Positions 1 through 64,000 of a stretch of 64,000 nucleotides of DNA are shown piece by piece (position 1 is the stretch's first letter; the number at the start of each line of letters is the position of its first letter). The stretch spans positions 62,001-126,000 of the forward strand of contig NZ_FOIJ01000012.1 of NCBI RefSeq assembly GCF_900111745.1. The letters run 5' to 3'. A model generated the notes under the pieces. That model saw nothing but the letters and a program-made list of their open reading frames with translations, was not told the origin of the DNA and did not search any database. A program made the position numbers and the translations under genes. The stretch comes from Stigmatella erecta. GTDB lineage: Bacteria; Myxococcota; Myxococcia; Myxococcales; Myxococcaceae.

Positions 1-321
1 CCCATCTGGGGCGCGACCCTCCTGCTGGCCGAGGCTCTCATGGGGTGGCTGCGGCGCATGCGGCTGAGCCGGAGCACACGCGCCTTCATCGCCATGGCCG
101 CGAGCTTCGCGATCGAGTACGTCACCGGTGCCCTGCTGGTGGCGGCCGTTGGCCGGAGCCCGTGGGATTACACGGGCTCGCCGTGGAGCGTTCACGGGCT
201 GATCCGCCTGGACTACGCCCCCCTCTGGTTTCTGTGTGGTCTGGCGTGCGAGCCCCTCACCCGTTTTGTCCGGCAGGTCCGCATCTTTGCCTGGGAGTCC
301 GAGGCCGCCCCCGGACGCTGA
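1..321 (+). CDS. C-terminal part of a membrane protein, CmpB-like (putative ABC-transporter type IV family)
   Basis: The frame is open from the first base of the window, so the true start lies upstream; the Met at 40 is internal. The visible 106 residues hold a hydrophobic segment (FIAMAASFAIEYVTGALLVAA) followed by a WDYTGSPWSVHGLIRLDYAPLW-like block. Glu-Tyr in the helix, then Trp-Asp-Tyr and Gly-x-Ile, matches my memory of the PF06541 family of small integral membrane proteins, whose function is not established. It ends with a short basic cytoplasmic tail. The family match is from memory and moderate; the membrane location is clear. Confidence 0.55.
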   Translation, partial: PIWGATLLLAEALMGWLRRMRLSRSTRAFIAMAASFAIEYVTGALLVAAVGRSPWDYTGSPWSVHGLIRLDYAPLWFLCGLACEPLTRFVRQVRIFAWESEAAPGR

Positions 322-492
322 CCCTGACGGCCGAGGGCTGGGGCCCGTGCCCAGCCCTCTCTTTCACGTCAGCCTTGGTAATAGCGCTAAGCCAAGCGAA
401 GTAATTCCGTTCAGGGGGGAGCCACGCAGAACCCCGATTTTTCGGCCTGGGCAGTGGCGCCCCCTGACTGGACTTAGCCCGGGTGGCTTAGG

Positions 493-984
493 TCAGTTGC
501 AATCGCTGCCCACGAATCCATAGGGCTGCGCCCGGACCTGCGAGACCTTTCCGTCAAGCCCCCCCTTGTCGCAGTAGCTAAGCGAGTAGTAGGGGTTGGG
601 GGTCCCCGTGACCTCGAAGGAGGTAACGCACAGCTGCTCCGCGTACTGGTTGACGACGATTTCAGCCCAGTCATCGCCATGGCTGCCAGAAGCACTGTTG
701 TAGACACGGATGACCGTTCCCACGGGCACCTGGAACAATTTCATGGACCGGGCCTCGTCATTGGACCAGCCCGAGCCACTGGAGTTGGGGATGATGGTCG
801 CCGCCGTATTGTAGGGATACGAGCCGACCTGATCGCCGCCGCAGAAGTTGCCCTCCCAGAAGGTAATGGAGGCAGAAGACAGCGCACCGGCCTGCGTCCC
901 CGTCTCGTCTGGGACAGGCTCGGCCTCGGGGCCGCAAGCGGTGGCGAACAGCACGGACATCAGCAACGCATTGTGAAGACGCAT
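493..984 (-). CDS. Secreted lipoprotein with beta/gamma-crystallin-like domain
   Basis: The protein is 163 residues. I chose the ATG at 984, not the longer frame from 1026, because it opens a lipoprotein signal peptide (MRLHNALLMSVLFATAC) with lipobox FATAC, and AGGAG lies about 10 bases upstream. The mature part has one compact domain: ITFWEGNFCGGDQ near the start, then NDEARSMKLFQVPVGT and YNSASGSHGDDWAEI. The order of an aromatic strand, N-D-E-A-R-S, G-T, and G-D-D-W resembles myxobacterial crystallin-fold or peptidase-inhibitor-I36-like domains, which are often calcium-binding spore or coat proteins. That fold call is inferred from pattern memory. Four Cys in the mature part may form disulphides. 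Confidence 0.6.
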   Translation of the reverse strand: MRLHNALLMSVLFATACGPEAEPVPDETGTQAGALSSASITFWEGNFCGGDQVGSYPYNTAATIIPNSSGSGWSNDEARSMKLFQVPVGTVIRVYNSASGSHGDDWAEIVVNQYAEQLCVTSFEVTGTPNPYYSLSYCDKGGLDGKVSQVRAQPYGFVGSDCN

Positions 985-1290
985 GAAGGACCACTCCTGG
1001 GAATTGGATGGGTTCAGAACCGCCATGTCTGGCGGCGGTCAGGGCCTCTGGAAGCGCCCTGCTCGCGAGGGGCTATGTACAGAGCCTCGTTCCCCGTGAC
1101 GCCGGCCTTGCAGCCAAGCGCTCCGTCCATGCCGTGAAGTGGCCCGCCGCTGCCGTGAGCTGTCCTGCTCCGAGGATGTACGTCGGGAAGGACCCCTGGC
1201 ACGGCTTGGGCACGCCCCGCTTGCTGGGGGCCCCCGGGTCCTGGGAAAACAACGGAGTCCCCTCTTGGAGACATTTGTACAGTAGGCCCC

Positions 1291-2223
1291 ATGCACGCCC
1301 TTCCCCCGATGCTCCTGGCCATCGTCCTGTGTGGCTGCTCCACGGCCGTCAGCCGCGCCCCCACAGCACACGAGATGCCCCCGCCGCACGTATTCGATGC
1401 ATCGACTCCCTTGCAGGACCGTCATGGCCCTGCGCCCAAGGCGTTCTTCGAGATGCTGCAACTTCGCGATGCGACCTCGCACACGCCGACGGACTCCGAG
1501 CGGCACAAGCTCGCTGCGGCGCTGGGCCACCTGACGCCGCTGCAGCGCCGCGTGCTGACCCAGCATCTGCGTTCGATCAGTTTCGTCGAGGGCATGCCGA
1601 ACAATGCGCTCACGTATCCGGATGAGACGGACCGTTCGGAGAAGCGCTTCCACATCACCATCCGCGCCGGCGTGCTGAACGAGACGGTGTCCGAGCTCAT
1701 CACCCGAAAGGAGCGCAGCTGCGCCGATGCCGCCGGGTCGTCGCTGGAGCTGTCGATAGACGCCGGCCACATGGACGCACTGGTCTACGTCCTATTGCAC
1801 GAGGCGACGCACATTGTGGACAGCAGCCTTGGGTTCACCGCCGAGGCCAGCGCGAGGTATGAGCCGGCCAGGCCGTTCACCGAGGGCATCTGGGAGGACC
1901 GCCTGCATGCCGTGGCCGCCTACCGCAGTGACATCCTGGAGACGACTTGCTGGCGCGAGCGCGGAAAGACGGTGCCCCTGGACAAGATCCCATCCGTCTA
2001 CGCCGCCCTTTCACAGACTCCCTTCGCATCGCTCTACGGAAGCAACAACTGGCACGACGACATCGCCGAGCTTGTGGCCTGGTACACTCTGACGCAGGTG
2101 CTGCACCAGCCTTACCGGATCGAGCTGCGAGATCAGGGCAATCTGGTCTACTCGTACGAACCCATGCATTCACCGCGCGTCAGAAGCCGCTTCGTATACC
2201 TGCAGCAGTTCTTCGCGGGTTGA
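1291..2223 (+). CDS. Predicted lipoprotein with zincin-like HEATH motif
   Basis: The protein is 310 residues with a short lipoprotein signal (MHALPPMLLAIVLCGC; lipobox VLCGC), so it is probably anchored in an envelope membrane. Around residue 170 it has LLHEATHIVDSSLG, an HExxH pattern (H-E-A-T-H) followed by Asp, typical of zinc metallopeptidases. Downstream, IAELVAWYTLT could supply a third ligand through its Glu. Much of the chain is helical and polar. I do not recognise a named family; similar lipoproteins occur in myxobacteria. It stands alone, with about 300 bp of non-coding DNA upstream. Protease activity is inferred from the motif only. Confidence 0.6.
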   Translation: MHALPPMLLAIVLCGCSTAVSRAPTAHEMPPPHVFDASTPLQDRHGPAPKAFFEMLQLRDATSHTPTDSERHKLAAALGHLTPLQRRVLTQHLRSISFVEGMPNNALTYPDETDRSEKRFHITIRAGVLNETVSELITRKERSCADAAGSSLELSIDAGHMDALVYVLLHEATHIVDSSLGFTAEASARYEPARPFTEGIWEDRLHAVAAYRSDILETTCWRERGKTVPLDKIPSVYAALSQTPFASLYGSNNWHDDIAELVAWYTLTQVLHQPYRIELRDQGNLVYSYEPMHSPRVRSRFVYLQQFFAG

Positions 2224-2287
2224 CGCCAGGAAGGACTCCGAGAGCACCCATGGGCGGTCCACTTCGAGCCGTCCCCGGTTGTATCGG

Positions 2288-3025
2288 TCAAAGATGCGGA
2301 TTGCGCGGCCGGTACCGCGTCACCAGCGCCTGATTGATCTCGTTGGCGCCCGGAAGGTTGGCGCTGCGGTAGATCGGCGCCGCAGTCCCCGCGCCTTGAA
2401 GGCGCGCGGCTGCTTCAGCCAGCACGGCATTGAGCAGCGCCGCCCCCAGCGAGGTCGAGACGGGGCCGGCCCGGAGCTCGGTCCCCGGCAAGCTGATCAC
2501 CGCATCCCCGGCCGGGCTCAGGTTGTCGAGCACGATGTCCGCGATATCGGCGATGCGGGGGCGGCCATGGGCGGCGGACGTGGAGTATTCCACCGAGGTC
2601 AGGGCGATCACTGTTGCCCCCCGCTCCTTGCCATGGCGCGCCGCCTCGACCGGGGCCGCGTTGATGCCTGAGTTGGACACCACGATCAGGATATCGCGTG
2701 CCGAAATGGGATAGCGGACCAGCACGTTGGCGATGAGACCCGGCATCCGCTCATAAGCGGTGCTCGCCACTGCCCCCTCATGCACCATGGTCATCGTCGC
2801 AAGGATCGGCACGGTGAAGGCCAGCCCACCGGCCCGGTAGTGCACTTCCTCGGACAGGGTATGGCTGTGGCCGGTTCCGAAGACATAGACCAGGCCGTCG
2901 GCCTCCGCCGTGCGCTGGATGGCAGCGGCAGCGGCTCCAATGGCTTCGCCATTGATCTCAAAGAGCCGCGTCATGCGCGCTGTCAGGTCCGAGAGATAGG
3001 TCTGAGCAGTGGGGGTCTGGGTCAT
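2288..3025 (-). CDS. SIS-domain sugar isomerase-like protein (UPF0309 type)
   Basis: The protein is 245 residues. The start is the ATG at 3025 (MTQTPTAQTYLSDL); the frame stays open to 3580, but the upstream translation is low-complexity and not protein-like. Seen: a SIS fold with VYVFGTGHSHTLSEE (phosphosugar-binding loop), DILIVVSNSGINAAPVE (the S-N-S-G signature) and GATVIALTS. SIS domains bind phosphorylated sugars. The length and the GTGHS and SNSG motifs fit the UPF0309/SIS_2 group related to N-acetylmuramic acid-6-phosphate etherases and GmhA. The substrate cannot be told. No sugar gene lies nearby, and the next DNA upstream is a mobile-element scar, so acquisition by transfer is possible. 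Confidence 0.8.
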   Translation of the reverse strand: MTQTPTAQTYLSDLTARMTRLFEINGEAIGAAAAAIQRTAEADGLVYVFGTGHSHTLSEEVHYRAGGLAFTVPILATMTMVHEGAVASTAYERMPGLIANVLVRYPISARDILIVVSNSGINAAPVEAARHGKERGATVIALTSVEYSTSAAHGRPRIADIADIVLDNLSPAGDAVISLPGTELRAGPVSTSLGAALLNAVLAEAAARLQGAGTAAPIYRSANLPGANEINQALVTRYRPRNPHL

Positions 3026-3101
3026 TGGGGAAGTACTTAGTGCACAACGGAAGCTACGGAAAAGCTCCCTCACGTGGAGTCGACGATGGGGCGCACGCCG
3101 C

Positions 3102-3152
3102 GACTGGGCTCTCGCTGGACTGCTGCGTAGGACGTTCGCGATGGACGTCTTC
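3102..3152 (+). mobile_element. Degenerate fragment of an IS91-type transposase
   Basis: A short stretch reads DWALAGLLRRTFAMDVF. This matches the segment just before the C-terminal zinc finger of IS91-family transposases (pattern W-x-x-L-x-R-x-F-x-x-D-V). The expected Cys-x-x-Cys follows only after a frame change (a stop and CxxC-like codons near 3155-3170). Two better-preserved copies of the same piece occur in this window, at 47433-47493 and 53636-53743 on the minus strand. No intact transposase is present. Confidence 0.45.
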
Positions 3153-3415
3153 TCCAATCTGCTCCTGATGCAAAAGCTTCGTCCCCGTGGGTGAACGCCA
3201 TGCTGAGCACCGTGAGGAAGCTGCTGGCCTCGACACTCACCCGGAGGATGACTGTTGCTGTCCTCTTCGCGCTGGCCGAGCATTTTCAGCAGCAAGTGAG
3301 GCACGGGCTGTAGCGCCCGGAGAGAAGGCCCGTTGCGGATGTGGCGGGGCTCCTCTTGCCCATGGAGAGGGTCGCATCGTCGGCAGGGGGAGAAAGACCC
3401 ACTGCTGCTGTGGGC

Positions 3416-3553
3416 GCCGCACAATGTGCAGCGCTCCTCCGCCACTCCGACCCGGCCATCACCAACGAGCTCTACAGCCACTTGGACGTGGAGGACATGC
3501 GCCGGGGCCTCAACCGGCTCGCCTTCCAGGCCGCTCACGCATCGGAGCTGGCG
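3416..3553 (+). pseudogene. C-terminal relic of a tyrosine recombinase (phage-type integrase)
   Basis: The translation contains ALLRHSDPAITNELYSHLD followed by VEDMRRGLNRLAF. This is the last catalytic block of tyrosine recombinases: L-x-H-S or L-R-H-S-D, then the nucleophile Tyr in ELYSHL. The R and HxxR boxes that should lie roughly 100 residues upstream are absent in all frames, so only the tail survives. The frame then runs into the neighbouring tRNA-Pro gene and stops at 3742. Integrase genes commonly sit beside the tRNA gene used as attB, so this looks like the remains of an integrated element. Confidence 0.6.
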
Positions 3554-3676
3554 CCTGCACCGACTGCTGGGGCCGAACACCCCCCACTTGCCGCTAGTTT
3601 GCTCCTGGCCTCCTGGCCCCGGAAAAACGTAGGGCGCGGACCCGAGGATTTCTCCAAGGATTCCGCGCCCTTTGAA
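3554..3676. other. Spacer between integrase relic and tRNA-Pro
   Basis: No gene is seen. Together with 3026-3415 it makes a stretch of about 650 bp holding only recombinase and transposase debris. The frame from the integrase relic stays open through it without conserved sequence. Confidence 0.5.
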
Positions 3677-3753
3677 TGGTCGGGGAGACAGGATTTGAAC
3701 CTGCGACCCCTTGGTCCCGAACCAAGTGCTCTACCAGGCTGAGCCACTCCCCG
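3677..3753 (-). tRNA. tRNA-Pro (anticodon CGG)
   Basis: On the minus strand the 77-nt sequence begins CGGGGAG and ends CTCCCCG-ACCA, giving a perfect 7-bp acceptor stem with an encoded CCA. The anticodon arm is CTTGG-TTCGGGA-CCAAG, so the anticodon is CGG, reading CCG. The T arm contains GGTTCAAATCC. The gene lies directly after a tyrosine-recombinase relic on the opposite strand, a typical genomic-island attachment arrangement. Confidence 0.97.
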
Positions 3754-4009
3754 GTCTCTTCCCTTCACCTGAGTACGGCCTCGGGCAGGCGAAGTGCGGC
3801 GGATGTATCCGACCCGCCTGGCCGAGTCAACGCCTCAGGATCTGCTTTTCGTCCTGACCTTTTTGGGGGCTGTTCCCCGGGTCGCTGAGCACCCAGGAGT
3901 GCGTCTAGACCCTGTACCGGAGGGCGCAAACGCCTGATTCTGCTCAGGGAGATGCTGGGAATGCGGATTGCTCTGGTCCTCTTTCCCCTCCCTCGCCCCC
4001 CCGCGGACC

Positions 4010-4399
4010 ATGTCCTCCCCCATCATCCTCATCTCCGACGACGAACCCCTCCTCATCTCCGCGCTCGTTCGCGAGGGGCGCCGCGCGGGGCTCACCTGCA
4101 TCGGGGACACCCGCTCGGAGAATGTCCTCCCCCTGGCCCGCCAGCACCGCCCCGCCGTCGTCATCCTCGACATTCACCAGCAGCTCGATGGGCGGGATCT
4201 CCTCTCCCAGCTCAAGCAGGACCCGGCCACCCGCCACTGCAAGGTCATCGTCCTCAGCGGCATCGAGGACCAGCACATGCGCCACCAGTGCTTCAAGCTC
4301 GGCGCCGATGCCTACGAGGTGAAGCCCTTCAGCACCACCTTCATGCCCCGCGTCGCGCGCATGGCCGCCAACGCCCAGCCCCTGCCCATCCCCGCCTGA
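4010..4399 (+). CDS. Stand-alone receiver-domain response regulator
   Basis: The protein is 129 residues, a single REC domain. The start is the ATG at 4010 (MSSPIILISDDEPLL); longer frames add a Pro/Ser-rich nonsense leader. Conserved residues are visible: the acidic pair in ISDDEP, the phosphoacceptor Asp in VVILDIHQQ near residue 50, the Ser in VIVLSGIED, and the Lys in YEVKPFS. No output domain is attached, so it presumably acts through protein contacts like CheY or DivK. It ends one base before the stop of the convergent rpe gene. The cognate kinase is not identifiable here. Confidence 0.88.
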   Translation: MSSPIILISDDEPLLISALVREGRRAGLTCIGDTRSENVLPLARQHRPAVVILDIHQQLDGRDLLSQLKQDPATRHCKVIVLSGIEDQHMRHQCFKLGADAYEVKPFSTTFMPRVARMAANAQPLPIPA

Positions 4400-4400
4400 C

Positions 4401-5054
4401 TCACGGCCGCAGCGAACGGATGGCCTGGGCGTAGTCCTTCGCGCCGAACACGTGCGAGCCCGCCACCAGCACCGAGGCCCCCGCCTCCACCACCCGCTTC
4501 GCCGTCTCCGCGTTGATGCCGCCATCCACCTCGATGTGCGTGCTCAGCCCCCGGGCCTCCAGCATCGCCCGCAGCCGGCGCACCTTGTCCACCGACGCCT
4601 CGATGAAGCTCTGGCCTCCGAAGCCCGGGTTCACGCTCATCACCAGCACCATCTCCACCTCCCCCAGCACCTCCTCGATGGCCGACAGGGGCGTGGACGG
4701 GTTGAGCACCACCGCGGGCTTCGCCCCCGCCTGGCGGATCTGCTGCAGCGTGCGGTGCAGGTGCGGGCTCGCCTCCACGTGCACCGTCAGCACGTCCGCC
4801 CCTGCCTTCGCGAAGGCCTCGATGTAGCGCTCCGGCTCGACGATCATCAGGTGCACGTCCAGCGGCTTCGTCGCCACCCGCTTGATGGCCTGCACGATGA
4901 CCGGCCCCAGCGTGATGTTCGGCACGAACCGGCCATCCATGACATCCACGTGAATCCAGTCCGCGCCCGCCGCTTCCACCGCGCGCACCTCCTCGGCCAA
5001 GCGGCTGAAGTCACAGGACAACAACGACGGAGAGATAAGGACGCGGCGGCTCAT
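4401..5054 (-). CDS. rpe: Ribulose-phosphate 3-epimerase
   Basis: The protein is 217 residues, the usual length. It interconverts ribulose-5-phosphate and xylulose-5-phosphate in the pentose phosphate pathway, in the cytoplasm. TIM-barrel hallmarks are present: [13 protein letters not shown] at the N-terminus, [19 protein letters not shown] (metal-binding His and catalytic Asp), [24 protein letters not shown], and [12 protein letters not shown] with the second catalytic Asp. It is transcribed toward the receiver gene and meets it tail to tail. Confidence 0.96.
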
Positions 5055-5231
5055 GATGGGTTCCTGTCATAGCTGCTCCGGGTTTCCAACGGTACCGGGC
5101 ATTTCCGCCTGTTCAGTGCCGAAGTTTTCAATCCCCGATGCAGGCAGCCAGCCGGGCAGGCCCGCCCCGGAGCCTCGTGCTAGAAAGAGGGTCTGCGCCA
5201 GAACACGCCTTTTCTTCGGAGTCGCTCCCAG

Positions 5232-6740
5232 GTGCTTTTCCAGTCCGACGACACCGCTCTTTCCCGGCGATTGCTGAAGCTCACGTCCCTCCTGGACGTG
5301 GCCAAGGCGATGAGCGCCGAGCGCGACCTCGACCTGCTCCTGCCCCTCATCCTCTACGAGGCCTCCAAGGTCGTGGAGGCCGACCGCTGCTCGCTGTTCA
5401 TCATGGACCGCGAGCGCAACGAGCTGTGGAGCAAGGTGGCCCAGGGATCCAAGAACGAGATCCGCCTGCCCGTGGGCAGCGGCATCGCCGGCCAGGTGGC
5501 CTCCACCGGCGCCGTCATCAACATCCCGGATGCCTACGCCGACGAGCGCTTCAACCGCTCCTTCGACACCTCCAGCGGCTACCACACGCAGACCATCCTC
5601 TGCGTGCCCATGCGCGATGCCTCCGGTGAGGTGACGGGCGTCATCCAGGCCCTCAACAAGCGCAACGGCCGCATCTTCGATGCCGAGGACGAGGAGCTGC
5701 TCCTGGCGCTCGGTGCCAATGCCGCCGGCGCCATCGAGAACGCCCTGCTCCACGAGGAGATCAACCGCCTCTTCGAGGGCTTCGTCTCCGCCTCCGTCGT
5801 CGCCATCGAGGCGAGAGACCCTTCCACCGCGGGCCACTCCGAGCGCGTGGCCAACCTCACCGTGGAGCTCGCCCACGCGCTGGAGCACACCGCCACCGGG
5901 CCCTACGCCAACATCCGCTTCTCGCCCATGGAGCTGCAGGAGCTGCGCTACGCCTCGCTGCTCCATGACTTCGGCAAGGTGGGCGTGCGCGAGGCCGTGC
6001 TCGTCAAGGCCGAGAAGCTCTACCCCCACGAGCTGGACATGCTGCGCGCCCGCTTCCAGGTGGCCCGCAAGGATCTCCAGCTCCAGAGCTACCGCCGCCG
6101 CCTCACTGCCGTGAAGCTGCGCGGCGACAAGGCCCTGCCCGAAATCGAGGCCGAGGAGGAGGAGCGGCTGGGCGAGGAGCTCAAGCGCCTGGACGAGGTG
6201 CTCGAGTTCACCCTCACCTGCAACCGCCCCACCGTGCTCGCCCAGGGCGGCTTCGAGCGGCTGCAGGAGCTGGCCCAGCTCACCTACACCGATGCCTTCG
6301 GCCAGGAGCGGCCCCTGCTCCAGACGCCCGAGATCCGCTCGCTCTCCATCACCCGCGGCACGCTCTCCGCCGAGGAGCGCCGGGAGATCGAAAGCCACGT
6401 CGACCACACCTACCGCTTCCTGTCCCAGATTCCCTGGACGCGCACCCTGCGGCGCGTGCCGGAGATCGCCTACGCGCACCACGAGAAGCTCGATGGCACC
6501 GGCTACCCGCGCGCCATCCCGAGCAAGACCATTCCCGTGCAGTCCAAGATGATGGCCATCACGGACATCTACGATGCGCTCACCGCCTCGGACCGGCCCT
6601 ACAAGAAGGCCGTGCCCCACACGCTCGCCATCGACATCCTGTCGCGCGAGGCCAACAGCGGCCAGCTCGACAAGGAGCTCCTCACGGTCTTCACCGAGGC
6701 GGAAGTGGTCCGCAAGGTGACGGCCCGCGCCAAGAAGTAA
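5232..6740 (+). CDS. GAF and HD-GYP domain protein (putative c-di-GMP phosphodiesterase)
   Basis: The protein is 502 residues, probably starting at GTG 5232 with GGAG ten bases upstream. Residues about 10-175 form a GAF domain (EADRCSLFIMDRERNELWS, GSGIAGQVASTG, CVPMRDASGEVTGVIQALN). An HD-GYP domain follows: RDPSTAGHSERV, SLLHDFGKVGV, then HHEKLDGTGYP and AITDIYDALTASDRPYK. HD-GYP enzymes hydrolyse the second messenger c-di-GMP, and the GAF part probably senses a ligand. About 110 residues with charged, coiled-coil-like character (LPEIEAEEEERLGEELKRL) are inserted between HDFGK and the helix with ESHVDHTYRFL, unusual for the family. There is no membrane segment. Confidence 0.9.
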   Translation: MLFQSDDTALSRRLLKLTSLLDVAKAMSAERDLDLLLPLILYEASKVVEADRCSLFIMDRERNELWSKVAQGSKNEIRLPVGSGIAGQVASTGAVINIPDAYADERFNRSFDTSSGYHTQTILCVPMRDASGEVTGVIQALNKRNGRIFDAEDEELLLALGANAAGAIENALLHEEINRLFEGFVSASVVAIEARDPSTAGHSERVANLTVELAHALEHTATGPYANIRFSPMELQELRYASLLHDFGKVGVREAVLVKAEKLYPHELDMLRARFQVARKDLQLQSYRRRLTAVKLRGDKALPEIEAEEEERLGEELKRLDEVLEFTLTCNRPTVLAQGGFERLQELAQLTYTDAFGQERPLLQTPEIRSLSITRGTLSAEERREIESHVDHTYRFLSQIPWTRTLRRVPEIAYAHHEKLDGTGYPRAIPSKTIPVQSKMMAITDIYDALTASDRPYKKAVPHTLAIDILSREANSGQLDKELLTVFTEAEVVRKVTARAKK

Positions 6741-6741
6741 A

Positions 6742-6782
6742 GAAGCCCCTCCAGCGCCCACGGGCGCCAGAGGGGCCGCTTC
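6742..6782. terminator. Hairpin between convergent HD-GYP and pyk genes
   Basis: An imperfect inverted repeat pairs GAAGCCCCT-CC-GCGCC with GGCGC-CAGAGGGGCCGCTTC around a short loop. It lies just after the stop of the HD-GYP gene and before the stop of the convergent pyk gene, so it could terminate both. No clear T-run follows. Confidence 0.6.
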
Positions 6783-6800
6783 AACCCCCCGTGGGGAGGC

Positions 6801-8234
6801 TCAGCCCTCGATGGTGTGTAGCCGGAGGCTGTTGATCTTCCCCGGCTGGCCCACGGGCGCGCCGAAGACGATGACGATGCGCTCGCCCTTGCGCGCCAGG
6901 CCCCGCGCCAGGAGCTCCTCCTCCACGCGCTTCACCATGGCCTCGGTCTCCTGGATGGGCTCCAGCACGCGCGGCACCACGCCCCAGAGCAGCGCCAGCC
7001 GGCGGCGCACTTCCTGGTTCGGGCTGAACGCCACGATGGGCACCGGCGGCCGGTAGTGCGCCAGCAGCCGCGCCGTCACGCCCGAGAGCGTGAACGCCGC
7101 GATGAGCGAGGCGCCGCTGGCCTGGGCCGCCTGGCACGCCACCCGGGCAATCACGTCCGGGAAGTGCGAGGGCACGCCGATGGGCCCGTCCGGAATCCGG
7201 CCCAGCGACGTCTGCGCCCGGCCCGCGGACTCGGCCGCCAGCACGATGCGGTCCATCATCTGCACCGACTCGATGGGGTAGCGGCCGCTGGCCGTCTCGC
7301 CCGAGAGCATCACCGCGTCCGCGCCGTCGAACACGGCGTTGGCCACGTCGCTGGCCTCGGCGCGCGTGGGGCGCGGGTTCTCAATCATCGAGTTGAGCAT
7401 CTGCGTGGCCACGATGACCGGCAGGCCGCGCTGGTTGGAGCGCCGGATGATGTCCTTCTGGACGGCCGGCACCTCCTCGGGGGGAATCTCCACGCCCAGG
7501 TCTCCGCGCGCCACCATCACCCCGTCCGTCTTGTCCAGGATGGCGTCCAGCCGCGCGATGGCCTCCGGCTTCTCCAGCTTGGCGACGATGGGCACCTGCC
7601 GGCCCGCCTCCGCCATGGCCTGGCGCGCCAGCTCGATGTCCGCGGGCTGGCGCACGAACGACAGCGCCAGGAAGTCCACGCCTTCCTTGATGCCGAAGAT
7701 GAGGTCCTCCCGGTCCTTCGGCGTCAGCGCGTCGGCGCGCACCGCCACGCCCGGCAGGTTGATGCCCTTGTTGTTCTTCAGCACGCCGCCGATGACGACC
7801 TGGGTGCGGAGGATCTGCTTCTTGTCCGTCTCCAGCACCTTGAGCTCCAGCAGGCCGTCATCCAGGAGGATGCGGTCGCCGGGGTTCACGTCCGCCGCCA
7901 GGTGCGCGTACGTGGTGGACACGATGTCGTCGTTGCCCTTCACGCTCTCGTCGGTGGTGATGGTGAAGGTGGCGCCCTCCTTCAGCGTCGTGCTGCCGGT
8001 GAGGAAGCGGCCCGTGCGGATCTTCGGCCCCTGCAGGTCGCCGAGGATGCCCACCGCCTTGCGCAGCTTGAGGGAAGCCGCGCGCAGTTTGGCGATGTTC
8101 TCCGCGTGCTGCTCGTGACTGCCGTGGGAGAAGTTCAACCGGGCCACGTCCATGCCGGCCTCGATGAGGGCCTCCAGCATGTCCTGGCTCTGGCTGGCGG
8201 GACCAAGGGTGCAGACAATCTTTGCTCGTCGCAT
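6801..8234 (-). CDS. pyk: Pyruvate kinase
   Basis: The protein is 477 residues, full length. It converts phosphoenolpyruvate and ADP to pyruvate and ATP, the last step of glycolysis. Seen: MRRAKIVCTLGPAS at the N-terminus, MDVARLNFSHGSHE, ILGDLQGPKIRTG, IVAKLEKPEAI (catalytic Lys), GVMVARGDLGVEIPPEEVP (metal-binding Glu and Asp), VATQMLNSMI, and the C-terminal regulatory domain with FTLSGVTARLLAHYRPPVPIVAFSP. It is a single gene, with a hairpin beyond its 3' end. Confidence 0.97.
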   Translation of the reverse strand: MRRAKIVCTLGPASQSQDMLEALIEAGMDVARLNFSHGSHEQHAENIAKLRAASLKLRKAVGILGDLQGPKIRTGRFLTGSTTLKEGATFTITTDESVKGNDDIVSTTYAHLAADVNPGDRILLDDGLLELKVLETDKKQILRTQVVIGGVLKNNKGINLPGVAVRADALTPKDREDLIFGIKEGVDFLALSFVRQPADIELARQAMAEAGRQVPIVAKLEKPEAIARLDAILDKTDGVMVARGDLGVEIPPEEVPAVQKDIIRRSNQRGLPVIVATQMLNSMIENPRPTRAEASDVANAVFDGADAVMLSGETASGRYPIESVQMMDRIVLAAESAGRAQTSLGRIPDGPIGVPSHFPDVIARVACQAAQASGASLIAAFTLSGVTARLLAHYRPPVPIVAFSPNQEVRRRLALLWGVVPRVLEPIQETEAMVKRVEEELLARGLARKGERIVIVFGAPVGQPGKINSLRLHTIEG

Positions 8235-8336
8235 AAGGGCACGGAGGATGGGGGCTTGAACCGCGCCGGGTCAAGCACGCTGCGCACCTCCTCCGCTTGG
8301 TAAAACGGTAAAAGGGCCGCCTGCCGGCACAGCGCT

Positions 8337-9158
8337 TCAGCCGCGCAGCAGCACGCCCAGATTCTCGCGCTCCCACCGCAAGGCCAGGCCGTAGTGCGGA
8401 AAGGCCTTCTCCCGGTCGCGGAACGCGCGCGGGTGGTGCACCCGCCGGCCGCCCCGCCCCGTGCTCGGGAAGAGCTGGTGGAGCATCTCGTGGAAGACGA
8501 TGAACTCCACGAAGAACGCGGGCACCTCCGGCCGGTCCAGCGCCGGGTGGATGCGGATCTCCCGCGTCTGATGATCATAGACGCCCAAACGAATCGACTT
8601 CCGCCGGCGCCGCGGGGGCATGCGGCCCCAGCCGATCCGCGCCTGAATGCCGTTCTGGAAGTAGAGCCGGTTCACCGTGTCGAAGAGCACCTGCAAGTCA
8701 AAGCAGTTGCCCCGGGGGTTGAGCTCCGCGTCGGACTCGCGGCGGAACTGGCGGATGCGCGGCTGCTGGCCGCGGATGTAGTCGTCCAGGACACCGCCCG
8801 CGCCCCGGTGGCCGCGGCCCGCGTAGTCCGCCACGGCGCGCACCACGAACTCGGGCGCGTCCAGGAACATGTGGTGCAGCCGCAGTTGCAGCACGTTGGC
8901 GCCCCGCCGGAACGACACCATGGTGGAGCGGTTGTCCGTCACCGCCAGGCGCACGGGCATGCCGAGATCCGCCGAGAGCCGCCACGCGAGCGTCTCCGCC
9001 CGGGAGAACAGCTCCTCGCGGGAGGAGAGCGCCCGCGGGGCCTCCTCCAGCCGGTTGCGCACGGGCGGCTGGGGCTGTGGCAGCGCCAGGGGCCGTGCGG
9101 GCGCCGCCGGGCTGCCAGCCAGGGTGAACATCGACATCTGCGGAGGGTACTCGGGCAT
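8337..9158 (-). CDS. SprT-like zinc metallopeptidase-family protein
   Basis: The protein is 273 residues. The core has FIVFHEMLHQLFP, an HExxH-type zinc site (H-E-M-L-H), preceded by RLGVYDHQTREIRIHPALD, the beta strand typical of SprT/WLM-type domains. A third His follows in RVHHPRAFRDREKAFPHY. The first half (SRAETLAWRLSADLGMPVRLAVTDNRSTMVSFRR) looks like a second alpha/beta segment. SprT-like proteins are implicated in DNA-protein crosslink repair in eukaryotes; the role of bacterial members is unclear. The start could also be the Met at 9137 or 9131; no ribosome site decides. Confidence 0.7.
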   Translation of the reverse strand: MPEYPPQMSMFTLAGSPAAPARPLALPQPQPPVRNRLEEAPRALSSREELFSRAETLAWRLSADLGMPVRLAVTDNRSTMVSFRRGANVLQLRLHHMFLDAPEFVVRAVADYAGRGHRGAGGVLDDYIRGQQPRIRQFRRESDAELNPRGNCFDLQVLFDTVNRLYFQNGIQARIGWGRMPPRRRRKSIRLGVYDHQTREIRIHPALDRPEVPAFFVEFIVFHEMLHQLFPSTGRGGRRVHHPRAFRDREKAFPHYGLALRWERENLGVLLRG

Positions 9159-9235
9159 CGACGGAGGGCATCGTACTCAGCACCCCCAGGGACTCAAGGC
9201 CAACGGCTCCTGGCCGCCCGCCCTCCGTCAGACCG

Positions 9236-9793
9236 TCAACCGCGCCCGTGGGCGCGCGCCTCCTCGGCCAGCCGCGCTCCCAGCGCCTCCACCGTTTCAC
9301 GCGTAGTACCGAACATCGCGAGCAGCTCTTCCATGGAGGAAGCCTCCTCCACCCCCAGGCAGGCCCCGCCCTCCTGCCGCGCCAGGGCCAGGTTCCCGTA
9401 GCGGCCCACCGCCACGCTCCAGCTCCCATCGGCCCACTGCTCGAAGGGGTAGAGCCGGCACGCCACGGGCCGCACCTCCGCGGGCAGGGTGCACCCCCGG
9501 GTGCGCGTGAAGAAGACGCAGGCCCCGCGCCGCTCCGCGAGCGTCACCCGCACGGGCCCCTGGCGGAAGTAGCCCCGGTAGAGCGGCCAGCGCCCCTCGT
9601 ACTCCTGGGCCTCGAAGTCGGTGAGCCCCTCCTCGTGGGTGAAGCGGTGCACCGCCAGCCCCGTGTGGGCGTGGATCCGCGCCATGTCCGCGCGGGTGAG
9701 CATGGCCAGGTGCTCGCCGTTGCGCGGCTCGCAGCAGGACTTGCCGAGCAGCCCCGGGCAGCGCGCGCAGACGGGGCCTTGCGGCACGCTCAT
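9236..9793 (-). CDS. YkgJ-family cysteine-cluster protein
   Basis: The protein is 185 residues. Cys residues are arranged as CARCPGLLGKSCC near the N-terminus and RGACVFFTRTRGCTLPAEVRPVACRLYPF in the middle. This is the layout of the YkgJ/UPF0153 family, thought to bind a zinc or iron-sulphur cluster; the function is unknown. Its ATG overlaps the TGA of the upstream NFACT gene in an ATGA, so the two are probably translationally coupled. That pairing suggests a shared role, but none is established. Confidence 0.8.
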   Translation of the reverse strand: MSVPQGPVCARCPGLLGKSCCEPRNGEHLAMLTRADMARIHAHTGLAVHRFTHEEGLTDFEAQEYEGRWPLYRGYFRQGPVRVTLAERRGACVFFTRTRGCTLPAEVRPVACRLYPFEQWADGSWSVAVGRYGNLALARQEGGACLGVEEASSMEELLAMFGTTRETVEALGARLAEEARAHGRG

Positions 9794-11250
9794 GGGGCGG
9801 GGGGCTCCGTGTGGCGCGTCTTCAGCAGCCGCTCCAGCCGCTCGGGCTCCATGCGCACCTGGAACGTTTTCTCCCGGGTGTACTGCACCTGGCCCGGCGC
9901 GGCGCCCTTCACCTTGCGGAGGAACTTCGCCGGCACGTAGCTCACCTCGCCTCGCGGCTCGCCCTTGGCCCCCGAGTGGTGGAGGGCCAGGTGCGCCGCA
10001 TCCAGCAACACCTCCTGGGGCACCTCCCTGCCCTTCTCCAGCGGCACCACCACGTGGCTGCCCGGCTGCCCCCGCGCGTGCAGCCAGAGGTGGTAGGGCC
10101 GCGCCACCTTGAAGCTCAGGGTGTCGTTGTCCTCCGAGCCCCGCCCCACCCAGATGCGCTGGCCGCCATGGCCCACGTACTCCTTATAAGGACGGCCCTC
10201 CGGCGGGCCGTCTTCCGCCGTGGGCAGCAGGAGCACCTCCGCCTGGGCCAGCAGCGCCGCCTCGTCCATGCGCTCCAGCTGCTCCAGGGCCTCGCGCGCG
10301 TGGGCCACCTCGCGCGACAGCTCCGCCTCGCGCCTGCGCGCCTGCTCCACGCCCCGCGTCAGCCGCCGGTACTGGTGGAAGTGCCAGTCCACCTGCTCCT
10401 TCGGCCCGCGCTTCGGGTCCAGCTTCACCTGGACCTCCTCCATGCCCGCCTCGGTGTACGCGGTGAGCGTCACCTCGGTGGCGCCCCGGCGCAGGCGGTG
10501 GAGGTTCTGCGAGAGCAGCTCGCCCAGTTTCCGGTGCTCCTCCGCGTCCGGGCCCCGGGCCGCCTCCGCGCGCACCTTCTCCAGCGTCCGGCCCGAGCGC
10601 TTGAGGCGCGCCCGGTACGGCTGCGCGAGGCGCCGGCGGATGGAGTCCGCGCGGCTGCGGCGATCCTTCTGGCCCAGCAGCCGCTCCGCAGCCTCCGCCA
10701 GCGGGGCGAAGTCCTCCGGGTTGGGCTGCAGGCGGGACGGGGCGCTCCGGGCCTTCGCCAGCGCCTCGGGCGACAGCGGCTCCGGCGGCGTCCACTCCGC
10801 CCCCGGGTGCAGCCCCCGGCGCTGCGCGAACCCCTCTCCGGAGAGCATCAGCACGCGCCCGCTCGCGCTCAGCAGCACGAGCCCTCCGGGGGAGGCCAGC
10901 TCCAGCACCAGCCGCCGGACGCCCTCCTCTTCCCGGTGGAACTCCAGCACGGCGGCCCGCTCGGACTCCCGCCACTCGGCCGATCGCAGCTTGAAGCCGG
11001 TCAGCTCCTGGCGGAGCCAGCGCTGGAAGGGGGCGGGCTCGCCGGGGGTCGGAAAGCGGTCGGCGGCGACGGACAGCCGCGCCAGCTCCCCTTCGGCGCA
11101 CAGGCACAGGAGGAAGGATCGCCCGGGCACCCGCAGCTCCAGGTACGCGAGCCGAGGCAGGGGACACCAGGCCTTCTGCACCACCGCGCCCACAAGGCGC
11201 GTGCCGGCCTCCACCACCACTTGTTCCAGTTCCACGGGGCGCAGGGACAT
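9790..11250 (-). CDS. NFACT (RqcH/FbpA-like) ribosome quality-control protein
   Basis: The protein is 486 residues. The N-terminal NFACT-N part (MSLRPVELEQVVVEAGTRLVG, then FQRWLRQELTGFKL) precedes two coiled-coil stretches (LKRSGRTLEKVRAEAAR and VEQARRREAELSREVAHARE). A C-terminal NFACT-R domain follows: GGQRIWVGRGSEDNDTLSF, YHLWLHARGQPGSHVVVP. RqcH proteins bind 50S subunits carrying stalled peptides and recruit tRNA-Ala. This one is shorter than Bacillus RqcH (about 570 residues), and the expected Asp-Arg pair in the N-domain reads Glu-Arg (RESERAAVLEF), so activity may differ. It overlaps the YkgJ-like gene by 4 bp. Confidence 0.85.
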   Translation of the reverse strand: MSLRPVELEQVVVEAGTRLVGAVVQKAWCPLPRLAYLELRVPGRSFLLCLCAEGELARLSVAADRFPTPGEPAPFQRWLRQELTGFKLRSAEWRESERAAVLEFHREEEGVRRLVLELASPGGLVLLSASGRVLMLSGEGFAQRRGLHPGAEWTPPEPLSPEALAKARSAPSRLQPNPEDFAPLAEAAERLLGQKDRRSRADSIRRRLAQPYRARLKRSGRTLEKVRAEAARGPDAEEHRKLGELLSQNLHRLRRGATEVTLTAYTEAGMEEVQVKLDPKRGPKEQVDWHFHQYRRLTRGVEQARRREAELSREVAHAREALEQLERMDEAALLAQAEVLLLPTAEDGPPEGRPYKEYVGHGGQRIWVGRGSEDNDTLSFKVARPYHLWLHARGQPGSHVVVPLEKGREVPQEVLLDAAHLALHHSGAKGEPRGEVSYVPAKFLRKVKGAAPGQVQYTREKTFQVRMEPERLERLLKTRHTEPPAP

Positions 11251-11283
11251 GCGGCTTCCCTACCCCCGCGTGCGGAAAATGAA

Positions 11284-11312
11284 AACGGCCCGGCGGAATC
11301 CGCCGGGCCGTT
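11284..11312. terminator. Strong hairpin downstream of the H1-like gene
   Basis: AACGGCCCGGCGGA and TCCGCCGGGCCGTT form a perfect 14-bp inverted repeat separated by one base, lying between the minus-strand H1-like gene and the start of the NFACT gene. As RNA it makes a very stable GC hairpin. Confidence 0.75.
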
Positions 11313-11315
11313 CAC

Positions 11316-11335
11316 GGAAATCCTCAAGGATTTCC
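11316..11335. terminator. Second hairpin downstream of the H1-like gene
   Basis: GGAAATCCT-CA-AGGATTTCC is a perfect 9-bp inverted repeat, 3 bp from the stronger hairpin at 11284 and 19 bp beyond the stop of the H1-like gene. The two probably act together on that short transcript. Confidence 0.6.
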
Positions 11336-11354
11336 GAGGAGACCGACCACTCGC

Positions 11355-11534
11355 TTAGGCGTTGGGCGCAGACGGGGCGGCCGTCTTGGCCGTCTTGGCC
11401 GTCTTGGCCGTCTTCTTGCGCGCAGGCGCCTTGCGGGCGGCCTTCTTCGCCGGAGCCTTCTTGGCCGCCGTCTTCTTCTTCGGGGCGGCGGACTTCTTCG
11501 TGGTCTTCGAGGCGGTCTTCTTCTTAGCGGCCAT
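11355..11534 (-). CDS. Histone H1-like Lys/Ala-rich DNA-binding peptide
   Basis: The peptide is 59 residues. The start is ATG 11534 with GGAGG-like sequence upstream; the longer frame to 11633 is discarded. It is almost entirely Lys, Ala, Thr and Pro: KKKTASKTTKKSAAPKKKT, AKKAPAKKAARKAPARKKT, then the triplet TAK repeated several times, and an acid-free end. This resembles the C-terminal tail of histone H1, chlamydial Hc1/AlgP-like proteins and the basic region of myxobacterial CarD. It probably binds DNA or RNA non-specifically in the nucleoid. No globular domain is present. Two hairpins follow it. Its exact role cannot be read from sequence. Confidence 0.75.
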   Translation of the reverse strand: MAAKKKTASKTTKKSAAPKKKTAAKKAPAKKAARKAPARKKTAKTAKTAKTAAPSAPNA

Positions 11535-11916
11535 GCAAACCCTCCGTTCGGTTGGTTGCCCTCGTCCAGGGGGACGGGGCCCTGCACTCGGACTGACTGA
11601 CTGAGTGCTTGACTTGAATGGTAGAGGCACCACGCGTGTGTGTCAACGCATGGTGACGTATTGCATGGTTCATCGCAGGCCGATTTTCCGGCTCGCGCGC
11701 GTTCGCGGGCCTCTTCGCGCGTCTCCGCGCGGGCCTGAGGACACGCGCGGAGGCCGATTTTCAGCCTCGGGACGCGACGCGGCGCGGAGGCCGAGAATCC
11801 GGCTCCGGACGCGACGCGGTTTCATTCCCGGCAACTGTCCGCTGCCTCGCACTGGGCCCCACGGGCACGCCGCGCTTCCGCCGGCCCGAGTCCGCGGCCT
11901 AGCGTGCGCGCCCGCG
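11535..11916. other. 380-bp gene-free region between H1-like and GH1 genes
   Basis: The two flanking genes diverge from this stretch. It holds a moderately AT-rich zone next to the H1-like gene (about 11590-11660, a likely promoter) and three related GC-rich repeat units (11676-11819, listed separately). No protein-like frame is seen. Confidence 0.6.
11676..11819. repeat. Three imperfect copies of a GC-rich unit with short internal dyads
   Basis: The unit AGGCCGATTTTC-GCC recurs at about 11677, 11751 and 11787 (third copy AGGCCGAGAATCCGGC). The last two copies are each followed by CGGACGCGACGCG or GGGACGCGACGCG and lie about 36 bp apart. Each has GGCCGA near GGCT/GGCC that can fold back on itself. 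Confidence 0.5.
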
Positions 11917-13236
11917 ATGAGTGCCGACGAGACGACGTTTCCGCAGGACTTCACCTTCGGGGTGGCCACCTCCGCCTATCAGGTGGAGGGCGGCATCGAG
12001 AACGACTGGGCCGAGTGGGAGCGCGCCGGGAAGCTGAAGGAGCCGCACATGCGCTGCGGCCGCGCGGTGGACCACTGGAACCGTTACGAGGAGGACTACG
12101 GACTGGCCCTGGACGCCGGCGCCGCCGCCTTCCGCGTCTCGCTGGAGTGGGCCCGCATCGAGCCTGTGCGGGGGCGCTTCGACGGCGCGGCCCTGGAGGG
12201 CTACCGGGAGCGGCTGCTGCGGATGAAGGCCCGGGGGCTGCGGCCCGTGGTGACGCTCCACCACTTCACCCACCCCACGTGGTTCCACCGCGAGACGCCC
12301 TGGCACCTGCCCGCGAGCGTGGACGCCTTCCGGGCCTACGTGCGCGCGTGCGCCCCTCTTTTGAAGGGGTTGGAGGCACTCGTCATCAGCCTGAACGAGC
12401 CCATGGTGGTGCTGCTGGGCGGCTACCTCCAGGGCCTGCTGCCCCCGGGCATCGCCGATGGGCCGAAGACGATGGCGGCCCTGGAGAACATGGTGCGCGC
12501 GCACGTGGCGGCGCGCGAGGAGCTCCAGGCGGTGCTCGGGAAGGTGGAGCTGGGCATCTCCCAGAACATGCTCCGCTTCGCCCCGGACCGGTGGTGGCAC
12601 CCGGTGGACCACGCCCTCGTCCGGCTCGCGGCGCACGCCTACAACCACGCCTTCCACGAGGCGCTCGCCACCGGGAAGCTGCGGGTGACGATGCCGGGGC
12701 TGGCCTCCACCCGCGCCCACATCCCCGAGGCCCGGGGCTCCTGCGAGTTCATCGGCGTCAACTACTACTCCCGCGCCCACCTGCGCTTCCTGCCGCGCCA
12801 CCCCTTCCTGGCGTTCCAGTTCCGGGACCCGCTGCACCGGGGGCTCACGGACATCGGCTGGGAGGACTACCCCGAGGGCTTCGGGGACATCCTGCGCGAG
12901 ACGAAGCGCTACGGGCTGCCGGTGTGGGTGACGGAGAACGGCATCGATGACCGGGGGGGCCAGCGGCGCCCCCACTACATTCACCGGCACCTGGAGCAGG
13001 TGCTCGCCGCGCGGGCCCAGGGCGTGGACGTGCGCGGCTACCTCTACTGGAGCCTGCTCGACAACTTCGAGTGGCTGGAGGGCTGGGGGCCCCGCTTCGG
13101 CCTGTACCACGTGGACTTCGACACCCTGGAGCGCCGCCCCACCCCCGCCTGCGCGTACTTCCGCGCCGTGGCCCAGGGGCGGCGGCTGGTGCCGCCCGAG
13201 GCCGTGCTCCAGGTTCAGCCCAGCGCCGCCCGGTAA
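11917..13236 (+). CDS. Glycoside hydrolase family 1 (beta-glucosidase-like)
   Basis: The protein is 439 residues from ATG 11917; the frame upstream to 11605 is not protein-like. GH1 hallmarks: FPQDFTFGVATSAYQVEGG at the N-terminus, EWARIEP, the acid/base Glu in ISLNEPMV, NYYSRAHLRF, the nucleophile Glu in VWVTENGIDD, and YWSLLDNFEWLEGW with the C-terminal substrate site. It cleaves beta-linked glycosides; the sugar specificity is not obvious. With no signal peptide it is probably cytoplasmic. Its last 22 bp overlap the end of the convergent dus gene. Confidence 0.93.
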   Translation: MSADETTFPQDFTFGVATSAYQVEGGIENDWAEWERAGKLKEPHMRCGRAVDHWNRYEEDYGLALDAGAAAFRVSLEWARIEPVRGRFDGAALEGYRERLLRMKARGLRPVVTLHHFTHPTWFHRETPWHLPASVDAFRAYVRACAPLLKGLEALVISLNEPMVVLLGGYLQGLLPPGIADGPKTMAALENMVRAHVAAREELQAVLGKVELGISQNMLRFAPDRWWHPVDHALVRLAAHAYNHAFHEALATGKLRVTMPGLASTRAHIPEARGSCEFIGVNYYSRAHLRFLPRHPFLAFQFRDPLHRGLTDIGWEDYPEGFGDILRETKRYGLPVWVTENGIDDRGGQRRPHYIHRHLEQVLAARAQGVDVRGYLYWSLLDNFEWLEGWGPRFGLYHVDFDTLERRPTPACAYFRAVAQGRRLVPPEAVLQVQPSAAR

Positions 13237-14228
13237 TCGACTTCCTGCTCCTCCGTGGGGGGCATCGCGTCCACGGAGGCAGACCGGAAGAAGCGCGCCA
13301 CGGCCTCCTCCACGCTCGCGGGCGTCTCCAGCGTGTTCACTTCCGCGCGGAAGGCGGCGGCCCCGTGCAGCCCGTACGCGTACCAGGCCATGTGCCGGCG
13401 GAAGGAGCGCACCGCGCCCAGCGGCTCGCCCACGAACTCCACGTGGGCCCGGAAGTGCTCCAGCACCCCCGCGCAGCGCTCCTCGGGGGTGGGCGCAGGG
13501 CCTCCGGCCAGCTCCCGGAAGATCCACGGGTTGCCCAGCGCCCCCCGGCCAATCATCACGAAGTCACAGCCGGTGGTCTCGAGCATGCGGCGCGCGTCCG
13601 CGGGCGTCTTCACGTCCCCGTTGCCGATGATGGCCCGGTCCGGGAAGTGGCGCTTGAGGTCCGCGATGACGCTCCAGTCGGCGCTGCCCGAGTAGCCCTG
13701 GTCCCGGGTGCGCGGGTGGATGGCGAGCGCCGCGCAGCCCGCCGCGAACAGCTCCCCGGCCATCTGGAGGTAGTTGCGGTGGCCCGCATCCCACCCCGAG
13801 CGGATTTTACAGGTGACGGGCAGCCCCGTGGCCTTGCCGATCTCCTCGACGATGCGCGCGGCGCGCACGGGCTCGCACATGAGGGCGCTGCCCGCCCCGT
13901 TCTTCGTCACCTTCTTCACCGGGCAGCCCATGTTGATGTCGATGATCTGCGCGCCGTACTCCTTGCCCACCACGGCGGCGCGGGCCATGGCCTCCGGCTC
14001 GCCGCCGAAGATTTGGAGCGAGTAGGGCCGCTCCACCTCGGGCGAGAAGCGCAGGTACTTGAGCGTGCGCTGGTTGGCGCGCATGAGCCCCTGGGCGCTC
14101 ACCAGCTCGGTGGGGCACAGCGCCGCGCCCCACTTGAAGGCGATGACGCGAAAGGGCCGCTCGCTCACCCCCGCCATGGGGGCCAGGATGTACGGATTGG
14201 GAAGGGAATAAGGACCGATCTGCAACAT
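13215..14228 (-). CDS. dus: tRNA-dihydrouridine synthase
   Basis: The protein is 337 residues. The start is ATG 14228 (MLQIGPYSLPNPYILAPMAGV); the longer frame overlaps the promoter of the divergent M50 gene. It reduces uridine to dihydrouridine in tRNA D loops using FMN and NAD(P)H. Seen: PMAGVSERPFR, SLQIFGGEPEAMARAA, DINMGCPVKKVTKNGAGSALM with the catalytic Cys, AIHPRTRDQGYSG, IIGNGDVKTPADA and MIGRGALGNPWIF. The pattern is closest to DusB. It overlaps the GH1 gene end by 22 bp. Confidence 0.94.
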   Translation of the reverse strand: MLQIGPYSLPNPYILAPMAGVSERPFRVIAFKWGAALCPTELVSAQGLMRANQRTLKYLRFSPEVERPYSLQIFGGEPEAMARAAVVGKEYGAQIIDINMGCPVKKVTKNGAGSALMCEPVRAARIVEEIGKATGLPVTCKIRSGWDAGHRNYLQMAGELFAAGCAALAIHPRTRDQGYSGSADWSVIADLKRHFPDRAIIGNGDVKTPADARRMLETTGCDFVMIGRGALGNPWIFRELAGGPAPTPEERCAGVLEHFRAHVEFVGEPLGAVRSFRRHMAWYAYGLHGAAAFRAEVNTLETPASVEEAVARFFRSASVDAMPPTEEQEVDYRAALG

Positions 14229-14320
14229 GGAGGGCCGGGAACCTAGCGGATTGCCAGAAGCGCCGCAGGGGTGGCGTAACAGTCTGCGCGGCTGGAGCTG
14301 AACGGTTAAGGTACGCCCCA

Positions 14321-15745
14321 ATGTTCCGTTTCCGCCTCGGGAGCATTCCCGTCGAGGTCCACTCCTTCCACCTGCTCGCCTCGGCCGTGTTCGGGTGGAG
14401 CTTCGCCTCCTACGCCTCCCAGGTCGGCCCCCCGTGGCTGGCCGAGTACGTGCTGGAGGAGGGCCACCCCCGGTACGGGGCCGCCATCGCCGCGTACGTG
14501 CTGGCCTGGATGTTCATCGTCTTCGTCTCCGTGGTCGTCCACGAGCTGGGCCATGCCATCTTCTTCCGGGCGTTCGGTTACCAACCGAACATCGTCCTGG
14601 TGTGGCTCGGCGGGGAGACGTACCCCAACGCCCCCAGCCCCATCCCCTGGCACAAGAGCGTGCTGAGCACGCTGGCGGGCCCCCTGTTCGGCCTGCTCCT
14701 GGGGGCTGTGTGCTGGGTGGGGGCCACCGTGGTAGGGGGCCACTCGTTGGCGCTCGACTTCTTCCTCTTCTGGTTCCTCCGGGCCAACCTCTTCTGGGCC
14801 GCGCTCAACCTGCTGCCCGTGCCGCCCCTGGATGGGGGCCACGTCACCACCACGCTGGCCTCGCGCTTCTTCGGCCGCGCGGGCTTCATCGCCGCCCAGG
14901 GGCTCGCGCTCCTCATCTCCCTGGCCATGGTGGCCTGGGGGCTGCGCACGGGCTCCCTGCTCCTGCCGGTCTTCTTCGCCATGTGGGGCTTCCAGTGTGT
15001 CCGGGCCATCCGGGATGCCTTCCAGGCCGGCCGCATGGGCGAGGCCCAGCAGCCCCTGGCCGAGGCCCTGCGCCAGGCGCAGGGGGCGCTCTCGAAGGGA
15101 GCGCTCGACGAGGCGCGCGCCCTGGCCACCCCCGTGCTGGAGGCGGGCGAGGCCCTCACCCCCCAGCTGTCCAGCCACGCCCACCACCTGCTGGGGTGGG
15201 TGGCCGTCAAGGGAGGCCAGGGCCGGCTCGCGCTGGACCACTTCGCCCAGGTGCAGGGCCAGCCGGTGGAGAGCCACGCCCTGGCGGCGGCCTTCTCGCT
15301 GGTGGGGGATGAAACGCGGGCCCTGCCCCTGTGGGAGATGGCCTGGCGCGACACCGGGGACCGCACGGTGATGCACGAGTACGGCGGGAGCCTCCTGCGC
15401 GCGGGCAAGCGGGACGCGGCGCTCAAGCTGCCGGGCGTGGACCTGGCGGCCACCTTCTCCTGCGCGGAGCGGGTGCTGTTCATCCGGGGCGCGTATTCCG
15501 AGGCGGCGGCCATGGGCGAGGCGGCGCTCGACTACGTGCCCAACCCTCAGATTGCCTATGACGCGGCGTGTGCCTTCGCCAAGGCCCACAATGCGTCAGA
15601 CGCGGTGCGTCTGCTGCACCGCGCCAAGGCGCTGGGCTACCGGGACGCGGCCTATGCCGCCTCGGATGAGGACCTGGCCCCCCTGCATGGGCACCCGGGT
15701 TTCGAAGCTTGGCTCACAGAGCTTCGGCAATCTGCGGCCTCCTGA
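14321..15745 (+). CDS. Site-2 protease (M50)-like membrane protein fused to TPR-like repeats
   Basis: The protein is 474 residues. Residues 1-235 form a polytopic M50 domain: VVVHELGHAIFF (zinc HExxH) and LNLLPVPPLDGGHV (third ligand Asp), with about six hydrophobic segments. These are intramembrane metalloproteases that cut membrane-bound signalling proteins. The remaining 240 residues are soluble and helical, with TPR-like ALxxA pairs (AEALRQAQGALSKGALDEARAL; YDAACAFAKAHNASDAVRLL) that probably bind a substrate or adaptor. It lies 20 bp before the desaturase gene, so the two may be cotranscribed, perhaps linking regulated proteolysis to membrane lipid state. Confidence 0.88.
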   Translation: MFRFRLGSIPVEVHSFHLLASAVFGWSFASYASQVGPPWLAEYVLEEGHPRYGAAIAAYVLAWMFIVFVSVVVHELGHAIFFRAFGYQPNIVLVWLGGETYPNAPSPIPWHKSVLSTLAGPLFGLLLGAVCWVGATVVGGHSLALDFFLFWFLRANLFWAALNLLPVPPLDGGHVTTTLASRFFGRAGFIAAQGLALLISLAMVAWGLRTGSLLLPVFFAMWGFQCVRAIRDAFQAGRMGEAQQPLAEALRQAQGALSKGALDEARALATPVLEAGEALTPQLSSHAHHLLGWVAVKGGQGRLALDHFAQVQGQPVESHALAAAFSLVGDETRALPLWEMAWRDTGDRTVMHEYGGSLLRAGKRDAALKLPGVDLAATFSCAERVLFIRGAYSEAAAMGEAALDYVPNPQIAYDAACAFAKAHNASDAVRLLHRAKALGYRDAAYAASDEDLAPLHGHPGFEAWLTELRQSAAS

Positions 15746-15765
15746 CAGAGCCATGACATGGGGGG

Positions 15766-16821
<1,056 letters not shown>

Positions 16822-16839
16822 GCCTTTCGGACCGCTTTC

Positions 16840-16873
16840 CCGTGCTCCCGGAGGAGGACTTCCGGGAGCACGG
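16840..16873. terminator. Perfect hairpin between desaturase and bcp genes
   Basis: CCGTGCTCCCGGA pairs with TCCGGGAGCACGG, a perfect 13-bp stem with an 8-base loop. It sits 18 bp after the desaturase stop and 6 bp from the stop of the convergent peroxiredoxin gene, so it can serve both strands. Confidence 0.85.
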
Positions 16874-16879
16874 TTGCGT

Positions 16880-17317
16880 TTAGAGCCCCGCGAGCGCCTG
16901 CTGCGGGAAGCTCCGCGCGTCCACCTTGGGGGAGTACTCCTTTACCTTGCCGTCCGGCCCGATGATGACGCCCACGCGGCGCGCGTTGGGCGCCTGGGCA
17001 TCGTCACACGCCCCGTAGGCCAGCCCCACCTTGCGGTCGGTGTCGCACAGCAGGGGGAAGTTGAAGCCGAACTTCTCCGAGAACGCCCGGTTCTCCTCGG
17101 GCGTGTCGAAGCTGATGCCGAGGATCTCCGCGTTCTTCTGCTGGTAGCCCGCCTTGTGGTCGCGGAAGCCGCAGCCCTCGGCCGTGCAGCCGGGGGTGTC
17201 CGCCTTCGGGTAGAACCAGAGCACCACCGTCTTGCCCCGGTAGTCGGACAGCGAGTGCGTCCGGCCCGTGTGGTCGCGGACCGTGAAGTCCGGCGCCGTG
17301 TCTCCTGGTTTGAGCAT
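16880..17317 (-). CDS. bcp: Thioredoxin-dependent peroxiredoxin (Bcp/PrxQ type)
   Basis: The protein is 145 residues from ATG 17317 (MLKPGDTAPDF); the longer frame upstream is spurious. It reduces peroxides in the cytoplasm. Seen: LWFYPKADTPGCTAEGCGFRD, with the peroxidatic Cys (T-P-G-C-T) and the resolving Cys five residues on, typical of BCP/PrxQ. Further on, VGVIIGPDGKVKE. It lies 40 bp downstream of the CorE-like sigma gene on the same strand and may be the last gene of the copper operon, which would make sense because copper drives peroxide chemistry. Confidence 0.93.
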   Translation of the reverse strand: MLKPGDTAPDFTVRDHTGRTHSLSDYRGKTVVLWFYPKADTPGCTAEGCGFRDHKAGYQQKNAEILGISFDTPEENRAFSEKFGFNFPLLCDTDRKVGLAYGACDDAQAPNARRVGVIIGPDGKVKEYSPKVDARSFPQQALAGL

Positions 17318-17357
17318 GGGCGCCTTGTAGCACGGGCCCCCCGGCCTCACAGGCCGT

Positions 17358-17963
17358 TCAGTCCCCGTCCTTCCGCTCGTGAACAAGCGCCGCGGCGGAC
17401 CGGGCACAGTCACAGTCCAGACACCCCTGGGCCGCGCATGCGCCGCACGTCTTCTCCAGCCGCTTCTTGAGGGCCTGCCGGGCCCGGTGCAGCCGCACGG
17501 CCGCGTTGTTGGGGGTGATGCCCGAGGCCTCGGCGGCCTCCGCCAGCGAGCGCTCCTCCAGGTCCACCTGGCGCACGGCCCGCGCGTACTCGGGCTTGAG
17601 CGCCTCCAGCTCGCGGTGGAGGCACTGGCAGACCGAGCGCTTCAGCCCGGGCTGGAGCACCGCCCCTGCCGCGTCCCGGGCCTCCCGGGCCAGGGCCCGC
17701 TCCCCGGCCCGCGCGTGCCGCACGTGGTCCGCCAGGGCATTGCGCAGCACCCGGTAGAACCACGCCATCCACCGCGCGCCCTCCAGCGCCGGGGCCCCCC
17801 GCTCCAGCACCCGGACGAGGACGCCCTGGAGCACCTCCTCCGCCACGGGCTCGCTGCCCGTCCGCCGCAGGAGGAAGGCGCGGAAGCGGGGGTAGTTCGA
17901 CACGAGCCGCTGCCGGGCCGGCTCGGACAGGGGCCTGGGTTCGCTAGCCTTCCCTGGGTCCAT
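17358..17963 (-). CDS. CorE-like ECF sigma factor with C-terminal Cys-rich domain
   Basis: The protein is 201 residues. Sigma region 2 (ARWMAWFYRVLRNALADHVRHAR) and region 4 (RSLAEAAEASGITPNNAAVRLHRARQAL) are followed by KTCGACAAQGCLDCDC, a Cys-rich tail. Two more Cys (CQCLH) lie in the linker. This is the architecture of CorE from Myxococcus xanthus (ECF44), where the tail senses copper directly without an anti-sigma factor. The first 20 bp overlap the end of the multicopper oxidase gene, so it is probably cotranscribed with its likely targets. Copper control is inferred from the family and the neighbours. Confidence 0.88.
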   Translation of the reverse strand: MDPGKASEPRPLSEPARQRLVSNYPRFRAFLLRRTGSEPVAEEVLQGVLVRVLERGAPALEGARWMAWFYRVLRNALADHVRHARAGERALAREARDAAGAVLQPGLKRSVCQCLHRELEALKPEYARAVRQVDLEERSLAEAAEASGITPNNAAVRLHRARQALKKRLEKTCGACAAQGCLDCDCARSAAALVHERKDGD

Positions 17964-19254
17964 CGGGGAGCTCGATGCCGTCGGCGGCCAGTTGTTGCGC
18001 GGTGGCCGGGCCCGCCACGGTGCCTGGCGGGTGCACGTACCAGCCGTTCGGGTCGGCGCGGTCCGGGTCGTCGCGCACCTTGAGAATGGTGAACATGCCG
18101 CCCATGTCGATGTACGAGAACGGGCCCGGGCCGCCGCGCATGGGCAGGCTGTTGGGCGGCATGGGCATCTCCATCTCGCCCATGCCCCCCATGCCCATGG
18201 TTCCCATGGTCATGAAGTCCGGCATGACGCGGCTCATCCGGTGGTCCAGCTTCCGCGTGTCCGCGCCCACCATGTTCGGCATGCCGTGCCCCATCTGCGT
18301 CATGACGTGGTGTGTCATGTGGCAGTGCATGGCCCAGTCGCCCGGCTCGTCCGGCACGAACTCGATGACGCGGGTGCTGCCCACCGGCACAAGCACCGTG
18401 GTTTCCGGAATCTGCGCGGACGGCGGCACGTAGCCCCCATCCGTGGCCGTGAGCTTGAAGGACAGCCCGTGCAGGTGGATGGGGTGGTGGTCCATGGCGC
18501 TCAGGTTGCCCAGGCGGATGCGCACCCGCTCGCCCTTGCCCACCAGCAGGGGCTCGGTGGCCGGGAAGGACTTGCTGTTGAAGGTGAGGACGTTGAAGTC
18601 CGTCATCTCGTTGGGGTCCGGCCGCTTGGCGCCCACGTCCAGCCGCCACTCGTGCGTCATCAGCACGAAGTCCCGGTCCACGCGCGGGCCCACCGGCACC
18701 TTCGGGTGCACGATGAACATCCCCATCATGCCGAGCGCCATCTGGGTCATCTCGTCGAAGTGGGGGTGGTACATGAAGGTGCCCGGGTGGCGCAGGGTGA
18801 ACTCGTAGACGTACGTCTCCCCGGGCGGAATGGGGCGCTGGGTCAGCCCCGCCACGCCATCCATGCCGTTGGGCAGGATGACGCCGTGCCAGTGGGCCGT
18901 GGTGGGCTCCGGCAGCCGGTTGGTGACGTAGAGGCGGACCCGGTCCCCTTCCGTCACCTCGATGGTGGGCCCCGGCGTCCGGCCGTTGTAGCCCCAGGCG
19001 AGCGCCTTCATGCCCGGGGCGAACTCGTGCTCGAACTCTCCGGCGATGAGGTGGCCCACCTTCACCTTGCCCACCGTCTTCATGGGCAGCGTGGCCCCGT
19101 TGGGCGTGACGACGGCGACCTGGCCACCCGGGGCCACCACCCGCGCGGGCGGCGGCCTGCCCCCGGTGAGGGCCTCCGGCGCGGCCTGGGCCTTGCTGAC
19201 CATGGCCGCGCTCGTAGCGAGGCCGCTCCACTTCAGAAATGAACGGCGATCCAT
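17944..19254 (-). CDS. Multicopper oxidase (CuoB/CopA-like), Tat-exported
   Basis: The protein is 436 residues. Start ATG 19254 with AGGA just upstream; MDRRSFLKWSGLATSAAM is a Tat signal (RRxFLK), so it is exported folded. Copper ligands: AHWHG, MYHPHFDEM, HHPIHLHG and HCHMTHHVM, which complete the type 1 and trinuclear centres. Such enzymes oxidise Cu(I) to less toxic Cu(II) in the periplasm. A Met-rich stretch of 25 residues (about 360-395: repeated M-G-x-M, then MEMPMPP) probably binds extra Cu(I). It starts 4 bp after the outer-membrane efflux gene and overlaps the sigma gene. Confidence 0.93.
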   Translation of the reverse strand: MDRRSFLKWSGLATSAAMVSKAQAAPEALTGGRPPPARVVAPGGQVAVVTPNGATLPMKTVGKVKVGHLIAGEFEHEFAPGMKALAWGYNGRTPGPTIEVTEGDRVRLYVTNRLPEPTTAHWHGVILPNGMDGVAGLTQRPIPPGETYVYEFTLRHPGTFMYHPHFDEMTQMALGMMGMFIVHPKVPVGPRVDRDFVLMTHEWRLDVGAKRPDPNEMTDFNVLTFNSKSFPATEPLLVGKGERVRIRLGNLSAMDHHPIHLHGLSFKLTATDGGYVPPSAQIPETTVLVPVGSTRVIEFVPDEPGDWAMHCHMTHHVMTQMGHGMPNMVGADTRKLDHRMSRVMPDFMTMGTMGMGGMGEMEMPMPPNSLPMRGGPGPFSYIDMGGMFTILKVRDDPDRADPNGWYVHPPGTVAGPATAQQLAADGIELPDGPREG

Positions 19255-19258
19255 GGTC

Positions 19259-20692
19259 CTAATGCCCTCCCGCCTCGGCCCCACCGGCCAGCGATGGCGC
19301 GGTCCCCGCGCCCCGGGGTGCTCCCGCGCGCCGCCCCGCGAGCAGGGCGTCCAGCGCGGCCTGGGCCGTCCAGTGCTCCTGGAGCAGCCCCACGTAGGCC
19401 AGCTCCGCGTCGAGCTGCTCGCGGCGGGCCTGGAGCACCTGGAAGATGCCGATCTGCATGGCGTTGTACTGGAGCAGGGTCTGCCGCATGACGCGCTGCC
19501 GGGCCGGCAGGAGCACCTGCTGAGACTGCCGGGCGCGCAGGTACGTGGACTCCACGCGGTTGCGCGCCTCGCGCGCCGCGGAGCGGATGTCGATGGCCAT
19601 GCCCTGGTAACGCTCCATCAGCGCGTCGAACTCCGCCTCGGAGGCGGCGCGCGCTCCCTGCTGGCGGTCGAACAGCGGCACCGTGAAGTGGATGGCCCCG
19701 CCCCACGTCCACTCCCCATGCGAGGGGGCCCCATGGCCCTCCCGCTCGGCGATCACCCCCACGGTGACGTCCGGAATCCAGCCCTCCGCGCGCGTCAGCC
19801 CGGAGCGCTGGGCCGTGCCTTCCAGGCGGCGCTGGGCCTCCGCCAGCTCCAGGCTGGCCGTGAGGGCCTGGCGCTCCAGGTCCTCGAAGGCAGGGGCCTG
19901 TTCGGCCAGGCGCGGCAGGGTGTCCGTCACCGTCCAGGCGGTGGCCTCCCCATGCAGGCCCAGGAGGCGCTGGAGCTGCTCGCGGCGCTCGAGCGTCTCC
20001 AGCTCGAGCTGCGCCACGGTGGCCCGGGCCGACTCGTAGGCGGCCTCCTGGGTGGCGGTGTCCAGCTCGGGGATGTTGCCCGCCTCGAAGAGGGCCCGGC
20101 TGGCATCCCGGGCGGCGGCGAAGGCATCCAGGGCCTGGGTGGCGATGGCCATGCGCTGCTGCGCCGCCTGGAGCGCGTAGTGGGCCACGCGCACGGTGTA
20201 CCCCAGCTCCACGACGGTGCCCGCGGTGCGGTACCGGGCCGCCTCCAGCTCGCTGCGGGCCACCTGGGAGCGGACCACCGAGAGCAGGGCCCGCGAGAGG
20301 CCGTACTCGACACGGATCTCCGTCTGGGGCGAGAACGGCTGCCCGGGGTCCTCCTGCTGGTGCAGCTCCACCTCGACCGAGGGGTTGGGGAGCACCCCCG
20401 CCTGGACGAGCTGGCCGCGCGCCACCCCCAGCTCCCGCAGCGAGGCGCGAAGCTCCCGGTTGTTCAGCAACGCGATGCGCACCGCGGCCTCCGCGGTCAG
20501 CGGCTGCTGGAGCAACGCCCGCACCTCCTCGGGCAGCCCCTGCGCCTCGTCCCGGGGCAGGGCCAGCTGCGAGGACAGCGGCACCCGCGTGAGCTCCCGG
20601 ACCCGGGTGAGATCCGACTGCATGGACGGGGAGACGCACCCGGTCCACCCCAGCAGCACCGCGAGCCCGGCCACGGACCGGTTAGTTCCCAT
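19259..20692 (-). CDS. TolC/CusC-like outer-membrane efflux lipoprotein
   Basis: The protein is 477 residues from ATG 20692. The signal MGTNRSVAGLAVLLGWTGC carries a lipobox. Two outer-membrane-efflux repeats are visible: LTAEAAVRIALLNNRELRASLRELGVARGQLVQAGVLPNPSVEV and, later, the second half with IHFTVPLFDRQQGARAASEAE. Long amphipathic helices lie between them (AAQQRMAIATQALDAFAAAR). These proteins form trimeric channels through the outer membrane, usually with RND pump partners; none is encoded nearby. Placed directly before the multicopper oxidase, copper export is the likely job. It overlaps the upstream lipoprotein gene by 11 bp. Confidence 0.9.
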   Translation of the reverse strand: MGTNRSVAGLAVLLGWTGCVSPSMQSDLTRVRELTRVPLSSQLALPRDEAQGLPEEVRALLQQPLTAEAAVRIALLNNRELRASLRELGVARGQLVQAGVLPNPSVEVELHQQEDPGQPFSPQTEIRVEYGLSRALLSVVRSQVARSELEAARYRTAGTVVELGYTVRVAHYALQAAQQRMAIATQALDAFAAARDASRALFEAGNIPELDTATQEAAYESARATVAQLELETLERREQLQRLLGLHGEATAWTVTDTLPRLAEQAPAFEDLERQALTASLELAEAQRRLEGTAQRSGLTRAEGWIPDVTVGVIAEREGHGAPSHGEWTWGGAIHFTVPLFDRQQGARAASEAEFDALMERYQGMAIDIRSAAREARNRVESTYLRARQSQQVLLPARQRVMRQTLLQYNAMQIGIFQVLQARREQLDAELAYVGLLQEHWTAQAALDALLAGRRAGAPRGAGTAPSLAGGAEAGGH

Positions 20693-20984
20693 GCCCCTGC
20701 CCTCCTTCCGGCGCGCCCGCCTGTCCGCCCGCGCCGCCCTTCGTGAGGGGAGGCTGCTCCTCGAGCCCCTGCCAGTGCTCCGTGGGCTCCCCGGGCAAGG
20801 GCGGCTCCTGCTGGAGCATCGCTCCGATGCGGGCCTCCGGCGCGGCGTCCGCCTCGGGGGAGGCCGCGGACGCCGGGGGGAAGGACGCGGGAAAGGCGCG
20901 CGGCGCGCAGGCACTCAAGGGCGCGGTGGCTACCAGGGCAATCAACACGGCTCGCATCGGCACAGAAGGGGTCCAGACCATCAT
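20682..20984 (-). CDS. Small lipoprotein heading the copper operon
   Basis: The protein is about 100 residues. MRAVLIALVATAPLSAC gives a lipobox (PLSAC), followed by a Pro/Ala/Glu-rich mature part without recognisable domains (QQEPPLPGEPTEHWQGLEE). The start is uncertain: ATGs at 21005, 20984, 20981 and 20957 are in frame. The proposed promoter element at 21043-21018 would put the RNA start near 21011, which argues against 21005; 20984 or 20957 is favoured. It overlaps the efflux gene by 11 bp. Similar small lipoproteins often accompany outer-membrane metal efflux genes, but no function can be claimed. Confidence 0.6.
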   Translation of the reverse strand: MMVWTPSVPMRAVLIALVATAPLSACAPRAFPASFPPASAASPEADAAPEARIGAMLQQEPPLPGEPTEHWQGLEEQPPLTKGGAGGQAGAPEGGQGHGN

Positions 20985-21017
20985 CGGGTGAAAGCTTCGG
21001 CCCATCACCTCCCTGTA

Positions 21018-21043
21018 GACGCCCTTCTCCGGCGGGCATTACA
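21018..21043 (-). promoter_or_regulatory. Proposed ECF promoter of the oxidase/sigma operon (TGTAAT-N16-CGTC)
   Basis: Read on the minus strand, TGTAAT is followed after exactly 16 bp by CGTC, a spacing and -10 form typical of ECF sigma promoters. It points toward the lipoprotein-efflux-oxidase-sigma operon. The same element with the same spacing lies 35 bp away on the other strand, pointing toward copA. Recognition by the CorE-like sigma factor is inference. Confidence 0.65.
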
Positions 21044-21078
21044 CCCAAGGGGGAAGGGCTCCGGGGCGGGCGAAGCGG

Positions 21079-21104
21079 TGTAATCCCCGGGAAGGCAGTG
21101 CGTC
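21079..21104 (+). promoter_or_regulatory. Proposed ECF promoter of copA (TGTAAT-N16-CGTC)
   Basis: TGTAAT, 16 bp, then CGTC, ending 50 bp before the copA ATG at 21155, which has GAGGAG as ribosome site. It is identical in both boxes and spacing to the divergent element at 21043-21018. The shared element implies co-regulation of both arms of the copper locus. Confidence 0.65.
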
Positions 21105-21154
21105 TCCACAAACGGGCCCCGGCGCATCCGCGGCACGGCCCCTGAGGAGACGCG

Positions 21155-23440
21155 ATGCAACCCACGAACCCGTGGAGGCAGAACAGTATGGCCCGGGCCC
21201 TGGATGCCCAGCCATTCGAACTTTTGATCCAAGGCATGACGTGCGCCTCGTGTGCCCGGCGTGTCGAGCGAGCCCTCGCCGAGGTTCCAGGGGTCCACGA
21301 GGCGGCGGTCAACTTCGCCACCCAGCGCGCCTCCGGGCGCTATGAGCCGCGGCAGGCCCGCCCGGACGCCCTGGCCGAGGCCGTGGCCCGCGCGGGTTAT
21401 CGTGCCCTTGCCCGGGCCCCGGGCGAGCAGACCCAGGGTGAGCCCCGGGCGCTCCAGCGGGAGCTGCGGCTGGCCGTGGCGCTCACGGTGCCGCTCCTGG
21501 TCATCGCCATGTCCCATGGCGCCCTTCCCGGGACGGAAGGGCCGTGGGGCCGGTGGCTCCAGTTCGCCCTGGCCACGCCGGTCGTCCTGGGCCCCGGGCG
21601 CCGCTTCTTCACCCGGGCGTGGGCCGCGCTCCGGCACCGGACCGCCGACATGAACACACTCGTGGCCCTGGGCGCGGGGGCCGCCTGGAGCTACTCGACG
21701 GCCGCGCTCGTGGCGCCCGGGCTCTTTGCCCACGCCGGGCATGGCCGGGTGCCCCACCTCTATTTCGAGGCGGCCGCCGCCATCCTCACCTTCGTGCTCC
21801 TGGGCAAGCTCCTCGAAGCCCGCGCCCAGCGCCGGCTCCTGGACGCGGTGCGTGGCCTGATGGCCCTTCAGCCCCAGCGGGCCCGGCGCCTCCAGGGCGA
21901 GCACGAGGAGGACGTCCCCCTGGGCCAGCTCGTGCCGGGCGACACCGTGCGCGTGCGGCCTGGAGAGCGCATCCCCACGGACGGGGAGGTGGTGCGCGGC
22001 GCCTCGGCCGTGGATGAGTCGATGCTCACGGGCGAGGGCCTGCCCGTGGACAAGGCGGCGGGGGCCCCGGTCTTCGGCGGCACGCTCAACCAGAGCGGCG
22101 CGTTGATCGTCCGCGTCCTCCAGACGGGTCAGGGCACAGCACTGGCGCGCATCATCGAGGCCGTCGAGCAGGCCCAGGGCTCACGCGCCCCCATTGCCCG
22201 GCTCGCGGATGCGGTCAGTGGCGTCTTCGTCCCCATCGTGCTCGGCATCGCGGCGATGACCTTCGGGGTCTGGGTGGGGCTGGACCCGAGCAGCGAGGGC
22301 CTCGCCACGGCGCTCGAGCGGTTCGTGGCGGTGCTCGTCATCGCCTGCCCGTGCGCGCTGGGGCTCGCCACCCCCGCGGCCGTGGCCGTGGGCACCGGAC
22401 GCGGCGCGGAGCTGGGCATCCTCATCAAAGGAGGCGCCGCGCTCGAGGCGGCCAGCCGCATCGACACGGTCCTCTTGGACAAGACGGGGACGCTCACCGA
22501 GGGCAAGCCCTCGCTCACGGAGGTCATCGCCCTCCCCCCCCGGGCCGCCTCCCCCCTGCTCTCCTGGACCGCCAGCGCCGAGCGCGAGAGCGAGCACCCC
22601 ATCGCCCGTGCCCTCGTCGAGGGGGCCCGCGAGCGCGGCGTGCCGCTCCGCCCCGTGGAGGGCTTCCGCTCGGAGGCCGGCCACGGCATCGAGGCCCAGG
22701 TGGAGGGCCACACCGTGCGCGTGGGCACCCGGGCCTGGCTGGGCCTGGCGGGGATCGACGCCCATCCGCTCGAAGCGGACGCCGGGCGCCTCGCCGCCCA
22801 GGGGCAGACGCCCTTCTTCGTCGCCGTGGACGGGGCGCTCGCGGGGCTCGTGGCCGTCGCGGACCGGCCCACCGGGGCGGCCCGCCCGGTGGTGAGCGCC
22901 CTGGGCGCCATGGGCCTCGACACCCTCATGGTCACGGGCGACCGGGCAAGCACGGCCCAGGCGGTGGCGCATGAACTGGGCATCCGCACGGTGTTCTCCG
23001 AGGTAAAACCCGAGGACAAGGCCCGCATCGTCCGGGAGCAGCGCGCCCGCGGCCGGACGGTGGCCATGGTGGGAGATGGCATCAACGACGCCCCCGCGCT
23101 CGCCGAGGCCCACGTGGGCATCGCCCTGGGCACGGGCACGGACATCGCGGTGGCCGCGGCGGACGTCACCCTGCTGCGAGGGGGCCTCGCCGCCCTGCCC
23201 ACCGCGCTTCAGCTCGCGAGGGCCACCCTGAGGACCGTGCGCCAGAACCTCTTCTGGGCCTTCCTCTACAATGGGATGGGGATTCCGCTGGCCGCCGGGC
23301 TTCTCTATCCTTGGACGGGGTGGCTGCTGTCCCCCATCGTCGCGAGCGTGGCCATGTCGCTGTCGAGCGTGTCCGTGCTGGCCAACTCCCTGCGCCTGAG
23401 GCGCTTCCAGCCTCCGGCCTCGCTGCCCGTTCACCCCTGA
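21155..23440 (+). CDS. copA: Copper-exporting P1B-type ATPase
   Basis: The protein is 761 residues, full length. An N-terminal heavy-metal-associated domain carries [12 protein letters not shown] (residues about 28-40). The membrane part has eight hydrophobic segments with the transport motif [12 protein letters not shown]. The actuator loop has [15 protein letters not shown]; the phosphorylation site is [22 protein letters not shown] is the nucleotide-binding HP signature, and [13 protein letters not shown] the hinge. The end has [18 protein letters not shown] and [19 protein letters not shown], as in Cu(I) pumps. It exports Cu(I) from the cytoplasm. It starts divergently from the oxidase operon and is followed after 12 bp by a cupredoxin gene. 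Confidence 0.96.
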
Positions 23441-23452
23441 GGAGACCTCCGC

Positions 23453-23833
23453 ATGAAACCGCTCCGAACCCTCTTCCTGGCCTCCACCCTCGCCCTGCTG
23501 CTGCCGCGGGGGGCCTCGGCCGAGGAGGCCGCCGCCCCCGCCGGGGAGGCCGCCCCCGCCGTGCGCGAAATCGAGGTCATCGTCGACCGGGGCTACAAGC
23601 CGGTGCGCATCGAGGCCGTGGAGGGCGAGCGCGTCCGGCTCAAGTTCATCCGGCGCGAGTACACGCCGTGCACCCGCGAGGTCATCCTGCCCTCGCTGAA
23701 CATCCGCCAGGAGTTGCCCCCCAACAAGCCCGTCACCGTGGACCTGCCGCCCCTCAAGGCCGGGGACGTGGAGTTCCTGTGCGGCATGAAGATGTTCCGC
23801 GGCACGCTGGTGGTGACGCCCCGCCCAGGCTGA
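23453..23833 (+). CDS. Exported cupredoxin-like copper protein
   Basis: The protein is 126 residues. A signal peptide (MKPLRTLFLASTLALLLPRGASAEE) precedes one cupredoxin-like domain: VIVDRGYKPVRIEAVEGERVRLKFIRREYTPCTREV, then VDLPPLKAGDVEFLCGMKMFRGTLVV. The C-G-M-K-M segment is where copper ligands lie in the EfeO-type cupredoxin group, and Cys in YTPCTREV may add another. It lies 12 bp after copA in the same orientation, so it is probably made with the pump. A role as periplasmic copper acceptor or chaperone is inferred. Confidence 0.85.
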   Translation: MKPLRTLFLASTLALLLPRGASAEEAAAPAGEAAPAVREIEVIVDRGYKPVRIEAVEGERVRLKFIRREYTPCTREVILPSLNIRQELPPNKPVTVDLPPLKAGDVEFLCGMKMFRGTLVVTPRPG

Positions 23834-23854
23834 GGGGCGTCCCCGTCCGGGCGC

Positions 23855-24874
23855 TCAGCCCTCGGAGCGCTCGGCCCGGCCATCCGCGTGGCGGGCGAAG
23901 CGGCCCTCCTCGCGGCCGTGCACCGGATCATCCCTGCGCCAGGGCCAGCCGCCGAAGCCCGTGCGCTGGTAGTCCTGGAAGGCCTGCTGAATCTCCGCCC
24001 GGTGGTTCATCACGAAGGGGCCGTGCTGCACCACCGGCTCGCCGATGGGCCGGCCCTGCAGCAGGAGCACCTCGCACGCGCCGGTGGCCTCGAGCCGCAC
24101 CGGCACCTCGGGCCGCAGCGCCAGGGCCAGGTGGGACTTCACCGCCTGGTCCGCGACCTTCAGCGCCTCGCCCTTGAAGAAGTAGAGCGTGCGGTTCACG
24201 CGCGGCCCCGAGGCGGGCGGCAGCGTCCACACGGCGCCCGGCGCCATGCGAATCGTCCAGATGGCCACGTCCGAGTCCGGGCGGGAGGCCCACGAGCGCG
24301 GCGGGGGCGGGGGCGCGCGCCGCCCGTCCAGCTGCCCCGCCACCACCGTCACCTCGGTGCCCCGCCCCGCCTCGTCCTGGAAGGCGCAGCGCGGGATGTC
24401 CCGGTTCCACAGCATCGAGAAGTGCGGCGGGGCGAGCTTGTCGGCGGCCGGCAGGTTGAGCCAGATCTGGAACAGCTCCACCGGGTTGGGCTTGTCCTCG
24501 TGCAGCAGGGGGAACATCTCCGAGTGCACGACGCCCGAGCCCGCGGTGAGCCACTGGGCGTCTCCCTCGCCAAAGCGCGCCGTGGCGCCCAGCGAGTCGG
24601 AGTGGTCAATCACCCCTCGCCGCGCGAGGGTGACCGTCTCGAAGCCGCGGTGGGGGTGCTGGGGGAAACCGGGGACGGTCTCCCCGTGGTACATGCGCCA
24701 GCCGTCCTTGCCCTCGAAGTCCTGGCCGAGCTGCCGGCCGGCGAGGGACGCCGCGGGCCCCATCTGCGCATTGGCCCGCGGGTAGGCATCGTCATGGTGT
24801 ACGCAAAACAGGAAGGGATCGACCGTCACCCAGGGAAAGCCAAGCGGCGCGGTCTCCAGAAGGGGGCTTGCCAT
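23855..24874 (-). CDS. Pirin-family cupin protein
   Basis: The protein is 339 residues, a two-cupin protein. The pirin metal motif is present: FPQHPHRGFETVTLARRG (His-x-His-R-G-F-E-T), and SGVVHSEMFP provides a further His. It has an FVMNHRAEIQQAFQDYQRTGFGGWPW pirin C-terminal box. Bacterial pirins act as quercetinases or as regulators of metabolic enzymes; which applies cannot be told. The C-terminal 25 residues are charged and unusual. It converges on the cupredoxin gene, 21 bp apart. Confidence 0.9.
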   Translation of the reverse strand: MASPLLETAPLGFPWVTVDPFLFCVHHDDAYPRANAQMGPAASLAGRQLGQDFEGKDGWRMYHGETVPGFPQHPHRGFETVTLARRGVIDHSDSLGATARFGEGDAQWLTAGSGVVHSEMFPLLHEDKPNPVELFQIWLNLPAADKLAPPHFSMLWNRDIPRCAFQDEAGRGTEVTVVAGQLDGRRAPPPPPRSWASRPDSDVAIWTIRMAPGAVWTLPPASGPRVNRTLYFFKGEALKVADQAVKSHLALALRPEVPVRLEATGACEVLLLQGRPIGEPVVQHGPFVMNHRAEIQQAFQDYQRTGFGGWPWRRDDPVHGREEGRFARHADGRAERSEG

Positions 24875-24932
24875 GGTGGCAAGCGTAACGCGGACGTGCG
24901 CCCCGCGCTTCTTCCCACTCGCCGGGGACGGC

Positions 24933-25700
24933 TCAGTCCGCCACCTTGCGGAAGGCCTTGTAGGCCTTCTGGGTGTCCGTCAGCATCGCGTCGTGGCTGG
25001 CATCGAGGTCCTCCAGCTTCCAGCCCCGGGCCTGCGCCTTCGCGCGGAAGGCCAGGAAGATGTCGCGCTGGAACCACGCGCCCTTGCAGTGGATGTACGC
25101 CTTGGGAATCTTCGAGAGCGCGCTCCAGCTGAAGGAGATGGGCTCCTGGAAGGAGGCCAGCGGCTGGGGCCGCAGGCGCGGGGCCACGAAGGCCACGTCC
25201 TCCGCCTGGGTCACGCCAAAGTCCTGCGCGGCGAAGGAGGGCAGCATCCACATGCCCGAGGGGAACGCATCCGGGAAGCCCACCGTGGCGAAGAAGGACT
25301 GGCCCGGCTCCGGGATGGCCGCATCGAAGTAGACCAGCTGGCGGATGCGCCCCGGCACCGCCGCGGCCACCGCGGTGATGACCATGCCCGCGTAGCTGTG
25401 GCCCACCAGCACCACGTCGTGCAGGTCCTCGAACAGGATGAGCGAGACGATGTCCTGCACGTGCGTCTCCAGGCTCACCTCCGGCCGCGCCAGGTGCGCC
25501 CGCTCGCCCAGGCCCGTCAACGTGGGCGTGTAGACGGTGGCCTTGTCATCGCGCAGCTCCTCGGCGAACGGCTGCCAGGCCCAGCCGCCGTGGAACGCGC
25601 CGTGGACCAGGATGTAGGTGGAGCGCTTCGAGCCCGCCAGCGCCCCCGTCGAGGAGAGCAGAACCGCCAAGACCAGGGTGACTGCCACGTTGAAGCGCAT
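24933..25700 (-). CDS. Secreted alpha/beta-fold hydrolase, methylesterase-like
   Basis: The protein is 255 residues with a signal peptide (MRFNVAVTLVLAVLLSSTGALAG). Seen: TYILVHGAFHGGWAW (oxyanion region), DVVLVGHSYAGMVI with nucleophile Ser, and the C-terminal DASHDAML His. The LVHGAFHGGWAW start and the compact lid resemble the plant methyl-esterase/hydroxynitrile-lyase group and bacterial relatives that cut esters. The substrate is unknown. The gene is single, with AT-richer DNA (25770-25850) upstream that may hold its promoter and that of the divergent lipoprotein gene. Confidence 0.88.
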   Translation of the reverse strand: MRFNVAVTLVLAVLLSSTGALAGSKRSTYILVHGAFHGGWAWQPFAEELRDDKATVYTPTLTGLGERAHLARPEVSLETHVQDIVSLILFEDLHDVVLVGHSYAGMVITAVAAAVPGRIRQLVYFDAAIPEPGQSFFATVGFPDAFPSGMWMLPSFAAQDFGVTQAEDVAFVAPRLRPQPLASFQEPISFSWSALSKIPKAYIHCKGAWFQRDIFLAFRAKAQARGWKLEDLDASHDAMLTDTQKAYKAFRKVAD

Positions 25701-25903
25701 GTCTCGCTCCTTCCCGAACCACCTGGGCGCCTGGACCTCCGGGCCCCTTCGAACCGCCCCCCATCCAGGGGGCTGAACCAGTGTAACGCTAAAAACAGAG
25801 AAGTACGGCGTAATTTTACGAATCTATTTCAATTGTTTACCCGTGAAGAAAGGGCGCACACACAGTCCTTCCTTTGAATACGGGAAATGGTACGCAGCGG
25901 CCC

Positions 25904-26449
25904 ATGATGGCCACCCCTCCCCGCCCCCTCCTTCTCGCCGCCGTCGCGGCGGTGCTCCTCACCTCCTGCCACGCCGGACACAACAAGGGACAGCCCCCCG
26001 CGAATGCCGCGGAAGCGGTGGCGCCCCCGCTGGCGAGCGGGGAGTGTGAGGGGATCCCCGTGGTGGAGGCGGCCTCGGTGTTCGCCGCGCCGGAGGGCTC
26101 CGGGGGCACGCGGCCCCAGGCCGGCCAGGTGGTGGCCATCGACGGCACGCCGCTCGCGGGGCTCGTCTGCACGCAGATGGGGTGCGCGGAGAAGTGCTGC
26201 AACAACACCTGTGGCTCCGTCGAGGGCTGCCCCTTCACCCTCGCCACGGAGCAGGGCAACCTGTGCCTGAGCCACAAGGACTTCGCCTGCGGCGGCACGG
26301 ACTGCAGCCCCTGGTGCCGGCCGTTCAGCCTGACCGAGGAGCGCCGCTACCGCTTCGTGGGCACCCTGGCCTACCCCGCCCCGGGGCAGGAGGCCGCCTC
26401 GGGCAACGGGGCCACCCTCCAGGTCCAGAAGGTCTGCCAGACCCAGTAG
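25904..26449 (+). CDS. Cys-rich lipoprotein of unknown function
   Basis: The protein is about 181 residues from ATG 25904 (a second ATG follows at 25907). The lipoprotein signal ends in VLLTSC. The mature protein carries a dense Cys block (CTQMGCAEKCCNNTCGSVEGC, then CLSHKDFACGGTDCSPWC), enough for five or more disulphides or a metal site. I do not recognise the family; comparable myxobacterial lipoproteins are of unknown function. It converges on the peroxiredoxin gene with 13 bp between stops. Confidence 0.7.
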   Translation: MMATPPRPLLLAAVAAVLLTSCHAGHNKGQPPANAAEAVAPPLASGECEGIPVVEAASVFAAPEGSGGTRPQAGQVVAIDGTPLAGLVCTQMGCAEKCCNNTCGSVEGCPFTLATEQGNLCLSHKDFACGGTDCSPWCRPFSLTEERRYRFVGTLAYPAPGQEAASGNGATLQVQKVCQTQ

Positions 26450-26462
26450 CGCGGGCCCGGGC

Positions 26463-26978
26463 TCAGGGCGCCGGGGCCTTCTTCGCGTCCTGCTTGCGCA
26501 GCGGGCAGGCCGCGATGGCCGAGGACGGGTCCACGGCGTCCTTGCCGGAGTCCACCTTGAGCACCTTGCGGCCCTCGCCCACCACGAACGTGTAGCGCTG
26601 GGCGAAGGACATCACCGGCGTCTTCACGTCGAACTGCTTCACCAGCTTGCCGTCCGGGTCGGGGATGAAGGCGAAGGGCGCCTTGAGCGAGTCCTTGAAC
26701 TTCTTGAGCGTCTCCGTGTCGTCCATGGAGATGGCCAGCACCTGGCCCTTGAGCTTCTCGATGTCCGCGTACCGGTCCCGGTAGGCCGTCAGCTCGCTCG
26801 TGCACCCGGGGGTGAACGCCTTGGGGAAGAAGGCCACGATGACCGGGCCCTCCTTCACCTTCTCCGACAGCGTGTACGACTTGCCGTCGGTGTCGGTGAC
26901 CGTGAAGTCCGGAGCCGTGTCACCGGCCTGGGGAACCGCTGCCGCGAGGAAACCTGCCGTCAGGAGGGGAAGGAGCAT
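26463..26978 (-). CDS. Exported peroxiredoxin (AhpC/TSA)
   Basis: The protein is 171 residues. A short hydrophobic start ([19 protein letters not shown]) suggests export. The peroxiredoxin fold follows: [36 protein letters not shown] with the peroxidatic Cys, and [17 protein letters not shown] second Cys near the C-terminus ([13 protein letters not shown]) may be resolving. A strong ribosome site (AAGGAGG) lies upstream. It starts 9 bp after the amidohydrolase stop, so the two form an operon. Peroxide removal in the periplasm is likely. Confidence 0.88.
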
Positions 26979-26987
26979 GCCCTCCTT

Positions 26988-28271
26988 TTAACCCCCTTGG
27001 GCCATCCGCGCCCAGACCGCCGCGGCGGCCTCGCGGGCCTGGTCGGCCACCACCGAGGGGCTGACCGACAGCGGCCGCCGCGCCCAGATGCGCCAGGTGC
27101 CCTCCACCATCACCGCCTCCACGTGCCGCGAGCCCAGGCCGTACACCACATGCCAGGCCAGGTTGCCCGCGTGGAGCGGCGTGGGCGGCAGGTAGTCCAG
27201 GAGGAGCAGGTCCGCCGCGCTGCCCTCGCGCAGGGAGCCCACCGGGAAGTCGAAGGCCTGCGAGGCCAGGCGGTGGCCGTTGGCCAGGTAGCGCAGCACG
27301 TCGATGGGCTGCCCCGCCTCGCGCGAGCGCAGGTAGGCCGCCTGGGCCTCGGCGAAGACATCCGCCACCATGCCGTCGGTGCCCAGCGTGGCGCGCGCGC
27401 CGAACTTCAGCGCCGGCGCATAGCCCACCTCCAGCCGCTGGTTGGAGCGCGGGGTGTGCACCACCCACGTTCCGGTGGAGATGAGCTGCGCGAGCTCCGC
27501 CCACGCCAGGTGCCCCACGTGCGCGAGCTGGCTCTTGGGCGACAGGAGCCCCGCCTCCATGAGCCGCGTCACGGGCGAGCCGCCATGGCGCTCCACCGAG
27601 AGCTTCTCGTCCAGCGGATCCTCCGCCACCGGCACGTGCAGCCCCGTGCCCGTGGAGGCCAGGGCCTCCTTGAGGCCCTCCAGCGCCTCGGGCCCCACCG
27701 TGAACAGGGGCGCGGCGCCCACCTGGCCCCGGAAGCGCCCCTTGGCCTTGCGGCTGAAGCCCACCGTCTCCTCCAGCCCCTCCTCGCGGCCCAGGGCCCC
27801 CTTGCGGTCCGTCACCGCGTAGGAGAGCACCCCGCGCACGCCCACCTCGTGGAGCCCGCGCGCCACGCGCACCAGCGAGCCGGCGATGGCCTTGGGCGAG
27901 GAGTGCGAGTCGAAGAGCGTGGTGGTGCCACACTGCAGCGCCTCCAGGCCCCCGGCGCACGCGGCCACCTGCACCGCGTCGCCGTCCAGGGCGCCCTCGT
28001 AGCGCCAGCGGTGGTTCTCCAGGGTCTCCTGGTAGTTGCCCACGCCCGGCTCGGGCAGGCCCCGCGCCAGCGAGGCGTGCAGCCGGTGGTGGGCGCTCAC
28101 CAGCCCCGGAAAGACGAGCTTGCCCGACAGGGCCACCACCTCATCCTCGGGCCTCGGCGCGATGTCCGGCGCGCGCGCGACGATGCGGTCGCCCTCGATG
28201 CGCAGGTCCACCCGCTCGACGAGGGCGGGCTCCAGTTCGACGACATGTCCACCCTTGAGGACGGTGCCCAA
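26988..28271 (-). CDS. Amidohydrolase-superfamily protein with substituted metal ligands
   Basis: The protein is 427 residues with the overall layout of SsnA-like amidohydrolases: N-terminal beta part ([18 protein letters not shown]), [56 protein letters not shown] and [14 protein letters not shown]. However, the first metal motif, normally HxH (H-H-H in SsnA), reads SAHHRLH, so the second ligand position is Arg, and the HIHVAE-type strand reads LHVPVAEDP, His to Pro. Later His and Asp residues remain. The enzyme may be inactive or use different chemistry. It is cotranscribed with the peroxiredoxin. Confidence 0.85.
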
Positions 28272-28421
28272 CGTCCCTCCACCGTGTGAAGCCTGATGCC
28301 GCGCAGGCTAGCACTGCCAGGCGCCCCGGGTAGAGGGGAAGTCACCCGGGCGTCCAGCCGAGCGGAAGCCCTCCACAGGGAAGTAGGCCCCCGGCGTCTC
28401 GAAACGTAGACTGCCCGGGCC

Positions 28422-30419
28422 GTGGGGTCTCCCGAGCAGCACGTCTCCTGGATGGGCCGCTACCGCCTGAGCGCGCGCATCGCGACGGGCGGCATGGCGG
28501 AGGTGTACCTGGGCCGCCGCATCGAGGAGGACGGGCGGCGCGGCCCGGCCGTGGCGGTGAAGCGGCTCTTGCCCCACCTCGCCTCGGACCGGCGCATCGT
28601 GCAGATGTTCCTCAACGAGGCGCGCATCACCGCGCAGGTGCGCCACCCCAACGTCGTCTCCATCCTGGAGACGGGCATGGACGAGGGCGAGCCCTTCATC
28701 GCGCTGGAGCTCCTGGAGGGGCGCTCCTTCGCCGAGCTGCGGCAGGAGGCCGCGGAGCGGGGCCGGCGCGTGCCCCTGGGCGTCACGCTGCGCACCCTGG
28801 TGGAGGCCTGCCGGGGGCTGGATGCGGCCCACCGCGCCGTGGACGAGGGCGGCCGCCCCCTGCGCATCGTCCACCGGGACTTCACCCCGGACAACATCCA
28901 CGTGGGCGCCAACGGGTGCGTCAAGGTCATCGACTTCGGCATCGCCCAGGCGGACGCGCTCGGCTCGGGCACCGAGCCGGGCATGCTCAAGGGCAAGTTC
29001 TTCTACATGTCGCCGGAGATGATCACCGGGCAGCGGGTGGACCACCGCGCGGACATCTTCGCCGCGGGGGTGATGCTCTACGAGCAGCTGTGCGGCCGGC
29101 GCCCCTTCACCGGCCTCAAGCCCGACGAGGTGCTGGCCCGCATCACCGAGGGGCGCCCCCGGCCCCCCACCACGTTCGATCCCTCCGTCCCCGACGCCCT
29201 GGAGCACATCTGCCTCACCGCGCTCCACCGCGCCCCGGAGGCCCGCTTCGAGACGCTGCAGGTCTTCATCGACGCCATCGAGGGCGTGGGGGGCGCCGCC
29301 GAGGTGGCCTCGACCGAGGAGGTGGCCGCCTACGTCGAGTCGCTCTTCCCCCGCAACAGCGACCCCAAGCGCCTGGCGCTCCAGCGGGCCCGCTCCGCCG
29401 ACCCTTCGGACTCGGGCGTGGCCGCCCCCGCGCCCGCCGCGCCCCCGCGGGCCCCCGCGCCCGCCCCGGTGGCCCCCCGGACGCGGCGCGCCTGGCCTCT
29501 GCTCGCGCTGGCCGGGCTGACGCTGGTGGGCCTGGGCGCGGGCGGCGCCTACCTGGTGATGCGCCCCCGGGTGCCCCCGTCCGAGCGGCTCGCCCAGGCG
29601 GAGCGCACCCCCGCCCCGCCGGAGCGGCTCGCCTTCCTCGAAGGCATCGAGGAGGACCCGCGCGCCACCGCCCAGGAGCTGGCCCGGGCCGGGGAGCTGC
29701 TGCTGGAGCTGGGCGCCCACCCGGCGGCCCTCTCGCTCGCGGAGACCTTCATCCAGCGCTTCCCCCAGAGCCTGGAGGCGTACCTGCTCGATGCGCGCGC
29801 CGCCACGGCGCTGCAGCTGGGCAAGCGCGCCGAGCGGTCCCTCGAGGAGGCCACCGCGCTGGCCCCCCAGGACGTGCGCCCCCTGCTCGCCCTGGCGGAC
29901 CTGCGGGAGCGGCAGGGCGACATCGCCGGGGCGCTCGGCGCGCTCGCCAAGGCCTACGGGCAGCGGCCGCGCGAGGCCCAGGTGGCCCCCCGCTACGGCC
30001 AGCTCCTGTCCCAGAGCGGGCGGCTGGACGAGGCCTCGGAGGTGCTCGGCGCGTGGGTCCGCGAGCACAACGACGCGGGCCCGCTGGCGGAGCTGGCCTT
30101 CGTGCGCTACCGCCAGGAGCGCATGGACGATGCCGCGGCGCTGCTCAAGCGCGCGCTGCGCAAGGCCCCCCAGCTCGCCGTGGCGCACTACTACCTGGGC
30201 GCGGTGCTGCTCCAGAAGGGGGACACGGCGGGCGCCGAGCGCGCCTACCGCCAGGCGGATCAGCTCGACCCCGGAGACTCCCGCGCGCTCTCGGCCCGGT
30301 GCCAGCTCCACGCCCGCGCGGGGGACACGGCCGCCGTCACCGAGGCGAAAGAACTCCTCGCCCGCAGGTTCCCGGCCCGGGCGGCGGCGCTCGCCGCGGA
30401 GTGCTCGGCGCGGCCCTGA
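28422..30419 (+). CDS. Ser/Thr protein kinase with TM segment and TPR-like C-terminal region
   Basis: The protein is about 665 residues from GTG 28422, or 655 from ATG 28452 (MGRYRLSARIATGG). Hanks-type kinase motifs: GGMAEVYLG, VAVKRLLP, IVHRDFTPDNI, VKVIDFGIAQ, YMSPEMITGQ, DIFAAGVMLYE. A Pro/Ala linker and one TM helix (WPLLALAGLTLVGLGAGGAYLVM) around residue 370 follow. The extracytoplasmic 270 residues form TPR-like helices (AEIQRFPQS-type; LAVAHYYLGAVLLQKGDTAGAERAYRQADQLDPGD). It phosphorylates proteins in the cytoplasm while the TPR part may sense envelope partners. It diverges from the amidohydrolase gene. Confidence 0.92.
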   Translation: MGSPEQHVSWMGRYRLSARIATGGMAEVYLGRRIEEDGRRGPAVAVKRLLPHLASDRRIVQMFLNEARITAQVRHPNVVSILETGMDEGEPFIALELLEGRSFAELRQEAAERGRRVPLGVTLRTLVEACRGLDAAHRAVDEGGRPLRIVHRDFTPDNIHVGANGCVKVIDFGIAQADALGSGTEPGMLKGKFFYMSPEMITGQRVDHRADIFAAGVMLYEQLCGRRPFTGLKPDEVLARITEGRPRPPTTFDPSVPDALEHICLTALHRAPEARFETLQVFIDAIEGVGGAAEVASTEEVAAYVESLFPRNSDPKRLALQRARSADPSDSGVAAPAPAAPPRAPAPAPVAPRTRRAWPLLALAGLTLVGLGAGGAYLVMRPRVPPSERLAQAERTPAPPERLAFLEGIEEDPRATAQELARAGELLLELGAHPAALSLAETFIQRFPQSLEAYLLDARAATALQLGKRAERSLEEATALAPQDVRPLLALADLRERQGDIAGALGALAKAYGQRPREAQVAPRYGQLLSQSGRLDEASEVLGAWVREHNDAGPLAELAFVRYRQERMDDAAALLKRALRKAPQLAVAHYYLGAVLLQKGDTAGAERAYRQADQLDPGDSRALSARCQLHARAGDTAAVTEAKELLARRFPARAAALAAECSARP

Positions 30420-30431
30420 GGGGCGCGCGGC

Positions 30432-32330
30432 TCACACCCGGAAGGGGCTCTCCTCGGCCACGGGCCAGCCGGGGTCCGCCGGCGTCAGCGCCAGGGTGTT
30501 GCGCACCCGGGCCATCAGCTCGTCGTGGCGGTAGGGCCGGGAGCACAGCACCGTGCCCTCCTGGGCCCACGTGGGCAGCCGCGCGCCCGCCAGCAGAATG
30601 GGCACGGGCCGGGCCCGGGGCAGCGTGGCGAAGGTCTCCAGGAAGACGCCGATCTCCTTCTGGGAGGCGCTCGCGGACAGGAGGATGAGGTCCACCGGCA
30701 GGTGGGCCTCCTGGCGCAGGGCCTCGTTCCCATCGCGCACGGTGAGCACCTCGAAGCCCTCGGAGCGCAGCACCCGCGCGGCCTCGTCCTCCTGGACCCG
30801 GTCCTCGTCCAGCAGGAGCACGCGCCGGGGCAGCCGCCCCACCTCGCGCGCGGTCATCTTGGGCAGGGCCACGGAGAAGGTGGAGCCCAGCCCCTCGGCG
30901 CTCGACAGGGTGAGGTTGCCCCCGTGCAGCTTGCAGATGGAGTGGCTGATGAAGAGCCCCAGCCCCAGGCCGCCGAAGTTGCGGTGGGACACGTTGCGCG
31001 CCCGGTAGAAGCGCTGGAACACCTGCGCCTGGTCCGCCCCGGGAATGCCGATGCCGTGGTCCTTCACGTGGATGCGGGCCTCGTCGGCCCGCTCCTCCAC
31101 CTCCACGGTGATGGGGGCGCCCGCCGGGCTGTACTTGTGCGCGTTCTCCAGCAGGTTGACGATGACCTGCTCCAGCCGGTCCCGGTCCCCCTGCACCCAC
31201 ACGCGCGTGCGGGGCACATCCACGGAGAAGGGGCGCTCCAGGGCGTGGCGGAAGTGGTCCACCACCTCCGCCACGAGCTGGCCCAGCTCCAGCGGCGCGG
31301 CGTGCATGGCCAGCTTGCCCAGCTCCAGCCGCGAGGCATCCAGCAGGTCATCCACCAGCCCCACGAGCCGGTCCACCTGCCGCTTGGACTTGAGCACGCT
31401 GGAGAGCTCCACCGGCTGCCCGGTGGTGATGCGCCGCTCCATGGTGAAGAGGCTCAGCTTGAGCGGGGTGAGCGGCGTCTTCAGCTCGTGCGAGGCGATG
31501 GACATGAACTCCTCGCGCACGCGCAGCGCCGCCTGGGCCTCGCGCAACAGCCGCGCGTTCTCCACCGCCACGGCGAGCTGGCTGGCCGCCGCCATCCACA
31601 AATCCAGCTCCCTCACGGAGAAGGAGGCGCCCTGCTCCTTATAAAGGAGGAGCAGCCCCACCGTGCGCTTGGGCGCGCACAGCGGCACGGCGGCGAAGAT
31701 GGAGCCCATGCTGTCGCCGTACCCGCGCTGGACGCCAATCTGGGCCCGCCGCGTGGACAGGGCGTGCTGGAAGGGGTCCGCCGCCGGATCAAACGTGTCC
31801 TCGGGCGAGTCCCGGTCCGCCAGGTCCGACACCGCCGCACGGCGCAGGGTATTCTGGGTGCCTTCCTCACAGAGGAACACCTCCGCGCGCCGCACCTGGG
31901 CACAGCGCACCAGGGCCAGCACCGCCGCCGAGCACACGCTGTCCACATCCAGCGTCTCGCCCACGGCGCGCGCCACCTGCTGCACCACCTGGGAGAAGGC
32001 CTCCTCGTCATCCAGGCCGGAAGGGTCGAACACGAGCCAGGCGCCGGGCGGCTCGTCATCCCTCGCGGGCTGCACCTGGACGCGCACCTGGCGCATCGCG
32101 CAGGTGACGAGGTGCCCGGCGTAGGAGCGGCCCTCCCGCACGGCGCGGGCCAGGGCATCCCGGCTCCGGCTGTACTCCAGGCCCTCCAGCAGGCCGCGGC
32201 CCACCGTCAGGGGCAGCCCGACCTTCCGGGCAAAGTCCGCTTCGAACCATTGCACCTGGAGCTCGGGGCCCACGCGGAGCATGGCCTGAGGCAGCAGATG
32301 AAGCGCGTTCTCGAAGTCTGAGGGCACCAT
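30432..32330 (-). CDS. Hybrid sensor histidine kinase with degenerate receiver
   Basis: The protein is about 632 residues from ATG 32330 (MVPSDFENALHLLPQAM). Order: PAS-like N-terminus (1-110), GAF domain (130-275; VCSAAVLALVRCAQVRRAEVFL, IFAAVPLCA), HisKA (FMSIASHELKTPLTPLKLS), HATPase (QVIVNLLENAHKYSPAG, DHGIGIPGADQAQVFQRFYR, GGLGLGLFISHSIC), and a C-terminal receiver-like domain. In the receiver the phosphoacceptor position reads DLILLSASAS instead of an Asp, and the Lys is Arg (SRPYRHDEL), so it is a pseudo-receiver. There are no TM segments. It converges on the kinase-TPR gene, 12 bp apart. Confidence 0.9.
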   Translation of the reverse strand: MVPSDFENALHLLPQAMLRVGPELQVQWFEADFARKVGLPLTVGRGLLEGLEYSRSRDALARAVREGRSYAGHLVTCAMRQVRVQVQPARDDEPPGAWLVFDPSGLDDEEAFSQVVQQVARAVGETLDVDSVCSAAVLALVRCAQVRRAEVFLCEEGTQNTLRRAAVSDLADRDSPEDTFDPAADPFQHALSTRRAQIGVQRGYGDSMGSIFAAVPLCAPKRTVGLLLLYKEQGASFSVRELDLWMAAASQLAVAVENARLLREAQAALRVREEFMSIASHELKTPLTPLKLSLFTMERRITTGQPVELSSVLKSKRQVDRLVGLVDDLLDASRLELGKLAMHAAPLELGQLVAEVVDHFRHALERPFSVDVPRTRVWVQGDRDRLEQVIVNLLENAHKYSPAGAPITVEVEERADEARIHVKDHGIGIPGADQAQVFQRFYRARNVSHRNFGGLGLGLFISHSICKLHGGNLTLSSAEGLGSTFSVALPKMTAREVGRLPRRVLLLDEDRVQEDEAARVLRSEGFEVLTVRDGNEALRQEAHLPVDLILLSASASQKEIGVFLETFATLPRARPVPILLAGARLPTWAQEGTVLCSRPYRHDELMARVRNTLALTPADPGWPVAEESPFRV

Positions 32331-32542
32331 GGGTGGGGTGCTTTCGAGATAGGGGCCGGTCCCCCCGGGCGACAACCGCCCGCCGGGCTTTTCCTGCTAA
32401 TCGGACGTCGGGGGCGTTGGTGGGCCAACACTGGCGGCGGGCCATCTCTCCACCAGCCGGCAGCTCCCCTGCCCTCCGGACGGAGAGGCTCCCCCCCGGC
32501 GGCAGTTCCCCCGGTGCTTTCGTGTGGTAGAGGACACGGGCG

Positions 32543-32905
32543 ATGCCCTCCGAGCCCACCAAAGAACTGCAGACCTTCCCCAACCCCGCCGCCGACCGCG
32601 ACTATGAGATCGCCTTCGACGTGCCGGAGTTCACCTGCCTGTGCCCGATGACGGGGCAGCCCGACTTCGCGACCTTCAAGATCCGGTACGTGCCGGACGA
32701 GCTGTGCGTGGAGCTCAAGAGCCTCAAGCTCTACATGTGGTCCTACCGCAACGAGGGCGCCTTCCACGAGAAGGTGACCAACACCATCGCGGACGACATC
32801 ATCCGGGCCATCAAGCCCCGCAAGCTCACCGTGGTGGGTGACTTCTTCGTGCGCGGCGGCATCGGCACCATCGTCACCGTGACGCACGAGAAGAAGAAGG
32901 CCTAG
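32543..32905 (+). CDS. queF: NADPH-dependent 7-cyano-7-deazaguanine (preQ0) reductase
   Basis: The protein is 120 residues, the short unimodular form. It reduces preQ0 to preQ1 in queuosine biosynthesis. Seen: [13 protein letters not shown] with the catalytic Cys of T-x-x-C-P-x-T, [23 protein letters not shown] (substrate and NADPH site S-L-K), and [20 protein letters not shown]. It overlaps the truB gene by 4 bp tail to tail, which places two tRNA-modification genes side by side. No preQ1 riboswitch was identified upstream. Confidence 0.96.
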
Positions 32906-33816
32906 AGCCCTCCGCGCAGCTCCTGCTCCAGGCGCAGCGCCCCCTCCTGCTCGCGCAGGAGCGCCACCAGCCGCTCGCGGTGGAAGCCGCGCACGGGGGC
33001 CTGCGGATCCGGAAACCCCGCGGGCAGCCGCCAGTCCGGGGGCAGCCGCCGGCCCAGGGCAATGGGCCGCTCGCGCCGCAGCTCCCCCACCTCCGCGTCC
33101 GACAGCTCCCGCACGGCGCACCAGGGCAGCACCTGCCGCCCGCGCAGGGCCACGCGCGCCCCCGGGCCCGGGTCCTCCCAGGGGCCAATGGCCGTGCGGT
33201 GCAGCCGGGCGAGGTGGGCCCCACAGCCCAGGGCCCGGCCCAGCTCCCGCGCCAGGGCGCGCACGTAGAAGCCGCCCCGGCACACCAGCTCCAGCTGGCT
33301 GGAGCGCGGCAGCGCGTGCGAGCGCCAGCGCGCCGCGTGCAGGTACACGCGCGAGGGCGGCAGCACCACCTCCTCGCCCCGGTGCGCCTTGCGGTACGCG
33401 GGCTCTCCGCCCACCTTCTTCGCGCTGGTGGCCGGGGGCACCTGCTCGTGCCAGCCCTGGAAGGGCGCGAGCGCCGCCTCCAGCGCCCCGGGCGTCAGCG
33501 CGGACGCATCCCCCTCGCGCACCACCCGGCCCAGCAAGTCCCCGTTGTCCGTCTCCGCGCCCCAGATGACTTCGGCCACGTAGCGCTTGGGCACCGCGTG
33601 CAAGAGGTCCATCAGCCGCGTGGCCTGGCCCACCAGGAGCAGCAGGAGCCCCTCGGCGAACGGGTCCAGCGTCCCGCCATGGCACACGGGCACGCGCTTG
33701 CCGGGGCGCGCGGCCTCCAGCCCGGCCATGGCGGCGCGCACCGAGGTGAAGCTCGTCTCGCCCAGCGGCTTGTGGACCAGGTGAATGCCGGGCTCGAGCG
33801 GCGGGAGGGGACTCAC
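32902..33816 (-). CDS. truB: tRNA pseudouridine-55 synthase
   Basis: The protein is 304 residues from GTG 33816, which overlaps the TGA of the upstream kinase gene in GTGA. It isomerises U55 in the T loop of tRNAs. Seen: [41 protein letters not shown] (catalytic Asp in T-L-D-P), [17 protein letters not shown], and [19 protein letters not shown]. In many bacteria truB follows rbfA; here its partner is a Ser/Thr kinase gene, which is unusual. Translational coupling to that kinase is implied by the overlap. Confidence 0.94.
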
Positions 33817-34928
33817 CGCTTCATCTTCTTCTCGACCGGGGGCGCCCAGTGGTCCTGCGTGAGGTAGATGCCGGTGCCCGTGGCGGTGGCCAGGGCGAGC
33901 AGCGCGGCCACCACCCACTTGCGCTTGCCGCCCGTGGCGCGCTTGCGGCGGCCCGCGGCGTAGGAGTCCAGCACGCCCAGCTCCGCCTGCGTCAGGTGCG
34001 CGAGCGCCTCGGACTCGGTGAGCTTCTCCCGGTGGCGCAGGAAGGCCACGAGCAGCGCCGGGTGGGACACCTCCACCTCGCGCGCGAGAAACACATCCAG
34101 CTCGCGCCGCATCGCCGCCGCGTCCGGGTAGCGGTTCTCGGTGCGCACCTCCAGGGCCCGCTTGACGATGTTCACCAGGGGCGGGGGCACCTCCGGGGCC
34201 ACCTTGTTCAGGGGCTTGTAGAGGCCATCTCGAATCTTGGCGAACACCTCGCCCGCGGTGCGCCCCTGGAACGGCCGGGTGCCCGTGAGGGCCTCGTAGA
34301 GCAGCACGCCGAGCGAGAAGATGTCCGTGCGCGCATCCAGCGGCGCGCCGGTGACTTGCTCCGGGGACATGTAGGCCGGGGTGCCCACCGCCACGCCCTG
34401 CTGGGTGAGCGCCACCAGGTCCACGTCCTTGGCGATGCCGAAGTCCATCAGCTTCACCTCACCAGCCTTGGTGAGCATGACGTTGGCGGGCTTCAGGTCG
34501 CGGTGGATGATGTGGCGGAAGTGCGCATGGTCCAGCGCGCTGGCGATGCGCGCGCAGATGACGGCGGCCACATCGGCCGGCAGCGGCCCTTCCTTGATGA
34601 GCTCCTGCAGGGTGGGCCCATCCACGAACTCCAGCACCATGAAGAGGCTGTCGTTCTTCTCCACCATGTCATACAGGGTGACGATGTTCTGGTGGCGGAA
34701 GGCGGCCAGGGCGAGCGCCTCGCGGTGGAAGCGCGAGAGCGACTCCTTGTCGCGCTGGCCCTCGGGCAGCAGCTCCTTGATGGCGGCCTCGCGCTGGATG
34801 GCCTCGTGCAACCCCCGGTACACCAGCGCCATCCCCCCGCGCCCCAGCTCTCCGAGCACGCGATAGGGACCGATCTTCCGGTGACGAATGGGGGTCTTGT
34901 CCGACTTGTCCTTCTGGGGATCAGCCAC
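33813..34928 (-). CDS. Ser/Thr protein kinase with C-terminal TM helix
   Basis: The protein is 371 residues. The Hanks kinase core covers residues about 20-280: YRVLGELGRGGMALVYRG, AAIKELLPEG, IIHRDLKPANVML, VKLMDFGIAKD, GTPAYMSPEQVTG, and DIFSLGVLLYEALTGTRPF. A helical juxtamembrane part (LTQAELGVLDSYAAGRRKR) precedes a single TM segment (WVVAALLALATATGTGIYL) and about 15 external residues. The domain is cytoplasmic and tethered. It overlaps truB by 4 bp, so the two are coexpressed. The target is unknown. Confidence 0.94.
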   Translation of the reverse strand: MADPQKDKSDKTPIRHRKIGPYRVLGELGRGGMALVYRGLHEAIQREAAIKELLPEGQRDKESLSRFHREALALAAFRHQNIVTLYDMVEKNDSLFMVLEFVDGPTLQELIKEGPLPADVAAVICARIASALDHAHFRHIIHRDLKPANVMLTKAGEVKLMDFGIAKDVDLVALTQQGVAVGTPAYMSPEQVTGAPLDARTDIFSLGVLLYEALTGTRPFQGRTAGEVFAKIRDGLYKPLNKVAPEVPPPLVNIVKRALEVRTENRYPDAAAMRRELDVFLAREVEVSHPALLVAFLRHREKLTESEALAHLTQAELGVLDSYAAGRRKRATGGKRKWVVAALLALATATGTGIYLTQDHWAPPVEKKMKR

Positions 34929-35169
34929 GGCGCGTACGGTAGCGGCTTGTGCCGGGAGCGTCGACAGGCCCGGAAGGCCCCGGCCCCTTTCCCGAAGGCG
35001 CCAGGGGTGCCCTGCCCGCCTACCTTTCTTCCGTCAAGCCGGGCAGGCCCGCCCGGTTTCCCAGGGACTCCCGGGGTTTCCCCGGGTGGACAGGGCCCCG
35101 TGACGGGGGCGTAAGCTCTCCGGCTCCGGGACGCACCGCGGAACCCCTCGCGTCTCCTGGTCTCCGCCC

Positions 35170-36651
35170 ATGTCCCCTTCGCCCGCTGTCCGCCTGCCCA
35201 TGGGCCCTCGCCTGCTGCTCCATGGCGGCTCGCTGCTCGTGGGGCTCTTCACCTTCGGCTACGCCCGGCTGGTCTGCACGCACCTCTGCGGCCTGCCCAC
35301 GGCGGAGCTGGCCCGCACGGTGGCGGGGCTGGCGGTGTTCCACATCGCGCTCCGGGAGCTGCTGCTGCACCTGCTCCCCCCGCCCACGGCCAGCGCCTTG
35401 CCAGCCCGCCGGGCGTGGCAACTGTCGGTGCTCGCCTGGGGGGTGACGGGGCTGGTGGCCAGCGTCCTCCACAAGGCGCAGTACCCGGCCTTTCCCCTCT
35501 TCAGCCACGTGAAGTTCGCGGTGGGCTACTGGCTGCTGGGCGGCGCGCTGCTGGGGCAGGTGGAGTACCTCCTCTTCGAGCGCGCGTTTCCCCCGGCCCC
35601 CTCCGCCTCGCGGACGGCCGCGCACCGGGAGCGGATCGGCCGGAGGCTGCTCGAAGGCTACGTCATCTTCACCACCGTGCCGGTGCTGGTGCTGATGCTC
35701 ACGCTGCTGCGCTTCGTCATGGAGTTCCACGGCGAGCCGCACTACCTGGTGGAAGCGGCGGCGCTGGCGCTGGGCTTCACGGGCATCGCGCTGGGCGGGG
35801 CGTTCGCCTACGGGCAGAGCCTGCGCCGGGACACGGAGCGGCTGCTGGAGGCGGTGCGGCGCGTGGGCAGCGGAGACTTCCAGCCGGGCGCCGCCACGAG
35901 CCGCGCGGACGAGCTGTTCCTCGTGGCCGAGGGCATCAACGAGATGGCCGGCGGGCTCCAGCTGCGCGAGCGCATCCGCGAGGCCTTTGGCCGCTTCGTC
36001 TCGCCCCAGGTGGCCACCGAGTTCATCGAGAAGTACGCGCGCCACGGGAAGGCGGCGGTGATGGGGGGCGAGCGGCGGGACGTGGTGGTGCTCTTCAGCG
36101 ACCTGCGCGGCTTCACGAGCCTGTCCGAGTCACTGGCGCCCGAGGTGCTCATCGAGGTGCTCAACGGCTACTTCCAGGAGATGGTGGGCGCCCTCCAGCA
36201 GCACGGGGGCGTGGTGGACAAGTTCATCGGGGACGCGGTGCTGGCCGTGTTCGGGCTGACCGGAGGGGCGGACCACCCAGCGCGGGCGGCCGTGGCGGCG
36301 GGCCTGGAGATGCAGCGGCGCCTGGAGGCCTACAACGCGCGGCTGGCGGGCCGGGGGATTCACCTGCGCGCGGGGGTGGGCATCCACGCGGGCGAGGCCA
36401 TCGCGGGCTACCTCGGGAGCCCGGACCGGATGGAGTTCACGGTCATCGGCCACACCGTCAACATGGCCTCGCGGATTGAAGGCCAGGCGCGCGAGCCCCA
36501 TCCGCCCCTGCTCTTCAGCGAGGAGGTGGCGCGCCGGCTGGGGGATGCCTTCCCGGTGAGGGAGGTGGCCCGCGTGCCGCTCAAGGGCGTGGCCGGGGAG
36601 GTCCGCCTGCTCACGGTGACGGGCGAGGCCGGCACGGTGCAGGCGGCCTGA
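35170..36651 (+). CDS. Membrane-bound class III adenylate/guanylate cyclase
   Basis: The protein is 493 residues. Five to six hydrophobic segments fill residues 10-225 (LLLHGGSLLVGLFTFGY; VIFTTVPVLVLMLTLLRFVM; ALALGFTGIALGGAFAYG), then a HAMP-like stretch (RDTERLLEAVRRVGSGDF...RADELFLVAEGINEMA). The class III cyclase domain has VVLFSDLRGFTSLSE with both metal Asp positions (F-S-D and F-I-G-D), VVDKFIGDAVLAVFG, GVGIHAGEAIAGYLG and FTVIGHTVNMASRIE. It makes a cyclic nucleotide in response to a membrane signal; substrate ATP or GTP is undecided. It diverges from the kinase-truB operon. Confidence 0.93.
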   Translation: MSPSPAVRLPMGPRLLLHGGSLLVGLFTFGYARLVCTHLCGLPTAELARTVAGLAVFHIALRELLLHLLPPPTASALPARRAWQLSVLAWGVTGLVASVLHKAQYPAFPLFSHVKFAVGYWLLGGALLGQVEYLLFERAFPPAPSASRTAAHRERIGRRLLEGYVIFTTVPVLVLMLTLLRFVMEFHGEPHYLVEAAALALGFTGIALGGAFAYGQSLRRDTERLLEAVRRVGSGDFQPGAATSRADELFLVAEGINEMAGGLQLRERIREAFGRFVSPQVATEFIEKYARHGKAAVMGGERRDVVVLFSDLRGFTSLSESLAPEVLIEVLNGYFQEMVGALQQHGGVVDKFIGDAVLAVFGLTGGADHPARAAVAAGLEMQRRLEAYNARLAGRGIHLRAGVGIHAGEAIAGYLGSPDRMEFTVIGHTVNMASRIEGQAREPHPPLLFSEEVARRLGDAFPVREVARVPLKGVAGEVRLLTVTGEAGTVQAA

Positions 36652-36662
36652 GCGGCCTCCCC

Positions 36663-37136
36663 TCACTTCGCGGCGTTGTCCAGGGCCTGCTGGAGCGTGG
36701 CCCCCAGGGCGTTCACCTCGTTCTGGTGCGATTCGAGAATCTCATTCACCGCCAGACAGGACCCGGGCCGAAAGCCCCCGTGGCGGCGCTCGCCCTCGGC
36801 CTCGCAGCACTGGGCCTCCATCGTCACGGTGACGATGTTGCTGCCGGAGGCCGTGGGCGCCACGGTGGTGATGAAGCGGCGCATCAGGGCGCCTTGCTGC
36901 TGGCTGGGCGTCTGGTAGCACGGCTGCGTCTGCTCCCAGCGCGTGCGGAGGATACCCAGGTCCGGCTCGACGCTCTCGGGCGGCTGCCCCGCGGAGACCA
37001 GCGCCCGCACGAGCGTGTCGAGGACGGACTCGGGCCCCGGCGAGGCCTGGAACGTGTAGGGCCGCTGCGGCTGCGTGCAGCCCGCGAGGGCCACGGCGAG
37101 CAGCACACAGAGACGAAGGGGGGATGCGAGCGTCAC
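36663..37136 (-). CDS. Lipoprotein of unknown function
   Basis: The protein is 157 residues. The lipoprotein signal is MTLASPLRLCVLLAVALAGC. The mature part has SVLDTLVRALVSAGQPPESVEPDLGILRTRWEQT, a small alpha/beta domain with a beta-sheet stretch FITTVAPTASGSNIVTVTMEAQCCEAEGE. A similar layout, in which a paired-helix segment is followed by IxTxW, is common in myxobacterial and proteobacterial lipoproteins of the YbaY or BamC-like kind, but no family is certain. Four Cys in the mature part could pair. Confidence 0.65.
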   Translation of the reverse strand: MTLASPLRLCVLLAVALAGCTQPQRPYTFQASPGPESVLDTLVRALVSAGQPPESVEPDLGILRTRWEQTQPCYQTPSQQQGALMRRFITTVAPTASGSNIVTVTMEAQCCEAEGERRHGGFRPGSCLAVNEILESHQNEVNALGATLQQALDNAAK

Positions 37137-37183
37137 GGAACCTCTCCAGCGCTGAAGGAAAACACCTGTGCTACCACGGTGGA

Positions 37184-37807
37184 ATGTACACGCCTCCTCA
37201 TTTCAAAGAGGAGCGCCCGGAGGCGCTCCACGCGTTCATCCGCCAGCACGGCTTCGGCCTGCTGATCAGCCCGGGGCCGCAAGGCCTGGAAGCCACCCAC
37301 GTGCCCTTCCTGCTGGACACGGAAGGCGGGGGCACAGGGCGGCTCCTGGCGCACCTGTCCCGGGCCAACCGGCAATGGCAACACCTGGAGGCGGCGGGCG
37401 AGGTGCTGGCCGTCTTCTCCGGGCCGCACGCCTACATCTCGGCCTCCTGGTACACGGAGCGCACGGATGTGCCCACGTGGAACTACGTGGCGGTGCACGC
37501 CTACGGGCGCGCCCGGCTGGTGGAGCCCGGAAGGGTCCGCCCCATGCTCGCGCAGCTGTCCGGGAAGTACGAGGCCCCCAGCGCCGCGCCCTGGTCCCTC
37601 GGCGAGGTGCCCGAGGCGTCCCTCCAGGCGATGACGAAGGGAATCGTGGGCATCGAAATCGAGCTGACCCGGCTGCAGGGCACACGGAAGCTGAGCCAGA
37701 ACCGCTCGCCCGAGGACCAGCAGCGCGTCATTCAAGAACTGAAGGCCCGGGGCGGCCCGGACGATCTCGCCGTGGCCGCGCTCATGGAACAGGCGCCCTC
37801 TCCATGA
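37184..37807 (+). CDS. PaiB-like FMN-binding protein
   Basis: The protein is 207 residues, the family length. ATG 37184 (MYTPPHFKEERPEAL) is the start. Seen: the N-terminal MYxPxxF signature, FGLLISPGPQGLEATHVPFLLD, GRLLAHLSRANRQW, VFSGPHAYISASWYTERTDVPTWNYVAVHAYGRARLV, and KLSQNRSPEDQQRV near the end. This is the PaiB/FMN-binding split-barrel family described as a negative regulator of sporulation and degradative enzymes in Bacillus; its biochemical role here is unknown. The C-terminal recognisable block RKLSQNR is conserved in the family. Confidence 0.93.
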   Translation: MYTPPHFKEERPEALHAFIRQHGFGLLISPGPQGLEATHVPFLLDTEGGGTGRLLAHLSRANRQWQHLEAAGEVLAVFSGPHAYISASWYTERTDVPTWNYVAVHAYGRARLVEPGRVRPMLAQLSGKYEAPSAAPWSLGEVPEASLQAMTKGIVGIEIELTRLQGTRKLSQNRSPEDQQRVIQELKARGGPDDLAVAALMEQAPSP

Positions 37808-37841
37808 GAGATTGCCGCTTTCGCCACCACGAGGAGCACCG

Positions 37842-38834
37842 ATGACCTTGCTCAAGACCTTTCTTCTCACGGGAGCCCTGCTGAGCACCTCCCCGGCGGC
37901 CGCGCAGGACAGCGCGGCCCCCTCCGCCTTCAAGACCGCGAAGGACATCGCGGCCTGGAAGGAGAAGAACCGGAACTGGAACCGCTGGGGCCCGGAGGAC
38001 CAGCTCGGCGCCGTGAACCTCATCACCACCGCCAAGCGCAAGGAGGCCGTGAAGCTCGTCCGCGACGGTGTCTCCGTGTCCCTCGCGCACCCGCTGGAGA
38101 CCCAGAAGGCCGAGGACAACCCCTCTCCCCTGGGCCACCGCATGCTCTTCACCGGCGAGGCTGCGGACGCGCAGTACAGCGCCGACGGCCTGTCCCTCGA
38201 ATTCCATGGCTTCGCGCACACGCACCTGGATGCGCTCTGCCACGTCTTCGACCAGGGCAAGATGTACAACGGCTACGACCAGAAGCTCGTCACCGCGAGC
38301 GGGTGCGCGAAGCTCGCCGTGAGCGCCTTCAAGGACGGCATCCTCACGCGCGGCGTGCTCATCGACCTCCCCGCGTTCCGGGGCGTGCCCTACCTGGAGC
38401 CGGGAACCGCCATCCACGCGGCGGAGCTGGAGGCCTGGGAGAAGAAGACGAAGGTCCGCGTGTCGAGCGGTGACGCCGTCATCGTCCGCACGGGCCGCTG
38501 GGCCCGCCGCGCCGCCGTGGGGCCCTGGGACTTGACGAAGCAGTCGGCGGGACTGCACGCCTCCACCGCCGATTGGTTCAAGAAGCGCGGTGTCGCCCTC
38601 GTCGCCACGGATGTGGGCCTGGACGTGCTCCCCTCGGGCGTGGAGGGCGATCCGTTCCCCACGCACATCATGCTGATCAACGCCCTGGGCATCTCCATCA
38701 TCGACAACGCCGACCCCGAGGCCCTGAGCCAGGCCGCCGCCGCGCGGAAGCGCTACGACTTCCTCCTCAGCGTCAACCCCCTGCGCGTGGAGCAGGGCAC
38801 CGGCTCGCCCGTCAACCCCATCGCGACCTTCTGA
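37842..38834 (+). CDS. Exported cyclase-family (kynurenine formamidase-like) hydrolase
   Basis: The protein is 330 residues from ATG 37842. The signal peptide is MTLLKTFLLTGALLSTSPAAAQ, so it works outside the cytoplasm. The metal site of the cyclase/KynB family is recognisable: HGFAHTHLDALCHVF (His, His, Asp, His; the usual form H-x-G-T-H-x-D-x-P-x-H). Further, TRGVLIDLPAFRGV, GDAVIVRTGRWARR and LVATDVGLDVLPSG. Members hydrolyse amides or lactones. The native substrate is unclear because there is no tryptophan-pathway neighbour. It follows the PaiB-like gene by 34 bp. Confidence 0.9.
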   Translation: MTLLKTFLLTGALLSTSPAAAQDSAAPSAFKTAKDIAAWKEKNRNWNRWGPEDQLGAVNLITTAKRKEAVKLVRDGVSVSLAHPLETQKAEDNPSPLGHRMLFTGEAADAQYSADGLSLEFHGFAHTHLDALCHVFDQGKMYNGYDQKLVTASGCAKLAVSAFKDGILTRGVLIDLPAFRGVPYLEPGTAIHAAELEAWEKKTKVRVSSGDAVIVRTGRWARRAAVGPWDLTKQSAGLHASTADWFKKRGVALVATDVGLDVLPSGVEGDPFPTHIMLINALGISIIDNADPEALSQAAAARKRYDFLLSVNPLRVEQGTGSPVNPIATF

Positions 38835-38838
38835 GGGG

Positions 38839-39312
38839 CTACTCGGCGCAGGGAAACGCGGTGTCGAGCGTCTTGCTGCCTTTGATGCCGGGGCCCGTCA
38901 GGGTGACCGTCACCTTGACCTGGGAGGCACACGCATAGGGCAGCAGGAAGGGCACCTGGGTGGTGCCGTTCTCGGCCAGGGCATGCAGGGTGCGCGTCTG
39001 GGTAACTTTCCACGCGGCCCTGTCGCCCGCCTCGGAGGACTCCTTCGGGGCGCTGGCCACGAGCTTCAGCTTCAGCGGCGCGTCGCCTTCGTACGTGCCC
39101 TGCACCTTCACGACGATGAAGGCATCCACGTTCATGCCGTAGGGATCCGACGCCTCGTCCATGGCGACGACCGCGCCCTTCTGCCGGTCGTAGACCTGGG
39201 CCTCGACGCTGGCGAGGGCAGGCTTGCCCGCCGAGGGCGCGCTTCCCGCGGAGGAAGCCAGCAAGAGGATGCCGCTCAGCACGAGCGGACGAAGCGGTTG
39301 CCACGAAGCCAT
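38839..39312 (-). CDS. Exported protein of unknown function
   Basis: The protein is 157 residues from ATG 39312, which has GGAG six bases upstream; ATG 39324 is an alternative. The signal peptide is MASWQPLRPLVLSGILLLASSAGSAPSAG. The mature part looks like one immunoglobulin-like beta sandwich: SVEAQVYDRQKGAVVAMDE, FIVVKVQGTYEGDAPLKLKLVASAP, FLLPYACASQVKVTVTLTGPG. Two Cys probably form a disulphide. I do not recognise a family. It converges on the cyclase-family gene with 4 bp between the stops. Confidence 0.7.
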   Translation of the reverse strand: MASWQPLRPLVLSGILLLASSAGSAPSAGKPALASVEAQVYDRQKGAVVAMDEASDPYGMNVDAFIVVKVQGTYEGDAPLKLKLVASAPKESSEAGDRAAWKVTQTRTLHALAENGTTQVPFLLPYACASQVKVTVTLTGPGIKGSKTLDTAFPCAE

Positions 39313-39537
39313 CGGGCTCTCCATGTGCCAGGAATGGACCTGACTGTCACGCAGGGAGACAACGAGAACATTCAGGGCCCGCAAGCCTCGGCCCGCAGGC
39401 CAATCCCATCGCTCACCACTGAACCGATACGGGGGCCATGCCGGAGCGCGGCGTGGAGTCCAGCACACGCTTGGGTGAAAAGATCCAAGTCCACCGCCAG
39501 GAATCAATGGCAGGTACGACGGGGGGAGCGCTTGCAC

Positions 39538-40260
39538 ATGAGAAAGCAGCCCAGCAGGGACGTGATGCAGTGGCGGAGCTTGAAGGAGATGTTGGCCGGA
39601 CTCGAGGGCCCGCCGGACTACGGCTTCGAGCAGTTGGCGCGGGAAGACATTCCTCAACTCACCCAGTTGTTGCGCGCGTGGTACCCGGACATCTGTGTCG
39701 GCACGGAGAGCCGGCACCTGGAGCCCTCCTTCTACGAGCGCGAGGTCTTCCTCCGGGGCGAGGCGTCCGACCGCCCCTTGTTCGCCGTGCTGTCGCGCGC
39801 CCGGGACAGCCGCGACATCATCGGCCTGCTGACCCTCGAGAAGAACGTCCGGGGGCTGCAAATCTCGGCCTCCATGGGCGCGGTGGAGCCCTCGCACCGG
39901 GGGCTGGGCCTGGGCCAGTATGGCCTCACGCTGCTGGAGACCATTGGCCGGAGCATCGGCGCCGAGGTGGCCCTCTATTACTCCACGCTGAAGGCGGCCC
40001 GGGGCCAGCTCAACGCCGAGCGCCGGGGCTTCCAGCTCGTGGGCATCGTGCCCGCCTTCGACATGGACGCCATCGCGCCGGGCACGGTGAAGCGCGTCTA
40101 CGAGGCGCTGTACGCGAAGGTCCTCATCAGTCCGGAGCGGATTCACCTGCCCGACTGGAACGCCCTCATCCCCTCCACCCGGGCCCTCTTCACGCACCTG
40201 TTCGGGCAGCACCCGGCCGATCTCACCTCCCTCGCCGAGAGGAAGCTGCGCCATGGTTGA
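39538..40260 (+). CDS. GNAT-fold N-acyltransferase-like protein
   Basis: The protein is 240 residues from ATG 39538, with GGGGGAG about 9 bases upstream. Acetyl-CoA-binding hallmarks are recognisable: SMGAVEPSHRGLGLGQYGLTLLE (R-G-L-G-L-G in place of R/Q-x-x-G-x-G/A) and ALYYSTLKAARGQLNAERRGFQLVG. It overlaps the next GNAT gene by 8 bp, so the two are made together. The substrate is unknown; tandem GNAT pairs often act on one small molecule or protein. Confidence 0.85.
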   Translation: MRKQPSRDVMQWRSLKEMLAGLEGPPDYGFEQLAREDIPQLTQLLRAWYPDICVGTESRHLEPSFYEREVFLRGEASDRPLFAVLSRARDSRDIIGLLTLEKNVRGLQISASMGAVEPSHRGLGLGQYGLTLLETIGRSIGAEVALYYSTLKAARGQLNAERRGFQLVGIVPAFDMDAIAPGTVKRVYEALYAKVLISPERIHLPDWNALIPSTRALFTHLFGQHPADLTSLAERKLRHG

Positions 40261-41305
40261 GCTCCGCACCTTCGAGGGGGACGCCGGGGAGGCCGCCCGG
40301 TTCCTCACCGGCGTCTGGCAGGCCACCTATGGCCGGCAGATGCCCCTGGCGATGTGGGACGCGCGCTTCCTGGACTGGCTGCTGTTCCGCGGGGGCCAGG
40401 CGGACCGGGGCTACCTCGTCGCGGCCTATGCGGGCCGGAAGCTGGTGGGCACGCTCTTCGCCGAGCCCACGCGCATCCGGCTCGGCCACCGGGAGGTGGA
40501 GGGCAGCTACGGCAGCTGGAACGCCGTGGCCCCGGAGTACCGGGGGCAAGGCATTGGCCAGCGGCTGGCCGCGGAGCTGACCCACCGCCACCGCGAGCGG
40601 GGAGCGCACCTCATGCTGAGCTGCGTGTCCTCCGATACCACGCTGGCCCAGCGGTTCTGGGGAAAGGCGCAGCACATGCGCTTCCTCGACAGCATGGGGC
40701 TGTGGATGCATGTCTTCGAGCCGGCGGCGCTGGCGCGCTGGTCCCTCCACGCCTCCGAGCGGGCCCTCTTCACCCTGGCGAGGCCCTGGCGCCGGCAGGG
40801 CTTCCGCCGCGCGAGCACAGAGGGCATCCGGCCCTACCGGCCTTCGGACCTGCCCCGCTGCATGGCGCTGGTGCAGCGGATGATGGCGCCGGTGAACCTG
40901 GGCTATGCCTACACGCCCGAGCGCCTGGCGGCGCAGCTCCAGTACCGGCACGTGCCGCGCACCTTCGTGCTGGAGGACGGCGGTGAAGTCCAGGGGTTCA
41001 TCAACTACTACACCCTGCGGATGAGGGCCCGGGGTGAGGTGACGGCCGGGGTGGTGGACCTGATGGCGTTCGAGAAGGACCTGCCCACCGCCGAGCAACA
41101 ACGGCTGCTGCAGGTGACCATGCAGGACATGGTGGGGCAAGGCGTGAGCTGCGCCGCGCTGCTGCGGGGCCCCTGCGTCCCCGCGCCCCTGATGTGGCGC
41201 TCGGGATGGCTCCCCTGGCCCGGGGGGGCGAAGGTGACGTGCCTGCTGCCCACCGAGGGCGTCGAGCTGCCCTTCTCCCCTCGCGTGTTCACACACCTGC
41301 GCTGA
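40253..41305 (+). CDS. GNAT-family acyltransferase (two-domain)
   Basis: The protein is 350 residues. The first half has the acetyl-CoA loop: SWNAVAPEYRGQGIGQRLAAEL (R-G-Q-G-I-G). The second half (IRPYRPSDLPRCMALVQRMM through VTAGVVDLMAFE) looks like a degenerate second GNAT domain without the loop. The first gene of the pair ends inside this one (8-bp overlap). The C-terminus (MWRSGWLPWPGGAKVTCLLP) is Trp-rich. The substrate cannot be told. A strong hairpin follows. Confidence 0.83.
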   Translation: MVELRTFEGDAGEAARFLTGVWQATYGRQMPLAMWDARFLDWLLFRGGQADRGYLVAAYAGRKLVGTLFAEPTRIRLGHREVEGSYGSWNAVAPEYRGQGIGQRLAAELTHRHRERGAHLMLSCVSSDTTLAQRFWGKAQHMRFLDSMGLWMHVFEPAALARWSLHASERALFTLARPWRRQGFRRASTEGIRPYRPSDLPRCMALVQRMMAPVNLGYAYTPERLAAQLQYRHVPRTFVLEDGGEVQGFINYYTLRMRARGEVTAGVVDLMAFEKDLPTAEQQRLLQVTMQDMVGQGVSCAALLRGPCVPAPLMWRSGWLPWPGGAKVTCLLPTEGVELPFSPRVFTHLR

Positions 41306-41318
41306 GCCCTACCGGGGG

Positions 41319-41354
41319 CGCGTGGCCTGCGTCTCAAGAACGCAACGCCACGCG
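41319..41354. terminator. Hairpin after the GNAT pair
   Basis: CGCGTGGC and GCCACGCG form a perfect 8-bp outer stem, and TGCGT with ACGCA extends it around a 7-base loop (CTCAAGA). It lies 14 bp after the GNAT stop and 41 bp before the next kinase gene. Confidence 0.75.
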
Positions 41355-41394
41355 ACCCTTGAGGTAAGGTGCCTTTCTCCTACGTGAGGCGCCC

Positions 41395-42795
41395 ATGCAG
41401 CCCCCTCGAACGCCCGAGTTGAACCCCGCCCTCCTCCCGCTGGGCACCGTCATTGGTTCCTGGCGCGTGGTGGCCTGGGCGGGCGGCGGCGTCCATGGTG
41501 CCGTCTACCAGGCGGTGCCGGACCACGATGAGCGCGCCAGTCCCGTGGCGCTCAAGCTCGCCTTGCTGCCCCGGGACCCTCGCTTCGCGCGCGAGGTGGC
41601 GCTGCTCTCCCGCGTGAACCACCCTCACCTTCCGCGGCTGAAAGACTCGGGCACCTGGCAACACCCAGGCGGCACGCTCCACCCGTTTCTGGTCATGGAC
41701 TGGGTGGACGGAGTGCCGCTGTATGACTGGGCCGGGCAACACCGCCCTGCTTCGCGGCAAGTGCTCCGGCTGCTGGCCCAGGTGGCGCGCGCGCTTCAAG
41801 CCCTGCACGCGCAGGGGTGCCTCCACCGTGACGTCAAAGGCGGCAACATCCTGGTCCACCCCTCCGGTGGCAGCGCCCTGCTCGCCGACCTGGGCTCTGG
41901 CCGTGACCCGGACGCCGCGACCCTCACGCCAAGCACCTTGCCCCCCGGCACCCCGGCCTACCGCTCCCCGGAGGCCTGTCTGTTCGAGCTTCAGTTCTTC
42001 CGCGATCCTCAAGCCCGTTACTCCGCGCAACCGGCGGACGACCTCTACGCCCTGGGAGTCACCGCCTACCGGCTCGTCACGGGAGAGTACCCCGAGCTCG
42101 GAGAACCCACCCGGGATGAGCACGGTACCTGGCACTTGGATGGCATTGCCTCGGCCGCGCCGTGTGCCCTCAATTCCCAGGTGGACGCGGGGCTCAATGC
42201 CTTGATTCTTCGCATGCTCGCCAGGAGCCCCGGGCAGCGCGGCACGGCCGCGGAACTGGCCGAGGCGCTGGAGCAAGCGGCTGGCGCTTCAGCGCACTCC
42301 AGCCTCCCGGCAGACGGAGCGCGGGCCCCAACTCAATGGGAATCCCCTTCCCGGCCCTTGCGCCTCGGGCTGGCGATAGCGGCGCTCTGGGCTCTGGGCC
42401 TCTGGCTCTGTGGGGTGATGCCACACGAGCATCCGGAGCATGCCTCTGCCGTGAGGCCTGAAGCAGGCGGGGCCCGGTTGGAGGACGGCGGCACGGCCGG
42501 ACTCGGCGATGAAGCGGTGGCCACCTCCATGGAAAGCTCCCTCGCGCCTTCCGTTCCAGGAGGGAGCCCGGAAGATCCACTTCCCGAGCCCACGCCCGGC
42601 CAAGTGCGGCCCAATGCAAAGGGCCGTTGCCCTCACCCGAAGCAGATTGCCCGCGAGGGCGGGTGCTGGGTCAAAATGGTGCTGAATCGAGACGAATGCG
42701 AGATGCTGAATGGCGTCGTGCTCAAGGGCACATGCTACGTGCCCGTTCCTCATCGCGAACGCCAGCCCACCTCGCAGCCTGCCACCCCACCGTGA
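41395..42795 (+). CDS. Ser/Thr protein kinase with TM helix and Cys-rich tail
   Basis: The protein is 466 residues. The kinase core (15-290): SWRVVAWAGGGVHGAVYQA, VALKLALLP, CLHRDVKGGNILVH, LLADLGSGR (DLG in place of DFG), GTPAYRSPEACLFE, and DDLYALGVTAYRLVTGEYPE. A TM segment follows (RLGLAIAALWALGLWLCGVM, near 330). The outer tail ends in GRCPHPKQIAREGGCWVKM, DECEMLNGVVLKGTCYVPVP, a four-Cys module common in myxobacterial kinases. The same tail occurs as a relic at 47326-47432. Kinase activity is likely despite DLG. Confidence 0.92.
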   Translation: MQPPRTPELNPALLPLGTVIGSWRVVAWAGGGVHGAVYQAVPDHDERASPVALKLALLPRDPRFAREVALLSRVNHPHLPRLKDSGTWQHPGGTLHPFLVMDWVDGVPLYDWAGQHRPASRQVLRLLAQVARALQALHAQGCLHRDVKGGNILVHPSGGSALLADLGSGRDPDAATLTPSTLPPGTPAYRSPEACLFELQFFRDPQARYSAQPADDLYALGVTAYRLVTGEYPELGEPTRDEHGTWHLDGIASAAPCALNSQVDAGLNALILRMLARSPGQRGTAAELAEALEQAAGASAHSSLPADGARAPTQWESPSRPLRLGLAIAALWALGLWLCGVMPHEHPEHASAVRPEAGGARLEDGGTAGLGDEAVATSMESSLAPSVPGGSPEDPLPEPTPGQVRPNAKGRCPHPKQIAREGGCWVKMVLNRDECEMLNGVVLKGTCYVPVPHRERQPTSQPATPP

Positions 42796-42823
42796 GCGCC
42801 AGCCGTTCTGGTATTTTGTGAGG

Positions 42824-43633
42824 ATGGGCACAACCAAGATTGTCCTGGTCACAGGAGCTTCGTCCGGTATCGGTCTGGCGTGCGCGAAGCTGCTGAGTGA
42901 GCGCGGCCATACGGTCTATGGAACGAGCCGCAAGCCCTCGCCGGCCTCGCTGGGCTTCCGGATGCTGGAGCTGGACGTCACCCAGGACGCATCAGTCCAG
43001 GCGGCGGTGGCCACCGTGCTCGCGGAACAGGGACACCTCGACGTGGTGGTGAACAACGCGGGCTACGCGCTGGCGGGCCCCATCGAGGAGACGTCGCTGA
43101 AAGAGGCCCAGGGCCAGTTCGACACCAACTTCTTCGGCGTGCTGCGTGTGTGCCAGGCGGTCCTGCCCTCCATGCGGACGCGGCGCTCGGGGCTCATCAT
43201 CAACGTGAGCTCTCTGGGTGGAGTGGCGGGCCTGCCCTTCCAGGGGCTCTACAGCGCCAGCAAGTTCGCCCTGGAGGGGCTGACGGAGAGCCTCCGCCTG
43301 GAAGTCGCTTCCTTTGGCATCCAGGTCACCTCGCTCCAGCCGGGAGACGTCCACACGCCCATCACCCAGAACCGTGTGCGGACCCAGGGAGGGGGCCCAG
43401 GGTCTCCCTACCGAAGTGCGTTTGAAACAGTGCTGCGCATCATCGAGAAAGAGGAACGGGACGGAGTTCCTGCCCAGCGCGTGGCCACACAGGTGCTGAG
43501 GTTGATGGAGCGCAAGCAGACCGGCGTCCGCTCCACGGTGGGCCACCTGTCACAGCGGATCATCACCGCCGCCAAGGCCTTCCTTCCCTCCTGGCTCTTC
43601 GAGCGGCTGCTCAAGTCTTATTACGGCTTGTAA
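42824..43633 (+). CDS. Short-chain dehydrogenase/reductase
   Basis: The protein is 269 residues from ATG 42824 (MGTTKIVLVTGASSGIG). Classical SDR motifs: TGASSGIG (NAD(P) loop), VVVNNAGYALAG (N-A-G), INVSSLGGVAGLP with catalytic Ser, and YSASKFALEGL (Y-x-x-x-K). After the Rossmann part, VASFGIQVTSLQPGDVHTPI. The substrate is unknown. The C-terminal SYYGL end is typical of several SDRs. It follows the kinase gene by 28 bp and could be in the same transcript. Confidence 0.92.
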   Translation: MGTTKIVLVTGASSGIGLACAKLLSERGHTVYGTSRKPSPASLGFRMLELDVTQDASVQAAVATVLAEQGHLDVVVNNAGYALAGPIEETSLKEAQGQFDTNFFGVLRVCQAVLPSMRTRRSGLIINVSSLGGVAGLPFQGLYSASKFALEGLTESLRLEVASFGIQVTSLQPGDVHTPITQNRVRTQGGGPGSPYRSAFETVLRIIEKEERDGVPAQRVATQVLRLMERKQTGVRSTVGHLSQRIITAAKAFLPSWLFERLLKSYYGL

Positions 43634-43673
43634 GACTCTGACCACGGCCTCAAGCCAACTCCCTCACAAAACA

Positions 43674-46600
43674 TCAGAAGAATCGACGCTCTGGTGGATG
43701 GTAAGTGCCGCTCAGAGGGTGGCGCATTCCAAGGGGCTGTTCACTTGGAGCGATGTCCCAATATGACTGGGTAATCCAAAGCTCCGGTTTCGGTGTCCAG
43801 GGAAGCGCAGGCGTGATGGCGTGCAGGGGGGCATCGCTGCCCAAGGCGATGAAGGGAGCCCAAGCATGGGGGTGGGGATGGGTTGCCCGCAGGGAGAGCA
43901 TGGCCTCGCGCAGGGCGGAGGCGCGGCCCTGTCCCGCCAAGAGGTTGCGGTAGTAGAACTCCATGAGAAGGTGAGTGGAGTTGTCATTGACCTTCCAAAG
44001 ACTCGCGAGCACGGTTTCAGCGCCGGCGGCCATGAACGCGCGGCGAAGGCCGTAGACGCCTTGGCCAAGGTGAATCTCGCCGCGGCCTGTGTCGCAAGCG
44101 GACAGGACGACGAGCTGGGTGCCCCAGAGATTCAGCCCAGCCAGTTCCAGCGCCGTGACCAGGGTGGCTTGGGGAGAAAGGGGGGCGCCCGGGGCCGCCA
44201 GGCGGGCGCCCGCCAAGGCGAGGCCGGAGTTGAGCAGAGGCTCCGCCTGGGGAGGGGGTGCGCTGCCCAAGGAATTGACGACGGCCAATCCACGGGAATT
44301 GGGGACAGCGGAAAAATTGCCGAGGAAGAAGCCATGGGTGGCCAGGTGGAGAATGCCCGGAGTGGGCAGGTTCAGAAGCCGTTCCTTGGAGGCATCGGAG
44401 CCAAGGAAGACCTGAGCATGAGGCAGAAGGCGTTGAATGCCCTGGGCCTCCAACCGGGTCCCCGGAAGAGGGACCCAAGCACTTCGGGTCAGGTCTGAAA
44501 GCGGAGCGGCGAAGAAGTGCTCCAGTGCGTCGGGGAACGGTGAAGCGGTGGAGGATGGCGGAGCGCCGGAAGGCGCATAAAACGAGGGAGTGGTGAAGTC
44601 TGGGTCAGCGAGAACAACGACGGAGGAGGAGGGAGCACTGTCCGATGGACGAGGCAGCAGTTCACGGCCAGAGGTGAGATAGGTGAAGTCGAAGGAGTCC
44701 AGGAGGAAGCCCTCGCCGTCGTGCACCGCTGAGAAGGGGACGAGGTTGAGCTGGCCATCGGGAGAGAGGAAGAGGCGGCGGGTAGCGCCCAGCTGGGCCA
44801 GCAGAGGCTGGAAGGCAAGCTGGTAAAGCTGTTGTGAGGTGGATTGAAAGGAGACCTCACGCTCGGCCAAGGCGTCGCGAAGGCGAGAGGCAGCTTGGTC
44901 AATAGGTGCGGCAGGGCCCAGGTCCACGGCACGGGTGGAGGCATCCGGGAAAAGAACCAAGGCCAGGTACCGTTCTTGACGGGGTGTCTTCGCGAGAGGC
45001 GTCCCGGGTTTAGGGACGAGAGGGCTATCCGAGTAGGCGATGAATTCGACGAGCGCGGCATCCTTGGGAAGAGAAGAGGCGACGCGGGAGACAATGTCTT
45101 CGAGAGAAGGAAGAGAGGAGACAGCGCGAAGAGGTGCGGAGCGTTTGGCCAGGTCTGCTTCGAGCGAGTCACCCGCTTGCGCGAGGGACTGAAGGCGCTG
45201 TTGATAGTCGTCTGAAGAAAGAGCGCCCGGGCCCGCGAGGGAGAGGGAGGCCAGTTGGGTCCGCAAGCTTTGGAGGCGCTCAAGGGTGTCTCGGTCTTCG
45301 GCGCTCAGGCTGCGGTGGAGGGTACGGGAAATGGTGGCAGTCTCCGAGATGGAACGGCCCTTGAGAAGGAGAGAGGCGCCGAGGGCCAATCGCTGAACGC
45401 GGTCATCCTGAGGGTATGAGCGCAGCAGGGCATAGAGCCGCTGCTCATCAGAACGCAGATAGGAGAGAAATGAGGAAAGACGGGCCTCGGAGAAGTCGAG
45501 AGCCTCATGACGCAGGCGCCGCTCGGAGATGGAGAAGGCTCGAGAGAAGAGAGGCAAAGCATCAGAGAGACGATGCTGGGCCAGACGAAGTTTGCCGAGA
45601 CCGCTGAGTGATTCAGCAACGAGAGGGTGATTAATACCGAGAGCCGCCTCGCGAAGAGCAAGCGCGCGTTGGTAGAAAGGCTCAGCCCGGCCATACAACC
45701 CCTGGGCATAGTAAAGGTTGGCGAGGTTGTTGAGGGAGGAGGCGACTTCGGGATGGCGGTTGCCGAGGGAAGCCTCGTGGATAGCCACAGCCCGCTGAAA
45801 GAGGGGCTCAGCCCGGCCATACAATCCCTGGGCATAGTAAAGGTTGGCGAGGTTGTCGAGGGAGGAGGCGACGTCGGGATGGCTGTTGCCGAGGGAAGCC
45901 TCGTGAATGGTCAGAGCCCTTTGGAAGAGAGGCTCGGCCCGGCCGTACAATCCTTGGGCATAGTAAAGGTTGGCGAGGTTGTTGAGGGAGGAGGCGACTT
46001 CGGGATGGCTGTTGCCGAGGGAAGCCTCGTGAATGGTCAGAGCCCTTTGGAAGAGGGACTCGGCCCGGCCATACAACCCCTGGTCATAGTAGAGGAGAGC
46101 CAGGTTGTTGAGGGAGGCAGCAACTGCCGGATGGCTGTTGCCGAACGTGGCCTCTTGGATGGCCAGAGCCCGCCGAAAGAGGGGCTCGGCCCGGCCATAC
46201 AACCCCTGATCAGTGTAGAGGTTGGCGAGGTTGTTGAGCGAGGAGGCGACATTGGGATGGCTGTTGCCGAACGTGGCCTCTTGGATGGCCAGAGCCCGCT
46301 GAAAGAGGGACTCGGTCTGGTCACTCCCTCCCCGGTCATAGTAGAGGTTGGCGAGGCTGATGAGGAAGGCAGCGACGTCGGGATGGCTGTTGCCGAGGGC
46401 GGCCTCGCCAATGGCCAGAGCCCTCTGAAAGAGGGGCTCGGCCTGGTCATACAATCCCTGGTCATAGTAGAGGATGGCAAGGTTGTTGAGGGAGGAGGCG
46501 ACTTCGGGATGGCTGTTGCCGAGGGCGGCCTCGCGGATGGCCAGAGCCCGCTGGTAGAGGGGCTCGGCCCGGCCATACAACCCCCAGGCAGCGTAGAGGT

Positions 46601-47099
46601 TGGCGAGGTTATTGAGAGCGGAGGCGACGTCGGGATGGCTGTTGCCGAGGGAGTCCTCGACAATGGCCAGAGCCCGCTGAAAAAGGGGCTCGGCCCGGCC
46701 ATACAACCCCTGGTCATAGTAGAGGAGGGCGAGGCCGTTGAGGGAGGAGGCGACATTGGAATGGCTGTTGCCAAAGGAGGCCTCTTGAATAGCCAGAGCC
46801 CTCTGAAAGAGGGGTTCGGCATAGGACAAATCCCCTTTCAGGCGATGAAGGTACCCCACCAGATTCAGGCAACTGGCAACCTCTGGATGCATACCACCAA
46901 GCACGGCCTCCTTGAGAGAGCGCGCGTGTTCAGCCTGGACAAGGGCTTCAGAATACTTGCCTGAGTCCTTCAACTTTAACGCCTCGTTGAAACTCGCCTG
47001 AGCCTCTCGCAACCTTGCATCCTGCTTCTCTTCGCTGGCCAGCCCTTCCGCTGTGAAGCAAAGAAATAGCGCAATCGTCAAGCTGACGGCCTGAAGCAT
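43674..47099 (-). CDS. Exported TPR-CHAT (caspase-like) protein
   Basis: The protein is 1141 residues from ATG 47099, with GGGGA upstream; an in-frame TTG at 47111 is possible. It begins with a signal peptide (MLQAVSLTIALFLCFTAEGLAS). Ten near-identical 42-residue TPR units (consensus NSHPEVASSLNNLANLYYAQG, then LYGRAEPLFQRALAIxEASLG) span residues about 69-488, with a weaker eleventh. After a helical linker, a CHAT domain has ILHLATHGFFLGN (His) and LVVLSACDTGRGE (Cys), the caspase-type dyad, then LASLWKVNDNSTHLLMEFYYRNL. CHAT domains are predicted peptidases, some in defence or regulated death. The export signal is unusual for this class. Confidence 0.92.
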   Translation of the reverse strand: MLQAVSLTIALFLCFTAEGLASEEKQDARLREAQASFNEALKLKDSGKYSEALVQAEHARSLKEAVLGGMHPEVASCLNLVGYLHRLKGDLSYAEPLFQRALAIQEASFGNSHSNVASSLNGLALLYYDQGLYGRAEPLFQRALAIVEDSLGNSHPDVASALNNLANLYAAWGLYGRAEPLYQRALAIREAALGNSHPEVASSLNNLAILYYDQGLYDQAEPLFQRALAIGEAALGNSHPDVAAFLISLANLYYDRGGSDQTESLFQRALAIQEATFGNSHPNVASSLNNLANLYTDQGLYGRAEPLFRRALAIQEATFGNSHPAVAASLNNLALLYYDQGLYGRAESLFQRALTIHEASLGNSHPEVASSLNNLANLYYAQGLYGRAEPLFQRALTIHEASLGNSHPDVASSLDNLANLYYAQGLYGRAEPLFQRAVAIHEASLGNRHPEVASSLNNLANLYYAQGLYGRAEPFYQRALALREAALGINHPLVAESLSGLGKLRLAQHRLSDALPLFSRAFSISERRLRHEALDFSEARLSSFLSYLRSDEQRLYALLRSYPQDDRVQRLALGASLLLKGRSISETATISRTLHRSLSAEDRDTLERLQSLRTQLASLSLAGPGALSSDDYQQRLQSLAQAGDSLEADLAKRSAPLRAVSSLPSLEDIVSRVASSLPKDAALVEFIAYSDSPLVPKPGTPLAKTPRQERYLALVLFPDASTRAVDLGPAAPIDQAASRLRDALAEREVSFQSTSQQLYQLAFQPLLAQLGATRRLFLSPDGQLNLVPFSAVHDGEGFLLDSFDFTYLTSGRELLPRPSDSAPSSSVVVLADPDFTTPSFYAPSGAPPSSTASPFPDALEHFFAAPLSDLTRSAWVPLPGTRLEAQGIQRLLPHAQVFLGSDASKERLLNLPTPGILHLATHGFFLGNFSAVPNSRGLAVVNSLGSAPPPQAEPLLNSGLALAGARLAAPGAPLSPQATLVTALELAGLNLWGTQLVVLSACDTGRGEIHLGQGVYGLRRAFMAAGAETVLASLWKVNDNSTHLLMEFYYRNLLAGQGRASALREAMLSLRATHPHPHAWAPFIALGSDAPLHAITPALPWTPKPELWITQSYWDIAPSEQPLGMRHPLSGTYHPPERRFF
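45636..46895. repeat. Ten tandem 126-bp units encoding TPRs
   Basis: The DNA inside the CHAT gene repeats every 126 bp. The plus-strand unit contains, with few changes, CGGCCATACAACCCCTGG and GAGGTTGTTGAGGGAGG, followed by GGGATGGCTGTTGCCGA. Units 7-10 (toward 45700) are the most alike, which points to recent duplication. Such arrays can change copy number by slippage or recombination. Confidence 0.9.
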
Positions 47100-47325
47100 C
47101 TTTTTCCCCAAGCAAGATGGATTTGTAATGACCGTGCCGAATCAGCACAGGGAACACAGTCATCATCCAAAGGCGCCCAACAAGAGTTGCTGTTGAAGAG
47201 GGCTTTTCGAGACGAAGGTTTCAGCGCTCGTCTAGCAGGCTGCTGAGAAGTGGCTGGTGGAGCAACTGCCGAATGAGTCACCTGCCCCTGGCACCTTATG
47301 TATTACATGCCAGAGAAGCCGGGCC

Positions 47326-47432
47326 TCAAGGTTGGTGAACCGGCTGAGAGGTGGGCTGGCGTTCCTTGATGGGAGCGAGCACGTCACATGTGCCTCTGAG
47401 CACGATGCCGTTCAGCAGCTCGCAGTTCTCTC
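47326..47432 (-). pseudogene. Tail relic of a Ser/Thr kinase gene
   Basis: The minus strand reads ENCELLNGIVLRGTC, then DVLAPIKERQPTSQPVHQP and a stop. This matches the end of the kinase gene at 41395-42795 (DECEMLNGVVLKGTCYVPV, then PHRERQPTSQPATPP and a stop). DNA identity is also high (for example GAGGTGGGCTGGCGTTCC in both, on the appropriate strands). Only the last 35 codons remain; upstream the sequence switches abruptly to a transposase fragment at about 47433. Confidence 0.75.
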
Positions 47433-47493
47433 ACGTACGCCAAGATCCGCCTCCTGCCTCTACACCTCGAGCACGCGAGCACATCACGCGTCT
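47433..47493 (-). mobile_element. IS91-type transposase fragment
   Basis: The minus strand encodes RDVLACSRCRGRRRILAYVR, the zinc-finger region near the C-terminus of IS91-family transposases (D-V-L-x-C-x-x-C-x-G-R-x-x-x-L-A). It is fused directly to the kinase-tail relic at its 3' side, as if an insertion or deletion joined the two. The expected N-terminal catalytic part is absent. Confidence 0.55.
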
Positions 47494-47775
47494 TGAACTT
47501 GGGGCAGTGCCAAAGTGAGGCGGAGGGGCTGCATGGCAGAGCCCTCGGCGTGTACAGCCAACGTACAATCTTCAAGGTTCTTGAGGGCAGCCAGACAAGC
47601 ATGCCCTCTCCCCGAGGCCGCTCTGCGAGCGGGCCTATTCCAGACATCTATTTCCGCCGAAGGGACACGCAACTGCGATTTATGGCGGCAGATAACCCAT
47701 ACAAAGACGCGGTTGTCGCGCTGGCCTTCTCGGACAAACCTGGAAACGGCGCTCCCTCACGAAAAAGACACCTTC

Positions 47776-48351
47776 ATGCCTGCCTATCCCACGAGCGACG
47801 CGAATGCGAAGACACAACCGCATGAGCACGATTCATTCCCGAAAAAGTATTCCATTCCAGCCAGCTCTCTGAGCAGCCGTCCTGCCCACCCCTCGCACGA
47901 GATCCAGGCATCCTCCCCTTCTGGAAGCGCGCCCGTGTCCGCCCCGGAGGCGTTCGCAGAGGCGAAGTGGGTGATGACCCATCTGCGCCCCGAGCCCGAG
48001 GCGCTCGCCCAGCGGCGCGAGGAGTTGCTCCAGGAACTCGACGCGCGCATCGCCGCGACGCAGGGAAGCCTCCAGACCCTGCTCACCCGGCTCCGGGCGG
48101 TGCTCCTCTCGCGGCGCCCCGGTGCCGCGTTCCAGCCCCGGTTCGCCGCGGAGTTCGCCCAGGCCCTCACGCACTACAAGCAGTGTGCCGAGACGGGTGA
48201 GCTGCCCGCCATCATTGGCCAGTGCTTCCTCTACCTGCGCGAGCACGTGGCGGGCACGGGCCTCTCCCCCCTGTTGGCGGTGGTGGACACCACGCACTCC
48301 CTGCGGAAGGTGTCCGACACGTGGCGCCCCTGGCAGCAGCAGCGTTTCTAA
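47776..48351 (+). CDS. Helical protein A1 of the calcium-loop cassette (unknown family)
   Basis: The protein is 191 residues from ATG 47776; no strong ribosome site, so a later start is possible. The N-terminal 60 residues are polar and His/Ser/Pro-rich. Residues about 65-175 are helical: VMTHLRPEPEALAQRREELLQELDARIAATQGSLQTLLTRLRAVL, then LPAIIGQCFLYLREHVAGTGLSPLLAVVD. This region is clearly homologous to the protein at 49748-50155 (shared: R/K-P-E-P-x-A-L, A-A-T-x-G/S-x-L, L-x-A-V-L, L-P, Y-L-R-x-x-V, G-L). No known family. It lies 39 bp before the calcium-loop protein gene, probably in one operon. Confidence 0.75.
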   Translation: MPAYPTSDANAKTQPHEHDSFPKKYSIPASSLSSRPAHPSHEIQASSPSGSAPVSAPEAFAEAKWVMTHLRPEPEALAQRREELLQELDARIAATQGSLQTLLTRLRAVLLSRRPGAAFQPRFAAEFAQALTHYKQCAETGELPAIIGQCFLYLREHVAGTGLSPLLAVVDTTHSLRKVSDTWRPWQQQRF

Positions 48352-48390
48352 ACCCTCTCTCCCCTACCCTCCTTGAAAGGCATTCACCCC

Positions 48391-49728
48391 ATGTTCATCA
48401 ACCCTCGCGGTAACGCTTCCAACATCCCGAGCAACTGGTCGAAGTCCTCGGCCCAGGGCGTGTCCTTCAGCAGCTTCTCCTTCAGCGTGTCCCTCTTCTC
48501 CGGCAAGGCCCTGAGCGGACTCAACCAGGCATGTGGCCAGCAGCCCCAGCACGCCGCGCTTCAGACGCTGAGCAGCCTCTTCAGCGCCATGTCCGCCCTG
48601 CAATCCTTCCAGGGACTTGGAGGCCGGTGCGGCACGCCTCCGCCCCCGTGCCAGACGCCCCCCCGGCCTCCGTGCCACAAGCCCCCGCCCCCGTGCTCTC
48701 CGCCGCCCACGCCTCCGCCGGGCGGCCCCTGCCACACTCCCCGCCCGCAGCAGGGCAAGATGTGGGACGTCTTCTTCGACGCCAAGTCCGGCACGAAGAC
48801 GGCCCAGAAGTCTCCCCTGGTGTTGGACCTCAACGGCAACGGCCAGGCGGACATCACCGGCGGCAACATCACCGGCAACGGCAAGCTGGAGGGCACCACG
48901 GTCAAGGGCTTCGATCTCGACCTCCAGAACCGTCAGTGGACCACCAAGAGCGTCGCCCGGCGCCCGGGCCACAACGCGCCCGAGATGGGCGCCGTGAGCG
49001 CCCAGGTGCTCGACGCGAACGGCAAGGTGGTCAAGCAGCTGAGCGCCGCGCAGGTGAATGAGCTGAAGAAGAACCAGAAGGCCTGGAACGCGGCGGGCGG
49101 CGACATGGGGCTGGGGCTCGGCCAGAACCTGCGCGCGGAGTTCCGGGACGCCAACGGCCGGCTGGTGGGCGAGCTCAAGCGCGACGGCACCAACAAGAAC
49201 CAGCTCCAGTACTTCTGGGGCAACGCGAACGAGAACGAGTGGACCAAGCCCTGGGACTCGGCGGCGGGCGGCGACGGCATGCTCGTGTGGGACCAGGATG
49301 GGGATGGGAAGATCACCAGCGGCAAGGAGCTGTTCGGCCACGTGGATGTGGACGGCAAGAACACGTTCAAGAACGGCTACGAGAAGCTCGCGCACTACTT
49401 CGACCGCGACGGCGACGGGGTGGTGCGGGGCTCGGAGCTCCAGGGGCTGAAGATCTGGGAGGACCGCAACGGCGACGGCATCACCCAGAACGGCGAACTG
49501 GTGGATCTCGCCAAGCACGGCGTCCGCCAGCTCAACACGCGCTTCAACGCCTCGGACATGAGCTCAAGCTATGGCAAGTCCTCGCCTGCCAGCCCCCCCC
49601 GTCCCACGGAGACCGCGTCCGGGCCGCAGGGCGCATCCGGGCAGGACGGCCTGCAGCAGTCCTGGCAGGTGTTCCAGATGATCGAAGTGCTGCGGCTGAT
49701 GCAGCAGTACGGCCTGGGCCAGATCTGA
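48391..49728 (+). CDS. Calcium-loop (EF-hand-like) protein with Cys/Pro-rich linker
   Basis: The protein is 445 residues from ATG 48391. No signal peptide; the N-terminal 45 residues are Ser/Phe-rich (VSFSSFSFSVSLFSG). Residues about 80-118 form a Cys-Pro linker (CGTPPPPCQTPPRPPC...CHTP). Then SPLVLDLNGNGQADITGG, a beta-rich middle, and three EF-hand-type loops: DQDGDGKITSGKE (about 301), DRDGDGVVRGSE (338) and DRNGDGITQNGE (358). Such loops bind calcium. The LVLDLNGDG-like start occurs in many RTX-type exported proteins. Flanking genes A1 and A2 are homologous to each other. Secretion by an unconventional route with A1/A2 as chaperones is a guess. Confidence 0.8.
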   Translation: MFINPRGNASNIPSNWSKSSAQGVSFSSFSFSVSLFSGKALSGLNQACGQQPQHAALQTLSSLFSAMSALQSFQGLGGRCGTPPPPCQTPPRPPCHKPPPPCSPPPTPPPGGPCHTPRPQQGKMWDVFFDAKSGTKTAQKSPLVLDLNGNGQADITGGNITGNGKLEGTTVKGFDLDLQNRQWTTKSVARRPGHNAPEMGAVSAQVLDANGKVVKQLSAAQVNELKKNQKAWNAAGGDMGLGLGQNLRAEFRDANGRLVGELKRDGTNKNQLQYFWGNANENEWTKPWDSAAGGDGMLVWDQDGDGKITSGKELFGHVDVDGKNTFKNGYEKLAHYFDRDGDGVVRGSELQGLKIWEDRNGDGITQNGELVDLAKHGVRQLNTRFNASDMSSSYGKSSPASPPRPTETASGPQGASGQDGLQQSWQVFQMIEVLRLMQQYGLGQI

Positions 49729-49747
49729 ACCCCTCTCTCTTGACCCC

Positions 49748-50155
49748 ATGAACGCCACCCTGTTCCAGCCCGATGACCTTCCCGCCGGCCTGCCCGGCGA
49801 GGTGAAGCAACTGCTTGGCCGCATCAAGCCCGAGCCCCTGGCCCTGCGCAATCAGCGCAAGGCCCTGCTCCTCCAGCTCGAATCCCAGCGGCTCGCGGCC
49901 ACGGGGGCGCTGCGGGAAGTGCTGTCCACTCTGCACGCGGTGCTCCAGGCGATGGCTTCGCACCTGGGCGCCCAGGTGGAGAGCCAGCAGGGCTTCGACC
50001 GCGCGCTCAAGCGCTACGCGAAGGAGTCCATCCCGGCCCGGCCGCTGCCGCCCGTCGTCCTCGAGTGCATGGGGTATCTGCGCGACCGCGTGGAGGCCAT
50101 GGGCTTGGGAGAGGTGCTGGAGAGGGTCTCCGGCGCCGCGCCCCGCACGCCCTGA
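49748..50155 (+). CDS. Helical protein A2 of the calcium-loop cassette (unknown family)
   Basis: The protein is 135 residues. It is helical throughout: LPGEVKQLLGRIKPEPLALRNQRKALLLQLESQRLAATGALREVLSTLHAVLQAM, then RPLPPVVLECMGYLRDRVEAMGLGEVLERVS. It is homologous to the 191-residue protein at 47776-48351 over nearly its full length but lacks that protein's N-terminal extension. It begins 19 bp after the calcium-loop gene, consistent with a three-gene operon. No known family and no catalytic residues evident. Confidence 0.75.
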   Translation: MNATLFQPDDLPAGLPGEVKQLLGRIKPEPLALRNQRKALLLQLESQRLAATGALREVLSTLHAVLQAMASHLGAQVESQQGFDRALKRYAKESIPARPLPPVVLECMGYLRDRVEAMGLGEVLERVSGAAPRTP

Positions 50156-50261
50156 GCGGGGACGCAGGCCCGAGCACGTCACATCCGGCCTGGGACTCCG
50201 CGGAGGGAGGGCTGCGGACTCACCGTGACGGATTGAAGCCCCAGGATAGAATACGGGGTTC

Positions 50262-50918
50262 ATGAGCCGTGCTCCCCTGCGCTTCTTCTTCGATTACGTC
50301 TCGCCCTACGCCTACCTCGCCTGGACGCAGCTTCCCGCCCTGGCCGAGCGTCACGGCCGCACGCTGGAAGCCGTGCCGGTGCTCTTCGCTGGCGTGCTCA
50401 ACGCCCTGGGAACCCTGGGGCCCGCGGAGGTGCCCGCCAAGCGGTTCTACCTCTACAAGCACACCCACCGGCTCGCCCATGACCTCGGCGTGCCCTTCGC
50501 CCTCCCCTCGGCGCACCCCTTCAATCCGCTGCTCGCGCTCCGGGTGACGGCCGCGGTACGCGAGGCGGCCCCCCGGAGGCGGCTCGTCTCCGCGCTGTTC
50601 TCGGCGGCATGGGCAGGCGGCGGCGGGCTCATGGAACCCGAGCGCGTGGGGGCCTGCGTGGGCTCGGTGGGGCTGGAGGCCCAGGCGTTGCTCGCCGCCG
50701 CGGGAACACCGGACGTGAAGGACCAAGTGCGCCGCAACACCGAGGAGCTGCTCGCGCTGGGGGGCTTCGGCGTTCCCACCGTCCTCGCGGACGAGGAGCT
50801 CTTCTTCGGCGTCGACTCCCTGGGGCACCTGGAGCGCTTCCTGCGCGGGGAAGATCCGCTCTCCCGCGAGGAACGCGAGCGCCTGCGGGCCCTCCCCATG
50901 GCCGCCTCCCGTCTCTGA
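50262..50918 (+). CDS. 2-hydroxychromene-2-carboxylate isomerase-like (DsbA/GST-kappa) protein
   Basis: The protein is 218 residues. Seen: LRFFFDYVSPYAYLAWTQL, the thioredoxin-fold start of the HCCA isomerase/GST kappa group (F-D-x-x-S-P-Y-x-Y), PVLFAGVLNALGTLGP, PFNPLLALRV, and GVPTVLADEELFFGVDSLGHL (cis-Pro). Members use glutathione to isomerise aromatic intermediates. No aromatic-degradation genes lie nearby, so the substrate is unclear. A hairpin follows its stop. Confidence 0.92.
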   Translation: MSRAPLRFFFDYVSPYAYLAWTQLPALAERHGRTLEAVPVLFAGVLNALGTLGPAEVPAKRFYLYKHTHRLAHDLGVPFALPSAHPFNPLLALRVTAAVREAAPRRRLVSALFSAAWAGGGGLMEPERVGACVGSVGLEAQALLAAAGTPDVKDQVRRNTEELLALGGFGVPTVLADEELFFGVDSLGHLERFLRGEDPLSREERERLRALPMAASRL

Positions 50919-50938
50919 GGTACAGGAGAAAAAGTTCC

Positions 50939-50965
50939 GGGCGGCGGCTTCGAAACCCGCCGCCC
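50939..50965. terminator. Hairpin after the HCCA-isomerase-like gene
   Basis: GGGCGGCGG and CCGCCGCCC form a perfect 9-bp stem around a 9-base loop (CTTCGAAAC), 21 bp after the stop codon. An A-rich stretch (GAGAAAAAG) precedes it. Confidence 0.75.
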
Positions 50966-51087
50966 AAGGCCGCAAAAACCTGTCGCCTTTCACTTCTTCC
51001 CGGCGTTAATGGGGAAAGCGGCCCCCACCTGGCGCATGGGGCGCGAGGCGGGGGCCAGGGATTGCAGCCGCTGAGCGAGGGCGAGGC

Positions 51088-51378
51088 TCAGTAACAGCAG
51101 TACTGGCACTCGTACTCACAATTGACGAGGCACTCGGTGTCGCCGCTGGCGCAGCCAGCCTTGCACTGCCGGATCTTGTTGTAGCAGACGACGCACGGCG
51201 TGGGAGAGCACATCAGGGCCTCCGCGGAGGAGTCCTGGGGCTGTGCCGGGGTCACCAGCGAGTGGGTGGCCTGGCAAGCCTCCAGGGGAACTGGGTTCAC
51301 CTCGGGGGCCTGCTGCTCAGCGGCGTGGGCCGCGCCAAAGGTGAACGCCATCATGACCACGAGCAACATGCGCTTCAT
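51088..51378 (-). CDS. Small secreted Cys-rich peptide
   Basis: The peptide is 96 residues from ATG 51378, with AGGAG upstream. The signal peptide is MKRMLLVVMMAFTFGAAHAA. The mature part (about 76 residues) has 11 Cys: CSPTPCVVCYNKIRQC, CASGDTECLVNCEYEC, then QYCCY at the very end. Regular C-x2-6-C spacing suggests a disulphide-knotted or metal-binding peptide. No family recognised. It diverges from the SARP-type regulator gene, which could control it. Confidence 0.7.
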   Translation of the reverse strand: MKRMLLVVMMAFTFGAAHAAEQQAPEVNPVPLEACQATHSLVTPAQPQDSSAEALMCSPTPCVVCYNKIRQCKAGCASGDTECLVNCEYECQYCCY

Positions 51379-51483
51379 TTTCGACTCCTGGGTGGGGGGT
51401 TGTCCTGCTTGGATCGGGGTCCGCTGCCCCACGGACGTCCATACGCGACCAGGGTGATGGGGGCGTGACGAGGGAGGTGCCGG

Positions 51484-53583
51484 GTGGCCGGCAACGCGAA
51501 TTGGAGGGCCCAAGTGCTGGGGCTGGCCCAGGTGTGGGGCCCTGGGGGCCAGCGGGTACGGCTGGAGCGGCGGGCGGCGGCACTGCTGGCCTACCTGGGG
51601 CTGGAGGGAGCCTCGCCCAAGTTTCCGCTGGCCAGCCTTCTGTGGCCGGACTCGCCCGCGGCCACCGTGCGCAACAACATGCGCCAGTTGCTGCGCCGGC
51701 TGCGGCTGGCGAGCGGGGGGGAGGAGTGGATCGAAGCGGACGCCGAGCGCCTGGAGCTGGGCGCGTCCCTGGCGCTGGACGCCGCGAGGATGAAGGACGC
51801 CGCCCTGGCCCGGCAACACGCCCAGGTCCTCGAAGCCCTGTCTCCCGAAGGAGGCGGCCTGCTGCTGGCGGGCTTTGACTTCGATGACTGCCCCGAGCTG
51901 GCGCGCTGGCTGGACGGGGCCCGGGCCGCGGTGGAGGGGTGGGTGCGCAAGGCACGCGAGGCCGAGATCGACCGGCACACGGCCCAGGGGGACTGGACGG
52001 CGGCGCTCGCCCTGGCCCATGCCTGGGTTCAGCAGGAACCCGAGTCCGAACAAGCCGGGAGCCACCTCATCCGCTTGCACTACCTGAAAGGGGATCGCGG
52101 CGCCGCGCTCGCCGCCTTCGAGCGTCTGCGCACTGTCCTCTCGCGGGAGCTGGGGGTGACGCCCATGCCGGACACGCTGGCCCTGGTGCGGCAGATCGAA
52201 AAGGGCACCCAGCTGCCCCACGCTCCCGCCGGGCCCCGCGCGGCGCTGCCCTTGTCCGTGCTGCGGCCTCCGGTGCTGGCGGGCCGGGAGGCCGCCTGGC
52301 GCCAGCTCGAGGAGGGGTGGCACGCGGGCCAGATGCTGTTTCTCTCCGGCGAGCCCGGCAGCGGCAAGTCCCGCCTGGCCGAGGAGTTCGCCAGCACCCA
52401 GGGACAGTGGGGACGCATCGAAGGGCGGGCCGGGGACCAGGACATCCCCTTCGCCTCGGAGGCGCGCGCCTTCCGGCACCAGATGGCCCGCTGGCCCGAG
52501 GTGAAGCTGCCCGAGTGGGTGCGCGACGAGCTGTCACGCATCCTCCCGGAGCTGGGGGGCCCCCGCCCCCTGCCCCCCCTGCATTCCGAGTCCAGCATGC
52601 TGCGCTTCCACGATGCGCAGGTGGAGGCCCTGCTGCTGCTGCACCAGCACGAGCGCGTCAGCATCGCGGATGACGTGCAGTACTGGGACAAGGCCAGCGC
52701 CAAGGCCTTCACGTATGCCATCAGCCGCCTGACGGGGGCCGGCGGGCGCGGAGGCGCCGGGCCGCGCTTCATCGATTGCTACCGGAAAGGGGAGCTCCCC
52801 CCCTATGCGCAGACCTACATCCACCAGCTCGTGGACGCAGGGGCGGCGCGCATCATCGAGCTGGGCCCGCTCCAACCCGAGGAGGTGCGGCAGCTGCTGG
52901 CGGGCCTGGAGCTGCCGGGGGCCGAGCGCCATGCCGAGGCGCTGTCCCGGTACACGGGCGGCAACCCGCTCTACATCGTCGAGACGCTCAAGCACCTGCT
53001 GGAAACCGGCGCACTCGGCCGGGACTGGCCCAGCCGCCTGCCCCCGCCTGGCCGGGTGGGCCCCCTCATCCGGCGCCGGCTGGAGCACCTCTCGCCCCTG
53101 GCCTTGCAGAGCGCCCAGCTGGCGGCCTTGGCGGGCGCCCACTTCAAGGCCGCGCTCGTCCCCGAGGCACTCCAGGTGTCCGCCAGTCCGGTCCACACCG
53201 CGCTTTCGGAGCTCGAAACCGCCCAGGTCCTGATGGGCGAGCGCTTCAGCCATGACCTGGTGCGGGAAGCCGTCCTCGCCAGCCTCCCGCCCACCGCCGC
53301 GCGGGCGTTGCATGGGCGGCTCGCCACCGTGTTCGAGAACGGCGGCGCGCCGCCCCTCGTCCTGGCCCACCACTGGCTGGAGGCTGGCGCGATGGAGCGC
53401 GCCTTGCCGCACCTGCTCGCGGCGGCGCGCTCGGAAGAGCAAGTGCTGCCCCTGGAGCAGGCCGCGGACCACTATGCACGCGCGGCGATCCTCATGGAGC
53501 AGGCGGGCCGGAACAAGGAAGCGCTGCAAGCGCGCGCCGCCGAGGCGAGGTGCCGCGCTCGCGTGGGCGCCTCCCGCGGATAA
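51484..53583 (+). CDS. SARP/BTAD-type ATPase regulator, possibly truncated
   Basis: The protein is 699 residues, starting at GTG 51484. Order: winged-helix DNA-binding part (VLGLAQVWGPGGQRVRLERRAAALLAYLGLEGASPKFPLASLLWPD), bacterial transcriptional activation domain with TPR-like helices (AEIDRHTAQGDWTAALALAHAW), then an AAA/AfsR-like ATPase with Walker A FLSGEPGSGKSRLAEEF and a Walker B-like SIADDVQYWD. The C-terminal helices stop at residue 699 (RCRARVGASRG), short for the family, directly before an IS91 relic, so the gene was probably clipped. It is likely a transcriptional activator, perhaps of the divergent Cys-rich peptide. Confidence 0.85.
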   Translation: MAGNANWRAQVLGLAQVWGPGGQRVRLERRAAALLAYLGLEGASPKFPLASLLWPDSPAATVRNNMRQLLRRLRLASGGEEWIEADAERLELGASLALDAARMKDAALARQHAQVLEALSPEGGGLLLAGFDFDDCPELARWLDGARAAVEGWVRKAREAEIDRHTAQGDWTAALALAHAWVQQEPESEQAGSHLIRLHYLKGDRGAALAAFERLRTVLSRELGVTPMPDTLALVRQIEKGTQLPHAPAGPRAALPLSVLRPPVLAGREAAWRQLEEGWHAGQMLFLSGEPGSGKSRLAEEFASTQGQWGRIEGRAGDQDIPFASEARAFRHQMARWPEVKLPEWVRDELSRILPELGGPRPLPPLHSESSMLRFHDAQVEALLLLHQHERVSIADDVQYWDKASAKAFTYAISRLTGAGGRGGAGPRFIDCYRKGELPPYAQTYIHQLVDAGAARIIELGPLQPEEVRQLLAGLELPGAERHAEALSRYTGGNPLYIVETLKHLLETGALGRDWPSRLPPPGRVGPLIRRRLEHLSPLALQSAQLAALAGAHFKAALVPEALQVSASPVHTALSELETAQVLMGERFSHDLVREAVLASLPPTAARALHGRLATVFENGGAPPLVLAHHWLEAGAMERALPHLLAAARSEEQVLPLEQAADHYARAAILMEQAGRNKEALQARAAEARCRARVGASRG

Positions 53584-53588
53584 GAGGG

Positions 53589-53632
53589 GCCGTTTTTCAG
53601 AGGAAAACCGAGGGGAGCGCCGTTTTTCAGAG
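53589..53632. repeat. Direct repeat of 14 bp beside the IS91 relic
   Basis: GCCGTTTTTCAGAG occurs at 53589-53602 and again at 53619-53632, exactly 30 bp apart. It lies between the stop of the SARP gene and the transposase relic. It may be a terminal sequence of the lost element or its target. Confidence 0.55.
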
Positions 53633-53635
53633 CGG

Positions 53636-53743
53636 GCCGGGAGCAGTCCGATACGCCAGCACGCGGCGCCTGCCTCCACACCTGCCGCAGGCGAACACGT
53701 CGAGCGCGAAGCGCCTGCGCAGCAGCCCAGCCCCATCCAGCCT
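53636..53743 (-). mobile_element. IS91-type transposase fragment
   Basis: The minus strand reads LDGAGLLRRRFALDVFACG, then RCGGRRRVLAYRTAPG. This is the same C-terminal zinc-finger segment (D-V-x-x-C-x-R-C-G-G-R-x-x-V-L-A) as at 47433-47493 and, more decayed, 3102-3152. The open frame ends at both sides within about 60 codons; no catalytic part remains. Confidence 0.65.
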
Positions 53744-53851
53744 CGTCGCTGCCTCAGGGGGCTCTCTGGCCTTTTCCGGCTTCGGCTCTGCCCCCGCTTG
53801 AGGGAGCACTTCGCGCGACGCCCCTTTTCGACGGCCGACGAAGCCGCCCCC

Positions 53852-54319
53852 TCAACGCTGAGATGCGAGGTGCGCTTCGAGCCGCGCGAGGGTCTGGGTT
53901 CCGCCCTCGATTGCGTACTTCGCCGCCTGCTCGCGAGCTTCGACGGTCGGCAAGGTGTGCTGGAGCGTGACACGCGTCTTGCCGCCTTCGTCCTTGAAGG
54001 TGACGACGGCTTTGAACATCACCTCCCCTTCCTTCGAGCCGTGGTCCCACTCGAGCCGCTCGTCGGGGACCACCTTCGTGTAGAGGATGTGGTTCGGGAA
54101 GTCGGTGCCGTCGGGACCGTGCATCGTGAAGCGCCACGTGCCGCCGGGCCGCACGTCCTTGCTGTAGGTCGTCGTCCGAAACCCGTTCGGCCCCCACCAG
54201 TTCGAGATCATCTTCGCGTCCGTGAACGCCTGAAAGACCAGCGCGCGTGGCGCGTTGATCAGCCGGGTCACTTCGAGCTGCCGCTTCGCGAGCTCATTCA
54301 GATCGAGCGCTGCATTCAT
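53852..54319 (-). CDS. SRPBCC (AHSA1-like) protein
   Basis: The protein is 155 residues. The fold is recognisable from LEVTRLINAPRALVFQAFTDAKMISNWWGP, GTWRFTMHGPDGTDFPNHILYTKVVPDERLEWDH, and VTFKDEGGKTRVTLQHTLPTVEAREQAAKYAIEGGTQTLARLE. START/AHSA1 proteins bind hydrophobic ligands in a pocket. Its ATG overlaps the TGA of the upstream ArsR-type regulator (ATGA), a very common pairing in which the regulator controls the SRPBCC gene. The ligand is unknown. Confidence 0.92.
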   Translation of the reverse strand: MNAALDLNELAKRQLEVTRLINAPRALVFQAFTDAKMISNWWGPNGFRTTTYSKDVRPGGTWRFTMHGPDGTDFPNHILYTKVVPDERLEWDHGSKEGEVMFKAVVTFKDEGGKTRVTLQHTLPTVEAREQAAKYAIEGGTQTLARLEAHLASQR

Positions 54320-54702
54320 GCCTTCTCTCCTGTTCGGGCCTTCTTTGGGGGTGCCACCTTGCGGGTGCGTTTCGGACGCGGCTGCCCCTGCAGGTCAGCG
54401 AGGTAGTCCTCGAGCCTGTCGAAGCTGCCCTCCCAGAATCGCCGGTAGTGCTCGAGCCAGTCGTTGGCGGTCTTCAGCGGCGCTGGCGCCAGACGGCACG
54501 GTCTCCACTGAGCTGCGCGGCTCCGCGTGATCAGCCCGGCGCGCTCGAGCACCTTGAGGTGCTTCGTCACTGCCGGGAGGCTCATCTCGAACGGCTGTGC
54601 GAGCTCGGTGACGGAGGTCTCGCCCTTTGCCAGCCGAGCGAGGATCGCCCGCCGAGTGGGGTCTGCAAGGGCCGCGAAGGTGGCGCTAAGGGGATCGATC
54701 AT
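54316..54702 (-). CDS. ArsR-family transcriptional regulator
   Basis: The protein is 128 residues. The winged helix is clear: FAALADPTRRAILARLAKGETSVTELAQPFEMSLPAVTKHLKVLERAGLITRSRAAQWRPC. No metal-binding Cys cluster of ArsR/SmtB is present, which fits the subgroup that regulates SRPBCC proteins. A basic tail (RPKRTRKVAPPKKAR) follows. A 14-bp dyad lies 28 bp upstream of the start (54730-54743) and is likely its operator. It overlaps the SRPBCC gene by 4 bp. Confidence 0.94.
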   Translation of the reverse strand: MIDPLSATFAALADPTRRAILARLAKGETSVTELAQPFEMSLPAVTKHLKVLERAGLITRSRAAQWRPCRLAPAPLKTANDWLEHYRRFWEGSFDRLEDYLADLQGQPRPKRTRKVAPPKKARTGEKA

Positions 54703-54729
54703 TCTCGAGTAATTAACCGACTGGAAAAC

Positions 54730-54743
54730 TAACCATTTGGTTA
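54730..54743. promoter_or_regulatory. Probable ArsR operator (TAACCA-TT-TGGTTA)
   Basis: TAACCATTTGGTTA is a perfect 6+2+6 dyad, centred 34 bp upstream of the regulator's ATG. A half-site (TTAACC) recurs at about 54715. The local AT content is much higher than in the surroundings, as expected for a promoter. It overlaps the stop of the upstream DUF1330 gene. Confidence 0.75.
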
Positions 54744-55121
54744 AATACTGTCAAGCACTCGGTCAATACTCCGCGTGGGCTGCAGGACCGCCTCCGAGAG
54801 CGCCGGCATGCGCACGGGGTCGGCGGCCGCGTACGCCGGATCGGCGAGCATGTCCGCGAAGGCGCGCCGGCTCGGATAGCGGACCAGGGCGACGGTGTCC
54901 CAGGCCTGGCCCGGCTCCGCCGCGAGCGGCACCGCGCCGTCGCCCGCGTAGAGGAGCTCCGCGCCGTAGCGCGCGACGAGCGGACCCGCCAGTTGCAGGT
55001 ACTCGAAGTAGCGCTCCCGTCCGCCGTCGGGGCGGAAGCGGAGCAGGTTGAGCATGACGACCGGCGCGCCGTCGTCCTCGCGGAGGAAGCGATCGAGATC
55101 TGCGGGAGTGAACGCAATCAT
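54741..55121 (-). CDS. DUF1330-family protein
   Basis: The protein is 126 residues. It has the ferredoxin-like DUF1330 pattern: APVVMLNLLRFRPDGGRERYFEYL, ELLYAGDGAVPLAAEPGQAWDTVALVRYPSRRAFADMLADPAYAAADPVRMPAL. Similar small proteins occur next to regulators in several bacteria and are thought to bind small ligands; the function is not known. Its stop codon lies in the operator of the following arsR gene. The LysR-type relic starts divergently 116 bp away. Confidence 0.85.
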   Translation of the reverse strand: MIAFTPADLDRFLREDDGAPVVMLNLLRFRPDGGRERYFEYLQLAGPLVARYGAELLYAGDGAVPLAAEPGQAWDTVALVRYPSRRAFADMLADPAYAAADPVRMPALSEAVLQPTRSIDRVLDSI

Positions 55122-55237
55122 TTGGGTTCCTTTCGTTAGTGGAGCGTCTGCTTCGTTACGGTGCTGAAGAACTGCCTGCGGCCGCGGCGCGGCCCATCCT
55201 TAGCTGTGCCCGGCGCTCGCGCGGTACATCGCGGTCC

Positions 55238-56040
55238 ATGAGCGCCATCGGCTTCGAGGTCTCCGTTCCGCAGCTGCGATGCTTCATCGCCGTGGTGGGC
55301 GCCGGCTCGGTCGCCGAGGCCGGCCGCCGCCTCGGGATGTCGGCGGCGAGTGTGTCGAAGGCGCTCACCCGGCTCGAGGAGGCAGCCGGCGTGCGGCTCC
55401 TCCACCGGTCGACCCACGCGCTTTCTCTCACCGAGGCCGGAGAGGCGCTGCTCGAGCCGGCGCGCGAGGCCGTGCGCGCTGCGGAGGCCTTCGAGGAAGC
55501 GGCCGGGCATGCCAGAGGCAGCGGCGACGCCGGCGTGGTGCACCTCACCGGGGCGGTGGGGTTCGTCCGGCACGTCCTCGTGCCGATGCTCGGCGAGCTC
55601 GCGCGGCTTCATCCCGAGATCCGGCTCGACGTCCGCGCGACGAACGAGGTCCTCGATCTGGCCGACTGCGGCATCGGCCTGGCGATCCGCTCCGGCTCCC
55701 TCGCCGGTCTGCCAGGCCACATCCATCAAACCCGGTTCACGTGCCCGTGGGTGATCTGCGCCGCGCCGGGCTACCTTGCCCGGCGGCCCGCGCCGCGGAC
55801 GGTCGCGGCGCTCGACGGGCACGACCTCATCGGGTTCCGGAACCCCCAGAGCGGACGGCTCCAGCCCTGGCCCCACCGGACGGTGGACGGCACGAGCGAG
55901 GGCACCTACGAGCCACGGGCGGCGGCATCGCATGCGTCCCGCTCTACCTCGCGGCCGCCTCGCTCCGCGCCACGCTGATGGCCTTCCTGAGCGCGCGCGC
56001 CCCGGACTTCTCCGGTCTCCTCCGGCCCGCATCGTCTTGA
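55238..56040 (+). pseudogene. Frameshifted LysR-type regulator
   Basis: The start is ATG 55238. The first 230 residues are normal LysR: VPQLRCFIAVVGAGSVAEAGRRLGMSAASVSKALTRLEEAAGVRLLHRST (winged helix), then GAVGFVRHVLVPMLGELARLHPEIRLDV (ligand domain). After TVDGTSEG the frame continues as nonsense to 55978, while the +1 frame shows GGGIACVPLYLAAASLR, the expected family C-terminus, ending at 56040. About 40 residues of the ligand domain are also missing before it. So a deletion with frameshift around 55905-55925 has broken the gene, unless it is a sequencing error. Confidence 0.75.
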
Positions 56041-56182
56041 CATGCCGGCGACTCTGGCAGCGTCCGCGCGGGCGCTGTAGCCCTCGGGCAGGCAGGGCAG
56101 TATTGCCCTCGCGGCAGGACCGTCACGGGGTTGCTGAAGTCGGTTGCACGGAGCCCCGGGCTGAGCCAGAAGGCCTGCTGCG

Positions 56183-57067
56183 ATGATTGACTACGATCCG
56201 CACCAGTGGGGACATCACTTCTTCGACCTGAAGGGGTCGATGGTCCGCGAAATCGTCGGACGGCTGCTTGTTGTTGCCCTGTGGGCGACAGCCGTCGTGG
56301 CCTTCCACCACTACGTCCGGCCTGTCGGCATCCCCAACACCATGCATGGCCTGGTGGGCGTGGCGCTCGGCCTGCTGCTCGTGTTCCGGACCAACTCCTC
56401 CTATGACCGCTTCTGGGAAGGCCGGAAGCTCTGGGGCGGCATCGTCAACGAGACGCGCAACCTGGCGCGCGCCTCGAGCGTCTTCCTCCGCGAGCGCGAC
56501 CCGGCGCTCTACCGGACGCTCGTGCACTGGACCGTGGTGTTTCCTTATGCCGCGGCCTCGGGTCTGCGAGGCGACAAGGACCTCGGTCTCGTCATCGCCC
56601 AGCTCCCACCGGAAGAGGTGCGGCAGGTGGGCACGGCCCAGCACGTCGCGCTCGCGGTGTCCCAACGGATGAGCGAGACCCTGGCCGAGGGCCGCCGCCG
56701 GGGCCACTACACCGAGTACACGCAGATGGCGCTGGATCAGAACGTCCAGCAGCTCATCGGCTACCTGGGCGGGTGCGAGCGCATCCACAAGACGCCCATG
56801 CCCTTCGCGTACATGGTGCACCTGCGCCGCGCGCTCGTCATCTACTGCGGCTCGCTGCCGTTCGCGCTGGTGGAGACCTTCGGCTGGGGCGCGGCGGTGG
56901 CCACCGTCCTCCTCTCCTACGTCTTCTTCGGCATCGAGGAGATCGGCGTGGAGATCGAGGATCCCTTCGGCACCGACGAGAACGATCTGCCGCTCGATCG
57001 CATCTGCGGCGTCATCCAGAACAACCTCCTGGCGCTGCTGCCTTCCGAGACCGCCAAGCCCGATTGA
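56183..57067 (+). CDS. Bestrophin-family (UPF0187) channel protein
   Basis: The protein is 294 residues. Bestrophin hallmarks: LVGVALGLLLVFRTNSSYDRFWEGRKLWGGIVNETRNLAR (the N-S-x-x-x-R-x-x-E-x-R-x-x-W-G signature) and, later, VHLRRALVIYCGSLPFALVETFGWGAAVATVLLSYVFFGIEEIGVEIEDPFG with the conserved D-P-F-G end. The protein has four hydrophobic segments. Bacterial members are pentameric ion channels. The gene is single, with a weak ribosome site. Confidence 0.93.
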   Translation: MIDYDPHQWGHHFFDLKGSMVREIVGRLLVVALWATAVVAFHHYVRPVGIPNTMHGLVGVALGLLLVFRTNSSYDRFWEGRKLWGGIVNETRNLARASSVFLRERDPALYRTLVHWTVVFPYAAASGLRGDKDLGLVIAQLPPEEVRQVGTAQHVALAVSQRMSETLAEGRRRGHYTEYTQMALDQNVQQLIGYLGGCERIHKTPMPFAYMVHLRRALVIYCGSLPFALVETFGWGAAVATVLLSYVFFGIEEIGVEIEDPFGTDENDLPLDRICGVIQNNLLALLPSETAKPD

Positions 57068-57088
57068 CCCATCGGCCTGGGCCTCTGG

Positions 57089-57490
57089 TCAGGGAGCGGT
57101 AATGGCGGTGGACTCCTCCAGGGGCTGGTTCTCGGAGTTGACCTGAGCCTCCACGACGGTGCGGTAGCGCTTCGCCGCCCCCGGGCCGATGGCGATCGCG
57201 GCCTCGGCCGAAAGCGTGGTCCGCGCGCTTCCGGCCATCGAGACACACTGAAGGGGGGCTCCCCACGACGTCTGGCCGAGGCCTTGGGAGTACAGACAGA
57301 CCTTCAAGGAGAGCGCCGCCGGGGCGTCACACGTCAGCGTCCCAGTCCCCCGGACGATCCGGCCCGCAGGCTCGAAGACCGTGGTGGCGGAGACGGTGCA
57401 ATTCACTTGGGGTTCCATGTTCTCCTCCTCAGGCCCCGACGAGCAGGCCATCAGGAGCGCCCCCGGAAGGGCTCGCAGGTACCGGGTCAT
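57089..57490 (-). CDS. Small lipoprotein of unknown function
   Basis: The protein is 133 residues. The lipoprotein signal is MTRYLRALPGALLMAC. The mature part is a short beta-rich domain (VNCTVSATTVFEPAGRIVRGTGTLTC, LSLKVCLYSQGLGQTSWGAPLQC) with four Cys and no recognisable family. It lies 42 bp downstream of the first of two paralogous genes and on the same strand, so it may belong to that unit. Confidence 0.65.
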   Translation of the reverse strand: MTRYLRALPGALLMACSSGPEEENMEPQVNCTVSATTVFEPAGRIVRGTGTLTCDAPAALSLKVCLYSQGLGQTSWGAPLQCVSMAGSARTTLSAEAAIAIGPGAAKRYRTVVEAQVNSENQPLEESTAITAP

Positions 57491-57532
57491 GCGGTTTCCA
57501 TCCTTGCGCTGGGCGCGTTCAGGGAATCGGAT

Positions 57533-58873
57533 TCACTCCACAGGGGGAGAGAGCGGTGGCAGCACGGGCGTGAGCCTGGACAGCCATCCGATGATCTGCA
57601 GTCCATCGGACCGGAGCGTGTCTTGATTGAACTCCGCTGCCGAGACGTCGAAGGGGCCGAGGTACTTGGTCCGGCGAAGGGTGGCGCGATCCGCTTGCGA
57701 CCATGAGGCGCTGATCCGCAAGTCGCGAATCGCTAACATGGACGTGGGGAGCATGGGAAACATTCCCGGATTGCCGTCAATGGTCCCACTTGAATAATCC
57801 CCCTGGGGGACGCTGATCATGTACCACGTGCGCAGGTTCAACAAGGCGTTCTTGAACCAGTTCCGCGTGATGTTCACCAGACAGTATTTGAACGAGATGC
57901 TGAAGTGGGTGGTGTTGAGCGCGGCCGGCACCAGCTGCTCGCCGAGATACCGGCGCAGCAGCAGCTTCTTGTCGAAGGTCAGGGTCTTGGCCGTCACCAC
58001 ATCGAACCGCTCCGGATCGATGTCCACCCCGTCGAGGCGGGGGAGCCGGGCCACCGCGGGGATGGGGCGCAGGTCCTTCTTGGCCGCTGGGCTGGCCGCG
58101 GCTTCGATGAGCCGCGTCCTCGCCACGCTCTCCTCCACCCGCACCGGGACCGCCAAGCCACGGCCGAGCGCCCGCGCCCGGAGTTCCGTCAACGGCTTCA
58201 CGGGGGCCACGGGAACGCTCCGGAGGTCTTGCGTCTGGAGCTCCCTCGCCACATGGGACTGCAACTCCGCTTTGATCGTCCCCACATTCGTGGCGGCAGG
58301 GACGAGCTTGACGACACCTTGGTCAATGAGCTTCTTCCCGCCGAGCCGGATGAACGGAGAGTCCGGGGTTGCCTGCCGGATCTGCCCGGCGTTCAGCGAC
58401 AACGTGGGCCAGTGCTGCGCGCTGGCCTCGGTGTACCAATCGCCTGGGGTGGCCCGGCAGGGGTAGTAGATGACGCTCGCGTCGCGGTTGCTGCCCTTCT
58501 GGGCCTGGGCCAGCTCGTACTGCGCGTCACTGAAGAGCTTGTAGGAGGGAAAGGCCGGGAGGTTCTGGGGATTGGCCCCCCGGGGCACCGCCCCCAGAAG
58601 GACGATTTGATACAAGTCGTCGATCTCGAACCCCGAGTTATCGAACCTCACTGGGCTGCAGGCCGGCGCGATGTTGCACAGCAGCGAGAACGTCTCCTCG
58701 GCGGCATTCGCGTCGTAGGGGGCGCCAGGCGCATCGCTGAGCTTGAAATCCACGGGGCTCAGGTTGATCCCAGGCCAGCCGAACTGAAAGTAGCTGCCGG
58801 GCAGAGAGGCGGTATTGAACGTTCTGGCCAGGGTGTCATACACGCTGGCGAACAAGTCGGTGACATCGGCCAT
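57533..58873 (-). CDS. Unknown-family protein B2, paralogue of the next gene
   Basis: The protein is 446 residues from ATG 58873 (MADVTDLFASVYDTLA). No signal peptide or membrane segment. The C-terminal 140 residues align with the 464-residue neighbour: FSISFKYCLVNITRNWFKNALLNLRTWYMIS, MLPTSMLAIRDLRISASWSQAD, GLQIIGWLSRLTPVLPP. The N-terminal part differs and contains LFSDAQYELAQAQKG and a Pro/Arg-rich linker. I do not recognise the family. It lies 93 bp after the paralogue, in the same orientation. Confidence 0.7.
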   Translation of the reverse strand: MADVTDLFASVYDTLARTFNTASLPGSYFQFGWPGINLSPVDFKLSDAPGAPYDANAAEETFSLLCNIAPACSPVRFDNSGFEIDDLYQIVLLGAVPRGANPQNLPAFPSYKLFSDAQYELAQAQKGSNRDASVIYYPCRATPGDWYTEASAQHWPTLSLNAGQIRQATPDSPFIRLGGKKLIDQGVVKLVPAATNVGTIKAELQSHVARELQTQDLRSVPVAPVKPLTELRARALGRGLAVPVRVEESVARTRLIEAAASPAAKKDLRPIPAVARLPRLDGVDIDPERFDVVTAKTLTFDKKLLLRRYLGEQLVPAALNTTHFSISFKYCLVNITRNWFKNALLNLRTWYMISVPQGDYSSGTIDGNPGMFPMLPTSMLAIRDLRISASWSQADRATLRRTKYLGPFDVSAAEFNQDTLRSDGLQIIGWLSRLTPVLPPLSPPVE

Positions 58874-58966
58874 GGCGGTTCCTCGCACGCGCGGCCCCCC
58901 TGCGAAGCAGGCGTGGGGCCTGCTTCGCGGAAGGCATCTGGGACTTCTCGACAGCTTGGGATGTGC

Positions 58967-60361
58967 CTAGGTGGGCGGGCAGTAGGGGACCAGCTGGCTG
59001 ATCCAGCCGATGATCTGCACCCCTGGGATTTCGATTCTGCCGTTGGCGAAGGCGGAGTTGAAGGTCTCGTTGGTCGAGGAGTGGGCGTAAGACCCGCCGA
59101 TGCGGAAGGGACCAATGCTGAATCCTCCGCCCGCGCGCGTCTGCTTCTGGACGAAGTCGTAGTCCGAGCTCGACCAGTTCGCGGTGATGATGACCTTGCG
59201 CACCACGACGAAGCTGGTCGGGAGCAGCGGCATCACCGAGTTGGTCTGGTTGAACCGGCTGCCGTTGGAGATCGCTCCCTTGCGGTACAGGTTCTGCAGA
59301 TTCCAACCCTGGGTTCCCAGAAGGTGGAATGACATCCACTGGCGGCGGATGGTCACCAGCGCATACTCGAAGGAGATGCGGACGTTCGTGGTCTCGGAAC
59401 TCATGTGCCGGTGCGTCACCGACTGTCCGCCGCCGCCGCCGATCGAGAAGATGCCCAGGCTGAACCCCACCGAGCCTCCGCCGGAGGTGAAGTCGGAGGT
59501 GCTGTTGCGGTAGAAGCTTCCGGAGGCCGTGTCGACAATGGTCCACTTGGAGGAGGAGTTGACCGAGTACCAGTCGGAAGGCAGCAGCGAGACGCGGTGG
59601 ATCTCCTGGGACTGGCCGAGCCCGGTGTCCTCCAGCACCGCGCCATACCCATCGAACAGGGTCTTCGCCTTGTTGAACGCCTTGCTCAGCGCGTTCTGGG
59701 AGCTCGTGTTCTGAATCGCGATGGCGGTCTCGACCTTGTCCGCGAAGTTCGAGCGCCATTTGTCGTAGGCCAGCTTGACCGGTACCTGCAGGGCCGGGGC
59801 GAGCATCGGCCAGTTGGCCCGGCCGTCCTGGGTCTTCTGGGATTCGAGGTAGGCCTTGTTGTACGCCTGCTGCTGCGCGTTGTAGGCGGCGAGGTTGTCC
59901 ATGTAGTCGCGATAGACCGTGGTCTCCAGGGTCTTGGGGCTGACCTCGCCGGTATCGGGATCCGTCACCTGGACGGTCCGGTACAGGACGTCAAAGGCAT
60001 CCTGGAGCTGCTTTTCGATGGCGGGATTGGGAGGCTGTGCAGGCACTTGCACGCCATCCATGATGTCGCCATAGACCTTCGTGATGGAGTTGCCGCTGTC
60101 GGTGTACAGCGTGGACAGCTTGGGCGCGGCATCGACCAGGGCCGCGGTATTCACCGCCGCGAGCTGGCTGCCACTGTTGTTCCCTGGCGTCCAGGGGTTC
60201 CTGAAGTCCGCCGACTTGATCGGCATGCCAGGCTTCATGAGCGACAGCACGGTGGTTGAAGGCGGCATCAGTGGCTTGCTCCCTGGAGCGGCCCTGGTCA
60301 CCGAGTCGAAAATCCCGTCGAAGATTCCGTGAACCAGGTTGTTTGCCTCTTCCGGCGTCAT
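58967..60361 (-). CDS. Unknown-family protein B1, paralogue of the previous gene
   Basis: The protein is 464 residues. No signal peptide. The middle has charged helices (LAAYNAQQQAYNKAYLESQKTQDGRANW). A Gly-rich beta segment (GGGSVGFSLGIFSIGGGGGQ) precedes VRISFEYALVTIRRQWMSFHLLGTQGW, SVMPLLPTSFVVVRKVIITANWSSSDYD and VQIIGWISQLVPYCPP, all aligned with B2. The alternating pattern and the Gly/Ser-rich segment suggest beta strands like those of pore-forming or coat proteins; that is a guess. A 490-bp gene-free region separates it from the divergent lipoprotein gene. Confidence 0.7.
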   Translation of the reverse strand: MTPEEANNLVHGIFDGIFDSVTRAAPGSKPLMPPSTTVLSLMKPGMPIKSADFRNPWTPGNNSGSQLAAVNTAALVDAAPKLSTLYTDSGNSITKVYGDIMDGVQVPAQPPNPAIEKQLQDAFDVLYRTVQVTDPDTGEVSPKTLETTVYRDYMDNLAAYNAQQQAYNKAYLESQKTQDGRANWPMLAPALQVPVKLAYDKWRSNFADKVETAIAIQNTSSQNALSKAFNKAKTLFDGYGAVLEDTGLGQSQEIHRVSLLPSDWYSVNSSSKWTIVDTASGSFYRNSTSDFTSGGGSVGFSLGIFSIGGGGGQSVTHRHMSSETTNVRISFEYALVTIRRQWMSFHLLGTQGWNLQNLYRKGAISNGSRFNQTNSVMPLLPTSFVVVRKVIITANWSSSDYDFVQKQTRAGGGFSIGPFRIGGSYAHSSTNETFNSAFANGRIEIPGVQIIGWISQLVPYCPPT

Positions 60362-60854
60362 GTTCTTCTCCTTGAACGCTCTGGCAGCAACCGAACGGAG
60401 GACTGCACTTCGCGTTCATCCGAGAGAGTGGGCGGGTCCCAAAATGTGACGCGCGGAAGCTCCGGGAGATGCCACGCGGGGTGATGGGATTGCCCCCCCC
60501 TCCCTGGACAGCGCTCCGGGGCGACGAAGGGGCTCTCCTGTCCGAAGGGCACCCAGGGCCGGGCGGGTGGAGCGGCCGTGCGGCCGGCGTGGGGCACACC
60601 CCAGCCGCTCCTTCTGTCTCCTCAGGGCTTCGAAGCCGCTTCTCCCCGGGCGAGCCCAAGGCCCCGACGCTTGCCAGGAGCCATGCCGGAGATGAGCTAA
60701 CGCAACGCGACCTGGTGCGCCTGCGCAAGGTGCTTCTTCGGCTCGCGTGTTCAAGCGTGCGCTCGCGCTCCTCCTGCTGGCCGAAGGGCGGGCTCAACTC
60801 GCGCGGCCGATGCCATTCGGCTAGCGTCAGCGCTTCTTCGCTCCAGGGGGAGTC
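60362..60854. other. 493-bp gene-free divergent region
   Basis: It lies between the starts of B1 and the long lipoprotein gene. It must hold promoters for both. No protein-like frame, clear repeat or ECF-type element was found by eye; base composition is as in the surroundings. Confidence 0.6.
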
Positions 60855-63284
60855 TTGAAGTTTTTCCAGAGGCTGGGATTGGCAGTGAGCGTGTGTGGCG
60901 CGGCGCTAGCGGCGCTGGCCGGTTGTGCGAGCAGCCAATCCGCGCAGGGCATTGCTGTAGCGATCGTCAAGAAGCGGATGGAGGGCTTCGCTGAGGCCGC
61001 TCAGCGCTGCGCTGCCTTCGATGAGGGGCATGTGCTCCCAGGTGAAGGTGAGCAGTTCGCCCAGCCGGGGGCATTCCTTCACGAGACCTCCGGGGCGCGT
61101 CGGCTCCTTGCCACACTCGGCATCCCGGATCGGCTGGAGCAGCGACTGGAAGCGTTGAGAAAGGAGCTGGATAAGTGTGATGCGAGTGTCGGTAATAGCA
61201 ATGGCAAGGACATCTTCAAATTTCCCAAGCTGCTCGCGATCCGCAACTACACCCAGGAGTTAAGCAAACTTGAAAGCAACTTGGACCGTGCACGCAAGAC
61301 GTGCTCTTCCAAGCCCCCCCCCGATACATGTCTCGTCAATTTGGTGGCGGAGGAGGAAAGCCCCCTGAAAGGTGTCTCCGGCATTGGAAAGGCCGTACAG
61401 GGCATCATCGAGGAGGTGGAGTCACACCGGAATGACGCGAAGGGGTTGCCCCCAGCGCTCAAGAACAACACTGACTGCACCAGCGCCCATGCCGAGGCGC
61501 TCGAACTCGCCACGCAGTTCGTGCGCGCCCGAGACGCCTGGCAGCAGTTGGAGTACCTGCCCAATGACCCGGCCAAAGCCCAGGAGTTCTTCGCCACGTT
61601 GCTGAAGAAGCAGGCGGGCTTCCATACGGTGCAGGTCGCGTTCAATGGCATCGACTCCGCCCTCTACGCGCTGCAGCGCCGCCTCGATTCATTCGAGTCC
61701 TCCAGTGCGATGTTCAGCCTCTTCTCCACCACTGTCGAGATTGGAGGCTTCTACGATGGTCTCTTTCAAGAAGTGGCGCGATCCTTGCTCCCTGTGTTCA
61801 ATGAGTTGGGGTTCGGCCCGGACCTAGTGCTGGCCACGATCTGTGAGCGGATGAAGGCGGAGCCGCCCGCCAGCAGTGCAAGTGGCCTCCGAGTGGCTTT
61901 TTTCCGGGGGCTGGTCCACGTGGTGGGAAAAGAGACAGAAGGGAAGCCAGCATCTGCCAGCCAGCCGGTCCAAGCGCAGGAACAGCCTCAGGAAGAGGGG
62001 ACACGAAACTCCAAGCAGATTGAGAAGCCCTCTAGTTCCACGACCGGGAAGCGCGACATCGTCGTGGAGGCCGCGGATGTGAGCAGTCTGGCGCTGCTCA
62101 AAGTGCTCAAGGACAATCCTTTCGAGAGCCCGCTGGAGTCCACCATCGAGGCCGCCGTCGCGCTGGAGGAGGCGAAACTCGCTGAGACCTTCCTCCACAC
62201 TCCCCCTCTGCGTAAGCTGATCAACACTTTCGCCGGACGGGCGGAATCTGGCACTCCGCCGGTGGAGAACACCTCCACCATCGCGACCGCGCAGCTTCTT
62301 AAGGACGCAGGTGAGTCCGTTCGTAGTGACGTCCACCTCCCCCCCAGTGTGCCAACAGAGCTGGACGAAAGTGGCAAGGCGGGCCTGCAGGTGAAGCATC
62401 CTGAAGGGAACTGCTCCAGCCCAACGGTTACCATCAACGCAGCCACCTCTGAAGATATCAAGACTCTCACGGGGGAGCTGACCCGGATGACCGATGCTGT
62501 GACCCAGCTGGCGATCGCACGAGCTTCGGGGGGATTCCGATACTGCGCCTTCATCGCGCAGGAGACCGACCGCATCACGGTGAAAAATCAGCTAAAGGGA
62601 ATGACACAATCCACGGATGTGGAGTTGGGGCTGAAGTGTAGCGAGGACGGTGTGCTGGGCCTCCAGGTTCCTGCCAAGTATGACTTCTTCGACAAGGGCA
62701 GCAGCAAACCTGCGAATAACCAGCACCTGAGTTTGCTGCGGAACTTGGGTTGGGCGCTCTGGAGCAGGGCAGCTTCTGAAGGTCGCACGGATGACCCGCC
62801 GAGAGTCCGGTTCTCAGCCTTTACGGATGCTCTACCGTGGACATGGTCAAAAGTACTTGAGGAGGCGAAGTGGTGGGAGCAGAACGGCCTCACGAGCGAG
62901 AAGCTTTTCCCCACGAGGTTCAGCCAGCTAAATAATGCGGCTTCTTCATCCAAGACGCGAACGGAGGCGGCGCTGCTGTGCGATGAGATAGATAACGTCG
63001 CGGACTGCAGAGAAAACGCGCCGAAGCTCACCGCTAAGCCCTACACTTGGACGCAGAATAACCCCTCAGACGACAAGCTTTGGCGTCTCGCGCGACTGTC
63101 TAATAAGGTGCTCGCCGAACTCCGTGCCTTTCGGATCGCCTGGGAGGTTGCCAAGGCCTACTGTGAGCAGAGCACCAACCGTGGGTGCATGGAAAGCTTC
63201 CTCGGGAGGGCAACGCTCGCGGCAGCGACGACAAGCCGGGAGTCGGATAGTGGGGGACGCACGTTCACGCTCGTTATCCAGTGA
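60855..63284 (+). CDS. Large lipoprotein of unknown function
   Basis: The protein is 809 residues, starting at TTG 60855, supported by GGGGGAG five bases upstream. The lipoprotein signal is MKFFQRLGLAVSVCGAALAALAGC. The mature protein is mostly helical with coiled-coil character (RLEQRLEALRKELDKCD; LAIRNYTQELSKLESNLDRARKTC). In the middle is a Gln/Lys/Ser linker (VQAQEQPQEEGTRNSKQIEK). The C-terminal part has VRFSAFTDALPWTWSKVLEEAKWW. Its G+C is lower and codon use looser than in the housekeeping genes, a sign of foreign or fast-evolving DNA. No family recognised. Confidence 0.75.
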   Translation: MKFFQRLGLAVSVCGAALAALAGCASSQSAQGIAVAIVKKRMEGFAEAAQRCAAFDEGHVLPGEGEQFAQPGAFLHETSGARRLLATLGIPDRLEQRLEALRKELDKCDASVGNSNGKDIFKFPKLLAIRNYTQELSKLESNLDRARKTCSSKPPPDTCLVNLVAEEESPLKGVSGIGKAVQGIIEEVESHRNDAKGLPPALKNNTDCTSAHAEALELATQFVRARDAWQQLEYLPNDPAKAQEFFATLLKKQAGFHTVQVAFNGIDSALYALQRRLDSFESSSAMFSLFSTTVEIGGFYDGLFQEVARSLLPVFNELGFGPDLVLATICERMKAEPPASSASGLRVAFFRGLVHVVGKETEGKPASASQPVQAQEQPQEEGTRNSKQIEKPSSSTTGKRDIVVEAADVSSLALLKVLKDNPFESPLESTIEAAVALEEAKLAETFLHTPPLRKLINTFAGRAESGTPPVENTSTIATAQLLKDAGESVRSDVHLPPSVPTELDESGKAGLQVKHPEGNCSSPTVTINAATSEDIKTLTGELTRMTDAVTQLAIARASGGFRYCAFIAQETDRITVKNQLKGMTQSTDVELGLKCSEDGVLGLQVPAKYDFFDKGSSKPANNQHLSLLRNLGWALWSRAASEGRTDDPPRVRFSAFTDALPWTWSKVLEEAKWWEQNGLTSEKLFPTRFSQLNNAASSSKTRTEAALLCDEIDNVADCRENAPKLTAKPYTWTQNNPSDDKLWRLARLSNKVLAELRAFRIAWEVAKAYCEQSTNRGCMESFLGRATLAAATTSRESDSGGRTFTLVIQ

Positions 63285-63320
63285 GGGGCATCAACACGCT
63301 CGCGCCACCGGTTCCTTGCG

Positions 63321-63343
63321 TGCTACCTGGAATGCAGGTAGCA
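63321..63343. terminator. Hairpin after the large lipoprotein gene
   Basis: TGCTACCTG and CAGGTAGCA form a perfect 9-bp stem around a 5-base loop (GAATG), 36 bp after the stop codon. A second GC-rich dyad (GGCCCCCCCGCCGGGAGGGCGGCC) lies about 25 bp further on. Confidence 0.7.
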
Positions 63344-63477
63344 GCCGAGCCCGCTTGAGGGAACAGGCCCCCCCGCCGGGAGGGCGGCCTGAATGGCCGC
63401 GCCCTCCTGCCCCACCCTTTTCCGGACCCGAGGAACTGTGCGATGCTGGACAGCCCGAATGGTCCCCTGGAGGGAAG

Positions 63478-64000
63478 ATGCGCAATCCCAGTAACGACGA
63501 GACAGTCGAGACACGCACCTCGCCTCCATCGACCCGGCCGATCACCACCCAGTGGTTCAATCAATCATGGTCGATCCGGCCAGAGCTCCTTCTGTACGGC
63601 TCACAGACCCCGCTCTTTCAGAACCTGTTCCTCTGGACCCCCCTTCAGACCCTCAGGCTGAAGGCCGCGATCACGAAGTCCGCGTCTCGCCCGGCGGATA
63701 CGCAGCTGCACAGCTGGATCTACCAAAACCTGACCCAGTACGCGGGCATCGCCGGCACCAGCCCTGCCTATTCGCTGGTGCTGTCGTTGATTCAGCAGAA
63801 TTACAACCAGATCGCTCAGACCTCCGCGACGGGAAGGGCCATCGCCAGCCACTCGATGTCCATGATGGATACGTTCCGGAATGCGGGTTCGAGCGTGCTC
63901 CCCAGTTTCTCCCTGGCGTTGGCGAAGGCGTCGATGACCCGGATTCCGAGCCCGCTGGCCAGCGGCGCCCCCTTCCTCGACCAGCTCAAACACCACTTCG
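63478..64000 (+). CDS. Start of a gene of unknown family (runs off the window)
   Basis: ATG 63478 has an excellent ribosome site (GGAGGGAAG). The frame is open to the last base, giving 174 residues so far: MRNPSNDETVETRTSPPSTR at the start, then PITTQWFNQSWSIRPELLLYGSQTP and a helical region (LHSWIYQNLTQYAGIAG; YSLVLSLIQQNYNQIAQTSATGRAIASHSM). No signal peptide or known motif. It follows the large lipoprotein gene by 193 bp and a hairpin and may belong to the same unknown system as the paralogues at 57.5-60.4 kb. Confidence 0.7.
   Translation, partial: MRNPSNDETVETRTSPPSTRPITTQWFNQSWSIRPELLLYGSQTPLFQNLFLWTPLQTLRLKAAITKSASRPADTQLHSWIYQNLTQYAGIAGTSPAYSLVLSLIQQNYNQIAQTSATGRAIASHSMSMMDTFRNAGSSVLPSFSLALAKASMTRIPSPLASGAPFLDQLKHHF

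Follow-up and report, generated by a model that had tools for sequence, protein, structure and literature searches.

The locus considered here raises the question of what reads a pair of matching sequence elements lying back to back between two sets of copper genes. In the 64-kb stretch of Stigmatella DNA that was analysed (the window), the minus strand carries genes for a small lipoprotein (MRAVLIALVATAPLSAC...; 20682..20963, starting with GTG 20963 or ATG 20957), an outer-membrane efflux protein of the CusC/OEP type (19259..20689, with a real start at about 20689), a CuoB-like multicopper oxidase with a Tat signal (17944..19284) and a 201-aa CorE-like ECF sigma factor with sigma2, sigma4 and Cys-rich C-terminal domains (17358..17963). 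The efflux gene overlaps the start of the oxidase gene, which itself overlaps the start of the sigma gene, and since the four genes overlap successively they probably form a single operon. On the plus strand, the gene of the P1B-type copper ATPase CopA (21155..23440; HMA, E1-E2 ATPase and HAD domains) is followed by one for a cupredoxin-like protein (23453..23833). A leaderless start of the lipoprotein at 21005, in an upstream frame beginning with ATGGGCC, was ruled out, the frame being broken in the close relative L144. Directly downstream of the sigma gene and overlapping it lies a minus-strand peroxiredoxin gene (AhpC/TSA; 16880-17413), which may belong to the operon as its fifth gene; the window contains another AhpC/TSA gene at 26463-26978. 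No anti-sigma gene is linked to the sigma gene, whose neighbours encode the OEP, the oxidase, the peroxiredoxin, CopA, the cupredoxin and unrelated enzymes.

The element facing the sigma operon reads TGTAATGCCCGCCGGAGAAGGGCGTC (21043-21018, minus strand), with a -35 box TGTAAT at 21043-21038 and a -10 box CGTC at 21021-21018; the one facing copA reads TGTAATCCCCGGGAAGGCAGTGCGTC (21079-21104, plus strand), with the same boxes at 21079-21084 and 21101-21104. Coordinates, boxes and the 16-bp spacing are exactly those given in the first-pass annotation. It had called the elements identical, which holds for the boxes and for the spacer length, but the spacers differ in sequence. The two elements are divergent and ~60 bp apart, in the arrangement ATTACA-N35-TGTAAT. 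As in ECF promoters, the boxes stand at a fixed spacing and point toward gene starts; their -35 carries AAT, not the canonical ECF AAC. With only ten specified bases per element, one might suspect a chance pair of short matches. However, TGTAAY-N16-CGTC occurs exactly twice in the window, compared with a mean of 0.02 in 100 dinucleotide shuffles, none of which contained two matches, and the observation is thus far beyond chance. Across the complete genome (9.21 Mb), 4 matches to TGTAAN-N16-CGTC were counted, versus 26 to a reversed control pattern; because the two outside the window (C5:261785 and C9:294789) are both TGTAAC and both within coding ORFs, TGTAA[G/T]-N16-CGTC is found only at the window pair. 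The elements are also kept in congeners (in one as paired TGTCAT) and recur at corE-like loci of distant phyla, where the spacing counts given below refute a chance origin, to which we attach practically no probability.

The sigma factor encoded beside the elements scores above the gathering score for PF04542 (sigma2) and PF08281 (sigma4), and has a CXC motif (C112-Q-C114) in the linker between these domains. Its tail, C173-x2-C176-x4-C181-x2-C184-x-C186, has a spacing identical to that of C181/184/189/192/194 in Myxococcus xanthus CorE. The four Cys residues that are invariant in CorE-like (former ECF44) sigmas (CorE 181, 184, 192 and 194) are matched by C173, C176, C184 and C186, and C181 is the counterpart of CorE C189, which matters more for activation by copper than any other residue. 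In the tail comparison, a counterpart of CorE C206, mutation of which has a minor effect, is absent from the window sigma. M. xanthus CorE is a Cu-dependent sigma factor with copper-dependent DNA binding (PMC3107203), in agreement with the first-pass annotation. In a quick tree with a long branch (0.94), the window and other Stigmatella sigmas fall into a sub-branch of 16 rows with an SH-aLRT of 95, L135, the copper CorE of the M. xanthus type, lying outside it. The window protein is probably not a strict orthologue of MXAN_3426 and, since the tree puts it outside the M. xanthus copper-CorE branch, the label 'CorE-like' is safer than 'CorE orthologue'.

If such sigmas read the element, it should accompany their genes elsewhere. 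The corE-like loci were collected by protein similarity only, and the pattern tested was taken from the window. In the main set of 120 loci (1.56 Mb, from Myxococcota, Acidobacteriota, Nitrospirota, Gemmatimonadota, Planctomycetota and Opitutaceae), TGTAAN was followed by CGTC 95 times at a spacing of 16, against 0-6 times at each other spacing from 9 to 24; the controls gave 1-11 for the reversed pattern and 0-9 for resampled sequence. The sixth base was G in 58% and T in 41%. In 37 held-out loci, TGTAA[GT] and CGTC were combined 29 times at spacing 16, 7 times at 17 and 0-1 times at any other; the CGTT variant occurred 8 times, at spacing 16 only, and TGTAA[AC]-CGTC 5 times at 16 versus 0-1 elsewhere. 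The consensus TGTAA[TC]-N16-CGTC proposed initially has therefore to be replaced: as read from these loci, the family consensus is TGTAA[G/T]-N16-CGT[C/T], with C at the sixth base mainly alongside CorE2-like sigmas. The DNA examined contains no exact site at 26 of the 157 corE-like loci, S. aurantiaca included. In some CorE sub-branches (L166, L175, L185, L191, L192 and L196), seven TGTAAT sites have a 17-bp instead of a 16-bp spacer.

In both sets of loci, position +28 (first T of TGTAA = 0) is a conserved C, and positions +35/+36, about 10 nt after CGTC, are a pair of purines; this pair is likely the start of transcription. From the conserved purine 35-36 nt past the T, transcription is predicted to start near 21008 for the minus-strand promoter and near 21114 for copA, the latter with a leader of about 40 nt. 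By a mechanical ORF call, the median distance from the -10 box to the nearest ORF start downstream is 49 nt. Among the first downstream genes (115 non-redundant ORFs searched with Pfam), there were 20 P1B ATPases, 16 sigma factors (corE itself), 13 HMBD, 10 HMA, 8 YHS, 7 OEP, 6 cupredoxin and 3 cation efflux proteins, these counts being approximate as the choice of ORF was mechanical.

A different role for the boxes has to be weighed at this point. They could be half-sites or operators of a conventional copper repressor or activator (one with a CopY-like TACA..TGTA box, for instance, or a dimeric regulator), transcription then starting from ordinary sigma-70 promoters. TGTA does resemble the half-sites of copper boxes, and the window boxes, which face apart, are inverted relative to each other. 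But at most loci the element is single and non-palindromic, the CGTC at exactly 16 bp is conserved as well as TGTAA, the element tracks corE-like genes and fits the sigma4 contacts described below, and a Pfam scan of ten further neighbouring proteins found no transcription-regulator family and no second copper regulator among them. We consider an operator role very unlikely.

The contacts known from ECF sigma structures can be set against the bases of the -35 box. R171 of sigmaE (K170 in SigW) reads the G opposite C-31, S172 (T171) reads -34, F175 (H174) contacts T'-32/T'-33 and R176 (R175) reads G-35 (PMC6713349). The recognition helix of the window sigma, NNAAVRLHRARQ, aligns gap-free to the solved ECF structures, with A155, V156, H159 and R160 as the respective equivalents. 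Position 160 is Arg in 159 of 159 proteins, and G-35 is invariant; position 156 is Val in 157 of the 159, and T-34 is invariant. Most proteins have Ala or Gly at position 155, a residue that goes with TGTAA[G/T]; six have Lys instead, and the locus of each of these has a TGTAAC site. Promoters of Escherichia coli sigmaE and Bacillus subtilis SigW have the same two-box ECF design as those of the window, but their canonical AAC is read by R171/K170, whereas CorE-type sigmas combine Ala/Gly with AA[G/T]. The published structures thus suggest that the AAC core is absent because the residue that reads its usual C is Ala/Gly in CorE-type sigmas. The association of Lys with C has about two independent origins, too few for a statistical test, and there are exceptions (Arg with TGTAAT at L188, Ala with TGTAAC at L122). 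The idea that residue 155 or 159 alone determines G or T at the sixth base is unsupported on the tree. M. xanthus CorE2, which responds to Cd/Zn (PMC8999054), shares family and promoter architecture with the window sigma; the CorE2-like proteins L172, L173, L183 and L184 (assigned from their Cys pattern) differ from it by Lys in place of the CorE Ala, by a TGTAAC -35 box and by another Cys spacing. At these four loci and at L118, where the sigma is also CorE2-like with Lys at the R171-equivalent, TGTAAC sites are the sole ones (with a 17-bp spacer at L118).

Close relatives of the window provide a second comparison of helix and box. In an alignment of the window with three related loci, both TGTAAT elements are kept in two congeners. 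At the third locus, L145, which we take to be from S. aurantiaca DW4/3-1, the layout is divergent as in the window and each of the two elements reads TGTCAT-N16-CGTC; their starts lie upstream of the corE match by 3089 and 3161 nt. Since TGTCAT-N16-CGTC is not rare genome-wide, this reading of L145 rests on position and alignment. Its sigma differs in the recognition helix from that of the near relative L144 (NHAAVRLYRARK versus NNAAVRLHRARQ) by N153H, H159Y and Q163K, and the base changed in TGTCAT, at -33, is the one contacted by residue 159 (the F175-equivalent), which is Tyr in L145. The CorE of S. aurantiaca DW4/3-1, STIAU_8272 (PMC3107203), is a likely orthologue of the window sigma. That both elements are altered together suggests selection on both by the same reader. 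It seems to us probable that CorE-type sigmas of many phyla recognize one non-canonical promoter through having Ala/Gly in place of the AAC-reading Arg/Lys, that AAC came back with Lys in CorE2-like proteins, and that the His-to-Tyr change accompanied by TGTCAT at both S. aurantiaca promoters represents a sigma rewired together with all its promoters.

The same data bear on whether the elements could be promoters of another ECF sigma, to which the CorE-like gene would be merely linked. The genome gives weak matches to eight further ECF-like sigma genes, and the general architecture is common to ECF promoters. Yet in many phyla the element goes with corE-like genes, and the genome holds a single pair; in addition, the variable bases agree within loci in 55 of 72 and 68 of 72 pairs, versus 33 and 51 after shuffling, many of the loci being close relatives. 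We regard this alternative as highly improbable, to the same degree as an operator role.

Very probably, then, the two elements are divergent ECF promoters recognized by RNA polymerase with the neighbouring CorE-like sigma. What we infer in this explanation is that the window sigma binds the elements, that it depends on copper as CorE of M. xanthus does, and where transcription starts. In excess copper, the metal would be bound by the Cys-rich tail of the sigma, sigma4 would read TGTAAT and sigma2 CGTC, and the lipoprotein-OEP-oxidase-sigma operon and copA would be transcribed outward; with its gene last in the operon, the sigma would partly drive its own expression. The first-pass annotation had predicted a CorE regulon with this element as the CorE site, and its prediction gains support from the link with corE-like genes at a fixed spacing, from the metal genes that the element faces and from the fit with sigma4/-35 contacts. 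Its suggestion of an autoregulated sigma gene needs qualification, autoregulation of corE being only partial in M. xanthus (PMC3107203).

In M. xanthus, expression of cuoB and copB is lost in a corE mutant and MXAN_3427 also needs CorE, while copA depends on CorE only transiently and has a second copper regulator (PMC3107203). By analogy, the window operon might be driven by CorE and copA mainly by another copper regulator, the CorE element providing a fast initial burst. Such mixed control, compatible with the preferred explanation, was suggested for M. xanthus copA (PMC3107203); against it, no second regulator gene is seen in the neighbourhood and the two elements show a joint change in the presumed S. 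aurantiaca. We see it as a tentative option, somewhat doubtful on balance.

In the 2011 study, putative CorE sites were assigned to the upstream regions of copB, copA, an HMA gene and the OEP-cuoB-corE operon, from a motif with an AAC core and a G 16-18 nt further on (PMC3107203); this motif is likely identical to TGTAAG-N16-CGTC. Of the 24 genome-wide TGTAAG-N16-CGTC sites in five genomes of the M. xanthus type, 20 belong to the copper locus. Each genome has four of these, which precede copB, a cupredoxin gene, the lipoprotein-OEP-cuoB-corE operon and an HMA gene. A literal scan of 27 Myxococcus genomes with TGTAA[TC]-N16-CGTC, the pattern put forward in the first-pass annotation, gave no enrichment, because Myxococcus uses TGTAAG. 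There are four sites, all CGTC, at the Myxococcus copper CorE loci L135, L137, L139, L140 and L171, and three, all CGTT, at L168 and L195; Myxococcus/Corallococcus loci without an exact match have TGTAAG-N16-CGTT (22 sites, versus 0.1 at other spacings). At L135, where the exact TGTAAG-N16-CGTC stands about -3960 from corE, and at its orthologues, the cupredoxin gene that follows this site is outside the four named with CorE sites in PMC3107203.

Like the M. xanthus CorE regulon (MXAN_3426), the window has a copper-locus ECF sigma with a Cys-rich tail and a site before the OEP-oxidase-sigma operon. It differs by its TGTAAT instead of TGTAAG, by the number of its sites, which are just the two that diverge between copA and the sigma operon, with none for copB or an HMA gene, and by a sigma that the tree places in another CorE sub-branch. 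The comparison supports the view that the pair is a Stigmatella-type member of the known CorE regulon, and this interpretation is mostly not new. The ECF concerned in copper tagRNA-seq of Caulobacter is SigF, different from CorE. In the literature covered, which excluded 10.1093/nar/gkw150 (CorE2) and 10.1093/nar/gkaa1229 (the 2021 ECF reclassification), we did not find the family element TGTAA[G/T]-N16-CGT[C/T], the loss of AAC with the residue that reads it, or the paired change in S. aurantiaca. A reliable signature would make CorE regulons predictable in uncultured or non-model bacteria, where an anti-sigma gene gives no help, and offers a yardstick for the M. xanthus site of 2011, whose core is AAC. 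With one sigma and both its promoters apparently altered together, the Stigmatella pair amounts to a natural experiment and makes sigma4 specificity directly testable.

Two further observations concern related genes. Outside the window (G000:C12:241931-243940), the genome encodes another copper-type P1B ATPase with 52% identity to CopA, and no exact element lies upstream of its gene. Myxococcus and Corallococcus have a CorE-like paralogue (L149, L125-L134, L147-L162) that is 53-60% identical to the window sigma, compared with 48-50% for M. xanthus copper CorE. The idea that these paralogues are without copper neighbours is contradicted by at least one example, L149, which lies directly downstream of genes for an RND pump and a cupredoxin-domain protein. 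In most members of the group, a TGTAAG-N16-CGTT site is found 1.8-2.8 kb downstream of the paralogue.
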